Position numbers and translations under genes: made by a program. From an uncultured Sulfurovum sp. (GTDB taxonomy: Bacteria; Campylobacterota; Campylobacteria; Campylobacterales; Sulfurovaceae), in NCBI GenBank assembly GCA_902727855.1, contig CACVAS010000066.1:1-64000 (forward strand): a stretch of 64,000 bases of DNA, in the 5' to 3' direction. Under the pieces are notes generated by a model. It searched no databases. It was not told where the DNA came from and worked only from the letters and a program-made list of their open reading frames with translations. Shown here piece by piece: positions 1 through 64,000 of this stretch (position 1 is its first letter; the number at the start of each line of letters is the position of its first letter).

Positions 1-3000
1 AATGAGACAATGACATGTATCCTCACAGGTACGGTTGTGGCAGGACCATATGCAAATACCGCTACGGTAACAGCAGAGGGGAATGTTTCAGGAGAGTCCG
101 TACGTGATGAAGATCCATCACACTACACCACACCAGTCGTAAGCATTGGTTCGATTGTATGGCATGATGTGAACAATAATGGACAGCAAGATGGCGGTGA
201 AGTTGGGATTGATGGAGCAGTGGTACAACTACTCCATGGAGATAATAGTGTCGTTGATGGTATATCGATACAAACCACAGATGCAGATGGTCTGTACTAC
301 TTTGGTAACCTTCCAGAAGGTGACTATAAAGTACAAGTAACGATACCAGATAGATATATTCCAAGTACGACACAAACGGCAGCAAATAATGATGATTCTC
401 AAAATGATTCAAATATTGCAGAGAGTTTAGGCAATGTACATACTTCAGGACTCTTTACCCTAAGTGATAATGGTGAGCCTGATGATGTGAATTCAAATAT
501 TGCGAACTCAGATGAAGCGGATGATGCAGATGACGACAATGGAAACATGACGGTTGACTTCGGATTCTTTGCACCAAGAGTGAGTATTGGTTCGCTTATA
601 TGGAATGATGTGAATGATAATGGACAACAAGAAGGTGGTGAAGTGGGAATTGCTGGTGTGGTAGTACAATTATTACACAGTGATAATACACCAGTAAACG
701 GTGTAGCCACACAAACTACAGGAGCAGATGGTCTTTATTACTTTGATGATCTTTTCGAGGGTGATTATAAAGTACAAGTGACTATGCCAGCAGGATATAA
801 ACCAAGTACACTTCAAACAGTGATTGATAATGATGATTCAGTGAATGATTCAAACATCGCAGAGAGTTTAGGAAATGTACATATATCAGGAACGTTTACC
901 CTTAGTGATAATGGTGAACCTGATGATGTAAACTCAAATATAGCAAATTCTGATGTTGCAGATAATGAAGATGATAACAATGGAAATATGACCGTTGACT
1001 TTGGATTTTTCTCTCCAAAGGTTAGTATTGGTTCAATTGTATGGCATGATGTGAATAATAATGGACAACAAGAAGGTGGAGAAGTTGGAATTCCTGGTGC
1101 AGTGGTACAACTATTACATGGTGATAATACCGTTGTAAATGGGGTAGCAACACAAACCACAGATGAAGATGGACTGTATTATTTTGATAACCTTGAAGAA
1201 GGTGACTATAAAGTACAAGTAACAATGCCAGCAGGATATACACCAAGTACAGCACAAACTATAGCTGATAATGATGATTCTCAAAATGATTCAAATATTG
1301 CAGAGAGCATTGGTGATGTGCATACTTCAGGTCTGTTTACGTTAACTGCAAATGGTGAACCAGATGCAAGTAATTCAAATATAGCAAACTCTGATATTGC
1401 AGATAATGCAGATGATAACAATGGAAATATGACCGTTGACTTCGGATTCTTTGCACCAAGAGTGAGTATCGGTTCGATGATATGGAATGATGAGAATGAT
1501 AATGGAGAACAAGATGGATCAGAAGTGGGAATTGCTGGAGCGGTAGTACAACTGTTACATGGTGATAATACCGTTGTAGATGGTGTAGCGACACAAACCA
1601 CAGATGCGGATGGACTCTATTACTTTGGAGATTTGGTAGAAGGTGACTATAAAGTACAAGTGACAATGCCAGCAGTATATACACCAAGTACCATACAAAC
1701 CACAGCAGATAATGATGATTCTGAAAATGATTCAAATATTGCAGAGGTTTTAGGAAATGTGTATACCTCAGGATTGTTTACCCTTACTGACAATGGCGAG
1801 CCAGATGATGTAAACTCTAGAATTGCTGATTCAGATGAAGCGGATGATGCAGATGACAATAATGGAAATATGACAGTAGACTTTGGTTTCTTTGCACCAG
1901 TCCCAGTGATTGATGTTGAGAAGACTACAAATGGAATAGATGCAGATGTAACAGGTGCCCTAGATGTGCCAGTATTACATATTGGTGATGTTGTAAGATG
2001 GGAATACAATGTGAGTAATCAATCTAATGATGTACTTATTAATATTGAGTTAGATGATAATAAAGAAGGAAACATCCAATGTCCTCAAGATACATTAGCG
2101 ATAGGTGAATCTATGGTGTGTGTACTAGAAGGTATTGTTGAGGAAGGGCCATATACGAACATGGCAAGAGTCAGTGCAGATGGAAATATTTCAGGAGATA
2201 GAACAGTAGACGAAGATCCATCAAACTATACTACCCCAGTTGTAAGTATTGGGTCTATTGTATGGAATGATGAGAATGACAATGGATTACAAGATGGTGG
2301 AGAAGTAGGTATTGAAGGTGCCGTAGTACAACTATTAGATGGAAATGCTGTACCTATTATTGGGGTGGCAAGACAGACAACTGGTGCAGATGGACTTTAC
2401 TACTTTGATAATTTACTTGAGGGTGACTATAGAGTTAAGGTAACGCCACCAGCAGGGTATTCACCAAGTACGACACAAACGACAATGGACAACAATGACA
2501 GTGAACATGACTCTAATATTATTGCCTCTACTATTTTGAATGAACACTATTCTGCACTCTTTACACTCACACACAATGGTGAGCCAGATGGTGTCTTCTC
2601 AAATATTGCAGGAAGTGATCGTGCAGATGATGCAGATGATGATAATGGAAATATGACCGTAGACTTCGGGTTCTTTATTCCTACACCAATCATCGATATA
2701 GAAAAATCAACCAATGGGGTAGATGCTGATACCTTTGCAGATGCACCATATTTACGAGCGGGAGATGTGGTAACATGGGAATATAATGTTACAAACATTG
2801 GTACGGAAAACCTTGTACATGTTTCCTTATATGATGATAAAGAAGGGATGATTACATGTCCTAAGATAACCCTTGAAATTGGAGAATCTATGGTATGTAT
2901 TCTCAAAGGTGTTGCACAAGCTGGAGAATATGAAAATAATGCAACAGTGATAGGATATGGCCGTGTAAGTGGAGAACTTACTTATAGTTATGATCCATCA

Positions 3001-6000
3001 CACTATGTAGTACCAGTTGTCTCTATAGGTTCAATCGTATGGGATGATGTGAATGATAATGGTATACAGGAAGCAGGAGAGAGTGGTATAGACGGTGCAG
3101 TCGTGCAGTTGTTAGATGCGAATAATACACCAATAGATGGTGTGGCAATACAAACAACAGATGAAGATGGTCTGTACTACTTTGATGGTCTTCCAGAGGG
3201 AGACTATAAAGTACAAGTGACAATACCACAAGGGTATACACCAAGTACTATGCAAACGACAACAGACAATGACGATAATGTAAATGATTCGAATATTGCA
3301 GAGAGTATAGAAAATGTACATACCTCAGGCGTGTTTAGCTTAAGCCATAATGGTGAGCCAAATGCAACAGATTCAGATATTGTAGACAGTGATGCAGCAG
3401 ATAATGCAGATGATGATAATGGAAACATGACCGTAGACTTCGGATTCTATGTACCAGTGCCATCAATCGATGTAGAAAAGTCAACCAATGGGGTAGATGC
3501 AGATACCTTTGCAGACGCACCAACATTACATGTAGGAGATATGGTTACTTGGGATTATAATGTTACAAATACAGGAAATGAGGTTCTTACCTACATAGTT
3601 GTAGGCGATGATATAGAAGGTACAGTTGCTTGTCCAAAAACAACACTAGATATCAATGAGTCTATGATGTGTCAATTGACAGGTATTGTAGAGTTTAAAG
3701 ATTATAAAAACATAGTCTATGTACAAGCAGAAGGTAACATTACAGGTGTGCCAGTGATTGATGAAGATCCATCACACTATACGGTGCCAAGGGTAAGCCT
3801 AGGTTCAATCGTATGGGATGATGTGAATGATAATGGTATACAGGAAGCAGGAGAGAGTGGTATAGACGGTGCAGTCGTGCAGTTGTTAGATGCGAATAAT
3901 ACACCAATAGATGGTGTGGCAATACAAACAACAGATGAAGATGGTCTGTACTACTTTGATGGTCTTCCAGAGGGAGACTATAAAGTACAAGTGACAATAC
4001 CACAAGGGTATACACCAAGTACTATGCAAACGACAACAGACAATGACGATAATGTAAATGATTCGAATATTGCAGAGAGTATAGAAAATGTACATACCTC
4101 AGGCGTGTTTAGCTTAAGCCATAATGGTGAGCCAAATGCAACAGATTCAGATATTGTAGACAGTGATGCAGCAGATAATGCAGATGATGATAATGGAAAC
4201 ATGACCGTAGACTTCGGATTCTATGTACCAGTGCCATCAATCGATGTAGAAAAGTCAACCAATGGGGTAGATGCAGATACCTTTGCAGACGCACCAACAT
4301 TACATGTAGGAGATATGGTTACTTGGGATTATAATGTTACAAATACAGGAAATGAGGTTCTTACCTACATAGTTGTAGGCGATGATATAGAAGGTACAGT
4401 TGCTTGTCCAAAAACAACACTAGATATCAATGAGTCTATGATGTGTCAATTGACAGGTATTGTAGAGTTTAAAGATTATAAAAACATAGTCTATGTACAA
4501 GCAGAAGGTAACATTACAGGTGTGCCAGTGATTGATGAAGATCCATCACACTACACGGTACCAAGGGTAAGCCTAGGTTCAATCGTATGGAATGATGTAA
4601 ATGATAATGGTATACAAGAAAGTACAGAGCAAGGTGTTCCAGGAGCGATTGTTCAACTGCTTGATGGTAATAACACACCAGTGATAGGTGTACCAATACA
4701 AGTAACAGATGAAGATGGTCTGTACTACTTTGATGGTCTTCAAGAAGGAGACTATAAAGTACAAGTGATTGCACCAGATACATATTTTGCAGGAACTACA
4801 CAAACGACAGCAGATAATGATGACAGTGAAAATGATTCAAATATTGCAGAAACAATTGAACGTGTACATACCTCAGGACTCTTTACCCTCAGTGGTGATG
4901 GAGAACCAAATGGCATAGACTCTCCTATCGCTAATTCTGATGATGCAGATGATGGTGATGATAACAATGGAAATATGACTGTTGACTTTGGACTTTTTGT
5001 ACCAGTACCAGTCATAGAGGTAGAGAAAACAACCAATGGTGTAGATGCAGATGACGCAGTAGACGCAGTAGTACTAGAGATAAATGACACCGTCACTTGG
5101 GAGTACACTATTACCAATAATGGTAATGAAGTACTTGTGAATATAGCGCTTGATGATGACAAAGAAGGCAATGTGAATTGTCCTAAAGAGTCACTTCAGG
5201 TTGCGGAAAGTATGGTATGTTCTTTAACGGGTATTGCCAGCAAAGGGCTCTATGAAAATACTGCAACAGTGGTGGCAGATGGAAATATATCAGGCGAACC
5301 AATCAGTGATGAAGATATGTCACACTACAGGGTACCAGTAGTATCACTTGGTTCAATTGTATGGCATGATGAAAATCATAATGGTATTCAAGATATCAAT
5401 GAGAGTGGTATCATTCATGCAGTGGTAACACTTTTAGATGGCACGGGCGAACCTGTAAGCGGTGTATTGCCACAGACAACTGATGCGAATGGGATCTATC
5501 TATTTGACAATCTTTTAGAAGGTGAATATAAAGTACAAGTAAGTATGGAGTATGCGGAACAAGGATTTATTCCTACTACGCGTCAAACACCTGATGCTAA
5601 TACAGATATTGATGGTGATTCAAATATTGCTGAAAGATTTGTGGAAGAGGGTATATATATTTCTGGAGTGATTAAACTTGAAGAGAATCAAGAACCAGAA
5701 AATGAAACATCACAGATGGTTGAAAATGGAAATAATGCTGATGATGCAGATGATAACAATGGGAACATGACAGTAGACTTTGGTTTCCATAAGGTATTTG
5801 ACCTTGCTGTGATTCATACGATTAATCAAACAGCAACACCTGGTCCATACAACCCAGGAGATGATATCAGGTTCTTGATAGCTGTCACGAATCAAGGTAG
5901 TGTTGATGCAAGTCAAGTGGCATTGGAGAACTTTATTCCAGAGGGTCTTATATTAAACGATCCAGATTGGAGACTTGAAAGTGCTAATACGGCTGTCTTG

Positions 6001-6621
6001 AGAGATCCAATAGCATTTATTGGTGCTGGAGAGACTCAATTGGTAGACATTGACTTTATCATTGATCCGAACTATGATGGTTCAGTGATTATAAACAATA
6101 TAGAGATTAATTCAGCAAGAGGTGGTGAAGATATAGATTCTATACCTGGAAGTGAAACAATCAATTCACCACATGATGAAGAGGACAATGATGTTAGTAA
6201 CAAAGAAGGATGGGATGATTATGATCCAGTTGTGATAGTACTTGGAACGCCTACACCAACACCGACGGCAACAAATACACCAACGCCAACAGCAACACCA
6301 CCAAGTACAACACCGACTATTGAAGCAGAAAATATGGAGCTTACTGCTGTAAGTAGTCATGGCTTTACATTCTCTTGGGACAACCCTTTTACAAATGATA
6401 TAGAAGGGTTTGCGATCTATCAAGATGGTGTACGTATTGCCATAGTAGGACCAAATACAAGAGAATATACGGTTTCAAACCTAGAAGAAAATACAGTCTA
6501 CCAATATAGAGTAGATGCCTATAGTAAATATGATATTTATGAACTAGGAAATATTACGATAAGAACAGAGGAGAAAAACTTTGGTTGGTTACCTGCGGTG
6601 TATCATATGCTATTTAATTAA
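1..6621 (+). CDS. Giant SdrD-B/DUF11 repeat surface protein, 5' end outside window
   Basis: The frame is open from base 1 (N-E-T before the first ATG at 10) and matches an internal repeat motif (xESMVCxLxG), so the true start lies upstream. At least 2,203 residues are visible. Nine SdrD-B-like units begin with V-S-I/L-G-S-I-V-W-x-D-x-N-x-N-G; the last ones alternate with DUF11-like units beginning I-D-V-E-K-S/T-T-N-G. Each unit ends in an Asp/Asn-rich stretch followed by GNMTVDFGF. Near the C-terminus come a DUF11-like domain, a Thr-Pro linker and a fibronectin III-like domain. No LPXTG or obvious anchor is visible. It is probably a secreted or cell-surface adhesin or matrix stalk, with Ca-binding likely from the Asp-rich loops. 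The function is inferred from repeat type only. Confidence 0.85.
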   Translation, partial: NETMTCILTGTVVAGPYANTATVTAEGNVSGESVRDEDPSHYTTPVVSIGSIVWHDVNNNGQQDGGEVGIDGAVVQLLHGDNSVVDGISIQTTDADGLYYFGNLPEGDYKVQVTIPDRYIPSTTQTAANNDDSQNDSNIAESLGNVHTSGLFTLSDNGEPDDVNSNIANSDEADDADDDNGNMTVDFGFFAPRVSIGSLIWNDVNDNGQQEGGEVGIAGVVVQLLHSDNTPVNGVATQTTGADGLYYFDDLFEGDYKVQVTMPAGYKPSTLQTVIDNDDSVNDSNIAESLGNVHISGTFTLSDNGEPDDVNSNIANSDVADNEDDNNGNMTVDFGFFSPKVSIGSIVWHDVNNNGQQEGGEVGIPGAVVQLLHGDNTVVNGVATQTTDEDGLYYFDNLEEGDYKVQVTMPAGYTPSTAQTIADNDDSQNDSNIAESIGDVHTSGLFTLTANGEPDASNSNIANSDIADNADDNNGNMTVDFGFFAPRVSIGSMIWNDENDNGEQDGSEVGIAGAVVQLLHGDNTVVDGVATQTTDADGLYYFGDLVEGDYKVQVTMPAVYTPSTIQTTADNDDSENDSNIAEVLGNVYTSGLFTLTDNGEPDDVNSRIADSDEADDADDNNGNMTVDFGFFAPVPVIDVEKTTNGIDADVTGALDVPVLHIGDVVRWEYNVSNQSNDVLINIELDDNKEGNIQCPQDTLAIGESMVCVLEGIVEEGPYTNMARVSADGNISGDRTVDEDPSNYTTPVVSIGSIVWNDENDNGLQDGGEVGIEGAVVQLLDGNAVPIIGVARQTTGADGLYYFDNLLEGDYRVKVTPPAGYSPSTTQTTMDNNDSEHDSNIIASTILNEHYSALFTLTHNGEPDGVFSNIAGSDRADDADDDNGNMTVDFGFFIPTPIIDIEKSTNGVDADTFADAPYLRAGDVVTWEYNVTNIGTENLVHVSLYDDKEGMITCPKITLEIGESMVCILKGVAQAGEYENNATVIGYGRVSGELTYSYDPSHYVVPVVSIGSIVWDDVNDNGIQEAGESGIDGAVVQLLDANNTPIDGVAIQTTDEDGLYYFDGLPEGDYKVQVTIPQGYTPSTMQTTTDNDDNVNDSNIAESIENVHTSGVFSLSHNGEPNATDSDIVDSDAADNADDDNGNMTVDFGFYVPVPSIDVEKSTNGVDADTFADAPTLHVGDMVTWDYNVTNTGNEVLTYIVVGDDIEGTVACPKTTLDINESMMCQLTGIVEFKDYKNIVYVQAEGNITGVPVIDEDPSHYTVPRVSLGSIVWDDVNDNGIQEAGESGIDGAVVQLLDANNTPIDGVAIQTTDEDGLYYFDGLPEGDYKVQVTIPQGYTPSTMQTTTDNDDNVNDSNIAESIENVHTSGVFSLSHNGEPNATDSDIVDSDAADNADDDNGNMTVDFGFYVPVPSIDVEKSTNGVDADTFADAPTLHVGDMVTWDYNVTNTGNEVLTYIVVGDDIEGTVACPKTTLDINESMMCQLTGIVEFKDYKNIVYVQAEGNITGVPVIDEDPSHYTVPRVSLGSIVWNDVNDNGIQESTEQGVPGAIVQLLDGNNTPVIGVPIQVTDEDGLYYFDGLQEGDYKVQVIAPDTYFAGTTQTTADNDDSENDSNIAETIERVHTSGLFTLSGDGEPNGIDSPIANSDDADDGDDNNGNMTVDFGLFVPVPVIEVEKTTNGVDADDAVDAVVLEINDTVTWEYTITNNGNEVLVNIALDDDKEGNVNCPKESLQVAESMVCSLTGIASKGLYENTATVVADGNISGEPISDEDMSHYRVPVVSLGSIVWHDENHNGIQDINESGIIHAVVTLLDGTGEPVSGVLPQTTDANGIYLFDNLLEGEYKVQVSMEYAEQGFIPTTRQTPDANTDIDGDSNIAERFVEEGIYISGVIKLEENQEPENETSQMVENGNNADDADDNNGNMTVDFGFHKVFDLAVIHTINQTATPGPYNPGDDIRFLIAVTNQGSVDASQVALENFIPEGLILNDPDWRLESANTAVLRDPIAFIGAGETQLVDIDFIIDPNYDGSVIINNIEINSARGGEDIDSIPGSETINSPHDEEDNDVSNKEGWDDYDPVVIVLGTPTPTPTATNTPTPTATPPSTTPTIEAENMELTAVSSHGFTFSWDNPFTNDIEGFAIYQDGVRIAIVGPNTREYTVSNLEENTVYQYRVDAYSKYDIYELGNITIRTEEKNFGWLPAVYHMLFN
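3028..4577 (+). repeat. Near-identical 774-bp tandem duplication
   Basis: Two adjacent copies with a period of 774 bp (258 codons) encode one SdrD-B unit plus one DUF11-like unit. They run from about 3028 and about 3802. I see no base difference over roughly the first 750 bp. The first differences appear near 3778/4552 (tat versus tac) and 3787/4561 (gtg versus gta). The other repeat units of this gene are clearly diverged, so this duplication is recent or homogenised. Confidence 0.9.
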
Positions 6622-6625
6622 AACG

Positions 6626-6674
6626 GGTCATTGAGTTGACCTTAGAAGCTTCATATAGATATCTCTATATGAAG
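6626..6674 (+). terminator. Hairpins after the giant repeat gene
   Basis: Two hairpins follow the stop codon: GGTCA/TGACC (about 6627-6641), then a perfect 11-bp stem CTTCATATAGA (6649-6659) and TCTATATGAAG (6664-6674) with a TATC loop. There is no long T tract, so termination is likely but not certain. Confidence 0.5.
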
Positions 6675-6730
6675 TGAGTTACATAAGTGCATAGATTTTT
6701 CTAAGTACTTATAGTTATTTTTCAGAAAAT

Positions 6731-6747
6731 GTCGGTATAATACCGAC
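6731..6747 (+). promoter_or_regulatory. rpmI promoter; -10 box inside a 17-bp palindrome
   Basis: A TATAAT hexamer (6736-6741) sits at the centre of the perfect palindrome GTCGGTATAATACCGAC, about 60 bp upstream of rpmI. The hexamer fits a sigma-70 -10 box. The surrounding symmetry may be an operator or chance. Confidence 0.6.
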
Positions 6748-6797
6748 CAATTTTGTTCATTTTAAATGAGTGAAATAATTCTATCGAGGAGAAGCAT

Positions 6798-6989
6798 ATG
6801 CCTAAAATGAAAAGCGTAAAAGGCGCAGTGAAGCGTTTTAAAGTAAAAAAAAGCGGCAAAATCAAAAGAGGAACAGCGTACAGAAGTCACATTCTTACTA
6901 AAGTTGATGGTAAACACCATAGACAAATGAGAAGTCCTAAGCACGTAGACGCAGCTGATGAAAAAAGAGTAAAAGAGATGATTAACTAA
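6798..6989 (+). CDS. rpmI: 50S ribosomal protein L35
   Basis: A 63-residue, Lys/Arg-rich protein starting [21 protein letters not shown], which is the typical L35 N-terminus, and with the family's usual length. It is a component of the large ribosomal subunit. GAGGAG lies upstream of the ATG. It is followed after 116 nt by rplT, the usual partner. infC, which often precedes this pair, is absent here. It is likely transcribed from the TATAAT at 6736. Confidence 0.97.
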
Positions 6990-6990
6990 T

Positions 6991-7069
6991 TTCAACTTTG
7001 TTGAGTTGAATCATCTTGAAAAGCAATTAACCCCCGATTAGGGGCAAGCTTAAGCAGAGAAAATGCTTA
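6991..7069 (+). other. Structured rpmI-rplT spacer
   Basis: Three short hairpins lie between the L35 and L20 genes: TTCAACT/AGTTGAA (6991-7010), CCCC/GGGG (7032-7044) and TAAGCA/TGCTTA (7051-7069). L20 is known in other bacteria to repress its own operon by binding leader RNA, so this spacer is a candidate regulatory or processing region. That role is inferred. Confidence 0.45.
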
Positions 7070-7105
7070 ACACCGATTCTTATAGAGATAAGGTAAAGGA
7101 TAACC

Positions 7106-7462
7106 ATGAGAGTAAAAACAGGTGTTGTAAGAACACGAAGACATAAAAGACTATTAAAACAAGCTAGAGGGTTCTATAGTGGTAGAAGAAAACACTTCAG
7201 AAAAGCGAAGGAACAACTCGAGCGTTCATTAGTATATGCTTACAGAGATAGAAGGCAAAAGAAAAGAGATTTCAGAAGATTATGGATTGTACGTATTAAT
7301 GCGGCTACAAGACTTAATGGTATGAATTACTCTACATTTATGCATGGTTTAAAACTTGCAAACATTGAACTTGACAGAAAAATTCTTGCTGATATGGCAA
7401 TGAATGCTCCTGAATCGTTCACAAAAGTAGCAGACGCATCTAAAGCTGCACTTGCTAAATAG
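7106..7462 (+). CDS. rplT: 50S ribosomal protein L20
   Basis: A 118-residue protein with the L20 hallmark N-terminus [23 protein letters not shown] and a basic N-terminal extension, at the family's normal length. It binds 23S rRNA early in large-subunit assembly and is often an operon autorepressor. AAGGATAACC precedes the ATG. It is cotranscribed with rpmI. Its stop codon directly abuts the first copy of the structured repeat element described at 7461. Confidence 0.97.
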
Positions 7463-7545
7463 GACGCCTCTAAAGCAAAGCTTCAGAGACTACGTTGTCA
7501 CTGGGACTACTTCAGCAGTAGGCTCACACAACTAGTTGCATTTTA
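7461..7545 (+). repeat. Structured dispersed element, copy A
   Basis: Stem 1 is CTCT-a-AAGC / GCTT-c-AGAG with an AAA loop (7468-7488). A linker containing TACGTT and CACTGGG follows (7489-7505). Stem 2 is CTAC/GTAG with loop TTCAGCA (7507-7521), then GCTCA. Stem 3 is the palindrome CAACTAGTTG (7529-7538), followed by CATTTTA. Copies B (17729) and C (32359) share the loops and linker motifs but have different, still complementary stems. Confidence 0.75.
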
Positions 7546-7788
7546 CCCCTTGAGACATTTATATTCTCATCTTCTAAAAAACATTTTAAATATACCATAA
7601 ATTAACTCTCTCATAAACATGCACATAACAATTTTTGTAGTAGTTTGTCTTGTCTCTTCAATAATTTGATAAAAAATGGTATGTAGGATAGGTGAAGGAA
7701 AAATAGAGTAAATTTGAAAAAGTATATGGTATTTGTTGTTAAGTAAAGTGTAGGGTGCGTTTGCTAACGCACCGAAAGAAAATAAGTA
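7546..7788. other. Gene-free spacer between rplT and the FTR-rhodanese gene
   Basis: AT-rich DNA between convergent genes. Apart from copy A at its left edge and the hairpin at 7754-7773, I see no ORF, RNA gene or repeat in it. Confidence 0.6.
7754..7773 (-). terminator. Hairpin terminator of the 7.8-9.9 kb minus-strand genes
   Basis: A perfect 8-bp stem GGTGCGTT/AACGCACC with a 4-nt loop, 16 bp after the stop of the FTR-rhodanese gene. It is GC-rich in an AT-rich spacer. No strong T tract follows on the minus strand. Confidence 0.65.
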
Positions 7789-8526
7789 CTACCCTCTTTG
7801 AGTCTCACCCGAAAAACCAATGATCCCTGGTCTTAAATTACAAACATGTTCATACCCCATACCTTTCATAGCATGCTGTACTTGAAAACTTCTACTTCCA
7901 GAGTGGCAATAGAGTATAATTGGCTCAGATTTTTTACCTGAGAGTTCTTCTACTTTAGCGTAAAATTGTGAGGTGGGTATCAGCGTGTCAGTACCTACAA
8001 TGTGGCCCATTTGGAATTCCATGTGTTCTCTCGTATCGACAAGTGTAAAGTCTATCATACCTAGGTTTTTTGCTTCTATAAGTGCTTCAAGCTCATCACC
8101 ATCTAATTGTTCTACTTTGAGTAGGGCTTCTGCTTCTTCTGTGGTAAGTCCACGTGAATGCTGGTGTACAACTTCTTCTATAGTGTCATGTTGTGCCTGT
8201 TCTTTGGCATATTCCGGTGTACAGAAGATACCACAATGACAAAGTCCATCTTCTGGTATCTCTTTCTCTATGGCAGGCTTACAAGGGCAAATACGGTTGT
8301 CTGCAGCTTTTTGCTCCTCTTTCGTCTCTCCGATGACCATAAAACAAGGACAAAACTGTTTACCGTAGATAAGCTTATTTCTAGCAAGCCCCATGGCTAC
8401 ACCTTCATTGACCTCTTCATTAGGGTTTTGCACCCATCCAAATTGTTTGTTTACTTTGTCTACAAATGACCATGTCTTTTCTAGTTGTGCTTGAAATTCA
8501 TCTGAATTCATATCTATTTGTTGCAT
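7789..8526 (-). CDS. Ferredoxin-thioredoxin reductase catalytic domain fused to rhodanese
   Basis: 245 residues. The N-terminal part has the FTR catalytic-subunit cysteine pattern: C59-P-C61, C80-P-C82 and C96-H-C98, with C102 nearby, expected to hold a 4Fe-4S cluster next to a redox disulfide. The C-terminal part (about 155-245) is a rhodanese domain with VDTRE at 163-167 and the active loop C207-HSGSRS. FTR normally reduces thioredoxin with electrons from ferredoxin; rhodanese moves sulfane sulfur. The fusion suggests ferredoxin-linked reduction of a persulfide or thioredoxin-like partner, which is an inference. It is the last gene of a minus-strand set with a lipoprotein gene 12 bp upstream. 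No signal peptide, so cytoplasmic. Confidence 0.85.
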   Translation of the reverse strand: MQQIDMNSDEFQAQLEKTWSFVDKVNKQFGWVQNPNEEVNEGVAMGLARNKLIYGKQFCPCFMVIGETKEEQKAADNRICPCKPAIEKEIPEDGLCHCGIFCTPEYAKEQAQHDTIEEVVHQHSRGLTTEEAEALLKVEQLDGDELEALIEAKNLGMIDFTLVDTREHMEFQMGHIVGTDTLIPTSQFYAKVEELSGKKSEPIILYCHSGSRSFQVQHAMKGMGYEHVCNLRPGIIGFSGETQRG

Positions 8527-8538
8527 CTATATCCTTTA

Positions 8539-9114
8539 TTATTTAGTTTGATCTTCAAATCGTTTAGCGATATCATCAATATCATTGACAAATATTTGCA
8601 TAGACTTTCCCCATGTTTCTAAAAAGTTTTTTGTTTTATTGAGGTCAATATTAATATTATCTTTATCAATTTTAATACCTGGACCTTTTTCATCAACCAG
8701 ACCTCTTTGAACGTCACGTGTTAATTTTTGAAGTTTGTTTTCAATATTTTTTCCAAGATTTTTAAAAAAGTCTTTTGTTTTGTTGGTATCTATAGTAATT
8801 CTATTTTCATCTACAGCAATACCTACTTTTGAAAGTTTTTCATTTTGTTTGATGGTGTGTGAAATTTTTTCTTGGCGAGATCTTTGTTGTTCAAGGGCTT
8901 TTTGATACTCTTTTTGTTGCAATTGAAGGGCAACTTTAGCTTTTTTAGCCTCTTCTATTGCCTTTTGAAGTTGAGTTTCTTTTAAATCTAGTTCTTGTTG
9001 GAGTTTTGCCTGTTCGACTTTTGCAACTTTAGCTTCTTGTAAAGCTTTTTCTTCATTATCGTTACAAGCGGAAAGAGAAAATAATAAAATAAATGATAGA
9101 AGCGTATATCGCAT
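8539..9114 (-). CDS. Coiled-coil lipoprotein of unknown function
   Basis: 191 residues. The N-terminus MRYTLLSFILLFSLSAC is a lipoprotein signal with lipobox LSAC, so the mature protein should begin at Cys17. Residues about 20-95 are Glu/Lys/Gln/Ala-rich with long heptad-like stretches, predicting a coiled coil. The C-terminal half holds two similar segments (V/I-x-x-D-x-x-x-I-x-I-D-x-N-K-T-K-x-F), an internal duplication. It is not recognised as a named family. It lies between the Cys-rich peptide gene and the FTR-rhodanese gene on the same strand. Confidence 0.65.
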   Translation of the reverse strand: MRYTLLSFILLFSLSACNDNEEKALQEAKVAKVEQAKLQQELDLKETQLQKAIEEAKKAKVALQLQQKEYQKALEQQRSRQEKISHTIKQNEKLSKVGIAVDENRITIDTNKTKDFFKNLGKNIENKLQKLTRDVQRGLVDEKGPGIKIDKDNINIDLNKTKNFLETWGKSMQIFVNDIDDIAKRFEDQTK

Positions 9115-9222
9115 AAAAGTCCTTTAGTTTCTTTTACGCAATTATACTATGATTTATCAATCAAAAGTTAATCTCTTAGTGAAGTTTATATTCATAGCTC
9201 AATAAAAGAGTCTGTGAGTAAC

Positions 9223-9474
9223 TTACCCACATTTTCCTTGACCACATTTCCCCTTTTCAGGTACTTTTTTAGTATCTTTTTGTTCACCACCACATTTTCC
9301 AGCAGCACATTTCATCTCTTTTGTGGCATTTGAACATTTCCCACTTGGAGATTTCATCTCTTTTTTATCTGTACCGCATTTGCCTTCACCACATTTTCCC
9401 TCTGCTGTTGCTAAGGTAACCGATAATGCCAATGCACCAAAAAGAAGTGCAGTAAGTTGAAGCGTTTTTTTCAT
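9223..9474 (-). CDS. Cys-rich EGKCG-repeat periplasmic peptide (bufferin/HvfA-like)
   Basis: 83 residues. A Sec signal peptide (about 1-24, ending ATA) is followed immediately by EGKCGEGKCG (25-34). The rest has SGKC, MKC and AGKCG, and it ends KGKCGQGKCG, giving seven Cys, all in K-C contexts. EGKCG motifs after a signal peptide are the hallmark of HvfA/bufferin precursors, whose Cys are modified by MNIO (DUF692) enzymes and which bind copper. A DoxX gene lies 14 bp upstream in the same direction, as in those loci. No MNIO or BufC/HvfC-like gene is visible in this window, so modification here is uncertain. Confidence 0.75.
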   Translation of the reverse strand: MKKTLQLTALLFGALALSVTLATAEGKCGEGKCGTDKKEMKSPSGKCSNATKEMKCAAGKCGGEQKDTKKVPEKGKCGQGKCG

Positions 9475-9488
9475 TGTATATCCTTTAT

Positions 9489-9926
9489 TTATTCTTGACC
9501 AAAGAGTAGGTGGTCAAAACTTAATTTTCCAGCTCCAAACGAAGCAAATAGTCCTAAAAACAACATATAGTAAAGAGGTATCTCAAATCCATTGTCCCCT
9601 GCAGAAAAACCATGTGTAAGGTGTACTGTAGTAATAGCTACAATCATCACAATCATGAGTGGAAGTGAGATAAGTCTTGTAAAGAGTCCAAGTGTTAAAA
9701 GTACAACCCCAAGTAACTCAGTACTTGCAGCAAGATAGGCATTGACAGTGGGGAAAGGGATACCTATAGATCCAAACCATTGTGAAACTGAATCAATATC
9801 TGACCATTTTTGCATAGCAGGCTCATAAAATCCATAGGCAACTGCAAGCCTAGCAAGTAAGAGAGAGAGGCTTTGCCCATGACTTAAGATATTTCTTGTG
9901 ATAGGATAAATACTTTTTAACATCAT
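9489..9926 (-). CDS. DoxX family membrane protein
   Basis: 145 residues with about four hydrophobic segments and the DoxX pattern LLLARLAVAYGFYEPAMQKW near the N-terminus. DoxX proteins are small inner-membrane proteins tied to thiosulfate:quinone oxidoreductase (DoxD/A), sulfur stress, or, as BufD/HvfD, to Cys-rich copper peptides. The directly following EGKCG peptide gene (14 bp apart, same strand) favours the last role. GGAG precedes the ATG pair (ATGATG); the exact start is one of these two. Confidence 0.8.
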   Translation of the reverse strand: MMLKSIYPITRNILSHGQSLSLLLARLAVAYGFYEPAMQKWSDIDSVSQWFGSIGIPFPTVNAYLAASTELLGVVLLTLGLFTRLISLPLMIVMIVAITTVHLTHGFSAGDNGFEIPLYYMLFLGLFASFGAGKLSFDHLLFGQE

Positions 9927-10136
9927 AAACTCCTTTCATGCGTTTTAATGTTCGTACGAGGTAAGTATAATCTATGTATTGTGTAATGTGTGTGCAACTT
10001 TTAATGCAAAAGACATATTTATAGTCTAGGCAATACTGGTCTACTTTTTGAGATCAATATACTTATACAGTAATGAGTAGAAGAGTAGATGAATGATAAA
10101 GTAAGAAAATGTAGTTTAAAAAAGTTGTGTAGGGTG
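9927..10136. other. Spacer upstream of doxX
   Basis: AT-rich DNA of about 210 bp that should hold the promoter of the minus-strand doxX operon. I see no clear operator, ORF or RNA gene. Confidence 0.4.
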
Positions 10137-10161
10137 TTTCATAGGTAAAATACCTATGAAA
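10137..10161 (-). terminator. Hairpin terminator of the Cys-rich lipoprotein gene
   Basis: A perfect 11-bp stem TTTCATAGGTA (10137-10147) and TACCTATGAAA (10151-10161) with a 3-nt loop, 14 bp after the stop of the gene at 10176-10421. Confidence 0.75.
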
Positions 10162-10175
10162 TATTTAGGGAGGAT

Positions 10176-10421
10176 TTATTTAGAAGTACCACATTTTCCA
10201 GCAGCACACTTACCACTTGCAGCACATTTTTTAGTAGCATCTTCAAGTTTTTTTGCAGCACATTTACTCGCAGCACATTTTTTAGTTGTAGCACATTTGC
10301 TTGCAGCACATTTTTTACTTGTGGAACATTTTGCACCAGCTTCTGCATCGTTACCTGTTGTACAGCCTGTGAAGGCAATCATTCCTAGACCTAGTAGCGC
10401 AGAAAAAATTAACTTTTTCAT
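10176..10421 (-). CDS. Cys/Lys/Ala-rich repeat lipoprotein
   Basis: 81 residues. The signal MKKLIFSALLGLGMIAFTGC has a lipobox ending at Cys20. The mature part is a low-complexity series of K-C-A-A-S-K-C and K-K-C units with eight more Cys, ending GKCAAGKCGTSK. The regular K-C spacing suggests a metal-binding (copper or similar) envelope lipoprotein. It resembles the EGKCG peptide at 9223 in Cys context but lacks the EGKCG core, so it may be a relative or an independent solution. GGAG lies upstream of the ATG. It is monocistronic with its own terminator. Confidence 0.7.
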   Translation of the reverse strand: MKKLIFSALLGLGMIAFTGCTTGNDAEAGAKCSTSKKCAASKCATTKKCAASKCAAKKLEDATKKCAASGKCAAGKCGTSK

Positions 10422-10570
10422 TTTTACTCTCCTGAAATTTATATTGGGAACCCAATTATAATAGAGGTAGTGTGTAAAGCATGTGTACTAAAAAGCATGA
10501 TTTGAGTACACTTAGAATACACATAAGTTGATTACGATGCGAATATATATTAAAAAATGAAAGTTATATC

Positions 10571-11077
10571 ATGTTAACAAGAAGAAAAATATTAGTATTT
10601 GGTTCCCTTATGGGATTGTCTTCTTGGCTTCAGGCAAAGTCAAGGGCATCTATAGATAGAAAAGTAAACACGAAGGTTAAAAGAACCATTGCTGCTGTGC
10701 AAGAGCATTTATTTCCATCTAACAGTAAGATTCCCTCTGCGAAGATGATGCATGCAAATACCTTTTTATTGGAAACCATTAGTCATAAGAGTTACGATAA
10801 AGACATACGTAGATTTGTGCTTGAAGGGGCAAAGGAATTAGAAGTTCGAGAAAAAGGTCTTTTTACAACATTATCAAAAGAAGATAAAGAGAGAGCATTA
10901 CGTGAATATGAAGAGACAAATTACGGAAGTTCATGGTTATCACGTATTATGACACTGACTATGGAAGGTATCTTTTCTGACCCTATTTATGGATCAAATA
11001 AGAATGAAAAAGGGTGGCAGGCTATTAAGAGCTTTGGAGGACAACCAAGACCAAATACGAGGTATTTAGATGTATGA
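10571..11077 (+). CDS. Tat-exported gluconate 2-dehydrogenase subunit 3-like protein
   Basis: 168 residues with the N-terminus MLTRRKILVFGSLMGLSSWLQA, a twin-arginine signal (RRKILVFG). The rest is helical and resembles the small (gamma) subunit of membrane GMC dehydrogenases such as gluconate 2-dehydrogenase subunit 3. This subunit carries the Tat signal and escorts the cofactor-loaded large subunit to the periplasm. It overlaps the GMC gene by 8 bp, supporting a complex. No cytochrome c subunit follows. The substrate is unknown. Confidence 0.75.
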   Translation: MLTRRKILVFGSLMGLSSWLQAKSRASIDRKVNTKVKRTIAAVQEHLFPSNSKIPSAKMMHANTFLLETISHKSYDKDIRRFVLEGAKELEVREKGLFTTLSKEDKERALREYEETNYGSSWLSRIMTLTMEGIFSDPIYGSNKNEKGWQAIKSFGGQPRPNTRYLDV

Positions 11078-12743
11078 TGTTGCAGTGATAGGCTCTGGTG
11101 CTAGTGGAGGTGCTGTAGCATATACTTTATGTAAGGCTGGATATAATGTTGTGATGTTTGAAAAAGGTAGGCTCATTGGACGTGACGAGTTTAGCAAAGA
11201 TGAATTGGCATACAGTAGACGCGATTTGATTACACCCAATTTGTTTGACGAGTATCATACTATCGAAGAGAAAATAGACGGCGAATGGAAAGCTACCCCT
11301 ACGTATGAATCTGGGTGGAGTTTTTGGAATGGTAGTATTGTTGGAGGATCATCTAACCTTATGTCAGGGATGGTACATCGTTTGCATCCAGATGACTTTA
11401 GACTTAAAAGTAAATATGGTGATATTGAAGGGTCAAATATCGTTGATTGGCCTATTGGCTATGAGGACTTAGAACCCTACTACGATAGAGTAGAAGAGCT
11501 TGTGGGTATATCTGGAGACCATAAAGACCATCCCTATGAACCTTGGAGAAGTAGAGTAAACTTTACACAACCTGCAACACAAGAGAATGCGGTTGTAAAG
11601 TTATTTGACAAAAGTTGCCATGCGCTTAATATTGTGCCTCTTGTCACACCAAGGGCAGTACTTTCTAAAGACAAAGAAGACAGAAAAGCTTGTTACTACT
11701 CAAACTTTTGTGGAAGTTATGGTTGTTCTTCTGGAGCGAAAGGTTCCTCCCGTGAAGCACTGATAAAGCCAGCATTGGCAACAGGTAAACTTAAACTCAT
11801 GACGAATACACACGTGAAGTCTCTAAAGAGTAATAAGGAAGGGAAAGTTACGTTTGCTAGAGTGGTAAATACAATTACGGGTAAAGAAAAAGAGATAAGC
11901 GCAACAATCTTTGTGGTGGCAGCACAAGCACATGAAAGTGCACGGTTACTGTTAAATTCTGCTAACAAGTATTATCCTAATGGTTTAGCAAATAGTTCAG
12001 GTGAACTAGGTAAAAACCTTCTTTTCTCAGGAGGAGGGTCTGGACAAGGAGAACTGCACAAGGATAGTCTCAAAGAAATAAAGTTTAATGAGTTGATGAC
12101 AACAGGACTGTTTGTTAACCGTTCCATACTGGATTGGTACTTTATTGATCATTGGTGGTATGGGAAGTTTAAAGGGGGCTCTGTTGAATTTATGTTTGAA
12201 CATCAAAACATTATTTCACGCGCACGTAAGAATGGTTATAGTGAGGGGAAACTTGTTTGGGGAGAAGCGTTAGGTGAGCGTATTGTGAAGCGTTTTACTG
12301 AACAAAAGAGTATACGCTTTGAAATTTTTAATGATTGGCTTCCCAATGATAATTGTTTTGTCGCATTAGATGAAACCCATAAAGATAAATATGGCATGCC
12401 TGTTGGAAAACTTCGTCTTGAAGGACACCCTCAAGATGTTAAGGTAGGAAAATATATTGCTAAAAAGTGTGAAAAACTTTTAGAAGAGATGGGTGCTAAA
12501 AATATATACTCTTCTATCTCTTCTTCGGCAGCACAAAATCTTGTTGCTGGTGGATGCCGTTTTGGAAATGACCCTAAAACATCTGTACTTAACAAGTATT
12601 GCCAGGCACATGATGTAGAAAACCTTTATGTCGCAGATGCTAGTTTTATGCCTACAGGAGGTTCTGTAGCCTATACATGGACCATATATGCCAATGCCTT
12701 TAGGGTAGCAGACCATATAGTGAAGGTGTTAGACAAGGGGTAA
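11070..12743 (+). CDS. GMC family FAD-dependent oxidoreductase
   Basis: 557 residues. The N-terminus MYDVAVIGSGASGGAVAYTL is a Rossmann FAD motif (GSGASGG). GGSSNLMSG near residue 95 fits the GMC signature, and the C-terminus has the FAD/active-site pattern around GGCRFGNDP and DASFMPTGGSVAYTWTIYANA. No signal peptide, so export with the Tat subunit encoded just upstream (8-bp overlap) is likely. It should oxidise an alcohol or sugar in the periplasm and pass electrons to the respiratory chain. The substrate cannot be told from sequence. Confidence 0.85.
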   Translation: MYDVAVIGSGASGGAVAYTLCKAGYNVVMFEKGRLIGRDEFSKDELAYSRRDLITPNLFDEYHTIEEKIDGEWKATPTYESGWSFWNGSIVGGSSNLMSGMVHRLHPDDFRLKSKYGDIEGSNIVDWPIGYEDLEPYYDRVEELVGISGDHKDHPYEPWRSRVNFTQPATQENAVVKLFDKSCHALNIVPLVTPRAVLSKDKEDRKACYYSNFCGSYGCSSGAKGSSREALIKPALATGKLKLMTNTHVKSLKSNKEGKVTFARVVNTITGKEKEISATIFVVAAQAHESARLLLNSANKYYPNGLANSSGELGKNLLFSGGGSGQGELHKDSLKEIKFNELMTTGLFVNRSILDWYFIDHWWYGKFKGGSVEFMFEHQNIISRARKNGYSEGKLVWGEALGERIVKRFTEQKSIRFEIFNDWLPNDNCFVALDETHKDKYGMPVGKLRLEGHPQDVKVGKYIAKKCEKLLEEMGAKNIYSSISSSAAQNLVAGGCRFGNDPKTSVLNKYCQAHDVENLYVADASFMPTGGSVAYTWTIYANAFRVADHIVKVLDKG

Positions 12744-12781
12744 AAATACCCCTAGAATATTCATTATGCTATATAAGCTAT

Positions 12782-14587
12782 TTACTTGACTTCATAAATA
12801 ACCGTAGAACCACTCACCTCAAAAGAAACTAAAAGTAAATTTTTTCCATCTGGTGATTCATCCGCAGAGATAAACTTCATTCCTTCTGGTGATATATCTC
12901 CTGTTGTACCATCACTACTTGTCATGATATAGTCTGAAAAAATGGGTGCATTAGGATTTGTAATATCATAAATCATGATTGTATCTTGTCTTTCCAATCC
13001 GATAAATGCCAAAGTCTTATATCCAATAGTACCGACAGTTAAAGCTTCAGGTTCTGCACCTTTGTTCCCACTTCTTTTATCTATCTCATCCTCATCTTTA
13101 TTAAATAAGGTTGGCTGTAACTCTGCAACTTTTTTAGAAATTTCATCGCCACTATCCCATACTAAATTACCATTTTCATCCCATATAGAAAAACTTCTGG
13201 CACCATAAGTATATAGTTTATCATAGTCACCATCATTATCTGTATCACCTAGGTCAACCATAACTTTTAAGTCATTTTCATCTACATATTCAGAAGCAAT
13301 AGAAGTATCTAAATCTAATTTTGATATTTTCTTTTCATCTTCAAAGTTACCATATCCTCTCCCATCTCCTTCATTCGCAGTTACCAAGTACGTTGCAGTG
13401 TTTATCTTATAAGAAGCAATTGAATCTGGTTGATAAAGACCAAATAAACCAGCATAAGATTTCATATTAATCACACCTTCTTCTTCTATATCTATGGTAT
13501 TTCCAGAAGAAATTTCCCAACTTTTTGCCCCATAAGATTTTACATATTCCAAACTATTTGTAGTCAAGTTTACTTTAGCCATGGCATTATTTTCTTGTAA
13601 TGTTACATAGGCATAATTCCCACTTACAGTGATATACTCAGGTTCAAGATCTTGTGCTTTATTGTTACTTGGCGTATCTCCTAGTCTTACTGTAGTCCCA
13701 TCTGTTGCATTTGTAAGGGAAATGCTGGAGAAATTAATGTCTATATAGGCACCTGTAGCAATAGTTGCTATACCAATAGAACCTATCGGGTCTATACTAT
13801 AGTCATTATTTGGTTCACCTTCATTTGCTACAATAAGTTTAGTTCCATCTTCATTAAATGTAACCATGTCAGGTAAATATCCGGCGACTATAGTTTGTTG
13901 ATAAACCCCATCTATGTTAAACAGGACAATAGAGCCTTTTAGCTGTTTGTTCCCCACTGTAGCATTTCCATCTTGAACAGCAACGGCTACAATACCATTT
14001 TGAACAGCAACAGAATTGACGCCTGTACCATATGGGGTTAAATCAATTGAAGATACTTTTGTAGGATTTACAGTATTAGCAATATCTATAATGTCTATGG
14101 CATTGTCTGCACCATTTGTTGTAAACATTCTTTTTGATGTTTTGTCATAGGCAACGATTTCACTGCCTCCTTCCACAGATGTCTCATAGGCACTTAATTT
14201 TGTAAGTTCTCCATAAACTGGTAGAACATTTGGATCTAGTGGGTCAGAACCTACTGCTATTTCATCTGTATCTAGAAAACCATCATTATCATCATCTGTA
14301 TCAGCATTATTTCCTAGCCCATCTCCGTCAGTATCTATACTCTCTGTACTGTCTAAAGGAAATGTATCTGTAGTATTGTCTACACCATCCCCATCTATGT
14401 CTGTATCAATAGCATCTAAAATAGTATCGCAGTCCATATCTGGACCAGTAATATTTACATCATAAATAGGGACAGTGGCGTTTACCCCACCTTCTATAGG
14501 CATAATAAGCCATTTTGGACAAGAGTTTGCTTGTGCAAAGATAGTAGAGGAGAGTAGTAGAACCGCGAGTGTTTTAAATGAATACAT
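12782..14587 (-). CDS. Secreted choice-of-anchor I-type beta-propeller protein
   Basis: 601 residues. Signal peptide MYSFKTLAVLLLSSTIFAQA. Residues about 50-115 hold thrombospondin type-3-like Asp-rich Ca-binding repeats (DxDGDGxxNxxD). The rest resembles the choice-of-anchor I family: NAIDIIDIANTVNPTKV, VTFNEDGTKLIVANEGEPN, LEPEYITVSGNYAYVTLQENNA, KGAEPEALTVG and SPEGMKFI. Such proteins are predicted propellers, sometimes annotated as alkaline-phosphatase- or esterase-like. No catalytic residues are assigned here. It converges with the GMC gene and is divergent from the LysM hydrolase. The function is unknown. Confidence 0.75.
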   Translation of the reverse strand: MYSFKTLAVLLLSSTIFAQANSCPKWLIMPIEGGVNATVPIYDVNITGPDMDCDTILDAIDTDIDGDGVDNTTDTFPLDSTESIDTDGDGLGNNADTDDDNDGFLDTDEIAVGSDPLDPNVLPVYGELTKLSAYETSVEGGSEIVAYDKTSKRMFTTNGADNAIDIIDIANTVNPTKVSSIDLTPYGTGVNSVAVQNGIVAVAVQDGNATVGNKQLKGSIVLFNIDGVYQQTIVAGYLPDMVTFNEDGTKLIVANEGEPNNDYSIDPIGSIGIATIATGAYIDINFSSISLTNATDGTTVRLGDTPSNNKAQDLEPEYITVSGNYAYVTLQENNAMAKVNLTTNSLEYVKSYGAKSWEISSGNTIDIEEEGVINMKSYAGLFGLYQPDSIASYKINTATYLVTANEGDGRGYGNFEDEKKISKLDLDTSIASEYVDENDLKVMVDLGDTDNDGDYDKLYTYGARSFSIWDENGNLVWDSGDEISKKVAELQPTLFNKDEDEIDKRSGNKGAEPEALTVGTIGYKTLAFIGLERQDTIMIYDITNPNAPIFSDYIMTSSDGTTGDISPEGMKFISADESPDGKNLLLVSFEVSGSTVIYEVK

Positions 14588-14843
14588 GACAGATTTCCTT
14601 TGTAGCGTTTTATCTACAACGATAATAATAAAAATTAGTAACTCAGATGGAACAAAATAGATATAGTTTGATTACATTTAAAAGTAGGTAGTCAATAGGG
14701 GATAGAATACAATCGTATTATATGGTTGAACATTCTCTTAAGTTAAAGTTAAAGTTTTTTTTATAATTAATTAATATTAAATAGATATAATCCAAAATTA
14801 TTAATACTATAATATAAAATTATGGTATGTTTTGGAGGATTTT
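14588..14843. promoter_or_regulatory. Divergent promoter region, 14587/14844
   Basis: A very AT-rich 256-bp spacer between divergent genes. Several TATAAT-like boxes are visible (for example around 14790 and 14810). I see no clear symmetric operator. Confidence 0.4.
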
Positions 14844-15671
14844 TTGAAAAAACTTTTATTATTGATAGTTTTGTTTATTATTACAGGTGTTACTTCAAAT
14901 AAAATAGAACTACATACAGTGACTTCTGGAGATACACTTTATGATATAGCACGTGCGAACCATACCACAATCGAAAAAATTTGTACGATGAATAATGTAA
15001 AAAAAGAAGATGTATTGCGAATAGGTACTGTTTTAAAAATACCAATGCAAACTATAAGTAGACAAGAAGAAGCAAAAACAACACAAGTGTTAGCGCAAAG
15101 AGCAGCACAAAGATTGGAGATACCTACTGAACATATCTTGTTGCATACAAATACAAAAACAACACTAAAGAAGAAAGAGATATTAAATACTCTACCAAAA
15201 GTTGTGCAGGTTCCCAAAGTACCTCAAGTGATACAATTGACTCAATCAAAAGATACCTCTAAAAAACCTGTAAAAAAGATAGTAAAGCATACTAAAATAC
15301 GTAAAAGCATTATACGTGTAGCGAAGAAAAAACTAGGAAGCAGATATGTATGGGGTGCTACAGGTAAAAAAAATACATTTGATTGTTCCGGGTTTACCTC
15401 TTATGTATATAAAAAACATGGTATACACATTCCAAGAACATCGCGTAATCAAGCTAAATACGGGAAATATGTGAAACGAGATAAGTTAAAGAAAGGGGAT
15501 CTTGTTTTCTTTGATACTTCTAAAAAGCGTAAGGGTTATGTGAATCATGTAGGAATTTATCTGGGAGATAACCGATTTATCCATGCATCTTCAGCCAAAA
15601 AGAGAGTGATTGTGAGTAAACTTAATAAGTTTTACGCACAACGCTATAAAGGTGCAAGACGACCTTCATAG
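14844..15671 (+). CDS. LysM-NlpC/P60 peptidoglycan hydrolase
   Basis: 275 residues from a TTG start at 14844. GGAGG at 14834-14838 lies 5 nt before it and rules out the in-frame TTG at 14832. A signal peptide (KKLLLLIVLFIITGVTS) is followed by a LysM domain (HTVTSGDTLYDIARANHTTI) that binds peptidoglycan, a Lys/Thr-rich linker and a C-terminal NlpC/P60 domain with the catalytic Cys in FDCSGFTSYVY and His in NHVGIYLG. It should cleave D-Glu-mDAP peptide bonds in cell-wall turnover. Its stop is 7 bp from the convergent ilvD stop. Confidence 0.9.
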   Translation: MKKLLLLIVLFIITGVTSNKIELHTVTSGDTLYDIARANHTTIEKICTMNNVKKEDVLRIGTVLKIPMQTISRQEEAKTTQVLAQRAAQRLEIPTEHILLHTNTKTTLKKKEILNTLPKVVQVPKVPQVIQLTQSKDTSKKPVKKIVKHTKIRKSIIRVAKKKLGSRYVWGATGKKNTFDCSGFTSYVYKKHGIHIPRTSRNQAKYGKYVKRDKLKKGDLVFFDTSKKRKGYVNHVGIYLGDNRFIHASSAKKRVIVSKLNKFYAQRYKGARRPS

Positions 15672-15678
15672 CAGTATT

Positions 15679-17367
15679 TTATTCTGCTTCTAAAATGGCA
15701 CCAGCACTTGCGTTGGTAACTAGTGCTCTATATTGACGTAGCCATTTACTTTTGAGTGGCTTTATAATAGGTTTGAAGTTTTCTCTTCTTGAAGCAATGA
15801 CCTCTTCACTAAGATTTGCTTGTAATATATATTGATCAACATCAATGTGTATTTCATCTCCATCTTCAAGTAGTCCTATAAGACCACCTTCTGCCGCCTC
15901 AGGACTTACGTGCCCAATACTTGCACCTCTAGTAGCACCTGAGAACCTACCATCGGTAATAAGTGCCACACTGGCACCAAGACCCATACCCATAATAAGA
16001 CTTGTAGGGCTAAGCATCTCTTGCATTCCAGGACCACCACGTGGACCCTCATAACGAATAACAACGACATTACCTGCTTTGACTTTACCATCTAGGATTC
16101 CTTCAATGGCATCATCTTGAGAGTTAAAACATACAGCTGTACCCGTGAAGACTCTGTCCCCTGTAATACCAGCAGTTTTAATCACGGCACCTTGTTCAGC
16201 GAGGTTCCCATAAAGGATAGCAAGACCACCCACTTCAGAGTAGGGGTTGTCAATCGTATGAATAATATTGGTATCTAATATTCTTGCATCTTTTACTTTT
16301 TCGTATAGTGTTTCCCCCGTGACAGAAAGGTTATCAAGAAGTATATCTTCTCCTCTTTTCATCATTTCATGCATGACCGCATTGACACCACCTGCTTTGT
16401 TAATGTCCTCCATGTGTACTGTTGAGAGTGAAGGTGAAATTTTTGCAAGGTGTGAGACACGCTTAGAGATGGCATTGATGTCACTTAAGTTAAAATCAAC
16501 TTCTGCTTCTTTAGCAATAGCCAACATATGAAGTACGGTATTGGATGAGCCACCCATAGCCATATCAACTGCAAAAGCATTACGCACAGCATTTTCATTG
16601 AGTATGTTTCTCATACGGTACTTTTCACGCTCTGCAGCGTCTGATTTTGCTATCTCACAGATACGCTTTGCAGCTTGTTTATAGAGTGCAGTTCTCTCGG
16701 GGGTCAGTGCCAATATAGTCCCATTCCCTGGTAAAGCGATACCCATAGCTTCCATCAGTGTATTCATGGAGTTTGCAGTGAACATACCAGAACATGAGCC
16801 TCCACTTGGGCAGGCATTACACTCGATGTCTAGAAGCTCTTCATCTGTCATTTCACCTGCTTCATGTTTACCTACCGCTTCAAAAGCAGTTGCGAGGTCT
16901 ATAGGTGTACCATCTTTGGTATATCCTTTTTCCATCGGCCCACCAGAGACAAATACCGTAGGTACATCAACACGTAAAGCACCCATAAGCATACCTGGGA
17001 CAATTTTGTCACAGTTTGGTATGGCTATCATCGCATCTAGTTTATGTGCATTCATCACAGTCTCAACTGAGTTTGCAATAATCTCACGACTTGGAAGAGA
17101 GTAAAGCATACCATCATGTCCCATGGCAATACCATCATCTACACCTATTGTATTAAATTCAAAGGGCACACATCCATTTGCACGTATCTCTTCTTTAATA
17201 ATTTCTGCCACTTTATTTAAAAAAAAGTGCCCTGGAATTATCTCTATGAATGAGTTGGCCACACCAATAAATGGTTTAGAAAAATCATCATCTTTTACCC
17301 CAGTTGCTCTTAAAAGTGAGCGGTGAGGTGCTCTGTCAAAACCTTCTTTTATCTCATTACTTCTCAT
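15679..17367 (-). CDS. ilvD: Dihydroxy-acid dehydratase
   Basis: 562 residues, standard length. The IlvD/Edd signatures are present: [12 protein letters not shown] and [14 protein letters not shown] (cluster-ligand Cys), plus [17 protein letters not shown] and [11 protein letters not shown]. It converts 2,3-dihydroxy-3-methyl acids to 2-keto acids in isoleucine and valine synthesis, using an Fe-S cluster and Mg. It stands alone, with no other ilv genes in the window. GGTTTT(TT) lies before the ATG with a weak ribosome binding site. Confidence 0.97.
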
Positions 17368-17496
17368 AAAAAACCTTTATGTCATTTCTAATCTATATTT
17401 TTGGATTATAGCAGACAAAAAGCAAATAAGTCGAATATATAATAGACTTTTTTAAAAAACCATTCATTTGCTCTTTACATTAAGATATTTTTAGGC

Positions 17497-17502
17497 TATA
17501 AT
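17497..17502 (+). promoter_or_regulatory. -10 box of the tRNA cluster
   Basis: TATAAT in the context TTTTTAGGCTATAATCGCAC, 44 bp upstream of tRNA-Gly. It fits the T-rich, weak -35 promoters of Campylobacterota. Confidence 0.7.
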
Positions 17503-17546
17503 CGCACTCCAATTTTAAGCAAACACTTAAATGCGGTAATGGATGT

Positions 17547-17621
17547 GCGGGCGTAGCTCAGCGGTAGAGCATAACCTTGCCAAGGTTGGGGTCGACGGTT
17601 CGAACCCGTTCGCCCGCTCCA
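17547..17621 (+). tRNA. tRNA-Gly (GCC)
   Basis: Acceptor arms GCGGGCG/CGCCCGC, anticodon loop TTGCCAA (GCC), TTCGA T-loop and encoded CCA. It is the first of four clustered tRNAs. Confidence 0.95.
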
Positions 17622-17645
17622 TTATAAAACATATGGTGCCAATAT

Positions 17646-17733
17646 GCCCGAGTGGTGGAATTGGTAGACACAGGGGACTTAAAATCCCCCGGTCATTGCG
17701 ACCGTGCCGGTTCAAGTCCGGCCTCGGGCACCA
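17646..17733 (+). tRNA. tRNA-Leu (TAA)
   Basis: Long-variable-arm tRNA with acceptor GCCCGAG/CTCGGGC, anticodon loop CTTAAAA (TAA) and encoded CCA. Its last bases (from 17729) form part of stem 1 of element copy B. Confidence 0.95.
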
Positions 17734-17830
17734 TTTGATGAAACATCAAATGGTGTACTATTAATTCTTCAGCAGAAGGCTCAAGCGACTAGTCGCTTAT
17801 TTAGTAGTGCACTTTATTTGATGTTTCATC
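17729..17830 (+). repeat. Structured dispersed element, copy B
   Basis: Stem 1 is a perfect 12-bp CACCATTTGATG/CATCAAATGGTG with an AAA loop (17729-17755). Stem 2 is TTC/GAA with loop TTCAGCA (17765-17777), then GGCTCA. Stem 3 is the palindrome AGCGACTAGTCGCT (17784-17797). A distal arm ATTTGATGTTTCATC (17816-17830) is the exact complement of 17737-17751 and could open stem 1. The TACGTT/CACTGGG linker of copies A and C is missing. Confidence 0.75.
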
Positions 17831-17848
17831 AATATTTTATAATGTTAT

Positions 17849-17924
17849 GGAGCCATCGCCAAGTTGGTAAGGCCGTAGATTGCAAATCTGCTATTCACCA
17901 GTTCGAGTCTGGTTGGCTCCTCCA
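17849..17924 (+). tRNA. tRNA-Cys (GCA)
   Basis: Acceptor GGAGCCA/TGGCTCC, anticodon stem-loop GATTGCAAATC (GCA) and encoded CCA. It is separated from tRNA-Leu by element copy B. Confidence 0.95.
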
Positions 17925-17978
17925 TATATAAACTAGAATTTATCTACCTTTAGATAGAATTCTATTCTTCAAAAACGT

Positions 17979-18066
17979 CGGGAGATGTCAGAGTGGTCGA
18001 ATGTGCCGGTCTTGAAAACCGGTGAGGGTAATACCTCCGGGGGTTCGAATCCCCCTCTCCCGGCCA
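17979..18066 (+). tRNA. tRNA-Ser (TGA)
   Basis: Long-variable-arm tRNA with acceptor CGGGAGA/TCTCCCG, anticodon loop CTTGAAA (TGA), discriminator G and encoded CCA. Confidence 0.95.
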
Positions 18067-18125
18067 TACTTTTTAATCTTACAAATTTTCAATTTACAAA
18101 ACAAAGACATTTTACGAATATTTGC

Positions 18126-18131
18126 TATAAT
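18126..18131 (+). promoter_or_regulatory. -10 box of modABC
   Basis: TATAAT in TATTTGCTATAATCTCATC, about 36 bp upstream of the modA start. No Mo-co riboswitch or ModE palindrome is evident. Confidence 0.6.
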
Positions 18132-18166
18132 CTCATCATTCATTTATTTTTCAAAAGGGCAGATGG

Positions 18167-18913
18167 TTGTATAGAGTATTGTGGGTTACGTTATTCATTT
18201 TAAGTGTTTCTAATGCGGGAACTATACGTATTGCCGTTGCTGCAAATGTCAGTTATGCAATTACTCCTTTGATAGAAGCCTTTAATATAGTACATCCTAA
18301 AACAAAAGTTGAAGTGATTTTGGGTAGTTCTGGGAAGCTTACCGCACAAATAACCCATGGGGCACCTTATGATTTACTGCTCTCCGCAAATATGAAATAC
18401 CCTGAGGCATTATATGCTGGAAAACAGGCTATTAGCAAACCGGTTATTTATGCGCAAGGGGCATTGGCTCTGTTTTCACGTAAAAAGCGTGACTATTGTG
18501 CAGAGATATTTGTGCTTAAAGACACAGACATAAGGAAAATAGCCATAGCAAACCCTAAAACTGCACCTTACGGAGAAGCTGCTAAAGAAGCACTGATAAA
18601 TGCGAAACTCTATGAGATGCTTAAGCCTAAGTTTGTCTATGGTGAGTCCATTTCGCAAACAGTAAGTTATGCTAAAGCGGCTACAGACATTGGGATTATT
18701 GCTAAATCTTCTCTGTTTTCTCCTCAAATGCAACACTATAAAGAAGCGATACATTGGGCAGAGGTTGACGAGACGCTTTATACGCCTATAGATCAAGGTA
18801 TGGTTATTTTACATAGAGCAAAAGAAAATGTTGAGGTGAGGGCATTTTATGATTTTATGTTAGGTGCTAGGGCAAAAGAGATTTTAAAAACATTTGGGTA
18901 CAAAACACGATGA
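18167..18913 (+). CDS. modA: Molybdate ABC transporter substrate-binding protein
   Basis: 248 residues from a TTG start, with AAAAGGG 6-7 nt upstream. A short signal peptide ending SNAG is followed by ModA motifs: IRIAVAANVSYAITPLIEAF, VILGSSGKLTAQITHGAPYD and LLSANMKYP. It binds molybdate (or tungstate) in the periplasm and delivers it to ModB. It overlaps modB by 4 bp in a modABC operon. The supply would serve molybdoenzymes such as nitrate or formate enzymes, an inference. Confidence 0.93.
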   Translation: MYRVLWVTLFILSVSNAGTIRIAVAANVSYAITPLIEAFNIVHPKTKVEVILGSSGKLTAQITHGAPYDLLLSANMKYPEALYAGKQAISKPVIYAQGALALFSRKKRDYCAEIFVLKDTDIRKIAIANPKTAPYGEAAKEALINAKLYEMLKPKFVYGESISQTVSYAKAATDIGIIAKSSLFSPQMQHYKEAIHWAEVDETLYTPIDQGMVILHRAKENVEVRAFYDFMLGARAKEILKTFGYKTR

Positions 18914-19581
18914 TAGAGTGGGCACCTTTTATACTTTCTTTTAAACTTGCTGGTGTGACGACAGCAATTTTGTTTTTTATAGCACTGCCTCTTGCTTGGT
19001 GGTTGTCTCAAACAACTTCAAAAACGAAACCTTTTTTTGAAGCACTGACTGCCTTGCCTATAGTGCTTCCTCCTTCAGTATTGGGCTTTTATCTTTTGGT
19101 GGTACTCTCTCCAAACACCGCTTTTGGAAGTTTTGTAAGTGATGTCTTAGGCATAGAGTTGGTTTTCTCTTTTGCAGGTTTGGTTGTTGCTTCTTGTTTT
19201 TACTCATTGCCTTTTATGGTACAGCCTTTACAAAGTGGTTTTGAAGCACTTAATAAGCATATGATAGAAGCCTCCTATTTGGCGGGTAAGTCTAAAGTGC
19301 AAACAGTTCTTCGTGTTGCATTGCCGAACATTAAACCTTCATTACTAACAGCACTTGTGATTACTTTTGCACATACTGTTGGTGAGTTTGGTGTGGTACT
19401 CATGGTAGGAGGTAGTATACCTGGAGAGACAAAAGTCGCCTCTGTAGCTATTTATGAGATGGTTGAGGTATTGGAGTATGGTAAAGCACATATCTATGCG
19501 GCTATTATGCTTATGATGAGTTTTGTTATTTTGTTACTGGTCTACATGTTTAACCAAAAACAAAAGTTAGGTGTGGTCTAG
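18910..19581 (+). CDS. modB: Molybdate ABC transporter permease
   Basis: 223 residues with five to six hydrophobic helices and the permease coupling (EAA) loop around EASYLAGKSKVQTVLRVALP. Length is typical of ModB. It forms the molybdate channel in the inner membrane. It overlaps modA by 4 bp and modC by 1 bp, so translation is probably coupled. Confidence 0.92.
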   Translation: MIEWAPFILSFKLAGVTTAILFFIALPLAWWLSQTTSKTKPFFEALTALPIVLPPSVLGFYLLVVLSPNTAFGSFVSDVLGIELVFSFAGLVVASCFYSLPFMVQPLQSGFEALNKHMIEASYLAGKSKVQTVLRVALPNIKPSLLTALVITFAHTVGEFGVVLMVGGSIPGETKVASVAIYEMVEVLEYGKAHIYAAIMLMMSFVILLLVYMFNQKQKLGVV

Positions 19582-20393
19582 TGGTCAATATAGCCATACA
19601 AAAGCCGTTGTTTGGTGCCAAAGGGCAGATGGCATTGTCTGTAGACATCGAGGTTGAGCGTGGTGAGTTCGTGGCTATTATGGGGGAAAGTGGTTCAGGG
19701 AAAACAACACTTCTTAGAGTAGTAGCAGGACTAGAAACTTCTAGTGGAGATATTATTGTTGAAGGGAATACTTGGAAAGGTGTACCTCCTCAACAAAGAG
19801 AGATAGGGTTCATTTTTCAGGACTATGCCCTTTTTGACAATATGACAGTTGAAGAAAACCTACTGTTTGTAAAGTCAGACAAATCCTTGGCGAATGAACT
19901 TTTAGAAATGACGCATATTGTGGCATTAAAATCACGTAATGTGAAATCATTGAGTGGTGGACAAAAACAAAGGGTGGCTCTTTGTAGAGCGATGATGAGA
20001 CAACCCAAAATCTTACTCATGGATGAACCACTCTCTGCTATAGACAAAGAGATGAGACATAAACTTAGAGCAGATATAAAAGCCTTGCATACGCGGTTTG
20101 GCATGACCACAATTATGGTAAGTCATGATATAGGAGATGTCTTTGCATTGGCGACAAGAGTGATTCGTCTAGATCAGGGGAAGGTGATTTCAGATGCTTC
20201 TGTAAGAGAGACTTTCCTTCACACGAACAAAGAGTCACACTTAAAGCTTCAAGGTAGTATTATTGACATCATGCCACAAGAGCGTACTGCTATTGTCTCT
20301 GTGGGTGAGCAACTTATAGAAGTTTTATTGAGCAAAGAAGAGAGCCAAAAATTAAATGTTGGAGATTCATTCTTTGTGCATGTAACATCGTAG
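19581..20393 (+). CDS. modC: Molybdate ABC transporter ATP-binding protein
   Basis: 270 residues with a GTG start overlapping the modB stop. Walker A GESGSGKTT, signature LSGGQKQRV, Walker B ILLMDEP and the switch His in MVSHDIGD. A short C-terminal TOBE-like segment (SIIDIMPQERTAIVSVGEQLIEVLLSKEE) resembles a shortened molybdate-sensing domain. It drives molybdate uptake. It converges with the haemoglobin gene, with 2 bp between stops. Confidence 0.92.
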   Translation: MVNIAIQKPLFGAKGQMALSVDIEVERGEFVAIMGESGSGKTTLLRVVAGLETSSGDIIVEGNTWKGVPPQQREIGFIFQDYALFDNMTVEENLLFVKSDKSLANELLEMTHIVALKSRNVKSLSGGQKQRVALCRAMMRQPKILLMDEPLSAIDKEMRHKLRADIKALHTRFGMTTIMVSHDIGDVFALATRVIRLDQGKVISDASVRETFLHTNKESHLKLQGSIIDIMPQERTAIVSVGEQLIEVLLSKEESQKLNVGDSFFVHVTS

Positions 20394-20395
20394 TT

Positions 20396-20860
20396 TTAGT
20401 CTCTGGTATTAATCATCCATTGGGAAAATACATTCACATAATTCCAGAAACTTTGTATATTTTCAGTACTACTTTGTTTTTGCTCTATGATAGGTTGTAG
20501 TGCTTCTTCTAATGAAACTAGCCAGTGTAAGCGCGCATTAGGCCCTATGGGAAAGGGCGCATGTCTCTTTCTCATTTGAGGTGGACCTCTATGTTTGTTA
20601 AAATAGTGAGGTCCTCCACAAATTTGTATGAAAAAATCAGCAGAGTGTCCAGAGGCTATTTGCATCTCTTCTTCATTTAAAGGAAAAATATCTTTAATGG
20701 GACTTGTAAAAAGTAAGGCGTAAAAACGTGAAAACAGTGCACGCATGCCTTCTTCTCCAATATCGGTTAAAAATGCAGGGTTAGGTTTAGTTACAGGAGG
20801 GTTGACTCCTTCTTCGTATGGGAGTATAGAAAAGTCTAAAGCGGAAGTACCAAAAGTCAT
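20396..20860 (-). CDS. Group II truncated haemoglobin-like protein
   Basis: 154 residues. The core GGPHYFNKHRGPPQMRKRHAPF plus ARLHWL matches truncated haemoglobin group II, with the proximal His expected in MRKRHAPF. Trp87-type and Tyr residues fit ligand binding. About 25 extra N-terminal residues precede the globin fold. Such proteins bind O2 or NO and can protect against nitrosative stress. It is a single gene convergent with modC. The role here is inferred from family only. Confidence 0.88.
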   Translation of the reverse strand: MTFGTSALDFSILPYEEGVNPPVTKPNPAFLTDIGEEGMRALFSRFYALLFTSPIKDIFPLNEEEMQIASGHSADFFIQICGGPHYFNKHRGPPQMRKRHAPFPIGPNARLHWLVSLEEALQPIIEQKQSSTENIQSFWNYVNVFSQWMINTRD

Positions 20861-20919
20861 GAGTATCCTTTTTTGTCAAAGTTATAGCATGTTAACTATA
20901 GTCTGTCAACCGTGTTTAT

Positions 20920-21195
20920 TTACTTACAACTATTTGGACCACAACAAGAATTTGGGTCTTGTACGGCAAAACTATTGGTGTAGCCACAAGCTGTACACTC
21001 AAACATCATGATTTGAGGGCCAGAACAGCCACCTGAACGTTGGTCTGTCAATTCAATGTTGTTTTGTTTACACTGTGGACAAAACCCTCTCTTAATACTG
21101 TCAAGCTGCTCTTTTTTATCTTTAAGATAATAGACATAGACCATTACTGAACCTACAAGTAACAGTAGCATGAGCCCTAGCATATAATAATCCAT
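20920..21195 (-). CDS. Single-pass membrane protein with Cys-rich zinc-ribbon-like domain
   Basis: 91 residues from the ATG at 21195 (AGGAA 4-6 nt before it; a longer reading from 21237 would overlap the upstream gene). One N-terminal membrane helix (YMLGLMLLLLVGSVMVYVYY) is followed by CPQC and CTAC pairs, which look like a zinc ribbon, and a C-terminal CCGPNSC. No family name is known to me. It follows the YgjP-like peptidase by 8 bp, so it is probably cotranscribed. Confidence 0.65.
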   Translation of the reverse strand: MDYYMLGLMLLLLVGSVMVYVYYLKDKKEQLDSIKRGFCPQCKQNNIELTDQRSGGCSGPQIMMFECTACGYTNSFAVQDPNSCCGPNSCK

Positions 21196-21203
21196 GGTAT
21201 TCC

Positions 21204-21875
21204 TTAGGTTGTATAGTTTTTTAACTCTTGTATGCATTGCTTATATGTTGGCAAATATTGTTCTACAAGTGCCCAAAACGCTTTTTGGTGGTGCTTATGT
21301 TGAATATGTGCCAACTCATGAATAATGATATATTTTATCACATCTAGAGGAAGTTTCATAGTCATGGTGTTAAAACTTAGTGCATTTTTACTTGAACAGC
21401 TACCCCATTGGCGTTTTGTTTTTCTAAATGAGATTTTACTAGGGGTCAACTGCATTGTCTCTGCCCATTGCTGTACAATAGTGGGGATATAGGCTTGCGC
21501 TTCATTTTTGTAAAATGTGTCAATATGTTTTTGAAATACATTTACATCATATTGGCTATAGTACAATCTAAAGGTATCTCCATCAAAGAGAAGTTTGGTT
21601 CTTTTTTTATCATAGGCTATGAGTTCAAGGGGATGACTTTCTCCTAAAAAGTAAAGCTGGGAGTCTTGTGTAAAAGTTAATGCTTTTCCTTTTTTTTGAG
21701 CCAGTTTTTTACGTGAAGCATTAATCCAAGAGGCTTTTTGTAAGAGAAGTTTTTCTATACGTGCTAAAGAAATTTTAGGTGACTTTACGACAAGGTGACC
21801 TTCATCATTAAAACTAAGGTAGATGTGTTTTAGTTTAGGCTTTACAATATGTATATAGGTAGGTAAAAGAGACAT
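21204..21875 (-). CDS. YgjP-like zinc metallopeptidase (DUF45)
   Basis: 223 residues. It carries the zincin motif HELAHIQHKHHQKAFW (HExxH plus a downstream His), preceded by RQWGSCSSKNALSFN, the conserved block of the YgjP/DUF45 (WSS-like) family. The N-terminal half is beta-rich. It has no signal peptide and is cytoplasmic. The substrate is unknown. It sits between the MORN-like lipoprotein gene (6 bp) and the small membrane gene. Confidence 0.85.
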   Translation of the reverse strand: MSLLPTYIHIVKPKLKHIYLSFNDEGHLVVKSPKISLARIEKLLLQKASWINASRKKLAQKKGKALTFTQDSQLYFLGESHPLELIAYDKKRTKLLFDGDTFRLYYSQYDVNVFQKHIDTFYKNEAQAYIPTIVQQWAETMQLTPSKISFRKTKRQWGSCSSKNALSFNTMTMKLPLDVIKYIIIHELAHIQHKHHQKAFWALVEQYLPTYKQCIQELKNYTT

Positions 21876-21881
21876 CGCATA

Positions 21882-22700
21882 TTAGTTTGTTAGACTACCA
21901 TAAGGTACGTCAGGTAGAGGAGCAAGACCCTCTGTTGGTTGGGTTTGCTCACTATGCTGGTAAGTGGTGTCAATATTTCCATTTCTAAACATGACACGCT
22001 CATTGACACTCCCATCAGCATTGTATTTTACCGCTAGTCCATGTTTGATGTCGTGAACGTAGGTTACTTCCATCATAGTCTTTCCATCTGGGTAGAAGAG
22101 TTTTGCAACACCATCTTTTTTACCTTGTGTGTAAGGCGTCTTTCTTAAAATACGACCATTTTTGTCATAGAGCCCTTCAAGACCATCTTTCATACCATCA
22201 TGTATTTGTGCCATAGAGGTGACTCTTCCATCGTAGCCATATTTTTTTATGAGTCCATTACGTCCACTTTTATCAGTCATTATGAATTCTTGACGTATCT
22301 TACCACCAGTAAAGTACTCTTTCTTTGTTTTACGGTAGCCACTCTCTTTTCTTTTTTCTTTTTTTGGTTTTTCAACCTCTTGTTTTTTAGGTTCTGTCTC
22401 TTCTAAAACTGTTTCTGTTTGCGTAAAGGTTTCTTCTTGTTCCATAGGACTCTGCATGACATTGAGACTCTGTGATGTATTTGACTCTTGTATCACAACT
22501 TCGCTAGTGGGTTTTTCATCTAAAGTAAAAATTTCAGTACGGTTGTCTTCTGTATTTTGAGCATCAGTATAGGCTTCTTTATCGACAACGTCCATTTTTA
22601 TAGTAGGTAGTTTGGAAGACTTTTTCATAAGCGTTGGGTCAGAAGGAAGATTACATCCCACTAAGAGAAAGCTGACACATAAAAATAATAATTTTTGCAT
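21882..22700 (-). CDS. MORN-like repeat lipoprotein
   Basis: 272 residues. The signal MQKLLFLCVSFLLVGC has a lipobox at Cys16. A Glu/Thr/Lys-rich linker spans about 30-125, followed by toxin-antitoxin/MORN-type repeats: GLIKKYGYDGRV, GLEGLYDKNGRI, GVAKLFYPDGKT and GLAVKYNADGSV. These repeats form beta-hairpin solenoids in envelope proteins. The function is unknown. It is first of a three-gene minus-strand set with the YgjP-like gene. Confidence 0.7.
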   Translation of the reverse strand: MQKLLFLCVSFLLVGCNLPSDPTLMKKSSKLPTIKMDVVDKEAYTDAQNTEDNRTEIFTLDEKPTSEVVIQESNTSQSLNVMQSPMEQEETFTQTETVLEETEPKKQEVEKPKKEKRKESGYRKTKKEYFTGGKIRQEFIMTDKSGRNGLIKKYGYDGRVTSMAQIHDGMKDGLEGLYDKNGRILRKTPYTQGKKDGVAKLFYPDGKTMMEVTYVHDIKHGLAVKYNADGSVNERVMFRNGNIDTTYQHSEQTQPTEGLAPLPDVPYGSLTN

Positions 22701-22793
22701 AATGTAAGATACCTTTTAAAATATAGCCATTAGTATACTATAAATAACTTTGGGGTGATACAAAGATCTTTTCCTTCATAGTTTTTAAAAGAT

Positions 22794-24848
22794 TTAAAAA
22801 CTATATTTTGCTTCAAGACGTACCGTACGTGGCTCAATAGGGTGGTAGTGTATATCTTCAATTTCAGCAGATTGGCTAGAGAAACGTGAAGGGTAATAGT
22901 AAGCGATGTCTTGGTCATTGCTATCAAAGAGATTGAGGATATCTAAGTTAAATTTCCAGTTGTCAAAAGTATAGGCTAGACCAAAGTTGACCACGTTAAA
23001 TGCATCAGACTCTTGCTCACCAAAACTATCAAGTACTCTGTTTGCAAAGTGACGTAACCTAATATTGCTTTCCCAACGCTCAGAAGGTTTCCAACCTATT
23101 CCGGCACTTAAAACAAATGGAAGAGAACCTTCTACTTTATTACCTTCACCTTCTACATCATCTTTAAAACGTGCTCTTGTCCAGGCTGCTTCGAAATCTG
23201 CAGTGAGGTATTTGTTGAGCCAATAGTATGCCGTAAGCTCTACACCGTAACGTCTTGAGGCACGACTGGCTTCTGTGTTACCTGCATCACCCACAAAAAG
23301 AAGTTCTGAGTCTAAATCTAACATCCAAAGAGAAGAGGATATGTGTAATCTTTGGTCATCAAAGAAACGTAGCCCTATCTCGGCACCTTGTCCACGTACG
23401 AGTAAGTCTACAGGTTCAACAGATTCACCAGAGACGGGGTCTATACCTATGACTGCACCACGTGCATCATTGGAGTGAAAAGATTGTCCCGCATTGATGT
23501 ACGTTTCCCAGCTGTCATTAAAGGTATAGCGTAATCCACTTTTGAGACTAAAGAGTCCATCATCGGCAGTTCCACTGTTTTGAGCTATGTTACTTTCTAC
23601 ATCTACATGCATGTAGTCATAACGCGCGCCCAAGTTGAAGCTTAACGCATCACTTAGTGCCAATTCCCCTTCCCAAAAGAGCCCAAAAGATGTAACGTCT
23701 GCACTGTCTTTTCTCACAGTGCTGAGGTATTGTCTTTGTTTTGTTTTATTGAGTGCGACTTCATCTATTTTGTCATGACGTACTTGTAGTCCTATGTCTT
23801 GGTGCCATGCATGATTACCAAAGTCACCATGAAATTGTCTTTTTATTTGGGTACCATAAATCATACGTTCATCTACTTGGTTAAACTGGTCACCATTGAC
23901 TGGATCATCTAGATAATAGGTAAAGTTAGAGTAAAGATTAAGATCAGACTTAATCATATAGGCATTGATATCCCAATGCTCATTTTGCCATTGTGTAGAG
24001 AGGCTATAACGGCTTGACTTACCTCCTACACTTTTGTCAAGTGAACCTAGCTCATCAATGATGCCTTGTTTCACGGCATAGGCAGGTATCTGGTCTGCGG
24101 AGTCCCAACTATTTTCATAGCCCATGAAAGTCATAGTCAACTCTCCACCCATTAAAGGTCTACTAAGTCGTGTCAAGACATTGAGCTTTTCAACATTTTC
24201 ACTGATGTCACTCCAAGGTCCATCATAACTCTGTGCTTCTAAACCAAAGAGAAGTTGGTTGTCACCTACCTTGGTGTCTGTACCAAGAACGGTTCGGTAG
24301 TAACCATTTTCACCCACACCTACTGTGACAAAAGAACTATCTAGTGTATGCATCAGTGAAAAGTTTGCAGAACCTGCAGCAGAAAAGTCACCATCTTCTG
24401 CATGGTAAGGCCCTTTTTGGTAGTCAATGCGTTCAATGAACTCTGGTATGATAAAACTAAGGTCTGTATAGCCCTGCCCATGACCATGTGTACGCATGTT
24501 GATAGGCATGCCATCTATGTTTGTACTAAAGTCTGTACCATGGTCTAGGTTGAAGCCACGCAAAAAGTATTGGTTGGCTTTTCCTGACCCACTGTGTTGC
24601 GTCACTACCATACCTGGGACAAATTCGAGTATTTCCCCTGTTCTAAGCACTGGACGACTCTCTATCTCACTTTGTGTCACGAGTCCTTCTGAAGAACTTA
24701 TAGCTTCACCAACAAGAGAGGTCTGATGCCCCTCTTCAACAGTGATGTCATCAAGGTTTATGATATCTGCATACGAGAGTGATCCAAATAATACAGGAAG
24801 CATTAAAGCATGACTTAAAGATTTTGATAGAGATGTTTTCATAGACAA
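22794..24848 (-). CDS. TonB-dependent outer-membrane receptor
   Basis: 684 residues. Signal peptide (SLSHALMLPVLFGSLSYA), TonB box region DDITVEEG, plug domain with RTGEILEFVPGMVVTQHSGSGKANQYFLRGF, and a 22-strand barrel ending in the C-terminal Phe of LEAKYSF. It should take up a scarce ligand (siderophore, metal or other). No neighbouring gene fixes the ligand. TATAAT lies upstream on the minus strand near 24884. It is monocistronic. Confidence 0.92.
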   Translation of the reverse strand: MSMKTSLSKSLSHALMLPVLFGSLSYADIINLDDITVEEGHQTSLVGEAISSSEGLVTQSEIESRPVLRTGEILEFVPGMVVTQHSGSGKANQYFLRGFNLDHGTDFSTNIDGMPINMRTHGHGQGYTDLSFIIPEFIERIDYQKGPYHAEDGDFSAAGSANFSLMHTLDSSFVTVGVGENGYYRTVLGTDTKVGDNQLLFGLEAQSYDGPWSDISENVEKLNVLTRLSRPLMGGELTMTFMGYENSWDSADQIPAYAVKQGIIDELGSLDKSVGGKSSRYSLSTQWQNEHWDINAYMIKSDLNLYSNFTYYLDDPVNGDQFNQVDERMIYGTQIKRQFHGDFGNHAWHQDIGLQVRHDKIDEVALNKTKQRQYLSTVRKDSADVTSFGLFWEGELALSDALSFNLGARYDYMHVDVESNIAQNSGTADDGLFSLKSGLRYTFNDSWETYINAGQSFHSNDARGAVIGIDPVSGESVEPVDLLVRGQGAEIGLRFFDDQRLHISSSLWMLDLDSELLFVGDAGNTEASRASRRYGVELTAYYWLNKYLTADFEAAWTRARFKDDVEGEGNKVEGSLPFVLSAGIGWKPSERWESNIRLRHFANRVLDSFGEQESDAFNVVNFGLAYTFDNWKFNLDILNLFDSNDQDIAYYYPSRFSSQSAEIEDIHYHPIEPRTVRLEAKYSF

Positions 24849-24972
24849 TGTCCTTAATATTTAATGGACAGCATTATAGTATTTTAGTGGTTAAAAATTT
24901 ATTCATTTAATACTACATATCTAGGTTTTATGATAAAAGTAATTGATTATGTTTAAAAAGGAAACGGACTAA

Positions 24973-25098
24973 ATTAACTCCACAGTTGATACCATTCAAA
25001 AACTTATGAACCATAAAGATATACAGCAAATGATGCGTTATGTAAAGTTGGCTCCAGATAGTGATAAGGTTGAGATTTTATATAAGTATATTATATAA
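24973..25098 (+). pseudogene. Integrase C-terminal remnant, left
   Basis: An open stretch with no start codon encodes TIQKLMNHKDIQQMMRYVKL and more, ending at TAA 25096-25098. The pattern LMxHKDIQxxMRYxxLAP is the C-terminal box of tyrosine recombinases, including the active-site His and the Tyr of MRY. Everything upstream of it is missing. A second, related remnant lies at 26702, so the two bracket the HipBA pair. Confidence 0.75.
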
Positions 25099-25155
25099 TA
25101 CTTAATAGGTATTTAATGTTATTAAGGTATATTTATATATATTTAAAGGATGCAT

Positions 25156-25449
25156 ATGACTGAATTACAAACACCCAAGAGTATTATAGAAGAGTTGGTA
25201 GAACTAATTGAAAATGAAAGAAAATTCCAAGGTGTTCAGCAAAAGGAACTGGCATTAAAAGCCTCAATGCCTCTTCCTACCTATAAATCATTTATCTATA
25301 AAAAAATGATTTCTTTAGAAAATTTATTGAAAGTATTGTTTGCTTTAAAGATGTTTGATAACATCAGCGGTTTACTTAAAAAAAGAACATTTGCTTCTAT
25401 CGAAGAGATAGAAAATAAACATAAACTTCCTAAAAGGATAAGAAAATGA
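25156..25449 (+). CDS. HipB-like antitoxin
   Basis: 97 residues from the ATG at 25156; AAAGGA 6 nt upstream favours it over the ATG at 25150. It has a helix-turn-helix-like core (QQKELALKASMPLPTYKSF) and ends in basic KLPKRIRK. It overlaps the toxin gene by 4 bp (ATGA), typical of coupled antitoxin-toxin pairs. It should bind the operator and neutralise HipA. It is atypical of E. coli HipB in sequence, so the assignment leans on the context. Confidence 0.75.
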   Translation: MTELQTPKSIIEELVELIENERKFQGVQQKELALKASMPLPTYKSFIYKKMISLENLLKVLFALKMFDNISGLLKKRTFASIEEIENKHKLPKRIRK

Positions 25450-26696
25450 GTTTTAAAGTTTATCCCTATATTTGGGACAAGAAGATAGGTACTATTATTT
25501 ATGATGAAGGAAATATATATTTTGAATATGACGACACTTTCAGAGGTTTAGGACTTGAAATTTCTCCTCTAAAATTACCTCTTGACTTTAAGGGTGTCTA
25601 TACCAATAATGATGAACGATATTTTTCTGGTTTAGCAGGAGTATTTCATGATTCTTTACCCGATAAATTTGGAACAAAAGTAATAGAAAGATATTTTGAA
25701 TCAAAAGGCTTGGAAGCTTACGAACTTAATGTGATACAAAAATTAATGTTTGTAGGCGACAGAGGTATGGGTGCTATTAGTTATAGACCAGCAGAAGATA
25801 TAGGTGAAGATACAAATGCGGCTGAAATTATTGATATTCAAAAGTTTTATGAAAACTCGAAAAAAATAGTCACAGGAGAAGCGATAGATGTCATAGAAGA
25901 AATGTTTGAGTTTATGGAGAGTTCTGCTTCAGCAGGTGGAGCCAGAGCAAAAGCCATCATAGGGTTTAGTCCAGTGACTAACGAAATGACAAATGGTACT
26001 AAGGATACACTACCTGATGGGTTTGAACATTGGCTTATTAAATTTGATGAAGAAAAAGATGGTAAGAGTCTTGATTATACAAAATTAGAATATCTCTATA
26101 TGTCTATGGCAAAAGAGTGTGGTATTAATGTTCCAGAAATAAAACTCTTTGAACATGGTAACCTTAGTCATTTTCTCATTAAACGATTTGATAGAATAAA
26201 CAACACCAGAATGCACACACATACCCTTGCAGGGCTAACCCATACAGATTTTAATGTACCCAAACATTATTCATACGATATGCTTTTAAAACTCACACTA
26301 AACTTGACTGGAGAACAAGCAGCAGTTGAGGAACAGTTCAAGAGGATGGTCTTTAATGTCATCGCCAGAAACCAAGATGACCATGCTAAAAACTTTTCAT
26401 TCATGATGGATCAAAAGGGTAGCTGGAGCATTACCCCTGCATATGATATTACCTATGCTAACGGTGCAGAGTATACTAAAAACCATCAATTATCCATAAG
26501 AGGAAAAGTAAATAACTTTACGATGGAAGACTTGCTTTATATTGCCAAGGAAAGCTCTATAAAAGAATCATGGGCAAAAGAAATCATACAGCAGACTATA
26601 GAAGTAGTATCTAACTTTGAGAAGAGAGCAGAGGAGCTCAAAATAAATCATAACCTTGCAAAGCGTGTTTTGAAAGCATTGAGGTTAAGTATTTAA
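25446..26696 (+). CDS. HipA-like Ser/Thr kinase toxin
   Basis: 416 residues, close to E. coli HipA (440). HipA motifs are present: AGVFHDSLPDKFG, a Ser-rich loop SSASAGGARAKA, HWLIKFD, the catalytic-loop pattern NVIARNQDDHAKNFSF and the metal-binding ITPAYDITYA. HipA kinases phosphorylate glutamyl-tRNA synthetase or related targets and halt growth. All catalytic blocks look intact. It overlaps hipB by 4 bp and is bracketed by integrase remnants, pointing to transfer. Confidence 0.9.
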   Translation: MSFKVYPYIWDKKIGTIIYDEGNIYFEYDDTFRGLGLEISPLKLPLDFKGVYTNNDERYFSGLAGVFHDSLPDKFGTKVIERYFESKGLEAYELNVIQKLMFVGDRGMGAISYRPAEDIGEDTNAAEIIDIQKFYENSKKIVTGEAIDVIEEMFEFMESSASAGGARAKAIIGFSPVTNEMTNGTKDTLPDGFEHWLIKFDEEKDGKSLDYTKLEYLYMSMAKECGINVPEIKLFEHGNLSHFLIKRFDRINNTRMHTHTLAGLTHTDFNVPKHYSYDMLLKLTLNLTGEQAAVEEQFKRMVFNVIARNQDDHAKNFSFMMDQKGSWSITPAYDITYANGAEYTKNHQLSIRGKVNNFTMEDLLYIAKESSIKESWAKEIIQQTIEVVSNFEKRAEELKINHNLAKRVLKALRLSI

Positions 26697-26701
26697 GAAG
26701 C

Positions 26702-26832
26702 TTATGAGCTATTAAAGATATTCAGCAAACAATGCGTTATGTAAAGTTGGCACCTTTTAAGAGTTGTATAGCATCATTATTGCGGATATTAATACGGGTT
26801 TTTTGCAGGTTTATTTCTTATATTATTTAGTG
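26702..26832 (+). pseudogene. Integrase C-terminal remnant, right
   Basis: Just after hipA, the frame L-stop-A-I-K-D-I-Q-Q-T-M-R-Y-V-K-L-A-P repeats the integrase C-terminal box of 24973, with an internal stop and a different tail. About 55 bp are closely similar to 25002-25055. It has no start codon. Confidence 0.7.
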
Positions 26833-26913
26833 CTCCTTCATGCATTAATAGACGATAATTTACACTTTACAAAACACAAACATTGTGTTATACTTAATAA
26901 AAAGGATATATAA

Positions 26914-27165
26914 ATGGTAGTTGAAAAATCACGTACAAATGTTTATCTTGATACAAAACTCAAAGAACAAGCCAAAGAGATATATAAACATTATGGCTTA
27001 AGTCTTAGTGAAGCAGTCAATATATTTTTAGCTCAATCTGTATTTAACAGAGGGCTACCCTTTGAAGTAAAAATACCAAACGATGAAACCTTAGAAGCGA
27101 TGAAAGATGTTGAGAGTGGTGCTAACTATGAAGAGCTTACTTTTTTGCCTACACCGCGTTGCTAG
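26914..27165 (+). CDS. Orphan RelB/DinJ-like antitoxin
   Basis: 83 residues. It has a ribbon-helix-helix N-terminus (RTNVYLDTKLKEQAKEIY, GLSLSEAVNIFLAQSV) and the family's RGLPFEVKIPNDETLEAM. After NYEEL, where relatives continue with a short acidic tail, it runs into TFLPTPRC, so the end looks altered. No RelE/YafQ-type toxin follows: the 200 bp to 27365 has no matching ORF. It is therefore an orphan or degraded module. AAAGGA lies 7-8 nt upstream of the ATG. Confidence 0.75.
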   Translation: MVVEKSRTNVYLDTKLKEQAKEIYKHYGLSLSEAVNIFLAQSVFNRGLPFEVKIPNDETLEAMKDVESGANYEELTFLPTPRC

Positions 27166-27365
27166 ATGCTACCTCAGGACTTTATCCCGAACCCTACTCT
27201 TCGCCAGAGTGGCAGAGGGAGAGAAGTGAATATCTGTAGTGGATTGCGGTGGAATGAAAATGATTAGCTACATCATTTTTTAGAAGGAACCTTTTTTCTT
27301 TTGATTCTTAATAGCTATTAAAAACTAATGTACCTCAAATTAAAGTTTTATATTTGATGGCACAT

Positions 27366-28475
27366 TTATAAATCATCTTCCTTCTTTTCCCACTCAAGCG
27401 ATATCTTTGATAAAAAAACTCCGTACATTTCTTCACTTATATCATATTGCAGAATATTTACTTCATCCGTGATATATCCAAGAAGATCATCTTGTAAATC
27501 ACTAACATCTGTATATTCTTCTGAAATATATTCACTTGTACAAGCATCAGAAACATCAAGTAAGTCACCAATAAAAAATGAATTTTCAAAAAGTTCTTCA
27601 ATAGTAGACATACCAAGTTCCATTATAGTGACATTTGATAATTCATCTTTTTCTTTTTCCCAAAATTCGTGTATGATAGATTTTAAGCCTTTATCTCCCA
27701 TCGGAGTATCTTCAGTGGCTTTGATAAAATTATCCTCTACAGTATCAGATAAGTTTCTAATATGCATAATCGTATTTCTCATTTTCTCAAGAGGTTTTAT
27801 TTTTGTTTTAATAGATGCAAGAAAATCTAAATGTCTCTCCTCTTGTAACCCTCTTTGTTGTAATTTACTCTTAAATCTTTCAAAACTATCTACACTAGGA
27901 TCTTGCAAAAAGTCTAGCATTTCATTGGCTTTTAGCTTTTCTGGTGTTGTAAACTCGGTGTAGTGGTTGAAATAGATATAAAATAGCCCATTTTCATATT
28001 TATCTTGTAATATACCATGCTCAATTTTCTCAGATTTATTTATACCAAAATCTTTTAAAAGCTGCTCGCTGATAGACTTGTTATCATAGGTAATTATGTA
28101 TGTGAGTACATTTCTTAAATCCATCTCAATATCTACAATTTGTTGATAATATTTAAAGGCTCGTTGTTTTAAAATGGAGTCATTTAGTTTGACTACAGAG
28201 ATAACATTATCTAGGTTCTTCACACTACTCAAAAATGAAAATACGATATCTTTTAGTTCAATATCTCTAAGTTCAAATTTGGGTAACTGAAAAGTGACAA
28301 TTGAGATAAAACTGTCATTGGGAAGTGCACAAACATATTCAAAATCAAAATACCCTTTTATTGTGTCTAGTTCTATATTATACTCTTCACCTATCTCATC
28401 GTAGAGTAAAGGGGACAATACACTAATTGTTATAGGAGTGGTATGATTTATTTGTATTTTTATTTTTTCCATCAT
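27366..28475 (-). CDS. HEPN-motif protein in the restriction operon
   Basis: 369 residues. It is not a recognised restriction subunit. Residues about 225-245 read PLEKMRNTIMHIRNL, giving R233-N-T-I-M-H238, an Rx4H motif like the catalytic motif of HEPN ribonucleases. An earlier helix (MDLRNVLTYII, about 118-128) also looks HEPN-like. The C-terminal 80 residues are very acidic. Its start overlaps the hsdS stop by 4 bp, so it belongs to the operon. It could be an RNA-cleaving effector or a structural partner. Both are inferences. Confidence 0.6.
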   Translation of the reverse strand: MMEKIKIQINHTTPITISVLSPLLYDEIGEEYNIELDTIKGYFDFEYVCALPNDSFISIVTFQLPKFELRDIELKDIVFSFLSSVKNLDNVISVVKLNDSILKQRAFKYYQQIVDIEMDLRNVLTYIITYDNKSISEQLLKDFGINKSEKIEHGILQDKYENGLFYIYFNHYTEFTTPEKLKANEMLDFLQDPSVDSFERFKSKLQQRGLQEERHLDFLASIKTKIKPLEKMRNTIMHIRNLSDTVEDNFIKATEDTPMGDKGLKSIIHEFWEKEKDELSNVTIMELGMSTIEELFENSFFIGDLLDVSDACTSEYISEEYTDVSDLQDDLLGYITDEVNILQYDISEEMYGVFLSKISLEWEKKEDDL

Positions 28476-29884
28476 TCCCCCAATATCATTTCTTCTACAT
28501 ATCTCTTAGCGCTTTCAAGTACCTTTTTAGCTTCTTCTTGTAGTTGTTTAGCTTGCTTTCTCATCTCTTCAATATGTTGGGCTATCTCATTTTGCTTTTC
28601 AATAGGAGGAGAAGGAATTTTAATGTTTTTAATATCTCTTCCATAGATATGTGAAGTTTGCCCCGTTTTCTCTCTATTAAGTAAACTTTTATATATTTCT
28701 AAATTCAAGAGACTAAAAAGATACATAGGATTACAAGACTCAGGAATAGTACGAATACAAATTAACTCTCCTACATAACTTGTGTGTGTATCAGGTATTT
28801 CATTTAAAAACTTTATTTGTCTTCCTACATATTGAGACTGATGAGCTGCCGACAAGATAAAAATATCATTTTTTTCTACTTCATTACCATTATATTCTTT
28901 TGTATATCCTACTTTTTTTAGATTAATAAAATCTTTTGTATAGCTACCTGCTTTAATTAAAGGAAACTCTGTTCCACGTTTACTGTAATCATTTTTTGCA
29001 GGAGTTTTTCCCCCTTTGATAATACTAACAACAGATGAAATTTCATCAATATCAAAATATGAGTCCTCAATACTTTTATTAAGCATTGTATAGTGAGTTG
29101 AATAATAGTCAGGATCAAATCTTTTATTTGTGATTTCATTCAATCCAACCGAAAACATCCGACTCTCTAAATTATTATTATATTTAGGTAAATTTATTCC
29201 CAACTCATTCAACAAATAATCATCAATACTCCCAAGAAGCGCTTCAGCTTTCGCCTCTTTTTCCTGTTTTAGCTTGTAGACCTTATCCATATTAAAGACA
29301 ATCTCTTCTTGAACTTCAACAGGCGGAACAATCAAGGGGATTTGAGCCAGTTGTTGATTGTTAAGGTTTTTTTGTGCAGAATAGGGAGCTAATGCTTCAA
29401 TATAGGGTTTAATATGCTTTAAATATATGTTGAGATACTCTAAAGATAAATTATCATTATGAGGAATCAATGCTACTATACTATCAGGGAAACAACTTGG
29501 GTAATCTAATATAGCTGTATCTCCTATATTCGCGGCGATTGTAAAAAGTAGCTTTGGAGGGTGAAAGAGTTTACTTGTTCCTAACCCCAATTCATTTAAT
29601 GTCTGTGTATATTGAATTGAATCATTGTTTTCCGATGCTTTAACGATATCTCCGGTTTGAACAAAAGGGTACTCTCCACCATAAAACCTTGGATCATTCC
29701 TTGGTCTATGTCCGAAACGACCACGATTGATTGAGCACGCTTTTATTAAATCTATACACTCATATTTTGATCTATTGACCACCTCTTTTTGCATCTTTTT
29801 AATGGCAACATAAAAAAGAGGATCAAGTCTATTTTCTAGTTCAGAAAGATTGATATAAAATAGCATATTATTTATTTCACTCAT
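28472..29884 (-). CDS. hsdS: Type I-like specificity subunit
   Basis: 470 residues with two target-recognition halves. The first runs to about 195 and ends in a conserved helix (QEEIVFNMDKVYKLKQEKEAKAEALLGSIDDYLL); the second (about 245-440) ends in IEKQNEIAQHIEEMRKQAKQL. Typical TRD words appear, such as FVQTGDIV, IPLIVPP and KIPSPP. It selects a bipartite DNA site for methylation and cleavage. It overlaps hsdM and the HEPN-like gene by 4 bp each. Confidence 0.9.
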   Translation of the reverse strand: MSEINNMLFYINLSELENRLDPLFYVAIKKMQKEVVNRSKYECIDLIKACSINRGRFGHRPRNDPRFYGGEYPFVQTGDIVKASENNDSIQYTQTLNELGLGTSKLFHPPKLLFTIAANIGDTAILDYPSCFPDSIVALIPHNDNLSLEYLNIYLKHIKPYIEALAPYSAQKNLNNQQLAQIPLIVPPVEVQEEIVFNMDKVYKLKQEKEAKAEALLGSIDDYLLNELGINLPKYNNNLESRMFSVGLNEITNKRFDPDYYSTHYTMLNKSIEDSYFDIDEISSVVSIIKGGKTPAKNDYSKRGTEFPLIKAGSYTKDFINLKKVGYTKEYNGNEVEKNDIFILSAAHQSQYVGRQIKFLNEIPDTHTSYVGELICIRTIPESCNPMYLFSLLNLEIYKSLLNREKTGQTSHIYGRDIKNIKIPSPPIEKQNEIAQHIEEMRKQAKQLQEEAKKVLESAKRYVEEMILGE

Positions 29885-32064
29885 ATCTGTTCCGTTGTAA
29901 TTATGTCATTAATAAATCCTGATAGCTTTAAAGAAATAGTTTCAAGCTCATTGTTCCCTGTTGGTCTACCTGTAGCATCAAACCCTATATCCTCTGCAAT
30001 AGCCATAAATATAGGGTAATCTCTCATATTTTCTTTCTTGGCATGTAGGTACTGCGCATCTAGCTCCTCTTTGAAGTTTTTAACTTTCTCTGTAAAGACT
30101 TCATTAATAGATTTTTTCCATGCTATAAATTCAGGGGTCTTTTCTACTTTTCTCTTTTCAGTTTCACCTGTTTGATTATCGAAACCATCATGTGTTTTCA
30201 GAATGCTCTTTCTTTCTTTATCCCATGTCTTAATTGTTTCCTCATAGCTGTTTTGAGCCTTGATAGTATGTTGAAGCTCTTTCTCTTTTATGTCTATCCC
30301 TTCATGAATTGTATCACTCCATTTTCGTAGAACCAAGACCGAACTTTTAACTCCTGCACCTGTATGTGCAAAAGCTGTTTGAGGCATCGACACCACGGCT
30401 ACTATCCTAAACCATTTTTCTATGTTGTCACGAACATATTGCATTGAACTATTGGTTAAGACTCCATCAGGGAGAACGATTGCCAAAAATCCACCTTCTT
30501 TTAAGAAGTTGTAGTCTTGCTCTATAAACAGTACCTCTGTACTTTGCGTTGTTCTTCCTGTCACAGCACTATTCGCTGTATCTAGCCAATTCACATCTTT
30601 GTTTCCTAAGCTGTACTGATGTAGATAGGCTTTCTCATTTTGCTTAACGCTTGAACCAAAAGGGGGATTGGTAATGATATAGTCAAAACTGCCATAGGTA
30701 AATCCTTCATTACCGCTCTTGGCTATCATCGCGTCGCTTGTCAGTAATCCATCACTAGAGATTACATTCGTATGACCATCATCATGGATTATCATATTCA
30801 TTTTAGCTGTTCGTGCTATTTGCTCATTTATCTCTATTCCAAAGAGCTGTCTTTCTGCGAAATCATGCCAGTGTGTCCAATGCTGTCGACTACCTTCATC
30901 ATAATATTCACTTGCCTCTTTTCGTACTTTATCTAGTGCATAGAGTAAAAATCCACCACTACCACAAGAGCTATCCAGTACTTTAGACTCATGAGTTATA
31001 GGAAGGACACTTACAATAAATTTAACAATATTTCTTGGGGTAAAGAACTGCCCAAAGTCTCCACGGAAATATGACCCCATAAATGTCTCAAATGCTTTAC
31101 CTTTACTATCTAAATCTGTTTCACTAAGGTTTACAGACTCCAAATAGCCTACGACTGTTTTAACTTTACTAGCATTAAGTCTTATGCCATCTTTAAAAAC
31201 TTCTGGATCTTTGGATTTGCCCTCAGCATAAAGTGCTAAAATCCTTTTATAAAGTTCATTCTCTATCTTTTTTTCTATCTCTTTTTTTTCATCTTCAGTT
31301 GCATTTTTAGGAATGGTTTCACTAAAGATTTGAAAGTCATAAGGCTGTCCTTTTCTTCTAGCTTTACGTTCATCCCATATTTTACAAAAGATAAGTTTAT
31401 CAAGTTCATCAAATGCTTCACTAGGATTAAGTTCACCCCCTGCCCAAAGTGCGTTATGTGCTTGTTTAAATCGTCTTGTAAGTTCATCTTCATCTATCAT
31501 TTCTAGTTCAAAAAATGATTGCTTTACTTCATCTGCTCCAGCTTCTTCACCTGGACGCAAACCGCCTTTAACATATTTGTACTTTTGTATTTTTTCTACA
31601 CCATATCTAGGTATATCAGGGATAGTTTGCTTGACACTACTATCTTTGTCTATTAAAAAACTTTCATCTCTTGTATCCGAGGTTACCCAGAGGAATTTGA
31701 TTGTGCCTGATAAGGCATAGGCATAACTAGCTGCTTGAGATATGGCTTGATTAAACTCTTGTTCTGAAACATCTTTATGTTTACACTCCACGACTATATG
31801 AGGTTGGGTGTGCTCTGCATCATTGTAGACTATAATATCAGCTTCTTTTTTTGAAGCCCCCATTGTAATAGAGACAAATTGAACAATGTTTTCAACAGGG
31901 TATCCATAGGTTAAAACAAGTTTTAAAAATGCATCTGCCTGCACTTTTTCTTCAGGGTTTGTATAGTTTCTTTTTTTGTTTTGATGTAGGTAGGTGATAT
32001 ATTTCTCTTCTACATCAAGTGTAATTAACCCTTTGTTTATACCACGTTCAATTAATTCAGTCAT
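29881..32064 (-). CDS. hsdM: Restriction nuclease-methyltransferase fusion (HsdR_N plus N6_Mtase)
   Basis: 727 residues. The N-terminal HSDR_N-like domain has NPEEKV (37-41 region), D76 in EADIIVY and E93-C-K95 in VVECKHK, a PD-(D/E)xK nuclease set. An N6-adenine methylase domain follows: GQFFTPRNIVKFIV (about 338-351), motif I LDSSCGSGG (363-371) and motif IV NPPF (467-470). The C-terminal part (about 590-727) is helical. No translocase HsdR gene is present, so cutting, if any, would come from this protein, as in two-subunit Type IIB/G enzymes. It is the first gene of the operon. Confidence 0.88.
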   Translation of the reverse strand: MTELIERGINKGLITLDVEEKYITYLHQNKKRNYTNPEEKVQADAFLKLVLTYGYPVENIVQFVSITMGASKKEADIIVYNDAEHTQPHIVVECKHKDVSEQEFNQAISQAASYAYALSGTIKFLWVTSDTRDESFLIDKDSSVKQTIPDIPRYGVEKIQKYKYVKGGLRPGEEAGADEVKQSFFELEMIDEDELTRRFKQAHNALWAGGELNPSEAFDELDKLIFCKIWDERKARRKGQPYDFQIFSETIPKNATEDEKKEIEKKIENELYKRILALYAEGKSKDPEVFKDGIRLNASKVKTVVGYLESVNLSETDLDSKGKAFETFMGSYFRGDFGQFFTPRNIVKFIVSVLPITHESKVLDSSCGSGGFLLYALDKVRKEASEYYDEGSRQHWTHWHDFAERQLFGIEINEQIARTAKMNMIIHDDGHTNVISSDGLLTSDAMIAKSGNEGFTYGSFDYIITNPPFGSSVKQNEKAYLHQYSLGNKDVNWLDTANSAVTGRTTQSTEVLFIEQDYNFLKEGGFLAIVLPDGVLTNSSMQYVRDNIEKWFRIVAVVSMPQTAFAHTGAGVKSSVLVLRKWSDTIHEGIDIKEKELQHTIKAQNSYEETIKTWDKERKSILKTHDGFDNQTGETEKRKVEKTPEFIAWKKSINEVFTEKVKNFKEELDAQYLHAKKENMRDYPIFMAIAEDIGFDATGRPTGNNELETISLKLSGFINDIITTEQI

Positions 32065-32265
32065 TCATAACCCCTTATATCACATCATTGTATTTGGAAT
32101 ATTTTAGCGTAAAGAATGTATGTATTGATTGAGTATTTCATAATAGAAAGTTAACATAATATTTAGTAGAATGGTTGCCAATAGGTTGCCAAAGTGATTT
32201 TAGAAAGAGTAGAAAATCTCTGAAAGTCCCTGTCTATAGGTCTTTGTGAGTAGTGGGTAAATGTA
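32065..32265. other. Spacer between hsdM and tRNA-Ser
   Basis: AT-rich DNA of 201 bp directly 3' of tRNA-Ser. It contains a short direct repeat GGTTGCCAA (about 32172 and 32184). No gene is visible. It may hold the hsdM promoter and an old attachment region, which is an inference. Confidence 0.35.
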
Positions 32266-32353
32266 TGGCTGAGAGGAAGGGATTCGAACCCTCGGTGAGT
32301 TACCCCACACAGACGTTCCAGGTCTGCACCTTCGACCACTCGGACACCTCTCA
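32266..32353 (-). tRNA. tRNA-Ser (GGA)
   Basis: Minus-strand tRNA with acceptor TGAGAGG/CCTCTCA, anticodon loop CTGGAAC (GGA), a long variable arm, TTCGAAT T-loop, discriminator G and encoded CCA. The restriction island begins just 3' of it. Confidence 0.95.
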
Positions 32354-32358
32354 TTATA

Positions 32359-32453
32359 GGACGCTTTTTGAACAAAGTTCAACAAAGCTACGTTAACACT
32401 GGGTTATCTTCAGCAGATAGCTCATGTGACTAGTCACATTTTATTTCAAAAAG
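32359..32453 (+). repeat. Structured dispersed element, copy C
   Basis: Stem 1 is GCTTTTTGAAC/GTTCAA-c-AAAGC with an AAA loop (32363-32388). The linker TACGTTAACACTGGG follows (32389-32403). Stem 2 is TATC/GATA with loop TTCAGCA (32405-32419), then GCTCA. Stem 3 is the palindrome TGTGACTAGTCACA (32425-32438), then TTTTA. A distal TTCAAAAAG (32445-32453) is complementary to 32364-32372. Relative to the SRP-tRNA-Ser transcription unit it lies on the opposite strand. Confidence 0.75.
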
Positions 32454-32499
32454 AAAATTTTGTTTTGAGTTATTGTTAAAGTATTAAAGTAGTGTATAA

Positions 32500-32605
32500 C
32501 ACCCCTCCCCAGATTACTGCGGCACACAATAAAGAAAGGTGGGCTGCTATGTTCCCATCCTGACCCGTTGTCTCTCAGTACTGTTGCACAGGTCTGAAAA
32601 GAGGC
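32500..32605 (-). ncRNA. ffs: Bacterial SRP RNA (4.5S)
   Basis: On the minus strand the apical motif is GGTCAGGATGGGAACATAGC, a GGAA tetraloop closed by ATG/CAT, followed by AGCAGCC. This is the Ffh-binding hairpin. Distal arms CCTC...CAGA and TCTG..GAGG pair to close the rod. A TATAAT (plus 32612-32617) sits 7 bp upstream of the predicted 5' end, matching the expected start near 32605. The exact ends are estimates. It forms the signal recognition particle with Ffh. Confidence 0.85.
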
Positions 32606-32611
32606 GAGAGA

Positions 32612-32617
32612 ATTATA
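32612..32617 (-). promoter_or_regulatory. -10 box of the SRP RNA gene
   Basis: TATAAT on the minus strand, about 7 bp before the predicted SRP RNA 5' end. tRNA-Ser downstream has no properly spaced promoter of its own and may be read from here. Confidence 0.65.
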
Positions 32618-32661
32618 GTGAAAGAATGCTTAGGCTTCGGCAAGCATAGTCACCGAATGGT

Positions 32662-33765
32662 TTAAAAATTGGTTCCTAAGCTTGTTAAAGGATCTTCTTC
32701 ATCATTGATGACTGACCATTCGTTAAAAGGGAGGGCTTCAAAGTGAAGGTAGTCGATGTTGTAGGTGTAGCTATTGGCAACGGTGACTATGGTGACCTTT
32801 TGGATGTTGTACTGTTGGTAGAGTGAGAACTTTGTTTGTGACTTGAGCCAGAGGCTCTCTTCACTCTCAAAAGGTGCAGAGATAATGAGTTCATTGGTTT
32901 GTGTGACATAGCCATGTATGCCCAACGTTTGTACAGGTATATTGTGTTTTATGAGTGCTAAAGCAACCATGGTGTCAAACTGAATAATAAAGGGTTGTCC
33001 GAGAGTCAGGTATTTGGCAAAGGCAAAATCGAAAAGAAACATCTTTTTTCTTGACTTCTCATAACGGTCTTCTATGAAAAGTATGAGCTTTTCTTGTGTT
33101 AACGCTTTTATGGTTTTGTAGAGCCAGTCTTTAGAGACTTTAAACTTCTCTTTTGCAAAAGTATAGATTTGGTGTGTCGTGAGATGCTTTGTATGGTGTT
33201 GCGCTAGAATGAGCAGGAGCTTCTGTTCATTAGGGTTAAAAGAGGAGAGAAAAAAAGTTTTCATAAGTTGTGTACTATGTTTTGGGTCTTGCGCTATGAG
33301 AGGTAAGGTGCCCAAGCGTAGAAAATGGTTAAAGCCTTGGTTTTTGATATGGCTGTTTTCAAAGGCTAAGAATTCTTCATAGTCAAGAGGAAAAAGCTCT
33401 ATGGGTTTGAACTGTTGCGACTTGAGTTTAATCCGTGAAATGACAATAAGCCTATGTACATTGGGAAACTTTTCCAAATACCCTTCCTCATAGTGGTCAA
33501 GGACAAGTAGGTGAATTTGTTCTTTATCTATAAACCGTTGTAATTGTAAAGATGTGAGAGGGTCAAATATAAGTTTGGGGTCTTGCAGGTCAATGTAGAG
33601 TACTGGGTTCTCTTCTTCTTGGAGAAGATTAAGTAACATAGAAGTTTTGCCAGAGCCACGTACGCCATAAAGGTTGATATCTTCAGCTAAAGTGAGTATA
33701 CATTTTCGTTGGGTGTAATCATAGCTGAGTGGTATTTTGTTTTGATAGTATTCAAGTACTTCCAT
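32662..33765 (-). CDS. AAA-type ATPase with DNA-binding-like C-terminus
   Basis: 367 residues. Walker A GVRGSGKTS (about 34-42) and Walker B-like LLVLDHYE (about 85-92). The overall pattern (VISRIKL, PLDYEEFLAFE, HFLRLGTLP) is that of the AAA_14/archaeal-ATPase-like family, followed by a winged-helix-like region (HTKHLTTHQIYTFAKEKFKVSKDWLYKTI). Such proteins are common and poorly understood. It is a single gene, divergent from the S10 operon. Confidence 0.75.
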   Translation of the reverse strand: MEVLEYYQNKIPLSYDYTQRKCILTLAEDINLYGVRGSGKTSMLLNLLQEEENPVLYIDLQDPKLIFDPLTSLQLQRFIDKEQIHLLVLDHYEEGYLEKFPNVHRLIVISRIKLKSQQFKPIELFPLDYEEFLAFENSHIKNQGFNHFLRLGTLPLIAQDPKHSTQLMKTFFLSSFNPNEQKLLLILAQHHTKHLTTHQIYTFAKEKFKVSKDWLYKTIKALTQEKLILFIEDRYEKSRKKMFLFDFAFAKYLTLGQPFIIQFDTMVALALIKHNIPVQTLGIHGYVTQTNELIISAPFESEESLWLKSQTKFSLYQQYNIQKVTIVTVANSYTYNIDYLHFEALPFNEWSVINDEEDPLTSLGTNF

Positions 33766-33861
33766 CTGTGAGACCCTTATGTTTCCTTTTTAAAAGGAAA
33801 CTATTTTACTTATTGTAGCAGTTTAAGACTAAAAAGTATTATACGTTTTAGAAAATTTGGG

Positions 33862-33942
33862 TACAATACGCGTTCCTAAATTTATGTTAGAGGGCTACAT
33901 ATACTGTATTTGCCCTGTGTTTAGGCACCTTGGCATTGCCTT
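33862..33942 (+). promoter_or_regulatory. S10 operon promoter and leader
   Basis: A -10 TACAAT (33862-33867) lies about 100 bp before rpsJ. The leader contains a hairpin GGGC...GCCC (about 33891-33914) with an inner TACA/TGTA. In other bacteria L4 regulates this operon through leader RNA; whether that applies here is not shown. Confidence 0.5.
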
Positions 33943-33968
33943 GCTAACGAGTTCTTTAAAGGGTAAAT

Positions 33969-34280
33969 ATGGAAAAAATTAGATTAAAGCTTAAAGCTTA
34001 CGATCACAGAGTGTTAGACAGATCAGTTGCTGCTATTGTAGATGCAGTTAAACGTACAGGTGCAGAGATTAGAGGGCCAATTCCAATGCCAACTAAAATC
34101 AAAAGCTATACTGTTCTTAAATCGCCACACGTAAATAAAAAAGCGCGTGATCAGTTTGAGATTAGAATTCACGGAAGAATGATTGACATCGTTTCAGCGA
34201 CTTCAGATACTATTGATTCACTTATGAAGTTGGATCTAGCACCTGAGATTGAAGTTGAAATTAGATCAATGGGCAAGTAG
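33969..34280 (+). CDS. rpsJ: 30S ribosomal protein S10
   Basis: 103 residues, standard length, with the S10 signature [33 protein letters not shown] partly visible around residues 37-68. It is a small-subunit head protein and also the NusE transcription factor. It opens a long ribosomal protein operon; rplC follows after 9 nt. AAAGGG precedes the ATG. Confidence 0.98.
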
Positions 34281-34289
34281 GAGTAGAAG

Positions 34290-34871
34290 ATGGAATTTAT
34301 TATTGAAAAAATTGGTATGAGCAGAACTGTTGACGTACCAGCTGTTCCAGTAACACTTCTAAAGGTTATTGAAACTAAAGTTTGTGAAGTGAAAGAAGAC
34401 GGTAAAGCGCTTGTAGCGTATAACTCAAGTAAAAAACTTAATAAAAGCATTGAAGGTCAGCAGACTAAATTTGGTGTTTCTAAAGAGTTTAACAAATTTA
34501 TGACAATTGAAGTAGCTGAAGGTACTGAAGCAGGTGATTTAAGCCTAGAAGCTTTAGCTGAAGCAACACTTGTAAAAACATCTTTAGATACTAAAGGTAG
34601 AGGTTTTTCTGGTGGTATGAAGCGTCATAACTTTGGTGGTGGACCAGCATCTCATGGTCATAGATTTGGTAGAAGAATCGGTTCAATCGGTAATGCTGAA
34701 TGGCCAGGACGTGTACAGCGTGGTAAAAAAATGCCAGGTCAATACGGTAACACAAAAACAACTGTAAAAAATGACATCGTATCATTTGATGCAGAGAATG
34801 GTATTTTAGTACTTAAAGGTTCTGTTCCAGGACACAATGGTGCTAGAGGATTAGTAAGGATAGTTAAATAA
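34290..34871 (+). CDS. rplC: 50S ribosomal protein L3
   Basis: 193 residues, at the short end of the family. It carries the L3 block [18 protein letters not shown] and [20 protein letters not shown]. It binds 23S rRNA near the peptidyl transferase centre and starts assembly. It overlaps rplD by 1 bp. Confidence 0.97.
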
Positions 34872-35461
34872 TGAAGACAACAGTAATTAAAACAACAGAC
34901 CTTCCAGCATCATTTTTAGATGTGCATCCACATAATCTTTACCTTTACTGTAAAGCATATGCATCTGGATTAAGAGCAAATACAGCTCAAACTAAAAATA
35001 GATCTGCTGTAAGCGGTGGTGGTAAAAAACCATGGGCTCAAAAAGGTGGCGGACGTGCGAGAGCAGGTTCATTAAGATCTCCAATTTTCGTTGGTGGTGG
35101 TGTTGCATTTGGTCCAAGTACAAATAAGAACTATGATCAAAAAGTAAACAAAAAGCAAAAAAGACTTGCACTTATGCATGCATTGGCTGAAATGGCAGCA
35201 AATGAAAAGCTTTTGGTTGTTGATACAGTTTCTATTGAGTCTGGTAAAACAAAAGATGCAACAGCATTTGTGAACGGACTTGAGCAAAGAGATGTACTTG
35301 TAGTAAAAGAGATGATAGATGATAAGACATTCTTAGCATTTAGAAACCTTCAAAATGCATATCTTATAGAATCTAATGAGCTTAATGCTTACCTCGCTGC
35401 AGCATATCACTCTATAGTGATTGAAAAAGCAGTATTTGATAAATTGACAAAAGAGGCTTAA
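34871..35461 (+). CDS. rplD: 50S ribosomal protein L4
   Basis: 196 residues with the L4 loop [20 protein letters not shown] that extends into the exit tunnel. Length is normal. Besides its structural role, L4 is the classical S10-operon autoregulator. One base separates it from rplW. Confidence 0.97.
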
Positions 35462-35462
35462 T

Positions 35463-35744
35463 ATGGCAGATATTACAGATATTAAAGCAATTATGTATAC
35501 AGAGAAGAGTTTATCTCTTCAAGAAGATGGTGTGATTGTAGTTCAAACATCTCCAAGAATGACTAAAAATGGTCTAAAAGAGGTGTTTAAAGAATTCTTT
35601 GGCATTAACCCACTTAAAGTAAACTCAATGAGAGTGAACGGTAAAGTGAAAAGATTTAAAGGTATCGAAGGAAAAAGAGCTGATTCTAAAAAGTTCTATG
35701 TCACACTTCCAGAAGATGCAAAAATCGAAAGCCTAGCGGTATAA
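35463..35744 (+). CDS. rplW: 50S ribosomal protein L23
   Basis: 93 residues with L23 features (I-x-Y-T-E-K-S at the start and basic [21 protein letters not shown]). It lies at the tunnel exit and docks trigger factor and SRP. It follows rplD by one base and precedes rplB by 10. Confidence 0.96.
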
Positions 35745-35754
35745 GGAGTAAGAG

Positions 35755-36585
35755 ATGGCAATGAAATCATATAGACCGATAACTCCGGGACGTCGTTGGA
35801 TGACAAACTTAGACAGTAGTGATATTACGTCTAAACCAACTGTAAGAGCACTTCTTAAGAATCTTCCAAGATCTGCGGGTAGAAATTCCAATGGTAGAAT
35901 CACTTCTCGTCACAGAGAAGCTGGTGCTAAAAAACTTTATAGAATTATCGACTTTAAGAGAAACAAATTTAACGTTGAGGGTACAGTAGCTACTATTGAG
36001 TACGACCCGTACAGAAACTGTAGAATTTGTCTTGTTAAATATACTGATGGTGATAGAAGATATATTCTTCAGCCAAAAGGTTTAGAAGTAGGTACTAAAA
36101 TCATGTCTGCAGATGCAGGACTTGATATTAAAATTGGTAACACAATGAAACTTAAATCAATCCCAGTGGGTACATTGGTACACAATATTGAGATGAGCCC
36201 AGGACATGGTGGTCAAATGGCACGTTCTGCTGGTACATATGCTCAAATTATGGGTAGAGATGGTAAATACGTTTCTCTTAGACTTCCATCTGGTGAGATG
36301 AGATATATTCTTGGTGAGTGTCTTGCAACAATCGGTACCATTGGTAACGAAGAGATTGCAAACGAAGTTGTTGGTAAAGCAGGTAGATCTAGACATAGAG
36401 GTATCAGACCTCAGACTCGTGGTTCAGCGATGAACCCAATTGATCACCCACATGGTGGTGGTGAAGGTAAAACGAACTCTGGGCGTCATCCGGTATCTCC
36501 ATGGGGTACACCAGCTAAAGGGTTTAAGACACGTAAGAAAAAAGCTAGTGATAAGTTAATTATCTCTAGAAAGAAAAAGAAATAA
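35755..36585 (+). CDS. rplB: 50S ribosomal protein L2
   Basis: 276 residues, standard length. Conserved [34 protein letters not shown] and the C-terminal [20 protein letters not shown] with the functionally important His. It is needed for subunit association and peptidyl transfer. AAGGAG precedes the ATG. Confidence 0.98.
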
Positions 36586-36596
36586 GGGGCTGAGAT

Positions 36597-36875
36597 ATGG
36601 CAAGATCGACAAAAAAAGGTCCATTTATCGATGGTCACCTAATGAAAAAAGTACTAGCAGCAAAAGAAGCTGGAGATAAAAAAGCGATTAAAACTTGGTC
36701 AAGAAGATCAGTAATTTTCCCTGAGTTTATCGGTTTAACTATCAATGTTCACAATGGTAGACAATTTGTACCTGTATTTGTAACTGAGAACCACGTAGGT
36801 TACAAACTGGGTGAATTTGCACCTACAAGAACATTTAAGGGCCACAAGGGTTCTGTTCAGAAGAAGGTAGGTTAA
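36597..36875 (+). CDS. rpsS: 30S ribosomal protein S19
   Basis: 92 residues with [19 protein letters not shown] and [21 protein letters not shown], hallmarks of S19. It is a small-subunit head protein contacting S13 and tRNA. It precedes rplV by one base. Confidence 0.98.
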
Positions 36876-36876
36876 T

Positions 36877-37224
36877 ATGAGTAGAGCATTATTAAAATTT
36901 GTAAGAGTTTCTCCTACGAAAGCTAGACTTATTGCTAGAGAAGTACAGGGTATGAATGCTGAACTTGCGCTTGCAGCACTAGAGTTTATGCCTAACAAAG
37001 CAGCAGGTATTGTTTCAAAAGTAATCGCGTCTGCAGTGGCAAACGGTGACTATGAACCAGAAGAAGTAACGATTACTTCTTGTAGAGTTGATAAAGCAGC
37101 TGTGATGAAAAGATGGAGACCAAGAGCTAGAGGTACAGCTTCTAGAATCATTAAACCAACAGCACACATTCTTGTAGAAGTAGGCGTAGCTGAAGAAACT
37201 GAAAATACTAAGAAGGGCGCGTAA
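36877..37224 (+). CDS. rplV: 50S ribosomal protein L22
   Basis: 115 residues. [17 protein letters not shown] at the start and [13 protein letters not shown] in the C-terminal loop are typical of L22, which lines the nascent-peptide tunnel and is a site of macrolide-resistance changes. It overlaps rpsC by 1 bp. Confidence 0.97.
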
Positions 37225-37922
37225 TGGGTCAAAAAGTAAATCCGATAGGTCTAAGACTTGGAATTAACAGAAACTGGGAATCAAGATGGTTTCCTGCTAA
37301 AGCAAGAACTGCAGAGTTTATTGCTGAAGATTATAAGATTAGAAAATTTCTTAAAAAAGAACTTTACTATGCAGGTGTATCTAACATCATCATAGAAAGA
37401 ACTGTGAAGAAGTTAAGAGTAAATATTGTAACTGCTAGACCTGGTATTATTATTGGTAAAAAAGGTGCAGATATTGAAAAGTTAAAAGCAACACTTATCA
37501 AAATGCTTGGTAAAGATGTAGCAATTAACATTAAAGAAGAGAAGCGCCCACAAGCTTCAGGACAACTTGCAGCTGAAAATGTTGCAATGCAACTTGAAAG
37601 AAGAACAGCCTTTAGACGTGCGATGAAAAAAGTAATTCAAGGAGCACTTAAATCAGGTGCAAAAGGGATTAAAGTTTCTGTATCTGGTAGACTTGGTGGT
37701 GCTGAAATGGCAAGAACTGAGTGGTACTTAGAGGGTAGAGTTCCTCTTCATACACTTAGAGCAAAAATCGATTACGGTTTTGCTGAAGCACATACTACTT
37801 ATGGAATCATTGGAATTAAAGTATGGATCTTTAAAGGTGAGGTACTTGCAAAAGGTATTCAAGATGAGCCAAAAGAAGAGAAAAAAGGTGGTCGTAAACC
37901 ACGTCAAAAGAGAGGTGAATAA
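37224..37922 (+). CDS. rpsC: 30S ribosomal protein S3
   Basis: 232 residues. The start [20 protein letters not shown], a KH domain with [15 protein letters not shown], and [25 protein letters not shown] mark S3. The tail is basic ([13 protein letters not shown]). It takes part in mRNA entry and unwinding on the 30S. rplP starts 2 nt later. Confidence 0.98.
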
Positions 37923-37924
37923 CG

Positions 37925-38350
37925 ATGTTAATGCCTAAAAGAACCAAATGGAGAAAGCAGCAAAAAGGCCGTAATCGTGGAAAGTCTTTCAACGGTAATA
38001 AAATAGAATTTGGTGATATCGCAATTAAAGCTATAGAAGCGGGTAGAATTGATTCACGTCAAATCGAAGCAGCGCGTATTACAATGACAAGAAAAATAAA
38101 CAGAACAGGTAAAACTTGGATTAGAGTTTTCCCAGATAAGCCTTTAACTGCCAAGCCACTTGAAACAAGAATGGGTAAAGGTAAAGGTGCTGTTGACAGA
38201 TGGGTTATGAATATTAAGCCAGGAAGAATTATTTTTGAAATGACAGGCGTAGAAGATGATTTGGCTAGAGAAGCCTTAACATTAGCAATTCATAAAATGC
38301 CATTTAAGTGTAAAATTATCGCTTTAAAGGATTCAAATGAAGTATATTGA
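37925..38350 (+). CDS. rplP: 50S ribosomal protein L16
   Basis: 141 residues beginning [20 protein letters not shown], with [24 protein letters not shown] characteristic of L16. It stabilises tRNA binding at the A site. Its 3' end overlaps rpmC by 14 bp, an unusually long overlap within this operon. Confidence 0.97.
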
Positions 38351-38525
38351 TATTAAAGAATTAAGCGAAGCAGAATTGACAGCTATGCTTAAAGAGAAAA
38401 AACTAGAGTTGTTTACATTAAATGCAAAGCAGAAGACGATGCAATTAACAAACACTACTGAGTTAAGAGTAGCGAAAAAAGATATCGCTAGAATTCAGAC
38501 AGCATTAACTGCTGCTACGAAGTAA
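38337..38525 (+). CDS. rpmC: 50S ribosomal protein L29
   Basis: 62 residues, two long helices ([29 protein letters not shown]-like segment), normal for L29. It lies next to L23 at the tunnel exit. It begins inside the rplP coding region. Confidence 0.95.
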
Positions 38526-38534
38526 GGGATAGAC

Positions 38535-38795
38535 ATGCCAAAAAGACAAATACAAGGTACTGTGATTAAAAAGGCTGGGGACAAAACTGCAACTGTTTTA
38601 GTTGAGAGAAGAGTACTTCACCCAAGATATCACAAGACTGTAAAAAGATTTAAAAAATATCTTATTCATGATGAGAACAACACAATCAATGTTGGAGATA
38701 CTGTATCTGCAGTTGAGTGTAGACCTCTTTCTAAGACAAAAAGTTTTAGACTCCTTGAAGTACTTAAAGAAGTTCAAAAAGGAGAGGTAGAATGA
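38535..38795 (+). CDS. rpsQ: 30S ribosomal protein S17
   Basis: 86 residues. [19 protein letters not shown] and [19 protein letters not shown] are S17 hallmarks. It is an early-binding small-subunit protein with an OB fold. It overlaps rplN by 4 bp. Confidence 0.97.
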
Positions 38796-39160
38796 TACAA
38801 GGTTTTACAAGATTAACTGTAGCAGACAACTCTGGTGCAAAAGAGATTATGTGTATTAAAGTTCTTGGTGGATCTAAGAGAAGATATGCATCTGTAGGTG
38901 ACGTGATTGTTGCTTCTGTAAAGAAAGCACTACCAACAGGTAAAGTGAAAAAAGGTAAGGTTATAAAAGCAGTTGTTGTAAGAACACATAAAGAGATCCA
39001 AAGAGAAAATGGTTCACTTATTCGTTTTGATGACAATGCCGCTGTAATTATTGACGAGAAAAAAGAACCAATTGGTACACGTATCTTTGGTCCTGTTGCT
39101 CGTGAAACAAGATATGCAGGTTTTATGAAAATTGTATCACTTGCACCGGAGGTATGGTAA
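38792..39160 (+). CDS. rplN: 50S ribosomal protein L14
   Basis: 122 residues starting [22 protein letters not shown], with [26 protein letters not shown] near the end; both are diagnostic. It bridges to 16S rRNA at the subunit interface. Confidence 0.98.
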
Positions 39161-39393
39161 TGGCTAAGACATTTAAAATCAAAAAAGGTGACCAAGTAAT
39201 GGTTATCGCTGGAGATGATAAAGGTACAACTGGAGAGGTTCTTCAAGTACTGACTAAAAAAGATGCAGTAATTGTAGCTGGTTGTAAAATGGCTAAAAAA
39301 GCTGTAAAACCAACTGAAGAGAATAAAGATGGTGGATTTGCCAATGTTGAAATGCCAATCCATATCTCAAATGTAAAAAAAGTAGAGGCGTAA
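39160..39393 (+). CDS. rplX: 50S ribosomal protein L24
   Basis: 77 residues from the ATG at 39160, which overlaps the rplN stop (TAATG). GGAGG at 39148-39152 is 7 nt away from it but only 1 nt from the in-frame ATG at 39154, so the downstream start is preferred. [20 protein letters not shown] is the KOW motif of L24, an assembly initiator. Confidence 0.95.
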
Positions 39394-39397
39394 TTTT

Positions 39398-39943
39398 ATG
39401 AGTAGAATGAAGCAAAAGTACAATGACATCATTCCTGCACTACGTGAAGAGTGTGGGATTACAAATCCGATGCAGACACCTAAGCTTGAAAAGATAGTTA
39501 TCTCTGTAGGTGCTGGTGAAGAGGGGAAAGACTCTAAGCTAATAGCAAACATGCAAGATACTATTTCTCTTATTGCTGGTCAAAAAGCAGTGGTAGTTAC
39601 AGCTAGAAAATCAGTTGCTGGTTTTAAGGCTAGAGAAGGTGCTCCAACAGGTATTAGAGTAACACTTAGAGGTGACAATATGTATAACTTCTTTGATAAA
39701 CTAGTCTCTATTGCTCTTCCAAGAGTAAAAGATTTCAGAGGAACGCCTAGAAAAGGTTTTGATGGTCGTGGTAATTACAATTTTGGTCTTCAAGAGCAAT
39801 TAATGTTCCCAGAAGTTGAATTTGATAATGTAATTAAAACCCATGGTATGAACATTGTTGTCGTGACAAGTACTGAATCTGATAAAGAAGGTTTTGCGCT
39901 TTTAGAAAAGCTCGGAATGCCTTTTGCTAAAGGGAGAAACTAA
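39398..39943 (+). CDS. rplE: 50S ribosomal protein L5
   Basis: 181 residues with [30 protein letters not shown] and [30 protein letters not shown], typical of L5. It binds 5S rRNA in the central protuberance. It overlaps rpsN by 1 bp. Confidence 0.97.
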
Positions 39944-40128
39944 TGGCTAAGAAATCAATGATTGCTAAACAGAAAAGAACGCCTAAGTTCTCTTCTAGAG
40001 CATATACAAGATGTAATATTTGTGGTAGACCTCACTCAGTATACAGAGACTTTGGACTTTGTCGTGTGTGTTTAAGAAAAATGGCTAACGAGGGATTAAT
40101 CCCTGGTATGCGTAAAGCAAGCTGGTAA
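39943..40128 (+). CDS. rpsN: 30S ribosomal protein S14, zinc-binding type
   Basis: 61 residues, the short C+ form, with [22 protein letters not shown] (CxxC...CxxC) for one zinc. Its presence implies no obligatory zinc-free paralogue here. It is a small-subunit head protein. Confidence 0.97.
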
Positions 40129-40141
40129 GGAGAATAATAAA

Positions 40142-40537
40142 ATGATGACAGATATAGTTGCAGACTCTCTTACACGTATAAGAAATGCTGCGCAAAGAAA
40201 ACTAGACGTTACAACACTACTTCACTCTAAAACAATTGAATCAACAGTATCTATCTTAGTAGATAAAGGGTACTTAGAGAGTTTTAAAGTTAAAGAAGAT
40301 GGAAACAAAAAAACAATTAAAGTGGTTCTTAAGTATGACGAAAATGAAAAAAGCGTGATTAACGAACTTAAAAAGATATCTAAACCTGGTCGTCGTGTAC
40401 ACCAAGGTAAAGATGATATCAAAACATTTAAAAACGGTTACGGTACTTTAGTAGTTTCTACTTCTAAAGGTGTTATTGCCAATGACGAAGCATTCAAGCT
40501 TGGTGTTGGTGGTGAAGTAATCTGTAGTATTTGGTAA
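40142..40537 (+). CDS. rpsH: 30S ribosomal protein S8
   Basis: 131 residues. [13 protein letters not shown] at the start and [31 protein letters not shown] at the end fit S8. The start could be either of two adjacent ATGs (40142 or 40145). S8 binds 16S rRNA and in E. coli represses the spc operon. Confidence 0.97.
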
Positions 40538-40546
40538 GGAGAAAAG

Positions 40547-41083
40547 ATGTCAAGAGTAGGAAAAAGACCAGTTACTGTGGCAAGTGGTATTGATGTATCA
40601 CTAGACGGTACGTGTCTCGTGGCTAAGAAGGGCAATCTTGAAAAAAGACTTGAAACGCATGGTAGAGTAGAAATCAGTATAGATGGCTCTGAGGTTAACT
40701 TTGCCAGAGTTGGTGAAGAGAAACAAGATGCTGCATACTGGGGAACTTATAGAGCTTTATTTAACAATATTATTATTGGTTTAGATAAAGGCTATGAAAA
40801 GTCTTTAGAAATCAATGGTGTTGGTTACAGAGCTGCTGTTCAAGGTAAAACACTTAATTTACAACTTGGACACTCTCATCCAATTGAATTTACTATTCCA
40901 GAAGGTTTAGAAATCACTGTTGAGAAAAACATTGTAAAGATTAAAGGTTCTGATAAACAAGCCGTAGGTCAAGCTGCAGCAGAGATTAGATCATTTAGAC
41001 CACCAGAGCCGTACAAGGGTAAAGGTGTTAAGTATACTGATGAGCATATCATTAGAAAAGCTGGTAAAGCAGCTGGTAAGTAA
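40547..41083 (+). CDS. rplF: 50S ribosomal protein L6
   Basis: 178 residues. MSRVGKRPV at the N-terminus, GYEKSLEINGVGYRA in the middle and RPPEPYKGKGVKYTDEHIIRKAGK at the end match L6. It lies near the factor-binding site. Confidence 0.98.
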   Translation: MSRVGKRPVTVASGIDVSLDGTCLVAKKGNLEKRLETHGRVEISIDGSEVNFARVGEEKQDAAYWGTYRALFNNIIIGLDKGYEKSLEINGVGYRAAVQGKTLNLQLGHSHPIEFTIPEGLEITVEKNIVKIKGSDKQAVGQAAAEIRSFRPPEPYKGKGVKYTDEHIIRKAGKAAGK

Positions 41084-41094
41084 GGAGCGGGTAG

Positions 41095-41451
41095 ATGTTA
41101 AAAAGTATTCAAAAAAGAAAAAATAAACTTCGCGCGCAAAGAAAAGCTAGAGTAAGAGGTAAGATCTTTGGTACGCAAGAACTTCCAAGACTCTCTGTAT
41201 ATAAGTCTAACAAGCACTTTTATGCACAGGCTATCAATGACACTACTGGTGAAACAATCGTTGCAGTAGATGGTAGAAAGCTTGGTTTAAAAGCAAATCA
41301 AGAAGACGTGAAAAAGGTAGCTGCTGAGATGGCTAAAAATCTTGCTTCTAAAAACATTGAAAATGTTGTATTTGACAGAAATGGTTACCTATACCATGGT
41401 GTTGTTGCTTCATTTGCCGATGCGCTTAGAGAAGCTGGTATTAAGTTATAA
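41095..41451 (+). CDS. rplR: 50S ribosomal protein L18
   Basis: 118 residues. RKNKLRAQRKARVRGKIFG and PRLSVYKSNKHFYAQAINDT, with DRNGYLYHGVVASFADALREAG at the end, are L18 hallmarks. It binds 5S rRNA. rpsE follows at once. Confidence 0.97.
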   Translation: MLKSIQKRKNKLRAQRKARVRGKIFGTQELPRLSVYKSNKHFYAQAINDTTGETIVAVDGRKLGLKANQEDVKKVAAEMAKNLASKNIENVVFDRNGYLYHGVVASFADALREAGIKL

Positions 41452-41460
41452 GGAAGCATG

Positions 41461-41916
41461 ATGGAAAACAAGAATAACGAAGAAATCGAAAAAGAATTTG
41501 AAGAAGTAATCGTAAATATCGGTCGTGTTACTAAAGTTGTAAAGGGTGGTAGAAGATTTAGATTTACTGCACTTGTTGTTATTGGTGACAAAAAAGGTAC
41601 AGTTGGATATGGATTTGGTAAAGCCAAAGAAGTACCAGACGCGATTAAAAAAGCGGTTGATGATGCACATAAAAACCTTGTGAAGGTGAATGTTAAAGGA
41701 ACAACAATAGCGCATGACATTGAACATAAATTCAATGCGAGTAGAATTGTCCTAAGACCAGCATCTGAAGGTACAGGTGTTATCGCTGGTGGTGCTGCTA
41801 GACCAGTACTTGAGCTTGCAGGGATTCAAGATATCCTTACAAAATCAATTGGTTCTAACAACCCAAATAACTTAGTAAGAGCAACAGTTCAAGCACTTAC
41901 TAGAATAAAAGCATAA
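41461..41916 (+). CDS. rpsE: 30S ribosomal protein S5
   Basis: 151 residues from the second of two tandem ATGs (41461), which gives the better spacing from AGGA at 41451-41454. The [20 protein letters not shown] block and [12 protein letters not shown]-like region fit S5. The next gene is rplO: rpmD (L30), usual between them in most bacteria, is absent, as in other Campylobacterota. Confidence 0.96.
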
Positions 41917-41926
41917 GGAAGTAATT

Positions 41927-42325
41927 ATGGGTTTACATAATTTACAACCTGCACCAGGTTCAACGAAAAATAGAAAAAGAGTTGGACGCGGTCAGGGATC
42001 AGGAACAGGTAAAACAGCTGGACGTGGTCACAAAGGTCAAAAAGCTAGATCTGGTTACAAGGCAAAAAGAGGTTTTGAAGGTGGTCAAATGCCAATTCAA
42101 AAAAGACTTCCAAAAATTGGTTTTACTTCAAGAGTTGAAAAACCATATGTCATTAATGTAGAAAAAATTAAAGCTGTTGCAGAACTTTCAGAAATCTCTT
42201 TAGAGACAATAAAGTCTGTACATAAGCTTGACAAAGCTGTTAAAAGAGTAAAGTTAATTGGTGCTAGTGCAAAAGATCTTGCGGCTAAAATCAAAGACGA
42301 TGCTGTAACAACAAGCGGTAAATAA
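41927..42325 (+). CDS. rplO: 50S ribosomal protein L15
   Basis: 132 residues. [20 protein letters not shown] and [20 protein letters not shown] are diagnostic. It is a late assembly protein. The stop is 2 nt from the secY start, so expression is coupled. Confidence 0.97.
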
Positions 42326-42327
42326 TT

Positions 42328-43590
42328 ATGGGTAACGCTTTAACTCAAAAAATTCTTATTACATTAGGATTCTTATTTGCGTACAGAGTGTTAGCCTATG
42401 TTCCAACACCAGGTGTTGATTTAGCTGTTATCAAAGAGTTCTTTGATAGCAATGCTAATAATGGTGTTGGTATGATGAATATGTTCTCTGGTGGAGCCGT
42501 TGAACGTTTAAGTATAATCTCCTTAGGTATTATGCCTTATATTACAGCATCGATTGTAATGGAACTTCTTTCTGCAACTTTCCCCGCACTTGGTCAAATG
42601 AAAAAAGAGCGTGATGGTATGCAGAAATATATGCAAATTATCCGTTATTTTACCATTTTCATTACTGTAGTTCAAGCTATTGGTGTCTCTATGGGACTTC
42701 AAGGTATGACAGGACGAGCAGGGCAAAGTGCTGTGATGATTGACCCTACGACATTTACTATATTAACAACATTTTCTATGTTAACAGGTACAATGTTATT
42801 GATGTGGATTGGTGAGCAGATCACACAAAAAGGTATTGGTAATGGTATTTCACTTATTATCTTTGCTGGTATTGTTTCTGGTTTACCTTCTGCCATTGGT
42901 AGTACTGTAGGTCTTGTAAACTCCGGTGAGATGAATTTCTTAGTAGTACTTGGTATTTTAGCTATTATGCTTATTACTATTTTGTCTATTATTTATGTTG
43001 AACTTGGTGAGAGACGTGTGCCAATCTCGTATTCAAGAAAGACCATTATGCAGAATCAAACAAAAAGAGTGATGAACTACATTCCAGTCAAAGTAAACCT
43101 TTCTGGTGTGATTCCTCCTATTTTTGCTTCTGCAATACTTATGTTCCCACTCACAATGTTACAGTCAAGCAGTTCAGATATTGCGAAAGCTGTTGCAGAT
43201 TCTTTAGCTCCTGGTGGATTGACATTTAACGTGGCTACATTTTTACTTGTGATGTTCTTCGCATTCTTTTATGCATCTATCGCATTTAACGCAAAAGATA
43301 TCTCTGACAATTTAAAAAAACAAGGTGGCTTTATTCCTGGTGTAAGACCGGGAGAACAAACTAGAGAGTTTCTAAATGAAGTGGCGAGTAGATTGACAGG
43401 CTCAGGTGCTGTGTACCTAGCCATTGTCTCGACTATACCATTTATGGTTATCTCAGGTATGGGAGCATCTTTCTATTTTGGTGGGGTAGCGGTACTGATT
43501 ATTGTTCAAGTTGCACTTGATACGATGAGAAAAATCGAAGCACAAAGAACTATGAACCAATATGATACACTAGGTAATGTAGGTCTGTAA
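42328..43590 (+). CDS. secY: Preprotein translocase subunit SecY
   Basis: 420 residues, ten hydrophobic helices, with FAYRVLAYVPTPGVD at the N-terminus, GIMPYITASIVMEL, ELGERRVPISYSRK and GIVSGLPSAIGS-type loops typical of SecY. It forms the protein-conducting channel with SecE and SecG. It overlaps map by 1 bp. Confidence 0.98.
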   Translation: MGNALTQKILITLGFLFAYRVLAYVPTPGVDLAVIKEFFDSNANNGVGMMNMFSGGAVERLSIISLGIMPYITASIVMELLSATFPALGQMKKERDGMQKYMQIIRYFTIFITVVQAIGVSMGLQGMTGRAGQSAVMIDPTTFTILTTFSMLTGTMLLMWIGEQITQKGIGNGISLIIFAGIVSGLPSAIGSTVGLVNSGEMNFLVVLGILAIMLITILSIIYVELGERRVPISYSRKTIMQNQTKRVMNYIPVKVNLSGVIPPIFASAILMFPLTMLQSSSSDIAKAVADSLAPGGLTFNVATFLLVMFFAFFYASIAFNAKDISDNLKKQGGFIPGVRPGEQTREFLNEVASRLTGSGAVYLAIVSTIPFMVISGMGASFYFGGVAVLIIVQVALDTMRKIEAQRTMNQYDTLGNVGL

Positions 43591-44357
43591 TGGCTATCGC
43601 ACTTAGAAAACCTGACGAAATCGCCAAGCTGAAAAAAGCTGGCGAAATAGTTGGGCTCACATTAGAATATCTTCAAAACATTGTCAAACCTGGCATGACC
43701 CTCAAAGAAATTGATACCTTAGGTGAAGCATTTGTACGTAAACATGGTGCAGTACCTTCATTTAAAGGACTGTATGGATTTACTGGTTCAGTATGTACTT
43801 CACTCAATGAAGTATGTATACATGGGGTACCAGATGACAGTGTGATTCAAGAAGGTGATATATTGGGTCTAGATATTGGTACAAAACTAGATGGATACTT
43901 TGGTGATGCAGCTATAACAATGGGTGTAGGTAAAATATCTGAACAAGATGAAGCTTTAATCGCGTGTTCTAAGAATGCACTTTATACAGCGATTGAGGCT
44001 ATTAAGCCTGGTATGCGTTTTAAAGAACTTACCAAGATATTGGAGAACAGCATTACAGATGCAGGGTTTTTCCCTTTACGTGACTATTGTGGACATGGTA
44101 TTGGAACTAAACCACATGATGAACCAAACATTCCCAATTATTTAGAAGGCAAAACAAATCAAGGTCCTAAGATAAAGAATGGCATGGTTTTTTGTTTAGA
44201 ACCAATGGTATGTCAAAAGAGTGGTACACCACTGTTACTTGAAGATAAATGGTCAGTTGTCAGTGATGATAGATTAAAAACTTCGCACTACGAGCATCAA
44301 GTTGCAGTAGTAGATGGAAAAGCTATTATACTCACACAAGCACCCGCTTCAGTATAA
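43590..44357 (+). CDS. map: Methionine aminopeptidase, type I
   Basis: 255 residues. Metal ligands appear in GLDIGTKLDGYFGDAA (two Asp), YCGHGIGTKPHDEP (His) and VFCLEPM (Glu), with a Glu in SHYEHQVAV near the end. It removes the initiator Met from nascent proteins. It sits between secY and infA, as in Helicobacter and relatives. Confidence 0.97.
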   Translation: MAIALRKPDEIAKLKKAGEIVGLTLEYLQNIVKPGMTLKEIDTLGEAFVRKHGAVPSFKGLYGFTGSVCTSLNEVCIHGVPDDSVIQEGDILGLDIGTKLDGYFGDAAITMGVGKISEQDEALIACSKNALYTAIEAIKPGMRFKELTKILENSITDAGFFPLRDYCGHGIGTKPHDEPNIPNYLEGKTNQGPKIKNGMVFCLEPMVCQKSGTPLLLEDKWSVVSDDRLKTSHYEHQVAVVDGKAIILTQAPASV

Positions 44358-44387
44358 GTAGATAAGAATTAATTGTAAAGGAAAACA

Positions 44388-44606
44388 ATGGCAAAAGATG
44401 ACGTAATAGAAATTGATGGTAAAGTTGTTGAAGCATTACCAAATGCAACATTTAGAGTTGAATTAGACAATGGGCATATTGTACTTTGTCATATTGCAGG
44501 AAAGATGAGAATGCACTACATTAAAATACTTCCTGGTGATACAGTAAAAGTTGAATTGACTCCGTATAGTCTTGATAAAGGACGTATTACGTTCAGATAT
44601 AAATAG
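44388..44606 (+). CDS. infA: Translation initiation factor IF-1
   Basis: 72 residues, the universal length, with [23 protein letters not shown] and [13 protein letters not shown]-type C-terminus typical of the IF-1 OB fold. It blocks the ribosomal A site during initiation. AAAGGA lies upstream of the ATG. Confidence 0.98.
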
Positions 44607-44613
44607 CATTTCT

Positions 44614-44640
44614 TACGTTCAGCATTTACTGTTGAACGTT
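44614..44640 (+). terminator. Hairpin after infA
   Basis: Stem ACGTTCA/TGAACGT with a loop of about 11 nt, 8-34 nt after the infA stop. It may end or attenuate the spc transcript. No T tract follows. Confidence 0.45.
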
Positions 44641-44725
44641 TAGATATCCTCTCTAATAATACTCCATTTAAATCATTTCAAATATTTTTTACCAATACAT
44701 AAGAAAGCAACAAGATATATTTCGG

Positions 44726-44731
44726 TATAAT
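44726..44731 (+). promoter_or_regulatory. Alpha operon promoter -10 box
   Basis: TATAAT in TTTCGGTATAATCC, about 170 bp before rpmJ. The CGGTATAAT context is shared with the rpmI promoter at 6734. Confidence 0.65.
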
Positions 44732-44759
44732 CCTCCTCCCTATTACTATAGGTATAGGA

Positions 44760-44895
44760 AACTGCGCGAAGAATCTTTGATTAATTTCGCACTGATTACT
44801 CAAGGGTTGGATAGTGAACATCATCTATCCACGCAAAATAAGGGCAGAAATGTCTAGGTGCAAGAGCATTAAGCTCTACTATAAATAACGTAGGA
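44760..44895 (+). other. Structured leader of the alpha operon
   Basis: The leader holds hairpins TGCGcGAA/TTCGCA (about 44763-44792), GGATAG/CTATCC (about 44807-44829) and GAGC/GCTC (about 44865-44877). In E. coli S4 represses this operon by binding a leader pseudoknot; a similar role here is plausible but unproven. Confidence 0.45.
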
Positions 44896-44902
44896 GTTAA
44901 CC

Positions 44903-45016
44903 ATGAAGGTTAGACCATCAGTAAAGAAGATGTGTGATGATTGTAAAGTCATTAAACGCAAAGGTATCGTACGCGTGATTTGTAAAAATCCAAAACATAA
45001 ACAAAGACAAGGATAA
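44903..45016 (+). CDS. rpmJ: 50S ribosomal protein L36, zinc-binding type
   Basis: 37 residues reading [20 protein letters not shown], then a second Cys and [11 protein letters not shown]; the CxxC...C...H set is the zinc-binding form. The gene is short. TAGGAG precedes the ATG. It opens the alpha operon and is followed after 2 nt by rpsM. Confidence 0.96.
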
Positions 45017-45018
45017 GC

Positions 45019-45381
45019 ATGGCTCGTATTGCAGGGGTTGATTTACCACAGAAAAAAAGAATGGAGTATGCACTTACTTACATCTTTGGTATCGGTTTAA
45101 AAACATCAAGAGATATTCTTAATAGAACAGGTGTTGATTTCAACATTAGAGTTCATGAGCTTACAGATGCACAAGCAGCACTTATCCGTAATGATATTCA
45201 AGAGAATGTTATCGTGGAAGGTGATCTTAGAAAAAAAGTAACTTTAGATATTAAAGCACTAATGGACTTAGGATCATATAGAGGACTTAGACACAGAAGA
45301 GGACTACCTTGTCGTGGTCAAAAGACAAAGACAAATGCGCGTACTAGAAAAGGTAAGCGTAAGACTGTCGGCGCGGCATAA
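45019..45381 (+). CDS. rpsM: 30S ribosomal protein S13
   Basis: 120 residues. [48 protein letters not shown] and the basic tail mark S13. It contacts the P-site tRNA and the 50S subunit. Confidence 0.98.
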
Positions 45382-45394
45382 GGAGTAGTTAAAT

Positions 45395-45769
45395 ATGGCT
45401 AAGAAAAAAGCAAAAAAAAGTATAGCAAAAGCGGTTGTTTACGTAGCAGCTACTTTCAATAACACTGTAATTACAGTGACAGATGAAATGGGAAATGTAA
45501 TTGCATGGAGCTCAGCTGGAGCACTTGGATTTAAAGGTTCTAAAAAATCAACACCATTTGCAGCGACAGAGGCTGTACAAGATGCTATGACAAAAGCAAT
45601 GGAAAATGGCGTTAAAGAAGTAGGAATTAAAGTACAAGGTCCTGGTTCAGGTAGAGATACTGCTGTTAAAGCAATTGGTGCAACTGAAGGAATTAGAGTA
45701 ACATTTTTAAAAGATATTACACCACTTCCACATAATGGTTGTAGACCACCTAAGAAGAGAAGGGTATAA
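45395..45769 (+). CDS. rpsK: 30S ribosomal protein S11
   Basis: 124 residues. [25 protein letters not shown] and [11 protein letters not shown] with [13 protein letters not shown] at the end are typical of S11, which lies on the platform near the mRNA path. Confidence 0.98.
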
Positions 45770-45771
45770 GC

Positions 45772-46398
45772 ATGGCAAGATATAGAGGTCCAGTTGAAAG
45801 ACTAGAAAGAAGACTTGGCGTTGATTTAGGATTAAAAGGTGAGAGAAGACTCAGCGGTAAATCTGCATTAGAAAAAAGACCATATGCACCAGGGCAGCAT
45901 GGTCAAAGAAGAACAAAGATTTCTGAGTATGGTTTACAGCTTCAAGAGAAGCAAAAAGCTAAATTCATGTATGGTGTTTCAGAAAAACAATTTAGAGCAC
46001 TTTACAAAGAAGCAAACTCAAAAGAAGGAAACACAGGTTCAATCCTTATCCAACTTCTTGAGCAGAGACTTGACAATGTAGTGTACAGAATGGGTTTTGC
46101 AACCACTAGAGCAAGTGCTAGACAATTTGTAAATCATGGACATGTTCTTGTTGATGGTAAGAGAGTTGATATTCCTTCATTCAGAGTAAAAGCAGGTCAA
46201 AAAATAGAAATTAAAGAAAAAAGTAAAGCCAATCCTCAAATTGTTAGAGCCATTGAATTGACAAACCAAACTGGTATGGTTGAATGGGTTGATATGGATA
46301 AAGAGAAACTTTTTGGGCTATTTACAAGAATTCCTGAAAGAGATGAGATTGCAATCCCAGTTGAAGAGCGTCTAATCGTTGAGCTATACTCTAAATAA
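45772..46398 (+). CDS. rpsD: 30S ribosomal protein S4, zinc-free type
   Basis: 208 residues. [16 protein letters not shown] lacks the N-terminal zinc Cys (C- form). S4 RNA-binding domain with [20 protein letters not shown] and [13 protein letters not shown]. It nucleates 30S assembly and often autoregulates the alpha operon. Confidence 0.97.
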
Positions 46399-46418
46399 TA
46401 CATAAGTAAAGGCTATTG

Positions 46419-47420
46419 ATGAGAAAAATTAAAATTGCACCATTTATGCCATCAGAGGTAGAAGTCAATGAAATCAGTTCAAATAATGCTGAAATTATTG
46501 CTTACCCTTTTGAAAGTGGTTATGCTGTAACCCTCGCACATCCACTAAGAAGACTTATTTTAGGTTCTTCTATTGGGTATGCTCCTATATCTGTCAAGAT
46601 AGAAGGCGCAGCACACGAGTTTGATAACATCAGAGGTATGCATGAAGATGTTGCTGTCTTTATTATTAATCTTAAAAATATTCGTTTTAAAATAAAAGAC
46701 GAAAGTGATAGAGTTGAAGTTAAGTACTCTTTTACTGGTCATAAAGAAGTTTCTGCACAAGACCTTAATAATGATCAAATTGAGGTTGTAAATGGTGACT
46801 TACCATTGGCAACTTTGAATGAAGATGCAGAACTCAATTTTACAGTCGTTATCTCTAAGGGAATTGGTTATGTACCAAGTGAAGACCTTAGAGATGAAGT
46901 CTCTCCTGAGGCTATTGCATTGGATGCATTTTTTACACCAGTAAAAAAAGCTAACTATAGAATTGACCCAGTATTAGTTGAAGACAATCCTAATTTTGAA
47001 AAAATTGTTTTTGATATTGAAACAGATGGACAACTAGGTCCAGTTGAAGCATTTACCAATGCTTTGGAAGTTATGAATAAGCAACTTTCTGTTTTCAATG
47101 GCGTACTTGATGTCAATATATCGACAGCACCATTAAAAAGAAGCAGCGATGATGGTGAACTGAAACCCTTTATGGCTACAGTAGATAGCCTTGGGTTGAG
47201 TGCAAGATCATTTAACTCACTTGATAGAGCAGGAATCAAATATCTTGGTGAACTTGTATTAATGAGTGAAAATGAGATTAAAAATATCAAAAACCTTGGT
47301 AAAAAATCTCTTGATGAAATTAATGACTGTCTCGTAGAGCACGGATATGGTTCAGACTATGAACTACCAGATCAGACAAGAGTAAATCTTGTTAAAAAGA
47401 TAGAGCAACAAAAAGTATAA
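46419..47420 (+). CDS. rpoA: RNA polymerase alpha subunit
   Basis: 333 residues from the ATG at 46419 (an in-frame TTG at 46416 is less likely). The alpha-NTD has [27 protein letters not shown] and [17 protein letters not shown]. The alpha-CTD has [21 protein letters not shown] and [10 protein letters not shown]. It starts RNA polymerase assembly and contacts UP elements and activators. It lies between rpsD and rplQ in the usual order. Confidence 0.97.
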
Positions 47421-47462
47421 TACTTTCTGTTGATTCTCTTATATAGTAAATAAAGGACAAAC

Positions 47463-47813
47463 ATGAGACATAAGCATGGTTACCGTAAACTAAGCAGAAC
47501 TTCTGCACATAGAGCGGCACTTCTTAAAAACCTTTCTATTGCCTTAACAAAAGAGGGTAGAATTGAGACTACATTGCCAAAGGCAAAAGAGCTTAGATCA
47601 TACTATGAAAAGCTAATTACAAAAGCTTCAAGTGGTGATTTTAATGCACATAGAGCTATTTTTGCAATGTTACAACACAAAGAGATTACTAATACAATAG
47701 TGAATGAAATTGCACCAAAGTATGCTGATAGAAATGGTGGATACACACGTATTATTAAAACACGTATGAGAAAAGGTGATGCAGCACCTATGGCAATTAT
47801 AGAACTTATATAA
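47463..47813 (+). CDS. rplQ: 50S ribosomal protein L17
   Basis: 116 residues. [21 protein letters not shown] and [24 protein letters not shown] are L17 hallmarks. It is the last gene of the alpha operon. The final codons lie inside a perfect 30-bp palindrome (47795-47824). Confidence 0.97.
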
Positions 47814-47824
47814 GTTCTATAATT
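47795..47824 (+). terminator. 30-bp perfect palindrome over the rplQ stop codon
   Basis: The left half AATTATAGAACTTAT is followed directly by its exact reverse complement ATAAGTTCTATAATT. The rplQ TAA (47811-47813) lies within it. As RNA it would form a long AU-rich hairpin and probably mark the transcript end, although no T tract follows. Confidence 0.6.
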
Positions 47825-48026
47825 TAAACTGTATATTGAGGCTATGCCTTGATATTCAAGATTCTTTACTTTACTACTTTTTTAAATCCTATATTTTTCC
47901 ATTGACCAATTTTCCCATTGACAAAGAAACACTTTTAGTGTATAACACAGTAACATAGATGCATCATATAATACTTTTACTATGCATGCGTTATAATAAT
48001 ATTAATAATGATTAAAAGGATATAGA

Positions 48027-48305
48027 TTGATTCCATTTACAGATGAAGAGTTAGAACCAGCAGTGATGAGTGTAATAGATAAAGTGAGACCTTCAATTCA
48101 ATTGGATGGTGGTGATATTACACTTATTAGTATTTTAGGTGGTAAGGTTTATGTTCAACTTCAAGGGGCTTGTGTTGGTTGTGGGTCTTCAGGAACGACT
48201 ATTAAGTTTGGTGTTGAAAGACAAATGCAGACTTTGATTCACCCAGACGTAACAGTTGTCAATGTACCACATGGATTTGAAGATAAGTTGGATCAAATAA
48301 TATAG
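48027..48305 (+). CDS. NifU C-terminal domain (Nfu-type) Fe-S scaffold
   Basis: 92 residues from a TTG start with AAAAGGA 6 nt upstream. The core VRPSIQLDGGDITLISI...GACVGCGSSG contains the CxxC that carries a 4Fe-4S cluster in Nfu proteins. It delivers clusters to client apoproteins. It is the first of a run with a conserved unknown gene and murE. Confidence 0.93.
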   Translation: MIPFTDEELEPAVMSVIDKVRPSIQLDGGDITLISILGGKVYVQLQGACVGCGSSGTTIKFGVERQMQTLIHPDVTVVNVPHGFEDKLDQII

Positions 48306-48307
48306 TT

Positions 48308-48886
48308 ATGAATAAAATAAACCAAGAAGTACTTTTAGAAAGAGCAGAGATGGAGTTTCTTCAGGGAAACTTTGTGGATGCTTTACGTTCTTACGGATTG
48401 ATACTCAAAGATTATCCTAGCCTTGATGAAGCTAAGATTGGTGTGTATCTTTCTGACTTGGGTGTCGAGAGTAGAGAAGAAGCACAAGCACTTTTTGACT
48501 ATTATCAAATGATTAAAGAAGAAAAAACAAATGCAGTAGAGATTATCAATGGACTTTTGGACTCTTTGAATCATTCTAAACTTGATATAAAAAAACTTTT
48601 AGCAGACCCTTTTGAAGAGCAACTAGAGTATGAAGATGGTATACGCTATAGCGACTTTATAAAATTGGTTGAGAGTAGAGGATCTTTTAGGACAACGTTT
48701 GAAGATATTATGTTTTCTACAAGAGTGATGATTAGTAATAAAGATGAGTTTATAGACTTTGTAACAAAATTATCTGAAGAGGGATTTGATGAGATGGTAT
48801 TACGATATCTTGATACCACTTCACACCTTTTTGGAAATGACCAAGATGTATTAGCCCTTTACAATGTTGTAAAAGGGCATCGATAG
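48308..48886 (+). CDS. Conserved helical protein upstream of murE
   Basis: 192 residues, soluble and acidic. The N-terminal third (ERAEMEFLQGNFVDALRSYGLILKDYP) resembles one TPR unit. No catalytic motif is visible. It starts 2 nt after the nfu gene and overlaps the murE GTG start by 1 nt, so all three should be cotranslated. No function is assigned. Confidence 0.75.
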   Translation: MNKINQEVLLERAEMEFLQGNFVDALRSYGLILKDYPSLDEAKIGVYLSDLGVESREEAQALFDYYQMIKEEKTNAVEIINGLLDSLNHSKLDIKKLLADPFEEQLEYEDGIRYSDFIKLVESRGSFRTTFEDIMFSTRVMISNKDEFIDFVTKLSEEGFDEMVLRYLDTTSHLFGNDQDVLALYNVVKGHR

Positions 48887-50196
48887 TGGTATTAAACTTT
48901 AATGTAAAACATGGTTATACAAAAATAACTGATGATACTTCCAATCTAGATAGTGAGACTTTATTTCTGTTAACTGAACAAAATAAAAACTATTATGAAA
49001 GACTTGAACATAGACCAGAAAACATTACACCCTTAGAGCTTATAGCTTTATGGGATATTTATACTATGAAAGTGGTGGGTGTAACTGGTACCAATGGCAA
49101 GACTACGGTAACTGCTGCCATATACTCCTTTTTACTTGACCTTGATGAAAAGCCAGCTTTGCAAGGTACACGTGGTTTATTTGCAGAGGAAAAACGTATA
49201 GAAGAGAAGAGTATGACCACACCTTCTATACTTGAAACACTGCATAATATGAAACAGACTTTTGATTTGGGCTGTAATTATTTTATAATGGAAGTAAGTT
49301 CACATGCGATTGATCAAAAACGTATTGAAGGGCTTACTTTTGCATTGAAAGTCCATACCAATGTAACTTCTGATCATTTAGACTACCATGGTACAGTGGA
49401 AGAGTATAGACGTGTTAAGAGTCTATTTTTTGCTGATGAAACACCGAAGCTTTTAAACAAAGATGATATTAAAAATATTACGTATAATCCTGTAGGTGCA
49501 CAAAGTTATGGCGTAGATGAACCTGCAACATTTAAAGTACAAGCTTTTTCACTACTTCATGGTATTACAGCAGGTATTAGACACTTAAGAGATGAAGATA
49601 CATTCCATTCTCCTATGGTGGGACTTTTTAATTTGTTTAATCTCATGGCAGCTATTGGTTCTGTACAGATGCTAACAGGTAGACCAATATCCCAGATATG
49701 TGAAGTGGTAGAACATTTTGCAGGTGTCTCAGGACGTATGGAGGTTGTGAGTCAAAAGCCTTTAGTGATAGTAGACTTTGCACATACTGATGATGGGATG
49801 CATGCGGTCTTAGAGTCTATGAAAGACCGAGATATTTCTGTTGTTTTTGGTGCGGGGGGAAACCGTGATAAAGAGAAACGTCCACGAATGGGTGCAGTGG
49901 CGGGACGTTATGCGAATAAAATTTATGTTACATCTGATAACCCACGTGATGAAGTACCTGAGTATATACTTGAAGAGATTTTAATTGGTCTTCATGGTAA
50001 AGAGGGTGTTACTGCCTGTCCAGATAGAAAACTTGCCATCAAGTTAGCTTTAGATGCACTTGAGGAGAATGAAGTTTTACTTATTCTTGGTAAAGGAGAT
50101 GAGGATTATCAAGAGATTAAAGGTGTGAAACATCCTTTTGATGATAGAGCTGTAGTAAGAGAGCTACTTACATGCGACGAACATGGAAAAAAATGA
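48886..50196 (+). CDS. murE: UDP-MurNAc-tripeptide synthetase
   Basis: 436 residues from a GTG start. Mur ligase ATP loop GVTGTNGKTTVTA (about 65-77), YHGTVEEYRRVK, and DNPRDE, the motif that selects meso-diaminopimelate. It adds mDAP to UDP-MurNAc-L-Ala-D-Glu in peptidoglycan synthesis. Length is at the short end, as in other Campylobacterota. The next gene starts within its stop (ATGA). Confidence 0.96.
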   Translation: MVLNFNVKHGYTKITDDTSNLDSETLFLLTEQNKNYYERLEHRPENITPLELIALWDIYTMKVVGVTGTNGKTTVTAAIYSFLLDLDEKPALQGTRGLFAEEKRIEEKSMTTPSILETLHNMKQTFDLGCNYFIMEVSSHAIDQKRIEGLTFALKVHTNVTSDHLDYHGTVEEYRRVKSLFFADETPKLLNKDDIKNITYNPVGAQSYGVDEPATFKVQAFSLLHGITAGIRHLRDEDTFHSPMVGLFNLFNLMAAIGSVQMLTGRPISQICEVVEHFAGVSGRMEVVSQKPLVIVDFAHTDDGMHAVLESMKDRDISVVFGAGGNRDKEKRPRMGAVAGRYANKIYVTSDNPRDEVPEYILEEILIGLHGKEGVTACPDRKLAIKLALDALEENEVLLILGKGDEDYQEIKGVKHPFDDRAVVRELLTCDEHGKK

Positions 50197-51038
50197 AGCG
50201 TATAATTTTAGTCATTATGATGACACTTGGTAGTATTTCACTTCAGGCTTTTAGTTTTGACGACTTAAAGGATAAAGTTGAAAAGCGTATAGAAGATTTT
50301 AAAAAGTTTCGTAATCCTTCTGATATGAGTGCAAAAGAGATGGTGGAAACTATGTCGATGGGGGTATTAAGTACTGATCTTATTACCAAAGCCTTTAAGC
50401 AAGCCTTAAAAATAGGTGTGGATCAAGCTGTTGATACGCTAGGTAAGAAAGATGGTTTTATGGACAATGCCGCTGTTAGGATTCCTCTTCCGCCACCATT
50501 TTCCCAAATGGAAGATATGATGAGAATGGCTGGTGGTGGTGATATGATAGATGAGTTTATTCTTTCTATGAATAGGGCAGCTGCACGTGCTGCACCACAA
50601 ACTGCGGGGATATTTGTTGCTTCAGTGGATGATATGTCTTTTAATGATGCGGCAGATATGTTGATGATGGATGGAAGTCCTGCAACAGATTATTTCAAGC
50701 GACATACAAGAAAAGATCTTAAAAAACTCATCACACCTATTATTGTAAAAGAGATGAAAACAAATAAAGTCTATAAATATTATGATGCCATAAAAAAAGT
50801 GGCGAATCCAATGATGAAAACGTTTGCTAAAATGACAAATTTTATGGACATGGCAGAAACATTCCGTCTCAAAAAGTATATTCCTCAAAATGCAGTAAAT
50901 ATTGAAGAGTATATTACAGAACATACCATTGATGCTATCTATTTTATGATAGGACAATCAGAAAAAATGATTCGTACAAATCCGGTACATCAAACTACTT
51001 CTGAGCTTAGAAAGGTTTTTGGCAAAATTATGCCATAA
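50193..51038 (+). CDS. Secreted protein of unknown function
   Basis: 281 residues from the ATG at 50193, which overlaps the murE stop (ATGA). This gives a clean signal peptide (KRIILVIMMTLGSISLQAF). The mature part is helical, with several Met-rich stretches (MSAKEMVETMSMGVLS, MADMLMMDGSPATDYF-type). It resembles DUF4197-type periplasmic proteins. The role is unknown. Confidence 0.7.
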   Translation: MKRIILVIMMTLGSISLQAFSFDDLKDKVEKRIEDFKKFRNPSDMSAKEMVETMSMGVLSTDLITKAFKQALKIGVDQAVDTLGKKDGFMDNAAVRIPLPPPFSQMEDMMRMAGGGDMIDEFILSMNRAAARAAPQTAGIFVASVDDMSFNDAADMLMMDGSPATDYFKRHTRKDLKKLITPIIVKEMKTNKVYKYYDAIKKVANPMMKTFAKMTNFMDMAETFRLKKYIPQNAVNIEEYITEHTIDAIYFMIGQSEKMIRTNPVHQTTSELRKVFGKIMP

Positions 51039-51061
51039 AACAAATTATTTAATACTCCAAA

Positions 51062-51113
51062 GCGAACTTTAACTTCCACTAGAGAGATGGAAAACCTCCA
51101 TCCCTCAAGTGTG
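51062..51113 (+). terminator. Hairpin downstream of the murE run
   Basis: A long imperfect stem, CACTaGAGaGATGGA paired with TCCATCcCTCaAGTG across a 5-nt loop (about 51077-51112). It lies 25-75 bp after the gene ending at 51038. No T tract follows. Confidence 0.6.
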
Positions 51114-51230
51114 TGAATTATCCACCTATAAAATTATCTTAACTTATCTATCTCATTAACATCACAAATTTTTATTAATTCGCCTTTTAAATATTATAAA
51201 AATCTATAAAATGATTAAGAAACCATTATA

Positions 51231-51263
51231 TTGTATAATATTTATACAACAAATTGTATACAA
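51231..51263 (+). promoter_or_regulatory. Operator-like inverted repeats upstream of nrtA
   Basis: TTGTATAA-TAT-TTATACAA (51231-51249) is followed 4 nt later by the palindrome TTGTATACAA (51254-51263). Three to four TTGTATA half-sites lie in 33 bp, about 55 bp before the binding-protein gene. It looks like a dimeric-regulator operator; the regulator is not identified. Confidence 0.6.
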
Positions 51264-51316
51264 AGCATTGTTCTTGCTGTTATACTTGCATCAAATCATC
51301 ATAAAAAGGAATTTAG

Positions 51317-52709
51317 ATGGCAAAAAATATAATGAAAAAAGTATTAAGTCTTGGACTGGGACTGAGTATAGTAACAACAGCAGCTATGGCAAAGTTAGAA
51401 AAAACAGATCTTAAAATAGGGTTTATCGCACTGACGGACTGTGCACCTATTGTAGTAGCTAAAGAAAAAGGTTTTTTTGAAAAATATGGACTCAACGTAC
51501 ATGTAGCAAAAGAGGGGGGGAGGATGGCCTGGTATCCAGCAAAAAGTGATTTCTGGAGAGTATGACTTTTCACATGCACTTGCAGGAATGCCAATTGCAG
51601 CAACCATAGGAATTAATGGAAATGCACACCTTCAAGCACTCTTATCGTTAGACTTTAATGGAAACGCGATTACTTATGGAAACAACATTATTAAAGAGAT
51701 GGAAAAATATGGTTTAGATAAAACCGAGAGACCCGTTTCTGCAGCAAGTTTGAAAAAATATATTGATGCAAAACATAAAGCTGAAGGTGATGACTACAAA
51801 CCACTTAGTTTTGGTATGGTTCACCCTGTCTCTACACACAACTATGAGTTACGTTACTGGATGGCAGCATCAGGTATTGTTCCAGATGCCGACTGTACCA
51901 TTAAACCATTTCCTCCACCAACAATGCCGTCAAACCTTATAGCAGGTAATATAGAAGGGTATTGTGTGGGTGAGCCATGGAACTCAAGAATTGTGCTTAA
52001 AGGTAAAGGTTCTGCATTAGTAACTAACTATGACATTTGGAACAACAACCCAGAGAAAGTGCTTCAAGCAAGAGCTGATTTTGTAGAAAAGTATCCAGAA
52101 ACAACAAAAGCAGTAATGAAAGCCATTATTGAGGCACAAATGTGGCTAGATGCATCATGGGAAAATAGAGAAGAGGCTATAGGTTACTTGGCTAAAAAGA
52201 ATTATGTGAAGGCACCCAAATCTGTACTAAGAAAGTCAATGAGTGGTACATTCCTTTATAACAAAGGGGTAGACAGTTCTAACCCTATGTTTAATACATT
52301 TGCAAACTATTATGCAGCGTACCCGTTTTATTCACACGGTATGTGGTTTATGACACAGATGTATAGATGGGGACAGATTGATAAACCTATTGATATGAAA
52401 AAAGTTATAGAGTCTGTCTATAGACCTGATTTGTTTGCAGAAGTAGCAAAAGAAGTAGGGTATACATTGCCTCCAAGTGCCTGGAAAAAAGATGGTGTGG
52501 ATGAATATAACAAATTTATAGATGGTAAAGTATGGGATCCAAACAAAGCTGTTGAGTATATTTTTGATGCGCAAGTCGTAAACTCAAAGGTTGCCAAAGA
52601 AGACTTACTTAAAGCCAATGATTGGAAAGTCGAAACAAAACAACCTGCATATGTATGTCCTTATGGACCAGCAGGGTGTGCAGACCCTAAGTTTGTAACT
52701 AAAAAATAA
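51317..52709 (+). pseudogene. NrtA/CmpA-type binding protein, frameshifted at a G7 run
   Basis: Frame 1 runs from 51317 to 51565 with signal peptide [25 protein letters not shown] and [28 protein letters not shown]. It goes out of frame at seven G (51514-51520). The other frame continues [25 protein letters not shown] and then a full NrtA/CmpA C-terminus (GYCVGEPWNSRIV, MWFMTQMYRWGQID) to 52709. Removing one G restores a single 460-residue protein. It binds nitrate or bicarbonate in the periplasm. The break may be real, phase-variable or a sequencing error. It is first of an nrtABC-like operon. Confidence 0.85.
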
Positions 52710-52713
52710 TTAA

Positions 52714-52918
52714 AAATACAAGGCATTTTTCTTTGTATTTATAGGTGCCTGAAGCACATAAATCCTCCTTTTTTAAATGTGAAAATTACTACTGTTTCCA
52801 ACTTCAGGTACCTATAAATACAAAGACGTAAACTCTTAAAAATCCTTTTTGCTACAAAGTATAGTTTATATTTTAAGCTATTGCTCTGTCAATAGAAATA
52901 GAGAACTTTTAAGAGTTT
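52714..52918 (+). other. nrtA-nrtB spacer with nested inverted repeats
   Basis: A 24-bp arm (52731-52754) pairs with 52802-52825 with one G-T position. The first part of that arm can instead pair with AAATACAAGG (52714-52723). A second 12-bp inverted repeat, AAACTCTTAAAA (52830-52841) and TTTTAAGAGTTT (52907-52918), encloses the region up to the nrtB ribosome binding site. It has the shape of an attenuator or an RNA-stability element. Confidence 0.65.
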
Positions 52919-52936
52919 ATATGATGAAGGAAAAAA

Positions 52937-53752
52937 ATGAATAATGAGCTTATTAAAAAAATAGTATTACCTCTCATGGTATTTATTGCTATTTTAGGTG
53001 TATGGAAAAGTATTGCAGGTGTGGTTGAAGATTTTCCAACACCTGAAAATACATATGTTTCTGCATTTGGTGGCGTGAATGCAGAGGGTGACGAGGTAGA
53101 AGGTGTGTTGTCAAATCCTTTTTACATAGAAAACCAAGATGATAAAGGTGTCTTTTGGCAAATCTTAGAGTCATTAAAAAGAGTTTTTGGTGGGTTTGTT
53201 TTAGCATTGATTGTTGGTATACCATTAGGTTTATTGATTGGTATGAGTAAGAATGCCCAGTATGCTTTTGATCCATTTATACAGATATTTAAGCCAGTCT
53301 CACCATTGGCATGGTTGCCATTGTTACTTTTTATCTTTCAAGATATTAACATGACAGCTATTTCAACCATATTCATCACATCTATATGGCCTATTATTAT
53401 TAACACTGCTCTTGGCGTACGTTCTGTGAGTGAAGACTATATGAATGTGGCTAAAGTACTACAGTTTACACCTTTAGAAAAAGTTGTACAAATTATTTTA
53501 CCTGTAGCAGTGCCATTTATTTTTACAGGAATGAGACTATCTCTAGGAATCGCGTGGTTGGTTATTGTTGCTGCTGAGATGCTAACAGGGGGTATTGGTA
53601 TTGGTTTTTGGATATGGGATGAGTACAATAACCTTGCATACGACAATATTATTATTGGTATTATACTGGTTGGATTAATTGGATTTATCTTAGATCTTAT
53701 CATGGGTAAAGTAGCCGACTTCTTTGATTATAGAAAAAAAGGTAAAGCATAA
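52937..53752 (+). CDS. NitT/TauT-type ABC transporter permease
   Basis: 271 residues, about six membrane helices, with the coupling loop VAKVLQFTPLEKVVQIILPVAVPFIFTGMRLS. It is close to NrtB/CmpB. It should form the membrane channel for nitrate, nitrite or bicarbonate. GAAGGAAAAAA lies before the ATG. It abuts the ATPase gene (TAATG). Confidence 0.9.
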   Translation: MNNELIKKIVLPLMVFIAILGVWKSIAGVVEDFPTPENTYVSAFGGVNAEGDEVEGVLSNPFYIENQDDKGVFWQILESLKRVFGGFVLALIVGIPLGLLIGMSKNAQYAFDPFIQIFKPVSPLAWLPLLLFIFQDINMTAISTIFITSIWPIIINTALGVRSVSEDYMNVAKVLQFTPLEKVVQIILPVAVPFIFTGMRLSLGIAWLVIVAAEMLTGGIGIGFWIWDEYNNLAYDNIIIGIILVGLIGFILDLIMGKVADFFDYRKKGKA

Positions 53753-54543
53753 TGAGTGAATTTTTAAGTTTAAAAAATATAGAGAAGAGATTTCCTATTC
53801 CAGGGAAAGAAGATTATATAGCCGTGACTGATGTCAATTTGGAAATTAAAAAAAATGAGATTATTGCTATTATTGGGCATAGTGGATGTGGGAAATCTAC
53901 CTTACTCAATATGATTTCAGGCCTTGATATGCAAACAGAAGGTGATATATATCTTAAAGAGCATGAAATCAAAGGCCCCGGACCCGACAGAGCAGTTGTA
54001 TTTCAAAACCACTCCTTACTTCCTTGGTTAAGCGTCTATGACAATATAGAGATGGCAGTAAAAAAGGTCATGCCAGAACTGGATGCGATGGAACTACGTG
54101 AACGTGTTGAAAAGTTTATCTCAATGGTAAATTTGGATGCAGCAAAAGACAAGCTTCCTGGCGAAATATCTGGTGGTATGAAGCAGCGTGTGGGGATTGC
54201 AAGAGCACTGTCTATAAAACCAGATGTCTTGTTGATGGATGAGCCATTTGGTGCACTTGACTCTTTGACCAGGGCAAACCTCCAAGAACATTTGATGCGT
54301 ATTCAAAAAAATGTTAAAAATACAGTGATTATTATTACACATGATGTTGATGAAGCTGTACTACTTAGTGATAGAGTCATTATGATGACCAATGGGCCAG
54401 AAGCAACGATAGGTGAAATACTAGAAGTAAACTTAGAACGTCCTAGAAATAGAGTAGAGCTTCAGCATGATGAAGAGTATATAAGATGTAGAGAAGCAAT
54501 TTTGAGTTTTCTTTATGAGAAGTTTGCGAAAGATGATGAATAG
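53752..54543 (+). CDS. NitT/TauT-type ABC transporter ATP-binding protein
   Basis: 263 residues. Walker A GHSGCGKST, signature ISGGMKQRV, Walker B VLLMDEP and the switch His in IITHDVDEA. Similar to NrtD/CmpD (no extra binding-protein-like domain as in NrtC). It powers the transporter encoded by the two genes before it. Confidence 0.92.
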   Translation: MSEFLSLKNIEKRFPIPGKEDYIAVTDVNLEIKKNEIIAIIGHSGCGKSTLLNMISGLDMQTEGDIYLKEHEIKGPGPDRAVVFQNHSLLPWLSVYDNIEMAVKKVMPELDAMELRERVEKFISMVNLDAAKDKLPGEISGGMKQRVGIARALSIKPDVLLMDEPFGALDSLTRANLQEHLMRIQKNVKNTVIIITHDVDEAVLLSDRVIMMTNGPEATIGEILEVNLERPRNRVELQHDEEYIRCREAILSFLYEKFAKDDE

Positions 54544-54569
54544 GACTAGAGAGAACATAAAGGTATAGC

Positions 54570-55424
54570 GTGAAAGAGTTTATCAAGGTATATAAAGAGA
54601 ATCAGGAAGATATTGAAAAGTTTATTCTAACAACATTAAAAAATAATGGTTCGATTTTAACACAAGCATCTAGTAACTATAAAAAGGTGTTTAAAACTTT
54701 TCCTTCTATGGAGCTGCTATATATCACCGATTTGGAATATATTCAGTGTGCGCCAAATGTCTATAGAAACAAAATTGAAGTCTCTGCAAAAGGTAAAAGT
54801 AGAATCTATCTTAGTACCAAGATGATGCAAAAAGAAGAAGACTTTTTTATATCTGCACCTTATTTGAGTTCTACTACAGGACATACATGCATCACTGTGA
54901 TGAGAAAAGAAAATGATAGATATATCTTTATAGATTTTAGACTTTCTGCTTTACTAGGAAGACTAGGGTTGGTAGAGTTAAACCCAGCTTTCAATACATT
55001 TACAACATTTTTTTACAAAGCAGTAGGTTTTTCTCTCATGGCCTTTGCTTTTTTTGCTATTTTCTATGCCATTTTGGGGTACTTGTCTAGTATTTTTATC
55101 CAAGGAGACTTTTCACTAGATGCCATTTTTAAACCTATTGTGGCATTAACCTTAGGGTTGGCAATTTTTGATCTTGCAAAAACTATTTTAGAAAGGGAAG
55201 TCTTTTTTAAAAACTATAGTAATGAGTCTGAAGATGCAAATGTACTCACAAAGTTTTCCATAGCCATTATCATTGCACTGTCTATTGAGGCACTTATGGT
55301 AGTATTTAAGATTGCACTACATGATTATTCTGCGATGATACATGCCCTTTACCTTATTATGGGGATTGCTTTGATTATTATCTCTTTGGGTATTTATAGT
55401 TATTTGTCTAGGAAGAAAAATTGA
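54570..55424 (+). CDS. Membrane protein with PDC/Cache-like N-terminus
   Basis: 284 residues from a GTG start with AAAGG 6 nt upstream. The N-terminal 150 residues look like a sensor-type domain (YITDLEYIQCAPNVYRNKI, FFISAPYLSSTTGHTCITVM). Four hydrophobic helices follow (about 155-285). No kinase, cyclase or methyl-accepting domain follows, so it is a sensor-like protein without an output domain. It follows the nrt ATPase by 26 nt and may act with it. The role is unknown. Confidence 0.65.
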   Translation: MKEFIKVYKENQEDIEKFILTTLKNNGSILTQASSNYKKVFKTFPSMELLYITDLEYIQCAPNVYRNKIEVSAKGKSRIYLSTKMMQKEEDFFISAPYLSSTTGHTCITVMRKENDRYIFIDFRLSALLGRLGLVELNPAFNTFTTFFYKAVGFSLMAFAFFAIFYAILGYLSSIFIQGDFSLDAIFKPIVALTLGLAIFDLAKTILEREVFFKNYSNESEDANVLTKFSIAIIIALSIEALMVVFKIALHDYSAMIHALYLIMGIALIIISLGIYSYLSRKKN

Positions 55425-55530
55425 TATTTTTTAGTTGGAATAAGAGAAAAGTGTCATTGCCTTTTTCAAGATAATCTCACATTAAGTAAATAGGAGTAAA
55501 ATACTCTCAATTAAAATTTAAGGACTTCAT

Positions 55531-55911
55531 ATGACACCAGGTATACCACAACCAGCATTTTACATTTTTAAATGTCAACAATCAGCACCTCCAGGGATGC
55601 CAAAACCTTCTTGTGTAAAAGCAGATGATCCAGAGTCACAACAGCTTTTTCAGCATTTATCACAGTCACTTATGCAAAAAGGGATTATAGGTACAGTAAC
55701 ACCTATACAGACAGGTTGTCTTAACCGTTGTGCCAATGGTCCAGTGATGTTGGTAGAACCAGGGCATGTTATGTATGTAGGACTTACTAAAGAGAAAATA
55801 GATAGAATTATAGATGAGCATATTTTAGGTGGAAACGTTGTTGATGAGTATGTGATTCCAGATATTATGTGGGGTGACCCTATAGACCCAGCGTCTATTG
55901 CTACAAAGTAA
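55531..55911 (+). CDS. Thioredoxin-like 2Fe-2S ferredoxin
   Basis: 126 residues. Cluster ligands C15, C28, C63 and C67 lie in YIFKCQQSAPPGMPKPSC and TGCLNRCANGP, the pattern of thioredoxin-fold ferredoxins. It should be a small soluble electron carrier; the partner is unknown. AAGGAC lies before the ATG. It is a single gene. Confidence 0.88.
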   Translation: MTPGIPQPAFYIFKCQQSAPPGMPKPSCVKADDPESQQLFQHLSQSLMQKGIIGTVTPIQTGCLNRCANGPVMLVEPGHVMYVGLTKEKIDRIIDEHILGGNVVDEYVIPDIMWGDPIDPASIATK

Positions 55912-56007
55912 GTAGATTTACAGTACATCAAGTAAGTTCGTATCTGAACTTACTCCCTCAATTCCCCCACAATTTTCAGTATAATAAAGAGTTAGGTGGG
56001 ATTTTGC

Positions 56008-56013
56008 TATAAT
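56008..56013 (+). promoter_or_regulatory. -10 box of panD-ybaB
   Basis: TATAAT in TTTTGCTATAATCCC, about 38 bp upstream of panD. Confidence 0.6.
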
Positions 56014-56051
56014 CCCTAAACTGAAATACTATATTTAAGGAAACAAACTTA

Positions 56052-56420
56052 ATGAACATTACAATGTTATATTCTAAGCTCCATAGAGCGACTGTTACAG
56101 ATGCAAATTTAAATTATGTAGGTTCTATTACTATAGATGTAGATTTGATTAAAGCTGCAAACATGAGAATAGGTCAAAAAATAGATATCGTGAATGTCAA
56201 TAATGGTGAACGTTTTTCAACCTATATTATTCCTGGTGAGTCTGGGAAAAAAGAGATGTGTCTCAATGGTGCAGCTGCAAGAAAAGTCCATAAGGGCGAT
56301 AAAATCATTGTCATTGCGTATGCAACCATGACAGAAGAAGAAGCAGACACTTACAAACCTAAAGTGGTTATTTTAAATGATGACAATAGCATTGCTCAAG
56401 AGTTTGAAGGTTTAGAATAA
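56052..56420 (+). CDS. panD: Aspartate 1-decarboxylase
   Basis: 122 residues. The self-cleavage site G24-S25 is in NYVGSITID; processing yields the pyruvoyl cofactor. [15 protein letters not shown] and [22 protein letters not shown] are typical. It makes beta-alanine for pantothenate and CoA. It is followed after 15 nt by ybaB. Confidence 0.97.
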
Positions 56421-56435
56421 TGCAAGGAGTGCTAC

Positions 56436-56750
56436 ATGTTTGAAGGTCTTGATATGGGTAAAATGTCTGAGATGATGTCTCAGATGCAAGAGAAAGCCAA
56501 AGAGATGCAAGAGCAGTCAAAAAATGTACAGTTTACTGCTAAAGCAGGAGGTGGACTTGTAGAGTTAACCATGAATGGTGCAGGGGAAGTGGTAGATCTT
56601 AACATCGATGAGTCGATGCTTACAGATAAGGCATACTTACAAATCTTACTGATATCTGCAATGAATGATGCAAATAAAATGGCTGAAGAGAATAAAAAGT
56701 CCCAAGCAATGGGCATGATGGGTGGTATGAACCCTTTTCAGAGCAAGTAG
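56436..56750 (+). CDS. YbaB/EbfC nucleoid-associated protein
   Basis: 104 residues, Met/Gln-rich at the start (MGKMSEMMSQMQEKAKEMQEQ), then GGGLVELTMNGAGEVVDLNIDESML, the family core. Family members are DNA-binding dimers, often next to recR/dnaX; here it is paired with panD. Confidence 0.95.
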   Translation: MFEGLDMGKMSEMMSQMQEKAKEMQEQSKNVQFTAKAGGGLVELTMNGAGEVVDLNIDESMLTDKAYLQILLISAMNDANKMAEENKKSQAMGMMGGMNPFQSK

Positions 56751-56827
56751 TCAAGTAGTATATTATAGTAATTTGAGTTAAGAGATGAATGCGTATGTGC
56801 GTATGATTCTCTACGCTACAGAGAGCT

Positions 56828-56953
56828 TTACTTGTCTAAGTCAACAAGATAGTTAAATTCTTTAGAATTTTTATATTTAACAATGATATGTGCAGTATGT
56901 GAATGTTTGCCTTCTTTCTTCACTACTTTTTTCAGTAACTTTGATACTTTCAT
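56828..56953 (-). CDS. Small basic protein of unknown function
   Basis: 41 residues from the ATG at 56953, chosen because AAAGGAAG lies 5-8 nt upstream; a longer in-frame reading is less likely. It starts KVSKLLKKVVKKEGKHSHTA and then has a short beta-like stretch. It is divergent from the porin gene and near its Pho-box promoter. It may be a real small gene or a fortuitous ORF. Confidence 0.45.
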   Translation of the reverse strand: MKVSKLLKKVVKKEGKHSHTAHIIVKYKNSKEFNYLVDLDK

Positions 56954-57037
56954 TTTTCTTCCTTTCTTTTTTATATTTCTCTTCTTTTTGAGATAAGCAC
57001 ATTGTAAATTACAAGGGTTACAAAGTAGTAACAGCTC

Positions 57038-57071
57038 TTGTAACCATTCTGTAATCAATTCTTTTTATACT
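57038..57071 (+). promoter_or_regulatory. Pho-box promoter of the porin gene
   Basis: Direct repeats TTGTAAC (57038-57044) and CTGTAAT (57049-57055), 4 nt apart, then 10 nt to TATACT (57066-57071). This 7-4-7-10 layout matches PhoB activation sites and is shared by three other promoters here. Confidence 0.75.
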
Positions 57072-57105
57072 TCCGGCATCAAAACAAACTTAAGGAAGTA
57101 CACAA

Positions 57106-58251
57106 ATGAAAAAAATTGCATTATCAATGGTCGCTATAGCAACAGTATCAATGGCAGGAGGAGAGATTGCTCCAATGGAACCAGTAGTAGAGACTGCTCA
57201 TACAACTCCCGCAGTTGAAAGTAGCTTTTTAGACAGATTTCATTTCAAAGGTGATTTAAGATTAAGATATGAGAGTATAGAAAGAGATGATGCTGACAAT
57301 AAGTACAGAAACAGATATCGTTTAAGACTAGGCTCAAAAATTGATCTAACAGATAGTCTCCAGTTCCAAGTGGGAATGAGATCTGGTTTTGCAAATCCAA
57401 CTTCAGGGAATCAAACATTTAATGATGATGAACCTTTAAGCGATTACTTTTTGCAATCACTTAGATTTAACATCTTAGGTTTAGCATATAAGACTGAAAA
57501 TGGTACGCTAAAAGTAGGTAGACAACCATACATGATGTATAGACCTATTAAATCACAACTAGTTTGGGATAACGATGTTTCAATGAATGGGGTGAATTAT
57601 CAGTATAAAGATGACTCTAGCATTATTACATTAGGTGTAAACCAGCCTACTTTAGAAGAAGCATCTGTTGCGAAAGATGATGTGAATCTATTTTTAGCAC
57701 AATATGTACATAAAACAAAACTAGACGCTGCAAAATTAAATGTAGGTGCTGGTATCTATTATTATGATGGGTTAAAAGGTAATACAACACTCTTTGGTAG
57801 TAGGAAAGGTAACACTTTAGATACTAACGGTTTGTATGCTAATGATTATCATCTTGTAGAAGGATTTGCTGAACTACAATTAAAAGATGTATTTGGTAAG
57901 CCACTTAAAGTTGCAGCAGGCGTTGTCTATAACTTTGGTGCAGATGAGAATAACTTTGGTTATGATTTAGGTATTCAACTGGGTAAAGCTAAAAAAGTTG
58001 GTGACTGGCAAGTAAAATATTCATACACAGAGCTTGAAGAAGATGCATCATTTGGTGCATACTCTGACTCAGATAACTTCGGTGGTGGTACTTCTGCAAG
58101 TGGTCATGCAATTAGAGCAAAATACAAAGCTGGTAAAAACCTATACCTTGCGGGTAACTTCTTTTTCAATGAAATTTACGCAAGCAACACTAAAACAGGT
58201 GAAGAGGCGGACTACGAGCGTGTTCAATTAGATATGATTTATAAATTCTAA
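57106..58251 (+). CDS. Outer-membrane porin (OprD/MOMP-like)
   Basis: 381 residues. Signal peptide MKKIALSMVAIATVSMAGG, then a beta-barrel pattern of alternating strands (FKGDLRLRYESIERDD, NRYRLRLGSKIDL) ending in the C-terminal Phe of DMIYKF. The Pho-box promoter and the Pit gene next to it suggest a role in phosphate or anion entry; this is an inference. Confidence 0.85.
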   Translation: MKKIALSMVAIATVSMAGGEIAPMEPVVETAHTTPAVESSFLDRFHFKGDLRLRYESIERDDADNKYRNRYRLRLGSKIDLTDSLQFQVGMRSGFANPTSGNQTFNDDEPLSDYFLQSLRFNILGLAYKTENGTLKVGRQPYMMYRPIKSQLVWDNDVSMNGVNYQYKDDSSIITLGVNQPTLEEASVAKDDVNLFLAQYVHKTKLDAAKLNVGAGIYYYDGLKGNTTLFGSRKGNTLDTNGLYANDYHLVEGFAELQLKDVFGKPLKVAAGVVYNFGADENNFGYDLGIQLGKAKKVGDWQVKYSYTELEEDASFGAYSDSDNFGGGTSASGHAIRAKYKAGKNLYLAGNFFFNEIYASNTKTGEEADYERVQLDMIYKF

Positions 58252-58274
58252 TTTAACATCTTTCTTACACATAT

Positions 58275-58300
58275 ACACCTTGAATAGCAGTTCAAGGTGT
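58275..58300 (+). terminator. Terminator of the porin gene
   Basis: Perfect 10-bp stem ACACCTTGAA/TTCAAGGTGT with a 6-nt loop, followed by AGTGTTTTATTC. It lies 24 bp after the porin stop. Confidence 0.85.
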
Positions 58301-58355
58301 AGTGTTTTATTCTCTTTTCTCAAACCTTTTCTCATTAAATTATTTGATTACATTT

Positions 58356-58389
58356 TGGTAACAAAATTGTAATACTTTTTTTCTATACT
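58356..58389 (+). promoter_or_regulatory. Pho-box promoter of pit
   Basis: TGGTAAC (58356-58362) and TTGTAAT (58367-58373), 4 nt apart, then 10 nt to TATACT (58384-58389), 28 bp upstream of the pit start. Confidence 0.75.
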
Positions 58390-58416
58390 TTCAAAAATTT
58401 ACACATAGGAAGAGAA

Positions 58417-59958
58417 ATGAACAATACATTTAAAATGATTATAGGTGCCGGGTTTGCAGTAGCCGTAGCCTTTTATGCAAGTAGTATCTTAGGTAATATA
58501 TCTCATGGTGGCTTTTTGGTTTTAGCCGCAGTATTTGGTGCATATATGGCTATGAATATTGGTGCTAATGATGTCGCAAATAACGTGGGACCAGCTGTTG
58601 GTTCTGGTGCACTTACCATTGGTGGGGCTATTATTATTGCGTCTATTTTTGAAGCATCCGGTGCATTGATAGCCGGTGGTGATGTTGTTGGCACTATTAA
58701 AAAAGGTATTATTGATCCCGCTGCATTTGGTGGCGACTCTATGATATTTGTGTATGCAATGTCAGCAGCACTCTTAGCTGCAGCACTTTGGTTAAACCTA
58801 GCAACTTGGCTTAAAGCACCTGTATCTACGACCCACTCAATTGTTGGGGGTGTTCTAGGTGGTGGTATTGCTGCTGGTGGTTTTTCTATTGTCTCATGGG
58901 GAACCATGGGGAAGATAGCAGCTTCCTGGGTTATCTCTCCTGTACTTGGTGGGGTCATTGCTGCGATATTCTTATATATTATTAAATCTCAAATTGTTTA
59001 CAAAGAAGATAAACTTGCTTCTGCTAAAAAAATTGTTCCTATATTGGTAGCTATTATGGCAGCAGCATTTGTAACATACCTAACAGTAAAAGGTCTTAAA
59101 AAAATATGGCCAGTGATTGTAGAGACATTGACATTTTTACCACAAACTAAAAAGCCTAGTATTGTGATTGCGCTTATGTTTGGTGCTGTAGGTGCGGCAA
59201 TTACCTATATTACCGTTAAACCTAGAATAGCTAAAAAAGTGATAGGTTTAGAAAACAGCAGAGAATCGATTAACCTTCTTTTTACCATACCACTTATTTT
59301 CGCTGCAGCACTTCTCTCTTTTGCACATGGGGCAAATGATGTTGCAAATGCAGTCGGACCCTTAGCTGCAGTGTATGATGCACTTGCAAATACAGGTGTA
59401 TCAACAAAAGTCTCTATTCCTTTATGGGTCATGATTGTCGGTGGTCTTGGTATCTCTATAGGTTTGGCACTTTTTGGCCCAAGACTTATTAAGACTGTGG
59501 GTACAGAGATTACAGAACTTGATCAGATGAGAGCATTTTCTATCATGATGGCTGCGGCTATTACCGTGGTGATTGCTTCTCAGCTTGGTTTACCTGTATC
59601 TTCTACACATATTGCAGTGGGTGCTGTCTTTGGTGTTGGTTTTTTACGTGAATGGTTAGACTCTAAACAGACAAATGTAAAACAAGAAAAACTACAACTA
59701 GAAATGGACAAACAAGCATCTTTAAAAGCATCATTAGAAGAAGTGAAAGAAGAGGATGACTACAAAAAACAAGTTGAACTCATCGCCGCACACAAAGCAC
59801 AAAAGAAAAAAGTTAAAAGTCTTAAACGTTCTATTAGAGAGAATTATGTCAAACGTGGTATGGTCAAGAAAATTGTGGCAGCATGGGTCATTACCGTACC
59901 AGCAGCGGCTATGCTTTCAGCCATTATCTTCTATGTCATTAAAGGGTTTGCAGTTTAA
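58417..59958 (+). CDS. pit: Low-affinity inorganic phosphate transporter (PiT family)
   Basis: 513 residues, about ten to twelve helices. The PiT signature occurs in both halves: GANDVANNVGPAVGSGALT (about 48-66) and HGANDVANAVGPLAAVYDAL (about 306-325). A cytosolic loop and a Lys-rich segment (about 420-480) precede the last helix. It takes up phosphate, probably with cations. The Pho-box promoter supports phosphate control, although Pit is often constitutive. Confidence 0.93.
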   Translation: MNNTFKMIIGAGFAVAVAFYASSILGNISHGGFLVLAAVFGAYMAMNIGANDVANNVGPAVGSGALTIGGAIIIASIFEASGALIAGGDVVGTIKKGIIDPAAFGGDSMIFVYAMSAALLAAALWLNLATWLKAPVSTTHSIVGGVLGGGIAAGGFSIVSWGTMGKIAASWVISPVLGGVIAAIFLYIIKSQIVYKEDKLASAKKIVPILVAIMAAAFVTYLTVKGLKKIWPVIVETLTFLPQTKKPSIVIALMFGAVGAAITYITVKPRIAKKVIGLENSRESINLLFTIPLIFAAALLSFAHGANDVANAVGPLAAVYDALANTGVSTKVSIPLWVMIVGGLGISIGLALFGPRLIKTVGTEITELDQMRAFSIMMAAAITVVIASQLGLPVSSTHIAVGAVFGVGFLREWLDSKQTNVKQEKLQLEMDKQASLKASLEEVKEEDDYKKQVELIAAHKAQKKKVKSLKRSIRENYVKRGMVKKIVAAWVITVPAAAMLSAIIFYVIKGFAV

Positions 59959-59971
59959 TACTGTAAACATT

Positions 59972-59989
59972 AGGGTCATTTTTGACCCT
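59972..59989 (+). terminator. Terminator of pit
   Basis: Stem AGGGTCA/TGACCCT with a TTTT loop, 13 bp after the pit stop. Confidence 0.75.
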
Positions 59990-60046
59990 TCCTCCTCACT
60001 AAAATTATCCCCCACATTACATACATATTGTCTCTATCCTTTTTAA

Positions 60047-60080
60047 TTGTAATTAAAATGTTATCAATTAATATTATCAT
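60047..60080 (+). promoter_or_regulatory. Pho-box promoter of the response regulator
   Basis: TTGTAAT (60047-60053) and ATGTTAT (60058-60064), 4 nt apart, then 10 nt to TATCAT (60075-60080). The gene starts 6 bp later, implying autoregulation and a very short or absent leader. Confidence 0.65.
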
Positions 60081-60086
60081 AGTAGC

Positions 60087-60770
60087 ATGGAAAATAAAAA
60101 TATAGAAATTGTTATTATTGAAGATGAAGAAGATATTTTAGATCTACTTGAATATCATCTTACTAAAGTAGGTTATGAGGTCACAGGGTTCACTTCAACA
60201 GAAAATGTAGAACAGTTTTTAGAAGAAGAGAATCCTGAACTTATGATTGTTGATCGTAATCTTCCTGGGATTGAAGGTGCAGAGTTTGTCTCTCAGATGA
60301 GAGAGATGGGATATAATATACCTGTAATCTTTTTAACCGCAAAAGATAAAGAGGATGACCTTGAAGAGGGGTTTAAGTCAGGTGGCGATGATTATATGAC
60401 TAAGCCTTTTTCTCCTAAAGAGCTTGTTTTGAGAGTGGATGCACTTTTGAGACGAAGTGGTCTGATACAAGAGGATAAAATAAAATATAAAGACCTTGTC
60501 TTAGATGTACGTAAACGTGAGCTTAGCATAGAAAATACCTATGTGGAGTTAACCAATTTAGAATTTAAGCTTCTCTATACCTTTGTGAAAAATGCACAAC
60601 AACCGCTAGATAGAGACTTTCTCCGTGATGAGGTCTGGGGTGATGACTCTGTAAATTTTCATGATAAGACTATTAATGTAGCCATGAATAGACTGAAAAA
60701 AAAGATAGATCCTGCTGGAGAAAAAGAGTATTTTGTCCCCATCTGGGGTGTAGGATATAAGTTGGTTTAG
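60087..60770 (+). CDS. PhoB-like OmpR-family response regulator
   Basis: 227 residues. The receiver domain has the acidic pair in IEDEED, D56 as phosphoacceptor in IVDRNLPG and the K in TAKDKEDD. A winged-helix DNA-binding domain follows (LTNLEFKLLYTF and DKTINVAMNRLKKKIDP, ending FVPIWGVGYKLV). The four Pho-box-like promoters nearby, one in front of this gene, suggest it is the phosphate regulator. No histidine kinase gene is within the window. No clear ribosome binding site precedes the ATG. Confidence 0.9.
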   Translation: MENKNIEIVIIEDEEDILDLLEYHLTKVGYEVTGFTSTENVEQFLEEENPELMIVDRNLPGIEGAEFVSQMREMGYNIPVIFLTAKDKEDDLEEGFKSGGDDYMTKPFSPKELVLRVDALLRRSGLIQEDKIKYKDLVLDVRKRELSIENTYVELTNLEFKLLYTFVKNAQQPLDRDFLRDEVWGDDSVNFHDKTINVAMNRLKKKIDPAGEKEYFVPIWGVGYKLV

Positions 60771-60775
60771 TGTTT

Positions 60776-61054
60776 TTAAGTTATCTGTATATCTTCTTTC
60801 TTTTCTTTTTTAGCAAAACCAGCACCTTTTTTTGTTTTAGATTTTAATTCTAAAGCTTCGATAATAGTACGATAATCATCTCCATTTTGATGCATATAGG
60901 CAAAGCATGTTGCCGCAACAGCAATGGCATTGGGTACTTCACCTTTTTTCTTATATGCCTGAAGATTTTTTTCACTGACCTTAATAAGTTTACTAAACTT
61001 GGGCAGACTTATGTCTGCATCAAGTAATTGTTTTTTAAAGTCTATAAAAGTCAT
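60776..61054 (-). CDS. Small helix-turn-helix-like protein
   Basis: 92 residues. ISLPKFSKLIKVSEKNLQAYKKKGEVPNAIAVAATCFAYM looks like an XRE-type helix-turn-helix followed by a basic Lys-rich tail. It converges with the phosphate regulator gene, 5 bp between stops. The role is unknown. Confidence 0.6.
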   Translation of the reverse strand: MTFIDFKKQLLDADISLPKFSKLIKVSEKNLQAYKKKGEVPNAIAVAATCFAYMHQNGDDYRTIIEALELKSKTKKGAGFAKKEKKEDIQIT

Positions 61055-61212
61055 ACTATGCCTTTAATCTTTCATTTATATAGAATAATACCATATATTA
61101 TAGAGAATAGGAATATTTTATATTTTATTAAGAATAAAAACTATACAATCTCTATAATTTATTACTAAAAGTAAGTAATATAATTAATCAAACATAAAAA
61201 AGGAGCCATCTT

Positions 61213-61413
61213 ATGGCAAAGATTGTAAAAAAGAAAGTCGTTAAAAAAGTAGCAAAAAAAGCAACTAAAAAAGCAGTAGCAAAAAAAGTTATTGAAAAGA
61301 AAAATAGAAAAGCAGTAGCAAAAAAAGTAACTAAAGTTGTGATGAAGAAAAAACCTACCACTAAAAAAGTAGCAAAAAAAGTAGCAAAAAAAGCGCTTAA
61401 AAAAGCAAGCTAA
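61213..61413 (+). CDS. Lys/Ala-rich histone H1-like protein
   Basis: 66 residues composed almost entirely of KKVAKKA-type repeats, like the C-terminal tails of eukaryotic H1 and the bacterial Hc/AlgP group. It should bind DNA and compact the nucleoid. GGAG lies before the ATG. It is a single gene with its own terminator. Confidence 0.8.
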   Translation: MAKIVKKKVVKKVAKKATKKAVAKKVIEKKNRKAVAKKVTKVVMKKKPTTKKVAKKVAKKALKKAS

Positions 61414-61426
61414 TCATTGCATTCTC

Positions 61427-61456
61427 TGTAGAGGTAGAAGAACTTCTATCTCTACA
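61427..61456 (+). terminator. Terminator of the H1-like gene
   Basis: Stem TGTAGAG-g-TAGAAG / CTTCTA-t-CTCTACA with an AA loop, 14 bp after the stop. It is followed by TCTCTTTC. Confidence 0.75.
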
Positions 61457-61707
61457 TCTCTTTCATAAAAATCATCCTATTATTTAAAGGGTAGATTTAA
61501 ATATTCCTCTGTATCCATCTTGTTACTAAAAGGTATTATAATTTTTTCAGAAGACTAATGGAGCCATACTGGAACTATCACGTTCCAAAGTTTATAATAA
61601 TTAAAATATCTAAACTATAGTGCACTACCCTAACCACCAATACATTTTCTCCTATATCCAGATGGTTCCCTTAGTTTTCTACGATAAATTTCAAGGAATG
61701 TATATAT
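61457..61707. other. Spacer between the H1-like and HD-domain genes
   Basis: AT-rich DNA of about 250 bp. I see no gene. It should hold the promoter of the HD-domain gene, which I cannot place with confidence. Confidence 0.4.
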
Positions 61708-63078
61708 TTGACAGAGAGTATCAATGAAAGTTTAATAGAAGAATGTGAAATGCATATAGTAGGACATAAAATATTTGTTAGACTTAAAGACATACCTATG
61801 TATCTCTCTAAAAAAACGAAAGACAGTATACGAAACAGATATAGTCATTCGGTGGAAGTGGGTTTAGGTACAGAGTATATACTTAACCATGTGAGTAGAG
61901 AACTTGGGAATGACGTTAATTTAAACTTTTTTAAAATTGCAAAAGTGATTGGTTTGGTACATGATATTGGACATACCGCATTCAGCCATGATGGAGAGGT
62001 GATTTTAAACAAAATGTTGAGAGAAGCATCTGGAACTTTGACAACACCTATTAGGTTTAATGCTAACCTTAATAACTTTAGACGTATCTCGAAATATGGA
62101 CTTTTTGATTTGCTTCCTGAAGATATTAGACGATATGCATTTGCGTCATTGATTAAACGAAAGAAAGAGATTTCTCAGTATCCTGAGTATGTTTATCTCA
62201 AAGATTATTTAACCTATGCAATTGAAGTGGAAGAGAAATATCTTGCATCAAAAGGTATTGTTATCAATAACACAACAGAGAAAACTATACTGTGCCAGGC
62301 GATGGATATTGCGGATGAGAATAGGTATAGAGTTACTGATATTATTGATGCATTGAATATCTATTCAAAACAAAAACTCAAAGAGATATTGACGCGTTGT
62401 ATTGAGAGTGAAGTACGGATAAAAGATATTCGAAAGCTTACTAGCCTTAGGTTTGAGAAAGTTGATACGATGAATCATTCGCACAGTGACACAATGAAGA
62501 TTAAAGAGCTACTTATTATGCTTTTAAATCAAAAGAGTAATGCTAAAACAGAATTTCAAAATGTAATGAATAGTATATCTATGGCATTTAATAGAAATTT
62601 TTTTCTTTCAGAAAATGGTCAATTAATACCTATAAACGCAGAGATAGAACAGTTACGAGAAGACTTTAACAGTGTAGCTAAAACATATTTATGGGGATCA
62701 AAGAAGATTAAAGATATTAAAAAGCCATTTAATCATTATTTCACAACGGTTGCAGACTATTTTATTAATCATGACTTTGAGATAGATATGATAGACAGTA
62801 GTACGTATAAAAATGTGTTTCTTCATTTAACAAAAGACACATTGACCCCTGAGATGTACAGACGAGAAAGTCTTCTACTTATAAGAAATTTTTTAGGTGG
62901 TTTGACAAATCTAAAAATTATTGATTTATATAAAAAGATAAAACTATCTGAACTTGAACTTACACTTGGATATAGACTCGACAAAAGAGAAAATCTTTTC
63001 AATAATAATTCTGTACACGAGTTTGAAAAAAAATTAGAAAAATACAGTAAAAGGATCATCGAACAGAAGCGTACTTAA
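61708..63078 (+). CDS. HD-domain dNTP triphosphohydrolase-like protein
   Basis: 456 residues, probably from the TTG at 61708 (AAGGAA about 10 nt upstream); the next in-frame ATG is at 61750. The HD metal site appears as RYSHSVEVG (His), GLVHDIGHTAFSHDGE (HD, then further His/Asp) and a later Asp in AMDIADENRYRV. This is the dGTPase/HD family layout. It may hydrolyse dGTP or other dNTPs, acting in dNTP balance or phage defence; the substrate is unknown. Confidence 0.8.
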   Translation: MTESINESLIEECEMHIVGHKIFVRLKDIPMYLSKKTKDSIRNRYSHSVEVGLGTEYILNHVSRELGNDVNLNFFKIAKVIGLVHDIGHTAFSHDGEVILNKMLREASGTLTTPIRFNANLNNFRRISKYGLFDLLPEDIRRYAFASLIKRKKEISQYPEYVYLKDYLTYAIEVEEKYLASKGIVINNTTEKTILCQAMDIADENRYRVTDIIDALNIYSKQKLKEILTRCIESEVRIKDIRKLTSLRFEKVDTMNHSHSDTMKIKELLIMLLNQKSNAKTEFQNVMNSISMAFNRNFFLSENGQLIPINAEIEQLREDFNSVAKTYLWGSKKIKDIKKPFNHYFTTVADYFINHDFEIDMIDSSTYKNVFLHLTKDTLTPEMYRRESLLLIRNFLGGLTNLKIIDLYKKIKLSELELTLGYRLDKRENLFNNNSVHEFEKKLEKYSKRIIEQKRT

Positions 63079-63112
63079 ATGTTATAAAAATGTTATCACT
63101 CTTACTTATACT
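63079..63112 (+). promoter_or_regulatory. Pho-box promoter of the small gene and acyltransferase
   Basis: Identical direct repeats ATGTTAT (63079-63085 and 63090-63096), 4 nt apart, then 10 nt to TATACT (63107-63112). It starts directly after the HD-domain gene's stop and is the clearest of the four sites. Confidence 0.78.
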
Positions 63113-63139
63113 GTCTTATAATATTATAGGAGACTTTCA

Positions 63140-63349
63140 ATGAAAGAAGAAATGTTTATTTCTGAAAAAAAACTGGAAAAGCTTGCAAAAAAGCTTGCAA
63201 AAACGTTTACTATGTCACAAGAGGAAGCACTAGAGATTATCTATGAAGAGTGGGATTTGGTAGAAAGTCTTTTTTATGCACATAAAAAGGTAAAAGCTGT
63301 GCATGAGCACCTTTGTGTGGAGATTAACCATATGTATAGGATTGCCTAA
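63140..63349 (+). CDS. Small acidic protein upstream of an acyltransferase
   Basis: 69 residues, helical, with a segment LAKTFTMSQEEALEIIYEEW. No family is recognised. Its stop overlaps the acyltransferase start (TAATG), so the two are probably cotranslated and phosphate-regulated together. AGGAG precedes the ATG. Confidence 0.75.
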   Translation: MKEEMFISEKKLEKLAKKLAKTFTMSQEEALEIIYEEWDLVESLFYAHKKVKAVHEHLCVEINHMYRIA

Positions 63350-64000
63350 TGCAACTCTCTGTAGAAAATTATATGGTACATCATTACCCTTCGATAGAGA
63401 CATTTCCTAATGTTGCTAAGAAATTGTTATTTTCTACAATGAAAAAGCTTTTTCATGAAAATGAAATCAATACGTTTATGAATGAAAATGCACATAAAGA
63501 TACATTTTCTTATGTTGAATCGATTGTGGATTATTTTGATATTTCTGTCTCATTAAAAACCAATGAACTTACACGCATACCTGCTTATGGACGTACTGTT
63601 ATTATCGCAAATCACCCTTTGGGTGCATTGGATGCTATGGCACTTATACACCTACTTAAAGATGTGAGAAAAGATATTAAGATAGTTGCAAACTCTTTTT
63701 TATATCAGTTTGATAACCTTAGAGATATAATTATTCCTGTTGATAATGTACATGGGAAAATGGACAAAGAGACGGTGAAGCGTATATATAAATCACTTGA
63801 GGCAGAAGAAGCTGTGATTATCTTCCCTTCAGGTGAAGTGAGCCGTGCAAAGGCACATGGTATTAAGGATACGCCTTGGAAAAGTGGATTTTTGAAGATA
63901 GCTTCTAAGATGCAGGCACCTATACTCCCCATTTATATTTCTGCTAAAAATTCAAAGAATTTTTACCTTCTTTCTATGATAAATCGTTCTTTAGCAACAG
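63349..64000 (+). CDS. OlsF/PlsC-like acyltransferase, 3' end outside window
   Basis: The first 217 residues are visible with no stop. The acyltransferase pattern ANHPLGALDAMAL (His/Asp) and IFPSGEVSRAKAHG is that of the N-terminal, lysophospholipid acyltransferase-like domain of OlsF and related proteins. OlsF makes ornithine lipids, the phosphorus-free membrane lipids formed in phosphate limitation. The Pho-box promoter fits this. Confirmation needs the C-terminal N-acyltransferase half, which lies beyond 64000. Confidence 0.8.
   Translation, partial: MQLSVENYMVHHYPSIETFPNVAKKLLFSTMKKLFHENEINTFMNENAHKDTFSYVESIVDYFDISVSLKTNELTRIPAYGRTVIIANHPLGALDAMALIHLLKDVRKDIKIVANSFLYQFDNLRDIIIPVDNVHGKMDKETVKRIYKSLEAEEAVIIFPSGEVSRAKAHGIKDTPWKSGFLKIASKMQAPILPIYISAKNSKNFYLLSMINRSLAT

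Follow-up and report, generated by a model that had tools for sequence, protein, structure and literature searches.

How does a cysteine-rich peptide of the HvfA/Buf_EGKCG kind function in a bacterium in which no modifying enzyme is encoded beside it? Database models label such peptides 'oxazolone/thioamide-modified RiPP metallophore' by their motif alone. A survey found 67 genomes without MNIO among 2583 Buf_EGKCG genomes, and left the meaning of this absence open (PMC12452194). The question is raised here by a locus of an uncultured Sulfurovum sp., located in a window of 64 kb, by which we mean the whole stretch of DNA that was analysed. A preliminary description of this DNA had noticed a Cys-rich peptide with a Sec signal directly before EGKCG repeats and a DoxX protein next to it, had likened the locus to those of HvfA and the bufferins, and had found no MNIO or BufC-like gene nearby. 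It left two alternatives, namely that the modifying enzyme is encoded elsewhere or that the peptide works unmodified, and proposed searching the genome for DUF692/MNIO genes. The features of the locus are given in Table 1.

Table 1. Genes and promoter repeats of the peptide-HvfX locus and its surroundings (positions in the window)
Feature	Position	Strand	Basis
KCG peptide, HvfA/Buf_EGKCG-like, 83 aa	9223..9474	-	Sec-like signal then EGKCG repeats, 7 Cys; NF050137
HvfX-family DoxX membrane protein	9489..9926	-	NF050144, PF07681
Cys-rich lipoprotein, KCAASKCA repeats, lipobox FTGC	10176..10421	-	Sequence; homologues adjoin HvfX in most Sulfurovum loci
Gluconate_2-dh3 (G2DH3) protein, twin-arginine start TRRKIL	10571..11077	+	PF13618, 42.8 bits; RR start in alignment of relatives
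GMC flavoprotein, FAD-glucose/fructose dehydrogenase fold	11070..12743	+	PF05199/PF00732; PDB 6a2u, 134 bits; fold Z 36
Direct repeat GTGTAAAGCATGTGTA in divergent promoter region	10472..10487	+	Repeat search
Direct repeat GTGTATTCTAAGTGTA, same divergent promoter region, opposite strand	10507..10522	-	Repeat search
Direct repeat GTGTAATGTGTGTGCA, 55 bp upstream of HvfX start	9981..9996	+	Repeat search
Coiled-coil lipoprotein; accessory, uncertain	8539..9114	-	Beside peptide in Sulfurovum only
Ferredoxin-thioredoxin reductase (FTR) beta/rhodanese fusion; accessory, uncertain	7789..8526	-	PF02943, 127.7 bits; PF00581, 51.5 bits; kept in Sulfurovum block only

The peptide and its gene neighbourhood

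The peptide (MKKTLQLTALLFGALALSVTLATAEGKCGEGKCGTDKKEMKSPSGKCSNATKEMKCAAGKCGGEQKDTKKVPEKGKCGQGKCG) begins with a Sec-like signal that, read by eye from the sequence, consists of a K-rich start, a hydrophobic stretch and ATA-E, and that directly abuts EGKCGEGKCG; its C-terminal end is KGKCGQGKCG, and lysine precedes all seven cysteines. The peptide scores 33.7 bits against model NF050137 (KCGExKCG_twice), above the cut-off of 19.5, and 29.9 bits against the HvfA equivalog NF050188, below the cut-off of 95. The likeness to HvfA/Buf_EGKCG that had been noticed is thus real. Because the equivalog score falls short and both MNIO and DUF2063 are missing (see below), we do not file the peptide as a member of HvfA/oxazolin; the likeness lies in the motif, the signal-like start and the HvfX neighbour. 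That neighbour, described earlier as a DoxX protein, proved to be a genuine member of the HvfX family (122 bits against NF050144, cut-off 80; 74 bits against PF07681, the DoxX model). It is separated from the peptide gene by 14 bp on the same strand, and its nearest HvfX relatives in the genome_contigs collection belong to Sulfurovum metagenome-assembled genomes.

The peptide is intact in 22 Sulfurovum loci, in which lysine stands before 157 of the 161 cysteines counted and KCGxGKC(G/S) forms the terminus of 19 of the 22 peptides. In close pairs dN/dS is about 0.06-0.19, and 54 of the 57 cysteine positions compared are kept. Judged by these alignments, the peptide is under purifying selection and is not decaying, since a decaying relic is unlikely to combine a low dN/dS with retained cysteines. 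Within the 64-kb window, a test for a Sec signal plus at least three KC motifs was passed only by the peptide ORF and the Cys-rich lipoprotein, and the DNA pattern for KCGxGKCG occurs at 112 sites in 64 genomes, versus about 4 for a reversed control pattern.

The usual block, found in most Sulfurovum loci, comprises the FTR-rhodanese gene, the coiled-coil lipoprotein, the KCG peptide, HvfX and one or two Cys-rich lipoproteins; the G2DH3 and GMC genes are divergent from the peptide, HvfX and lipoprotein genes, again in most loci of the genus. The peptide/DoxX part of the earlier reading of the locus stands, but that reading had missed the second Cys-rich product, the lipoprotein, and the divergent Tat/GMC flavoprotein pair. 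The FTR-rhodanese and coiled-coil genes were considered as core parts and rejected, as their conservation is limited to Sulfurovum.

Several further proteins carry related features. The window genome encodes a lipoprotein of 215 aa in which LEA-like amphipathic repeats come after KCGEGKCG (L098, contig C52, 6232-6879); in a congener, a small protein resembling cytochrome c (L358, 4573-4965) ends in a MKCGQGKCGSSM tail; and a member of the order without MNIO (G038) encodes a Sec peptide with 19 cysteines in tandem KKCDKSKKCDYK units (L094, 6457-6927). Across the genus and the order, a membrane-anchored protein resembling FMN glutamate synthase (PF01645) accompanies a second copy of HvfX (L055, 3293-5442; also L057, L062, L146 and L167), and no Cys-rich Sec peptide was seen beside this second copy in the listed loci of the genus. 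At the beginning of the window (10-6621, plus strand) lies an ORF of 2203 aa with repeated SdrD-like segments, including two long, near-identical tracts.

Absence of MNIO and DUF2063 from the genus

The genome from which the window derives comprises 3.1 Mb in 170 contigs, with a completeness of 100% and a contamination of 9%. Profile searches found MNIO (PF05114) neither in the window nor in the rest of this genome nor in any of the 36 congeners, some of which are single-contig, and HvfC/DUF2063 (PF09836) is likewise missing from this genome and from each of the 36 congeners. The same models do detect MNIO and DUF2063 in other families of Campylobacterales, where PF05114 matches MNIO at E below 1e-70. 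Because the genome and its 36 congeners are empty while the models work in other families, MNIO is not encoded elsewhere: the genus-wide search rules out a location outside the window or in an assembly gap, and the absence of MNIO is, on the evidence of these profiles, a feature of the genus insofar as it has been sampled. The lack of an MNIO or BufC-like gene near the peptide was thus confirmed, the proposed genome search returned no MNIO gene, and the alternative of a modifying enzyme encoded elsewhere is refuted. We favour the other alternative, in which the peptide would work unmodified, over a modification of the peptide by some enzyme other than MNIO, which is conceivable.

The locus can be compared with two kinds of MNIO-containing systems. 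It shares with the oxazolin system HvfABCX of Haemophilus influenzae (PMC13419390, PMC12452194) an EGKCG-repeat peptide with a Sec-like start and an HvfX-family DoxX protein in the operon, but it lacks HvfB (MNIO) and HvfC (DUF2063), and it adds the Cys-rich lipoprotein and the divergent G2DH3/GMC pair. Further marks of the oxazolin precursors are 5-thiooxazole cysteines and copper binding. The MNIO-type EGKCG loci of other Campylobacterales (L359-L365, L370 and L372) also contain a KCG peptide and HvfX, often followed by an OmpR-type response regulator-histidine kinase (RR-HK) pair; however, MNIO and DUF2063 lie between peptide and HvfX in these loci, whereas the Sulfurovum type has neither and possesses G2DH3/GMC instead. 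In a separate case, an Arcobacter-like genome (L192 and L293), the MNIO match is confined to positions 109-216 of the model and GMC is broken into two ORFs; both genes may be decaying.

The GMC/G2DH3 pair and its distribution in Campylobacterales

By sequence and fold, the GMC protein groups with FAD-glucose and fructose dehydrogenases, namely with their alpha subunits. Its AlphaFold model, based on 34 sequences (pLDDT 79; an earlier model from 8 sequences, with pLDDT 57, was discarded), has a Z of about 36 to 6a2u/7w2j. The direct-electron-transfer FAD glucose dehydrogenase of Burkholderia cepacia (gamma-alpha; 6a2u, PMC6719666) and fructose dehydrogenase (7w2j) have in common with the present pair the GMC fold, a 3Fe-4S cysteine motif and a small partner of the Tat hitchhiker type. 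The equivalent cysteines of the window GMC (C208, C214 and C219) are invariant in 147 of 147 sequences. Unlike those enzymes, the GMC proteins lack the catalytic pair His476/Asn519 (numbering from PMC6719666) in all 147 sequences, with Leu at His476 and mostly Pro or Ala at Asn519 (L491 and A534 in the window), and in the window no gene for cytochrome c, such as a multiheme subunit, adjoins the G2DH3/GMC pair. The loss is equally complete in peptide-linked and unlinked GMC. As the catalytic pair is missing, the GMC protein is, as far as its sequence tells, unlikely to be an ordinary sugar dehydrogenase, and we do not file it as one; G2DH3 is likely its Tat 'hitchhiker' subunit.

In an order-wide sample of 399 Campylobacterales genomes, GMC is present in 104, MNIO in 38 and HvfX in 86. 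Of 91 GMC loci, 47 have a Sec/KC peptide no more than 4 kb away, and these peptide-linked loci, which show several gene orders, are distributed over nine family groups (eight family codes, the family of the window genome being counted as two groups, its own genus and the other genera); the linkage label changes at least nine times on well-supported branches of the GMC tree. KCGxGKCG sites fall within 7 kb of GMC in 44 of 112 cases, versus 0.7 expected over whole genomes with kinship ignored; several sites share one peptide, and by genome the count is 23 of 39. Also with kinship ignored, MNIO is found in none of the 47 peptide-linked GMC genomes versus 6 of the 44 unlinked ones, and the 86 HvfX genomes divide into 55 with GMC only, 18 with MNIO only, 6 with both and 7 with neither. 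A global mutual exclusion of MNIO and GMC was rejected, because they occur together in 7 of the 399 genomes with 9.9 expected over the order; the anticorrelation exists only among HvfX genomes. Similarly, the idea that GMC is dedicated to KCG peptides as a general rule was rejected, as Arcobacter-like genomes (family f8) contain GMC and no such peptides nearby, from which it follows that the function of GMC is not tied to the peptide.

The arrangements vary. In Sulfurimonas-like genomes, G2DH3-GMC comes after peptide and HvfX, all on one strand (L148, L156, L172, L177 and L183), or after the peptide alone (L267, L323-L325 and L095). Within a single genus (g20), one locus has the order peptide-MNIO-DUF2063-HvfX with an HK downstream (L370), and in others GMC-G2DH3 is transcribed divergently from peptide-HvfX-RR-HK or peptide-HvfX-HK (L287, L288 and L294). 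MNIO-type loci elsewhere in the order often precede the same kind of RR-HK pair (L361-L364).

Copper context and competing explanations

The divergent promoter region contains a conserved repeat, GTGTA-N6-GTGTA, with a period of 11 bp, of the kind that OmpR-type regulators use. The 64-kb window has three such repeats, all at the locus, versus 0.2 expected in shuffles. Among Sulfurovum loci, 48 of 50 matches stand no more than 200 bp upstream of a module gene, with 2.8 expected, a count that is partly circular as the motif was derived there; in other families 18 of 31 matches do so (1.1 expected), and in peptide-free f8 loci 0 of 1. One congener (G019) has the repeat in front of three further units as well: a CusC-like gene, an RR-HK pair, and an HvfX with a glutamate-synthase-like gene. 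Since the two promoters have common repeats, we infer that the peptide and GMC operons would be under one regulator.

A contig of the window genome (C72; L356, 2331-8102) encodes an RR-HK pair, CusC, CusB, CusA and a KCG lipoprotein with the motifs MKCGPGKCG and MKCAPGKCG. The transmembrane motif of CusA is one that we take to resemble the Cu/Ag type. CusB has AMKCEAGKCG right after its hydrophobic start, and an MKCEAGKCG-like start is also present in a second Sulfurovum CusB and absent from six CusB of other loci. In Escherichia coli, the disordered N-terminus of CusB binds Cu(I) via Met (PMC6235853), and it is at this site that Sulfurovum has its version of the motif, KCEAGKC. The presence of a KCG motif on CusB in a genome free of MNIO supports, by analogy, the use of unmodified cysteines. 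In other genomes, GMC loci adjoin CusCBA, CrdA-like (YtkA) or RR-HK genes, and in Helicobacter CrdRS controls CrdAB/CzcAB copper resistance (PMC4557348). The likeness to CusCBA and to CrdRS/CrdAB-CzcAB of Helicobacter pylori (PMC4557348, PMC6235853) thus consists of an RR-HK pair and a copper-type RND pump linked to the module, to which the peptide, HvfX and GMC/G2DH3 are additional in Sulfurovum. We infer the link to copper from genome context, and other soft metals would fit too.

The explanation that we consider probable, if only by a little, is that the locus belongs to an MNIO-independent branch of HvfA/Buf_EGKCG peptide-HvfX systems that buffers periplasmic Cu(I) by means of thiols and has a flavoprotein as partner. 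An OmpR-type regulator would read the GTGTA-N6-GTGTA repeats and co-regulate the two operons; the exported peptides would bind excess Cu(I) in the periplasm or envelope through the thiolates of their free cysteines, and the bound Cu(I) would be held for, or handed to, CusCBA efflux. HvfX would be the membrane partner of the peptides, and GMC/G2DH3, with its catalytic base lost and its FAD fold and 3Fe-4S ligands kept, would be a redox partner of the copper/thiol pool and not a sugar dehydrogenase. Against this explanation count the Arcobacter-like (f8) genomes with GMC and no KCG peptide, the lack of a nearby peptide at about half of the GMC loci, and the wide separation of peptide-HvfX from GMC in some genomes (G260, G336, G358 and G442).

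Alternatively, GMC/G2DH3 could be an ordinary periplasmic dehydrogenase and a chance neighbour, the functional unit being peptide-HvfX alone. The GMC family is common in the order without peptides, and the possibly related Cj0414/Cj0415 of Campylobacter jejuni have reportedly been discussed as a gluconate dehydrogenase. We consider this reading unlikely, as chance would have to account for adjacency in nine family groups and several arrangements, with at least nine changes forced on the tree, for the conserved divergent promoter region common to both operons in Sulfurovum, and for the missing catalytic pair. It is quite unlikely, too, that the pair is a maturase that oxidises KCG cysteines in the periplasm after Sec export, replacing HvfB/HvfC by a flavin route that may have no need for O2. 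Such an enzyme would fit the recurrent adjacency in several gene orders, the occupation by the GMC pair of loci that otherwise resemble MNIO loci, and the loss of the ordinary catalytic His/Asn with the FAD fold and Fe-S ligands kept; the reading is weakened by GMC in genomes without a detectable KCG peptide, by its occurrence together with MNIO in some genomes of the order, and by a His/Asn loss that is as complete in unlinked as in linked GMC. We also know of no flavin enzyme of the GMC fold that modifies peptide cysteines, which counts against a maturase.

Very improbable is the view that an MNIO overlooked through an assembly gap or strong divergence modifies the peptide, which would then be an ordinary RiPP like the bufferins. 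The window genome is a 170-contig assembly and the absence of MNIO is unusual among the Buf_EGKCG genomes surveyed by Antoine et al. (PMC12452194), but the gene is also missing from 36 congeners, some of them assembled as a single contig, while its profile gives very low E values elsewhere, and DUF2063, its partner, is missing too. For precursors that lack MNIO, the same authors named a loss of expression or of function as a possibility (PMC12452194). A peptide left behind without function when a bufferin cluster was lost is nevertheless hardly credible in view of the dN/dS values, the conserved cysteines, the 22 intact loci and the conserved promoter repeats.

In summary, a whole genus keeps a selected peptide, and most members keep HvfX, without an MNIO to modify the peptide. 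We found no literature report of a cysteine-rich periplasmic copper protein of Sulfurovum, and the main text of the survey by Antoine et al. does not name GMC among the associated genes (PMC12452194). The question posed by Antoine et al. in 2025, whether MNIO-less EGKCG peptides work unmodified or are dead, becomes directly testable, and a specific candidate partner enzyme and a link to copper efflux are now named. As a tentative and rather doubtful suggestion, the Tat-exported GMC/G2DH3 without catalytic His might be a new type of partner or maturase for EGKCG peptides that takes over the function of MNIO and DUF2063 in Campylobacterota; its periplasmic targets would be the thiols of the peptide or the copper bound to it, and O2 might not be needed. 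If the flavoprotein does act on the peptide, cysteine peptides that bind metals would be reached by a second enzymatic route.
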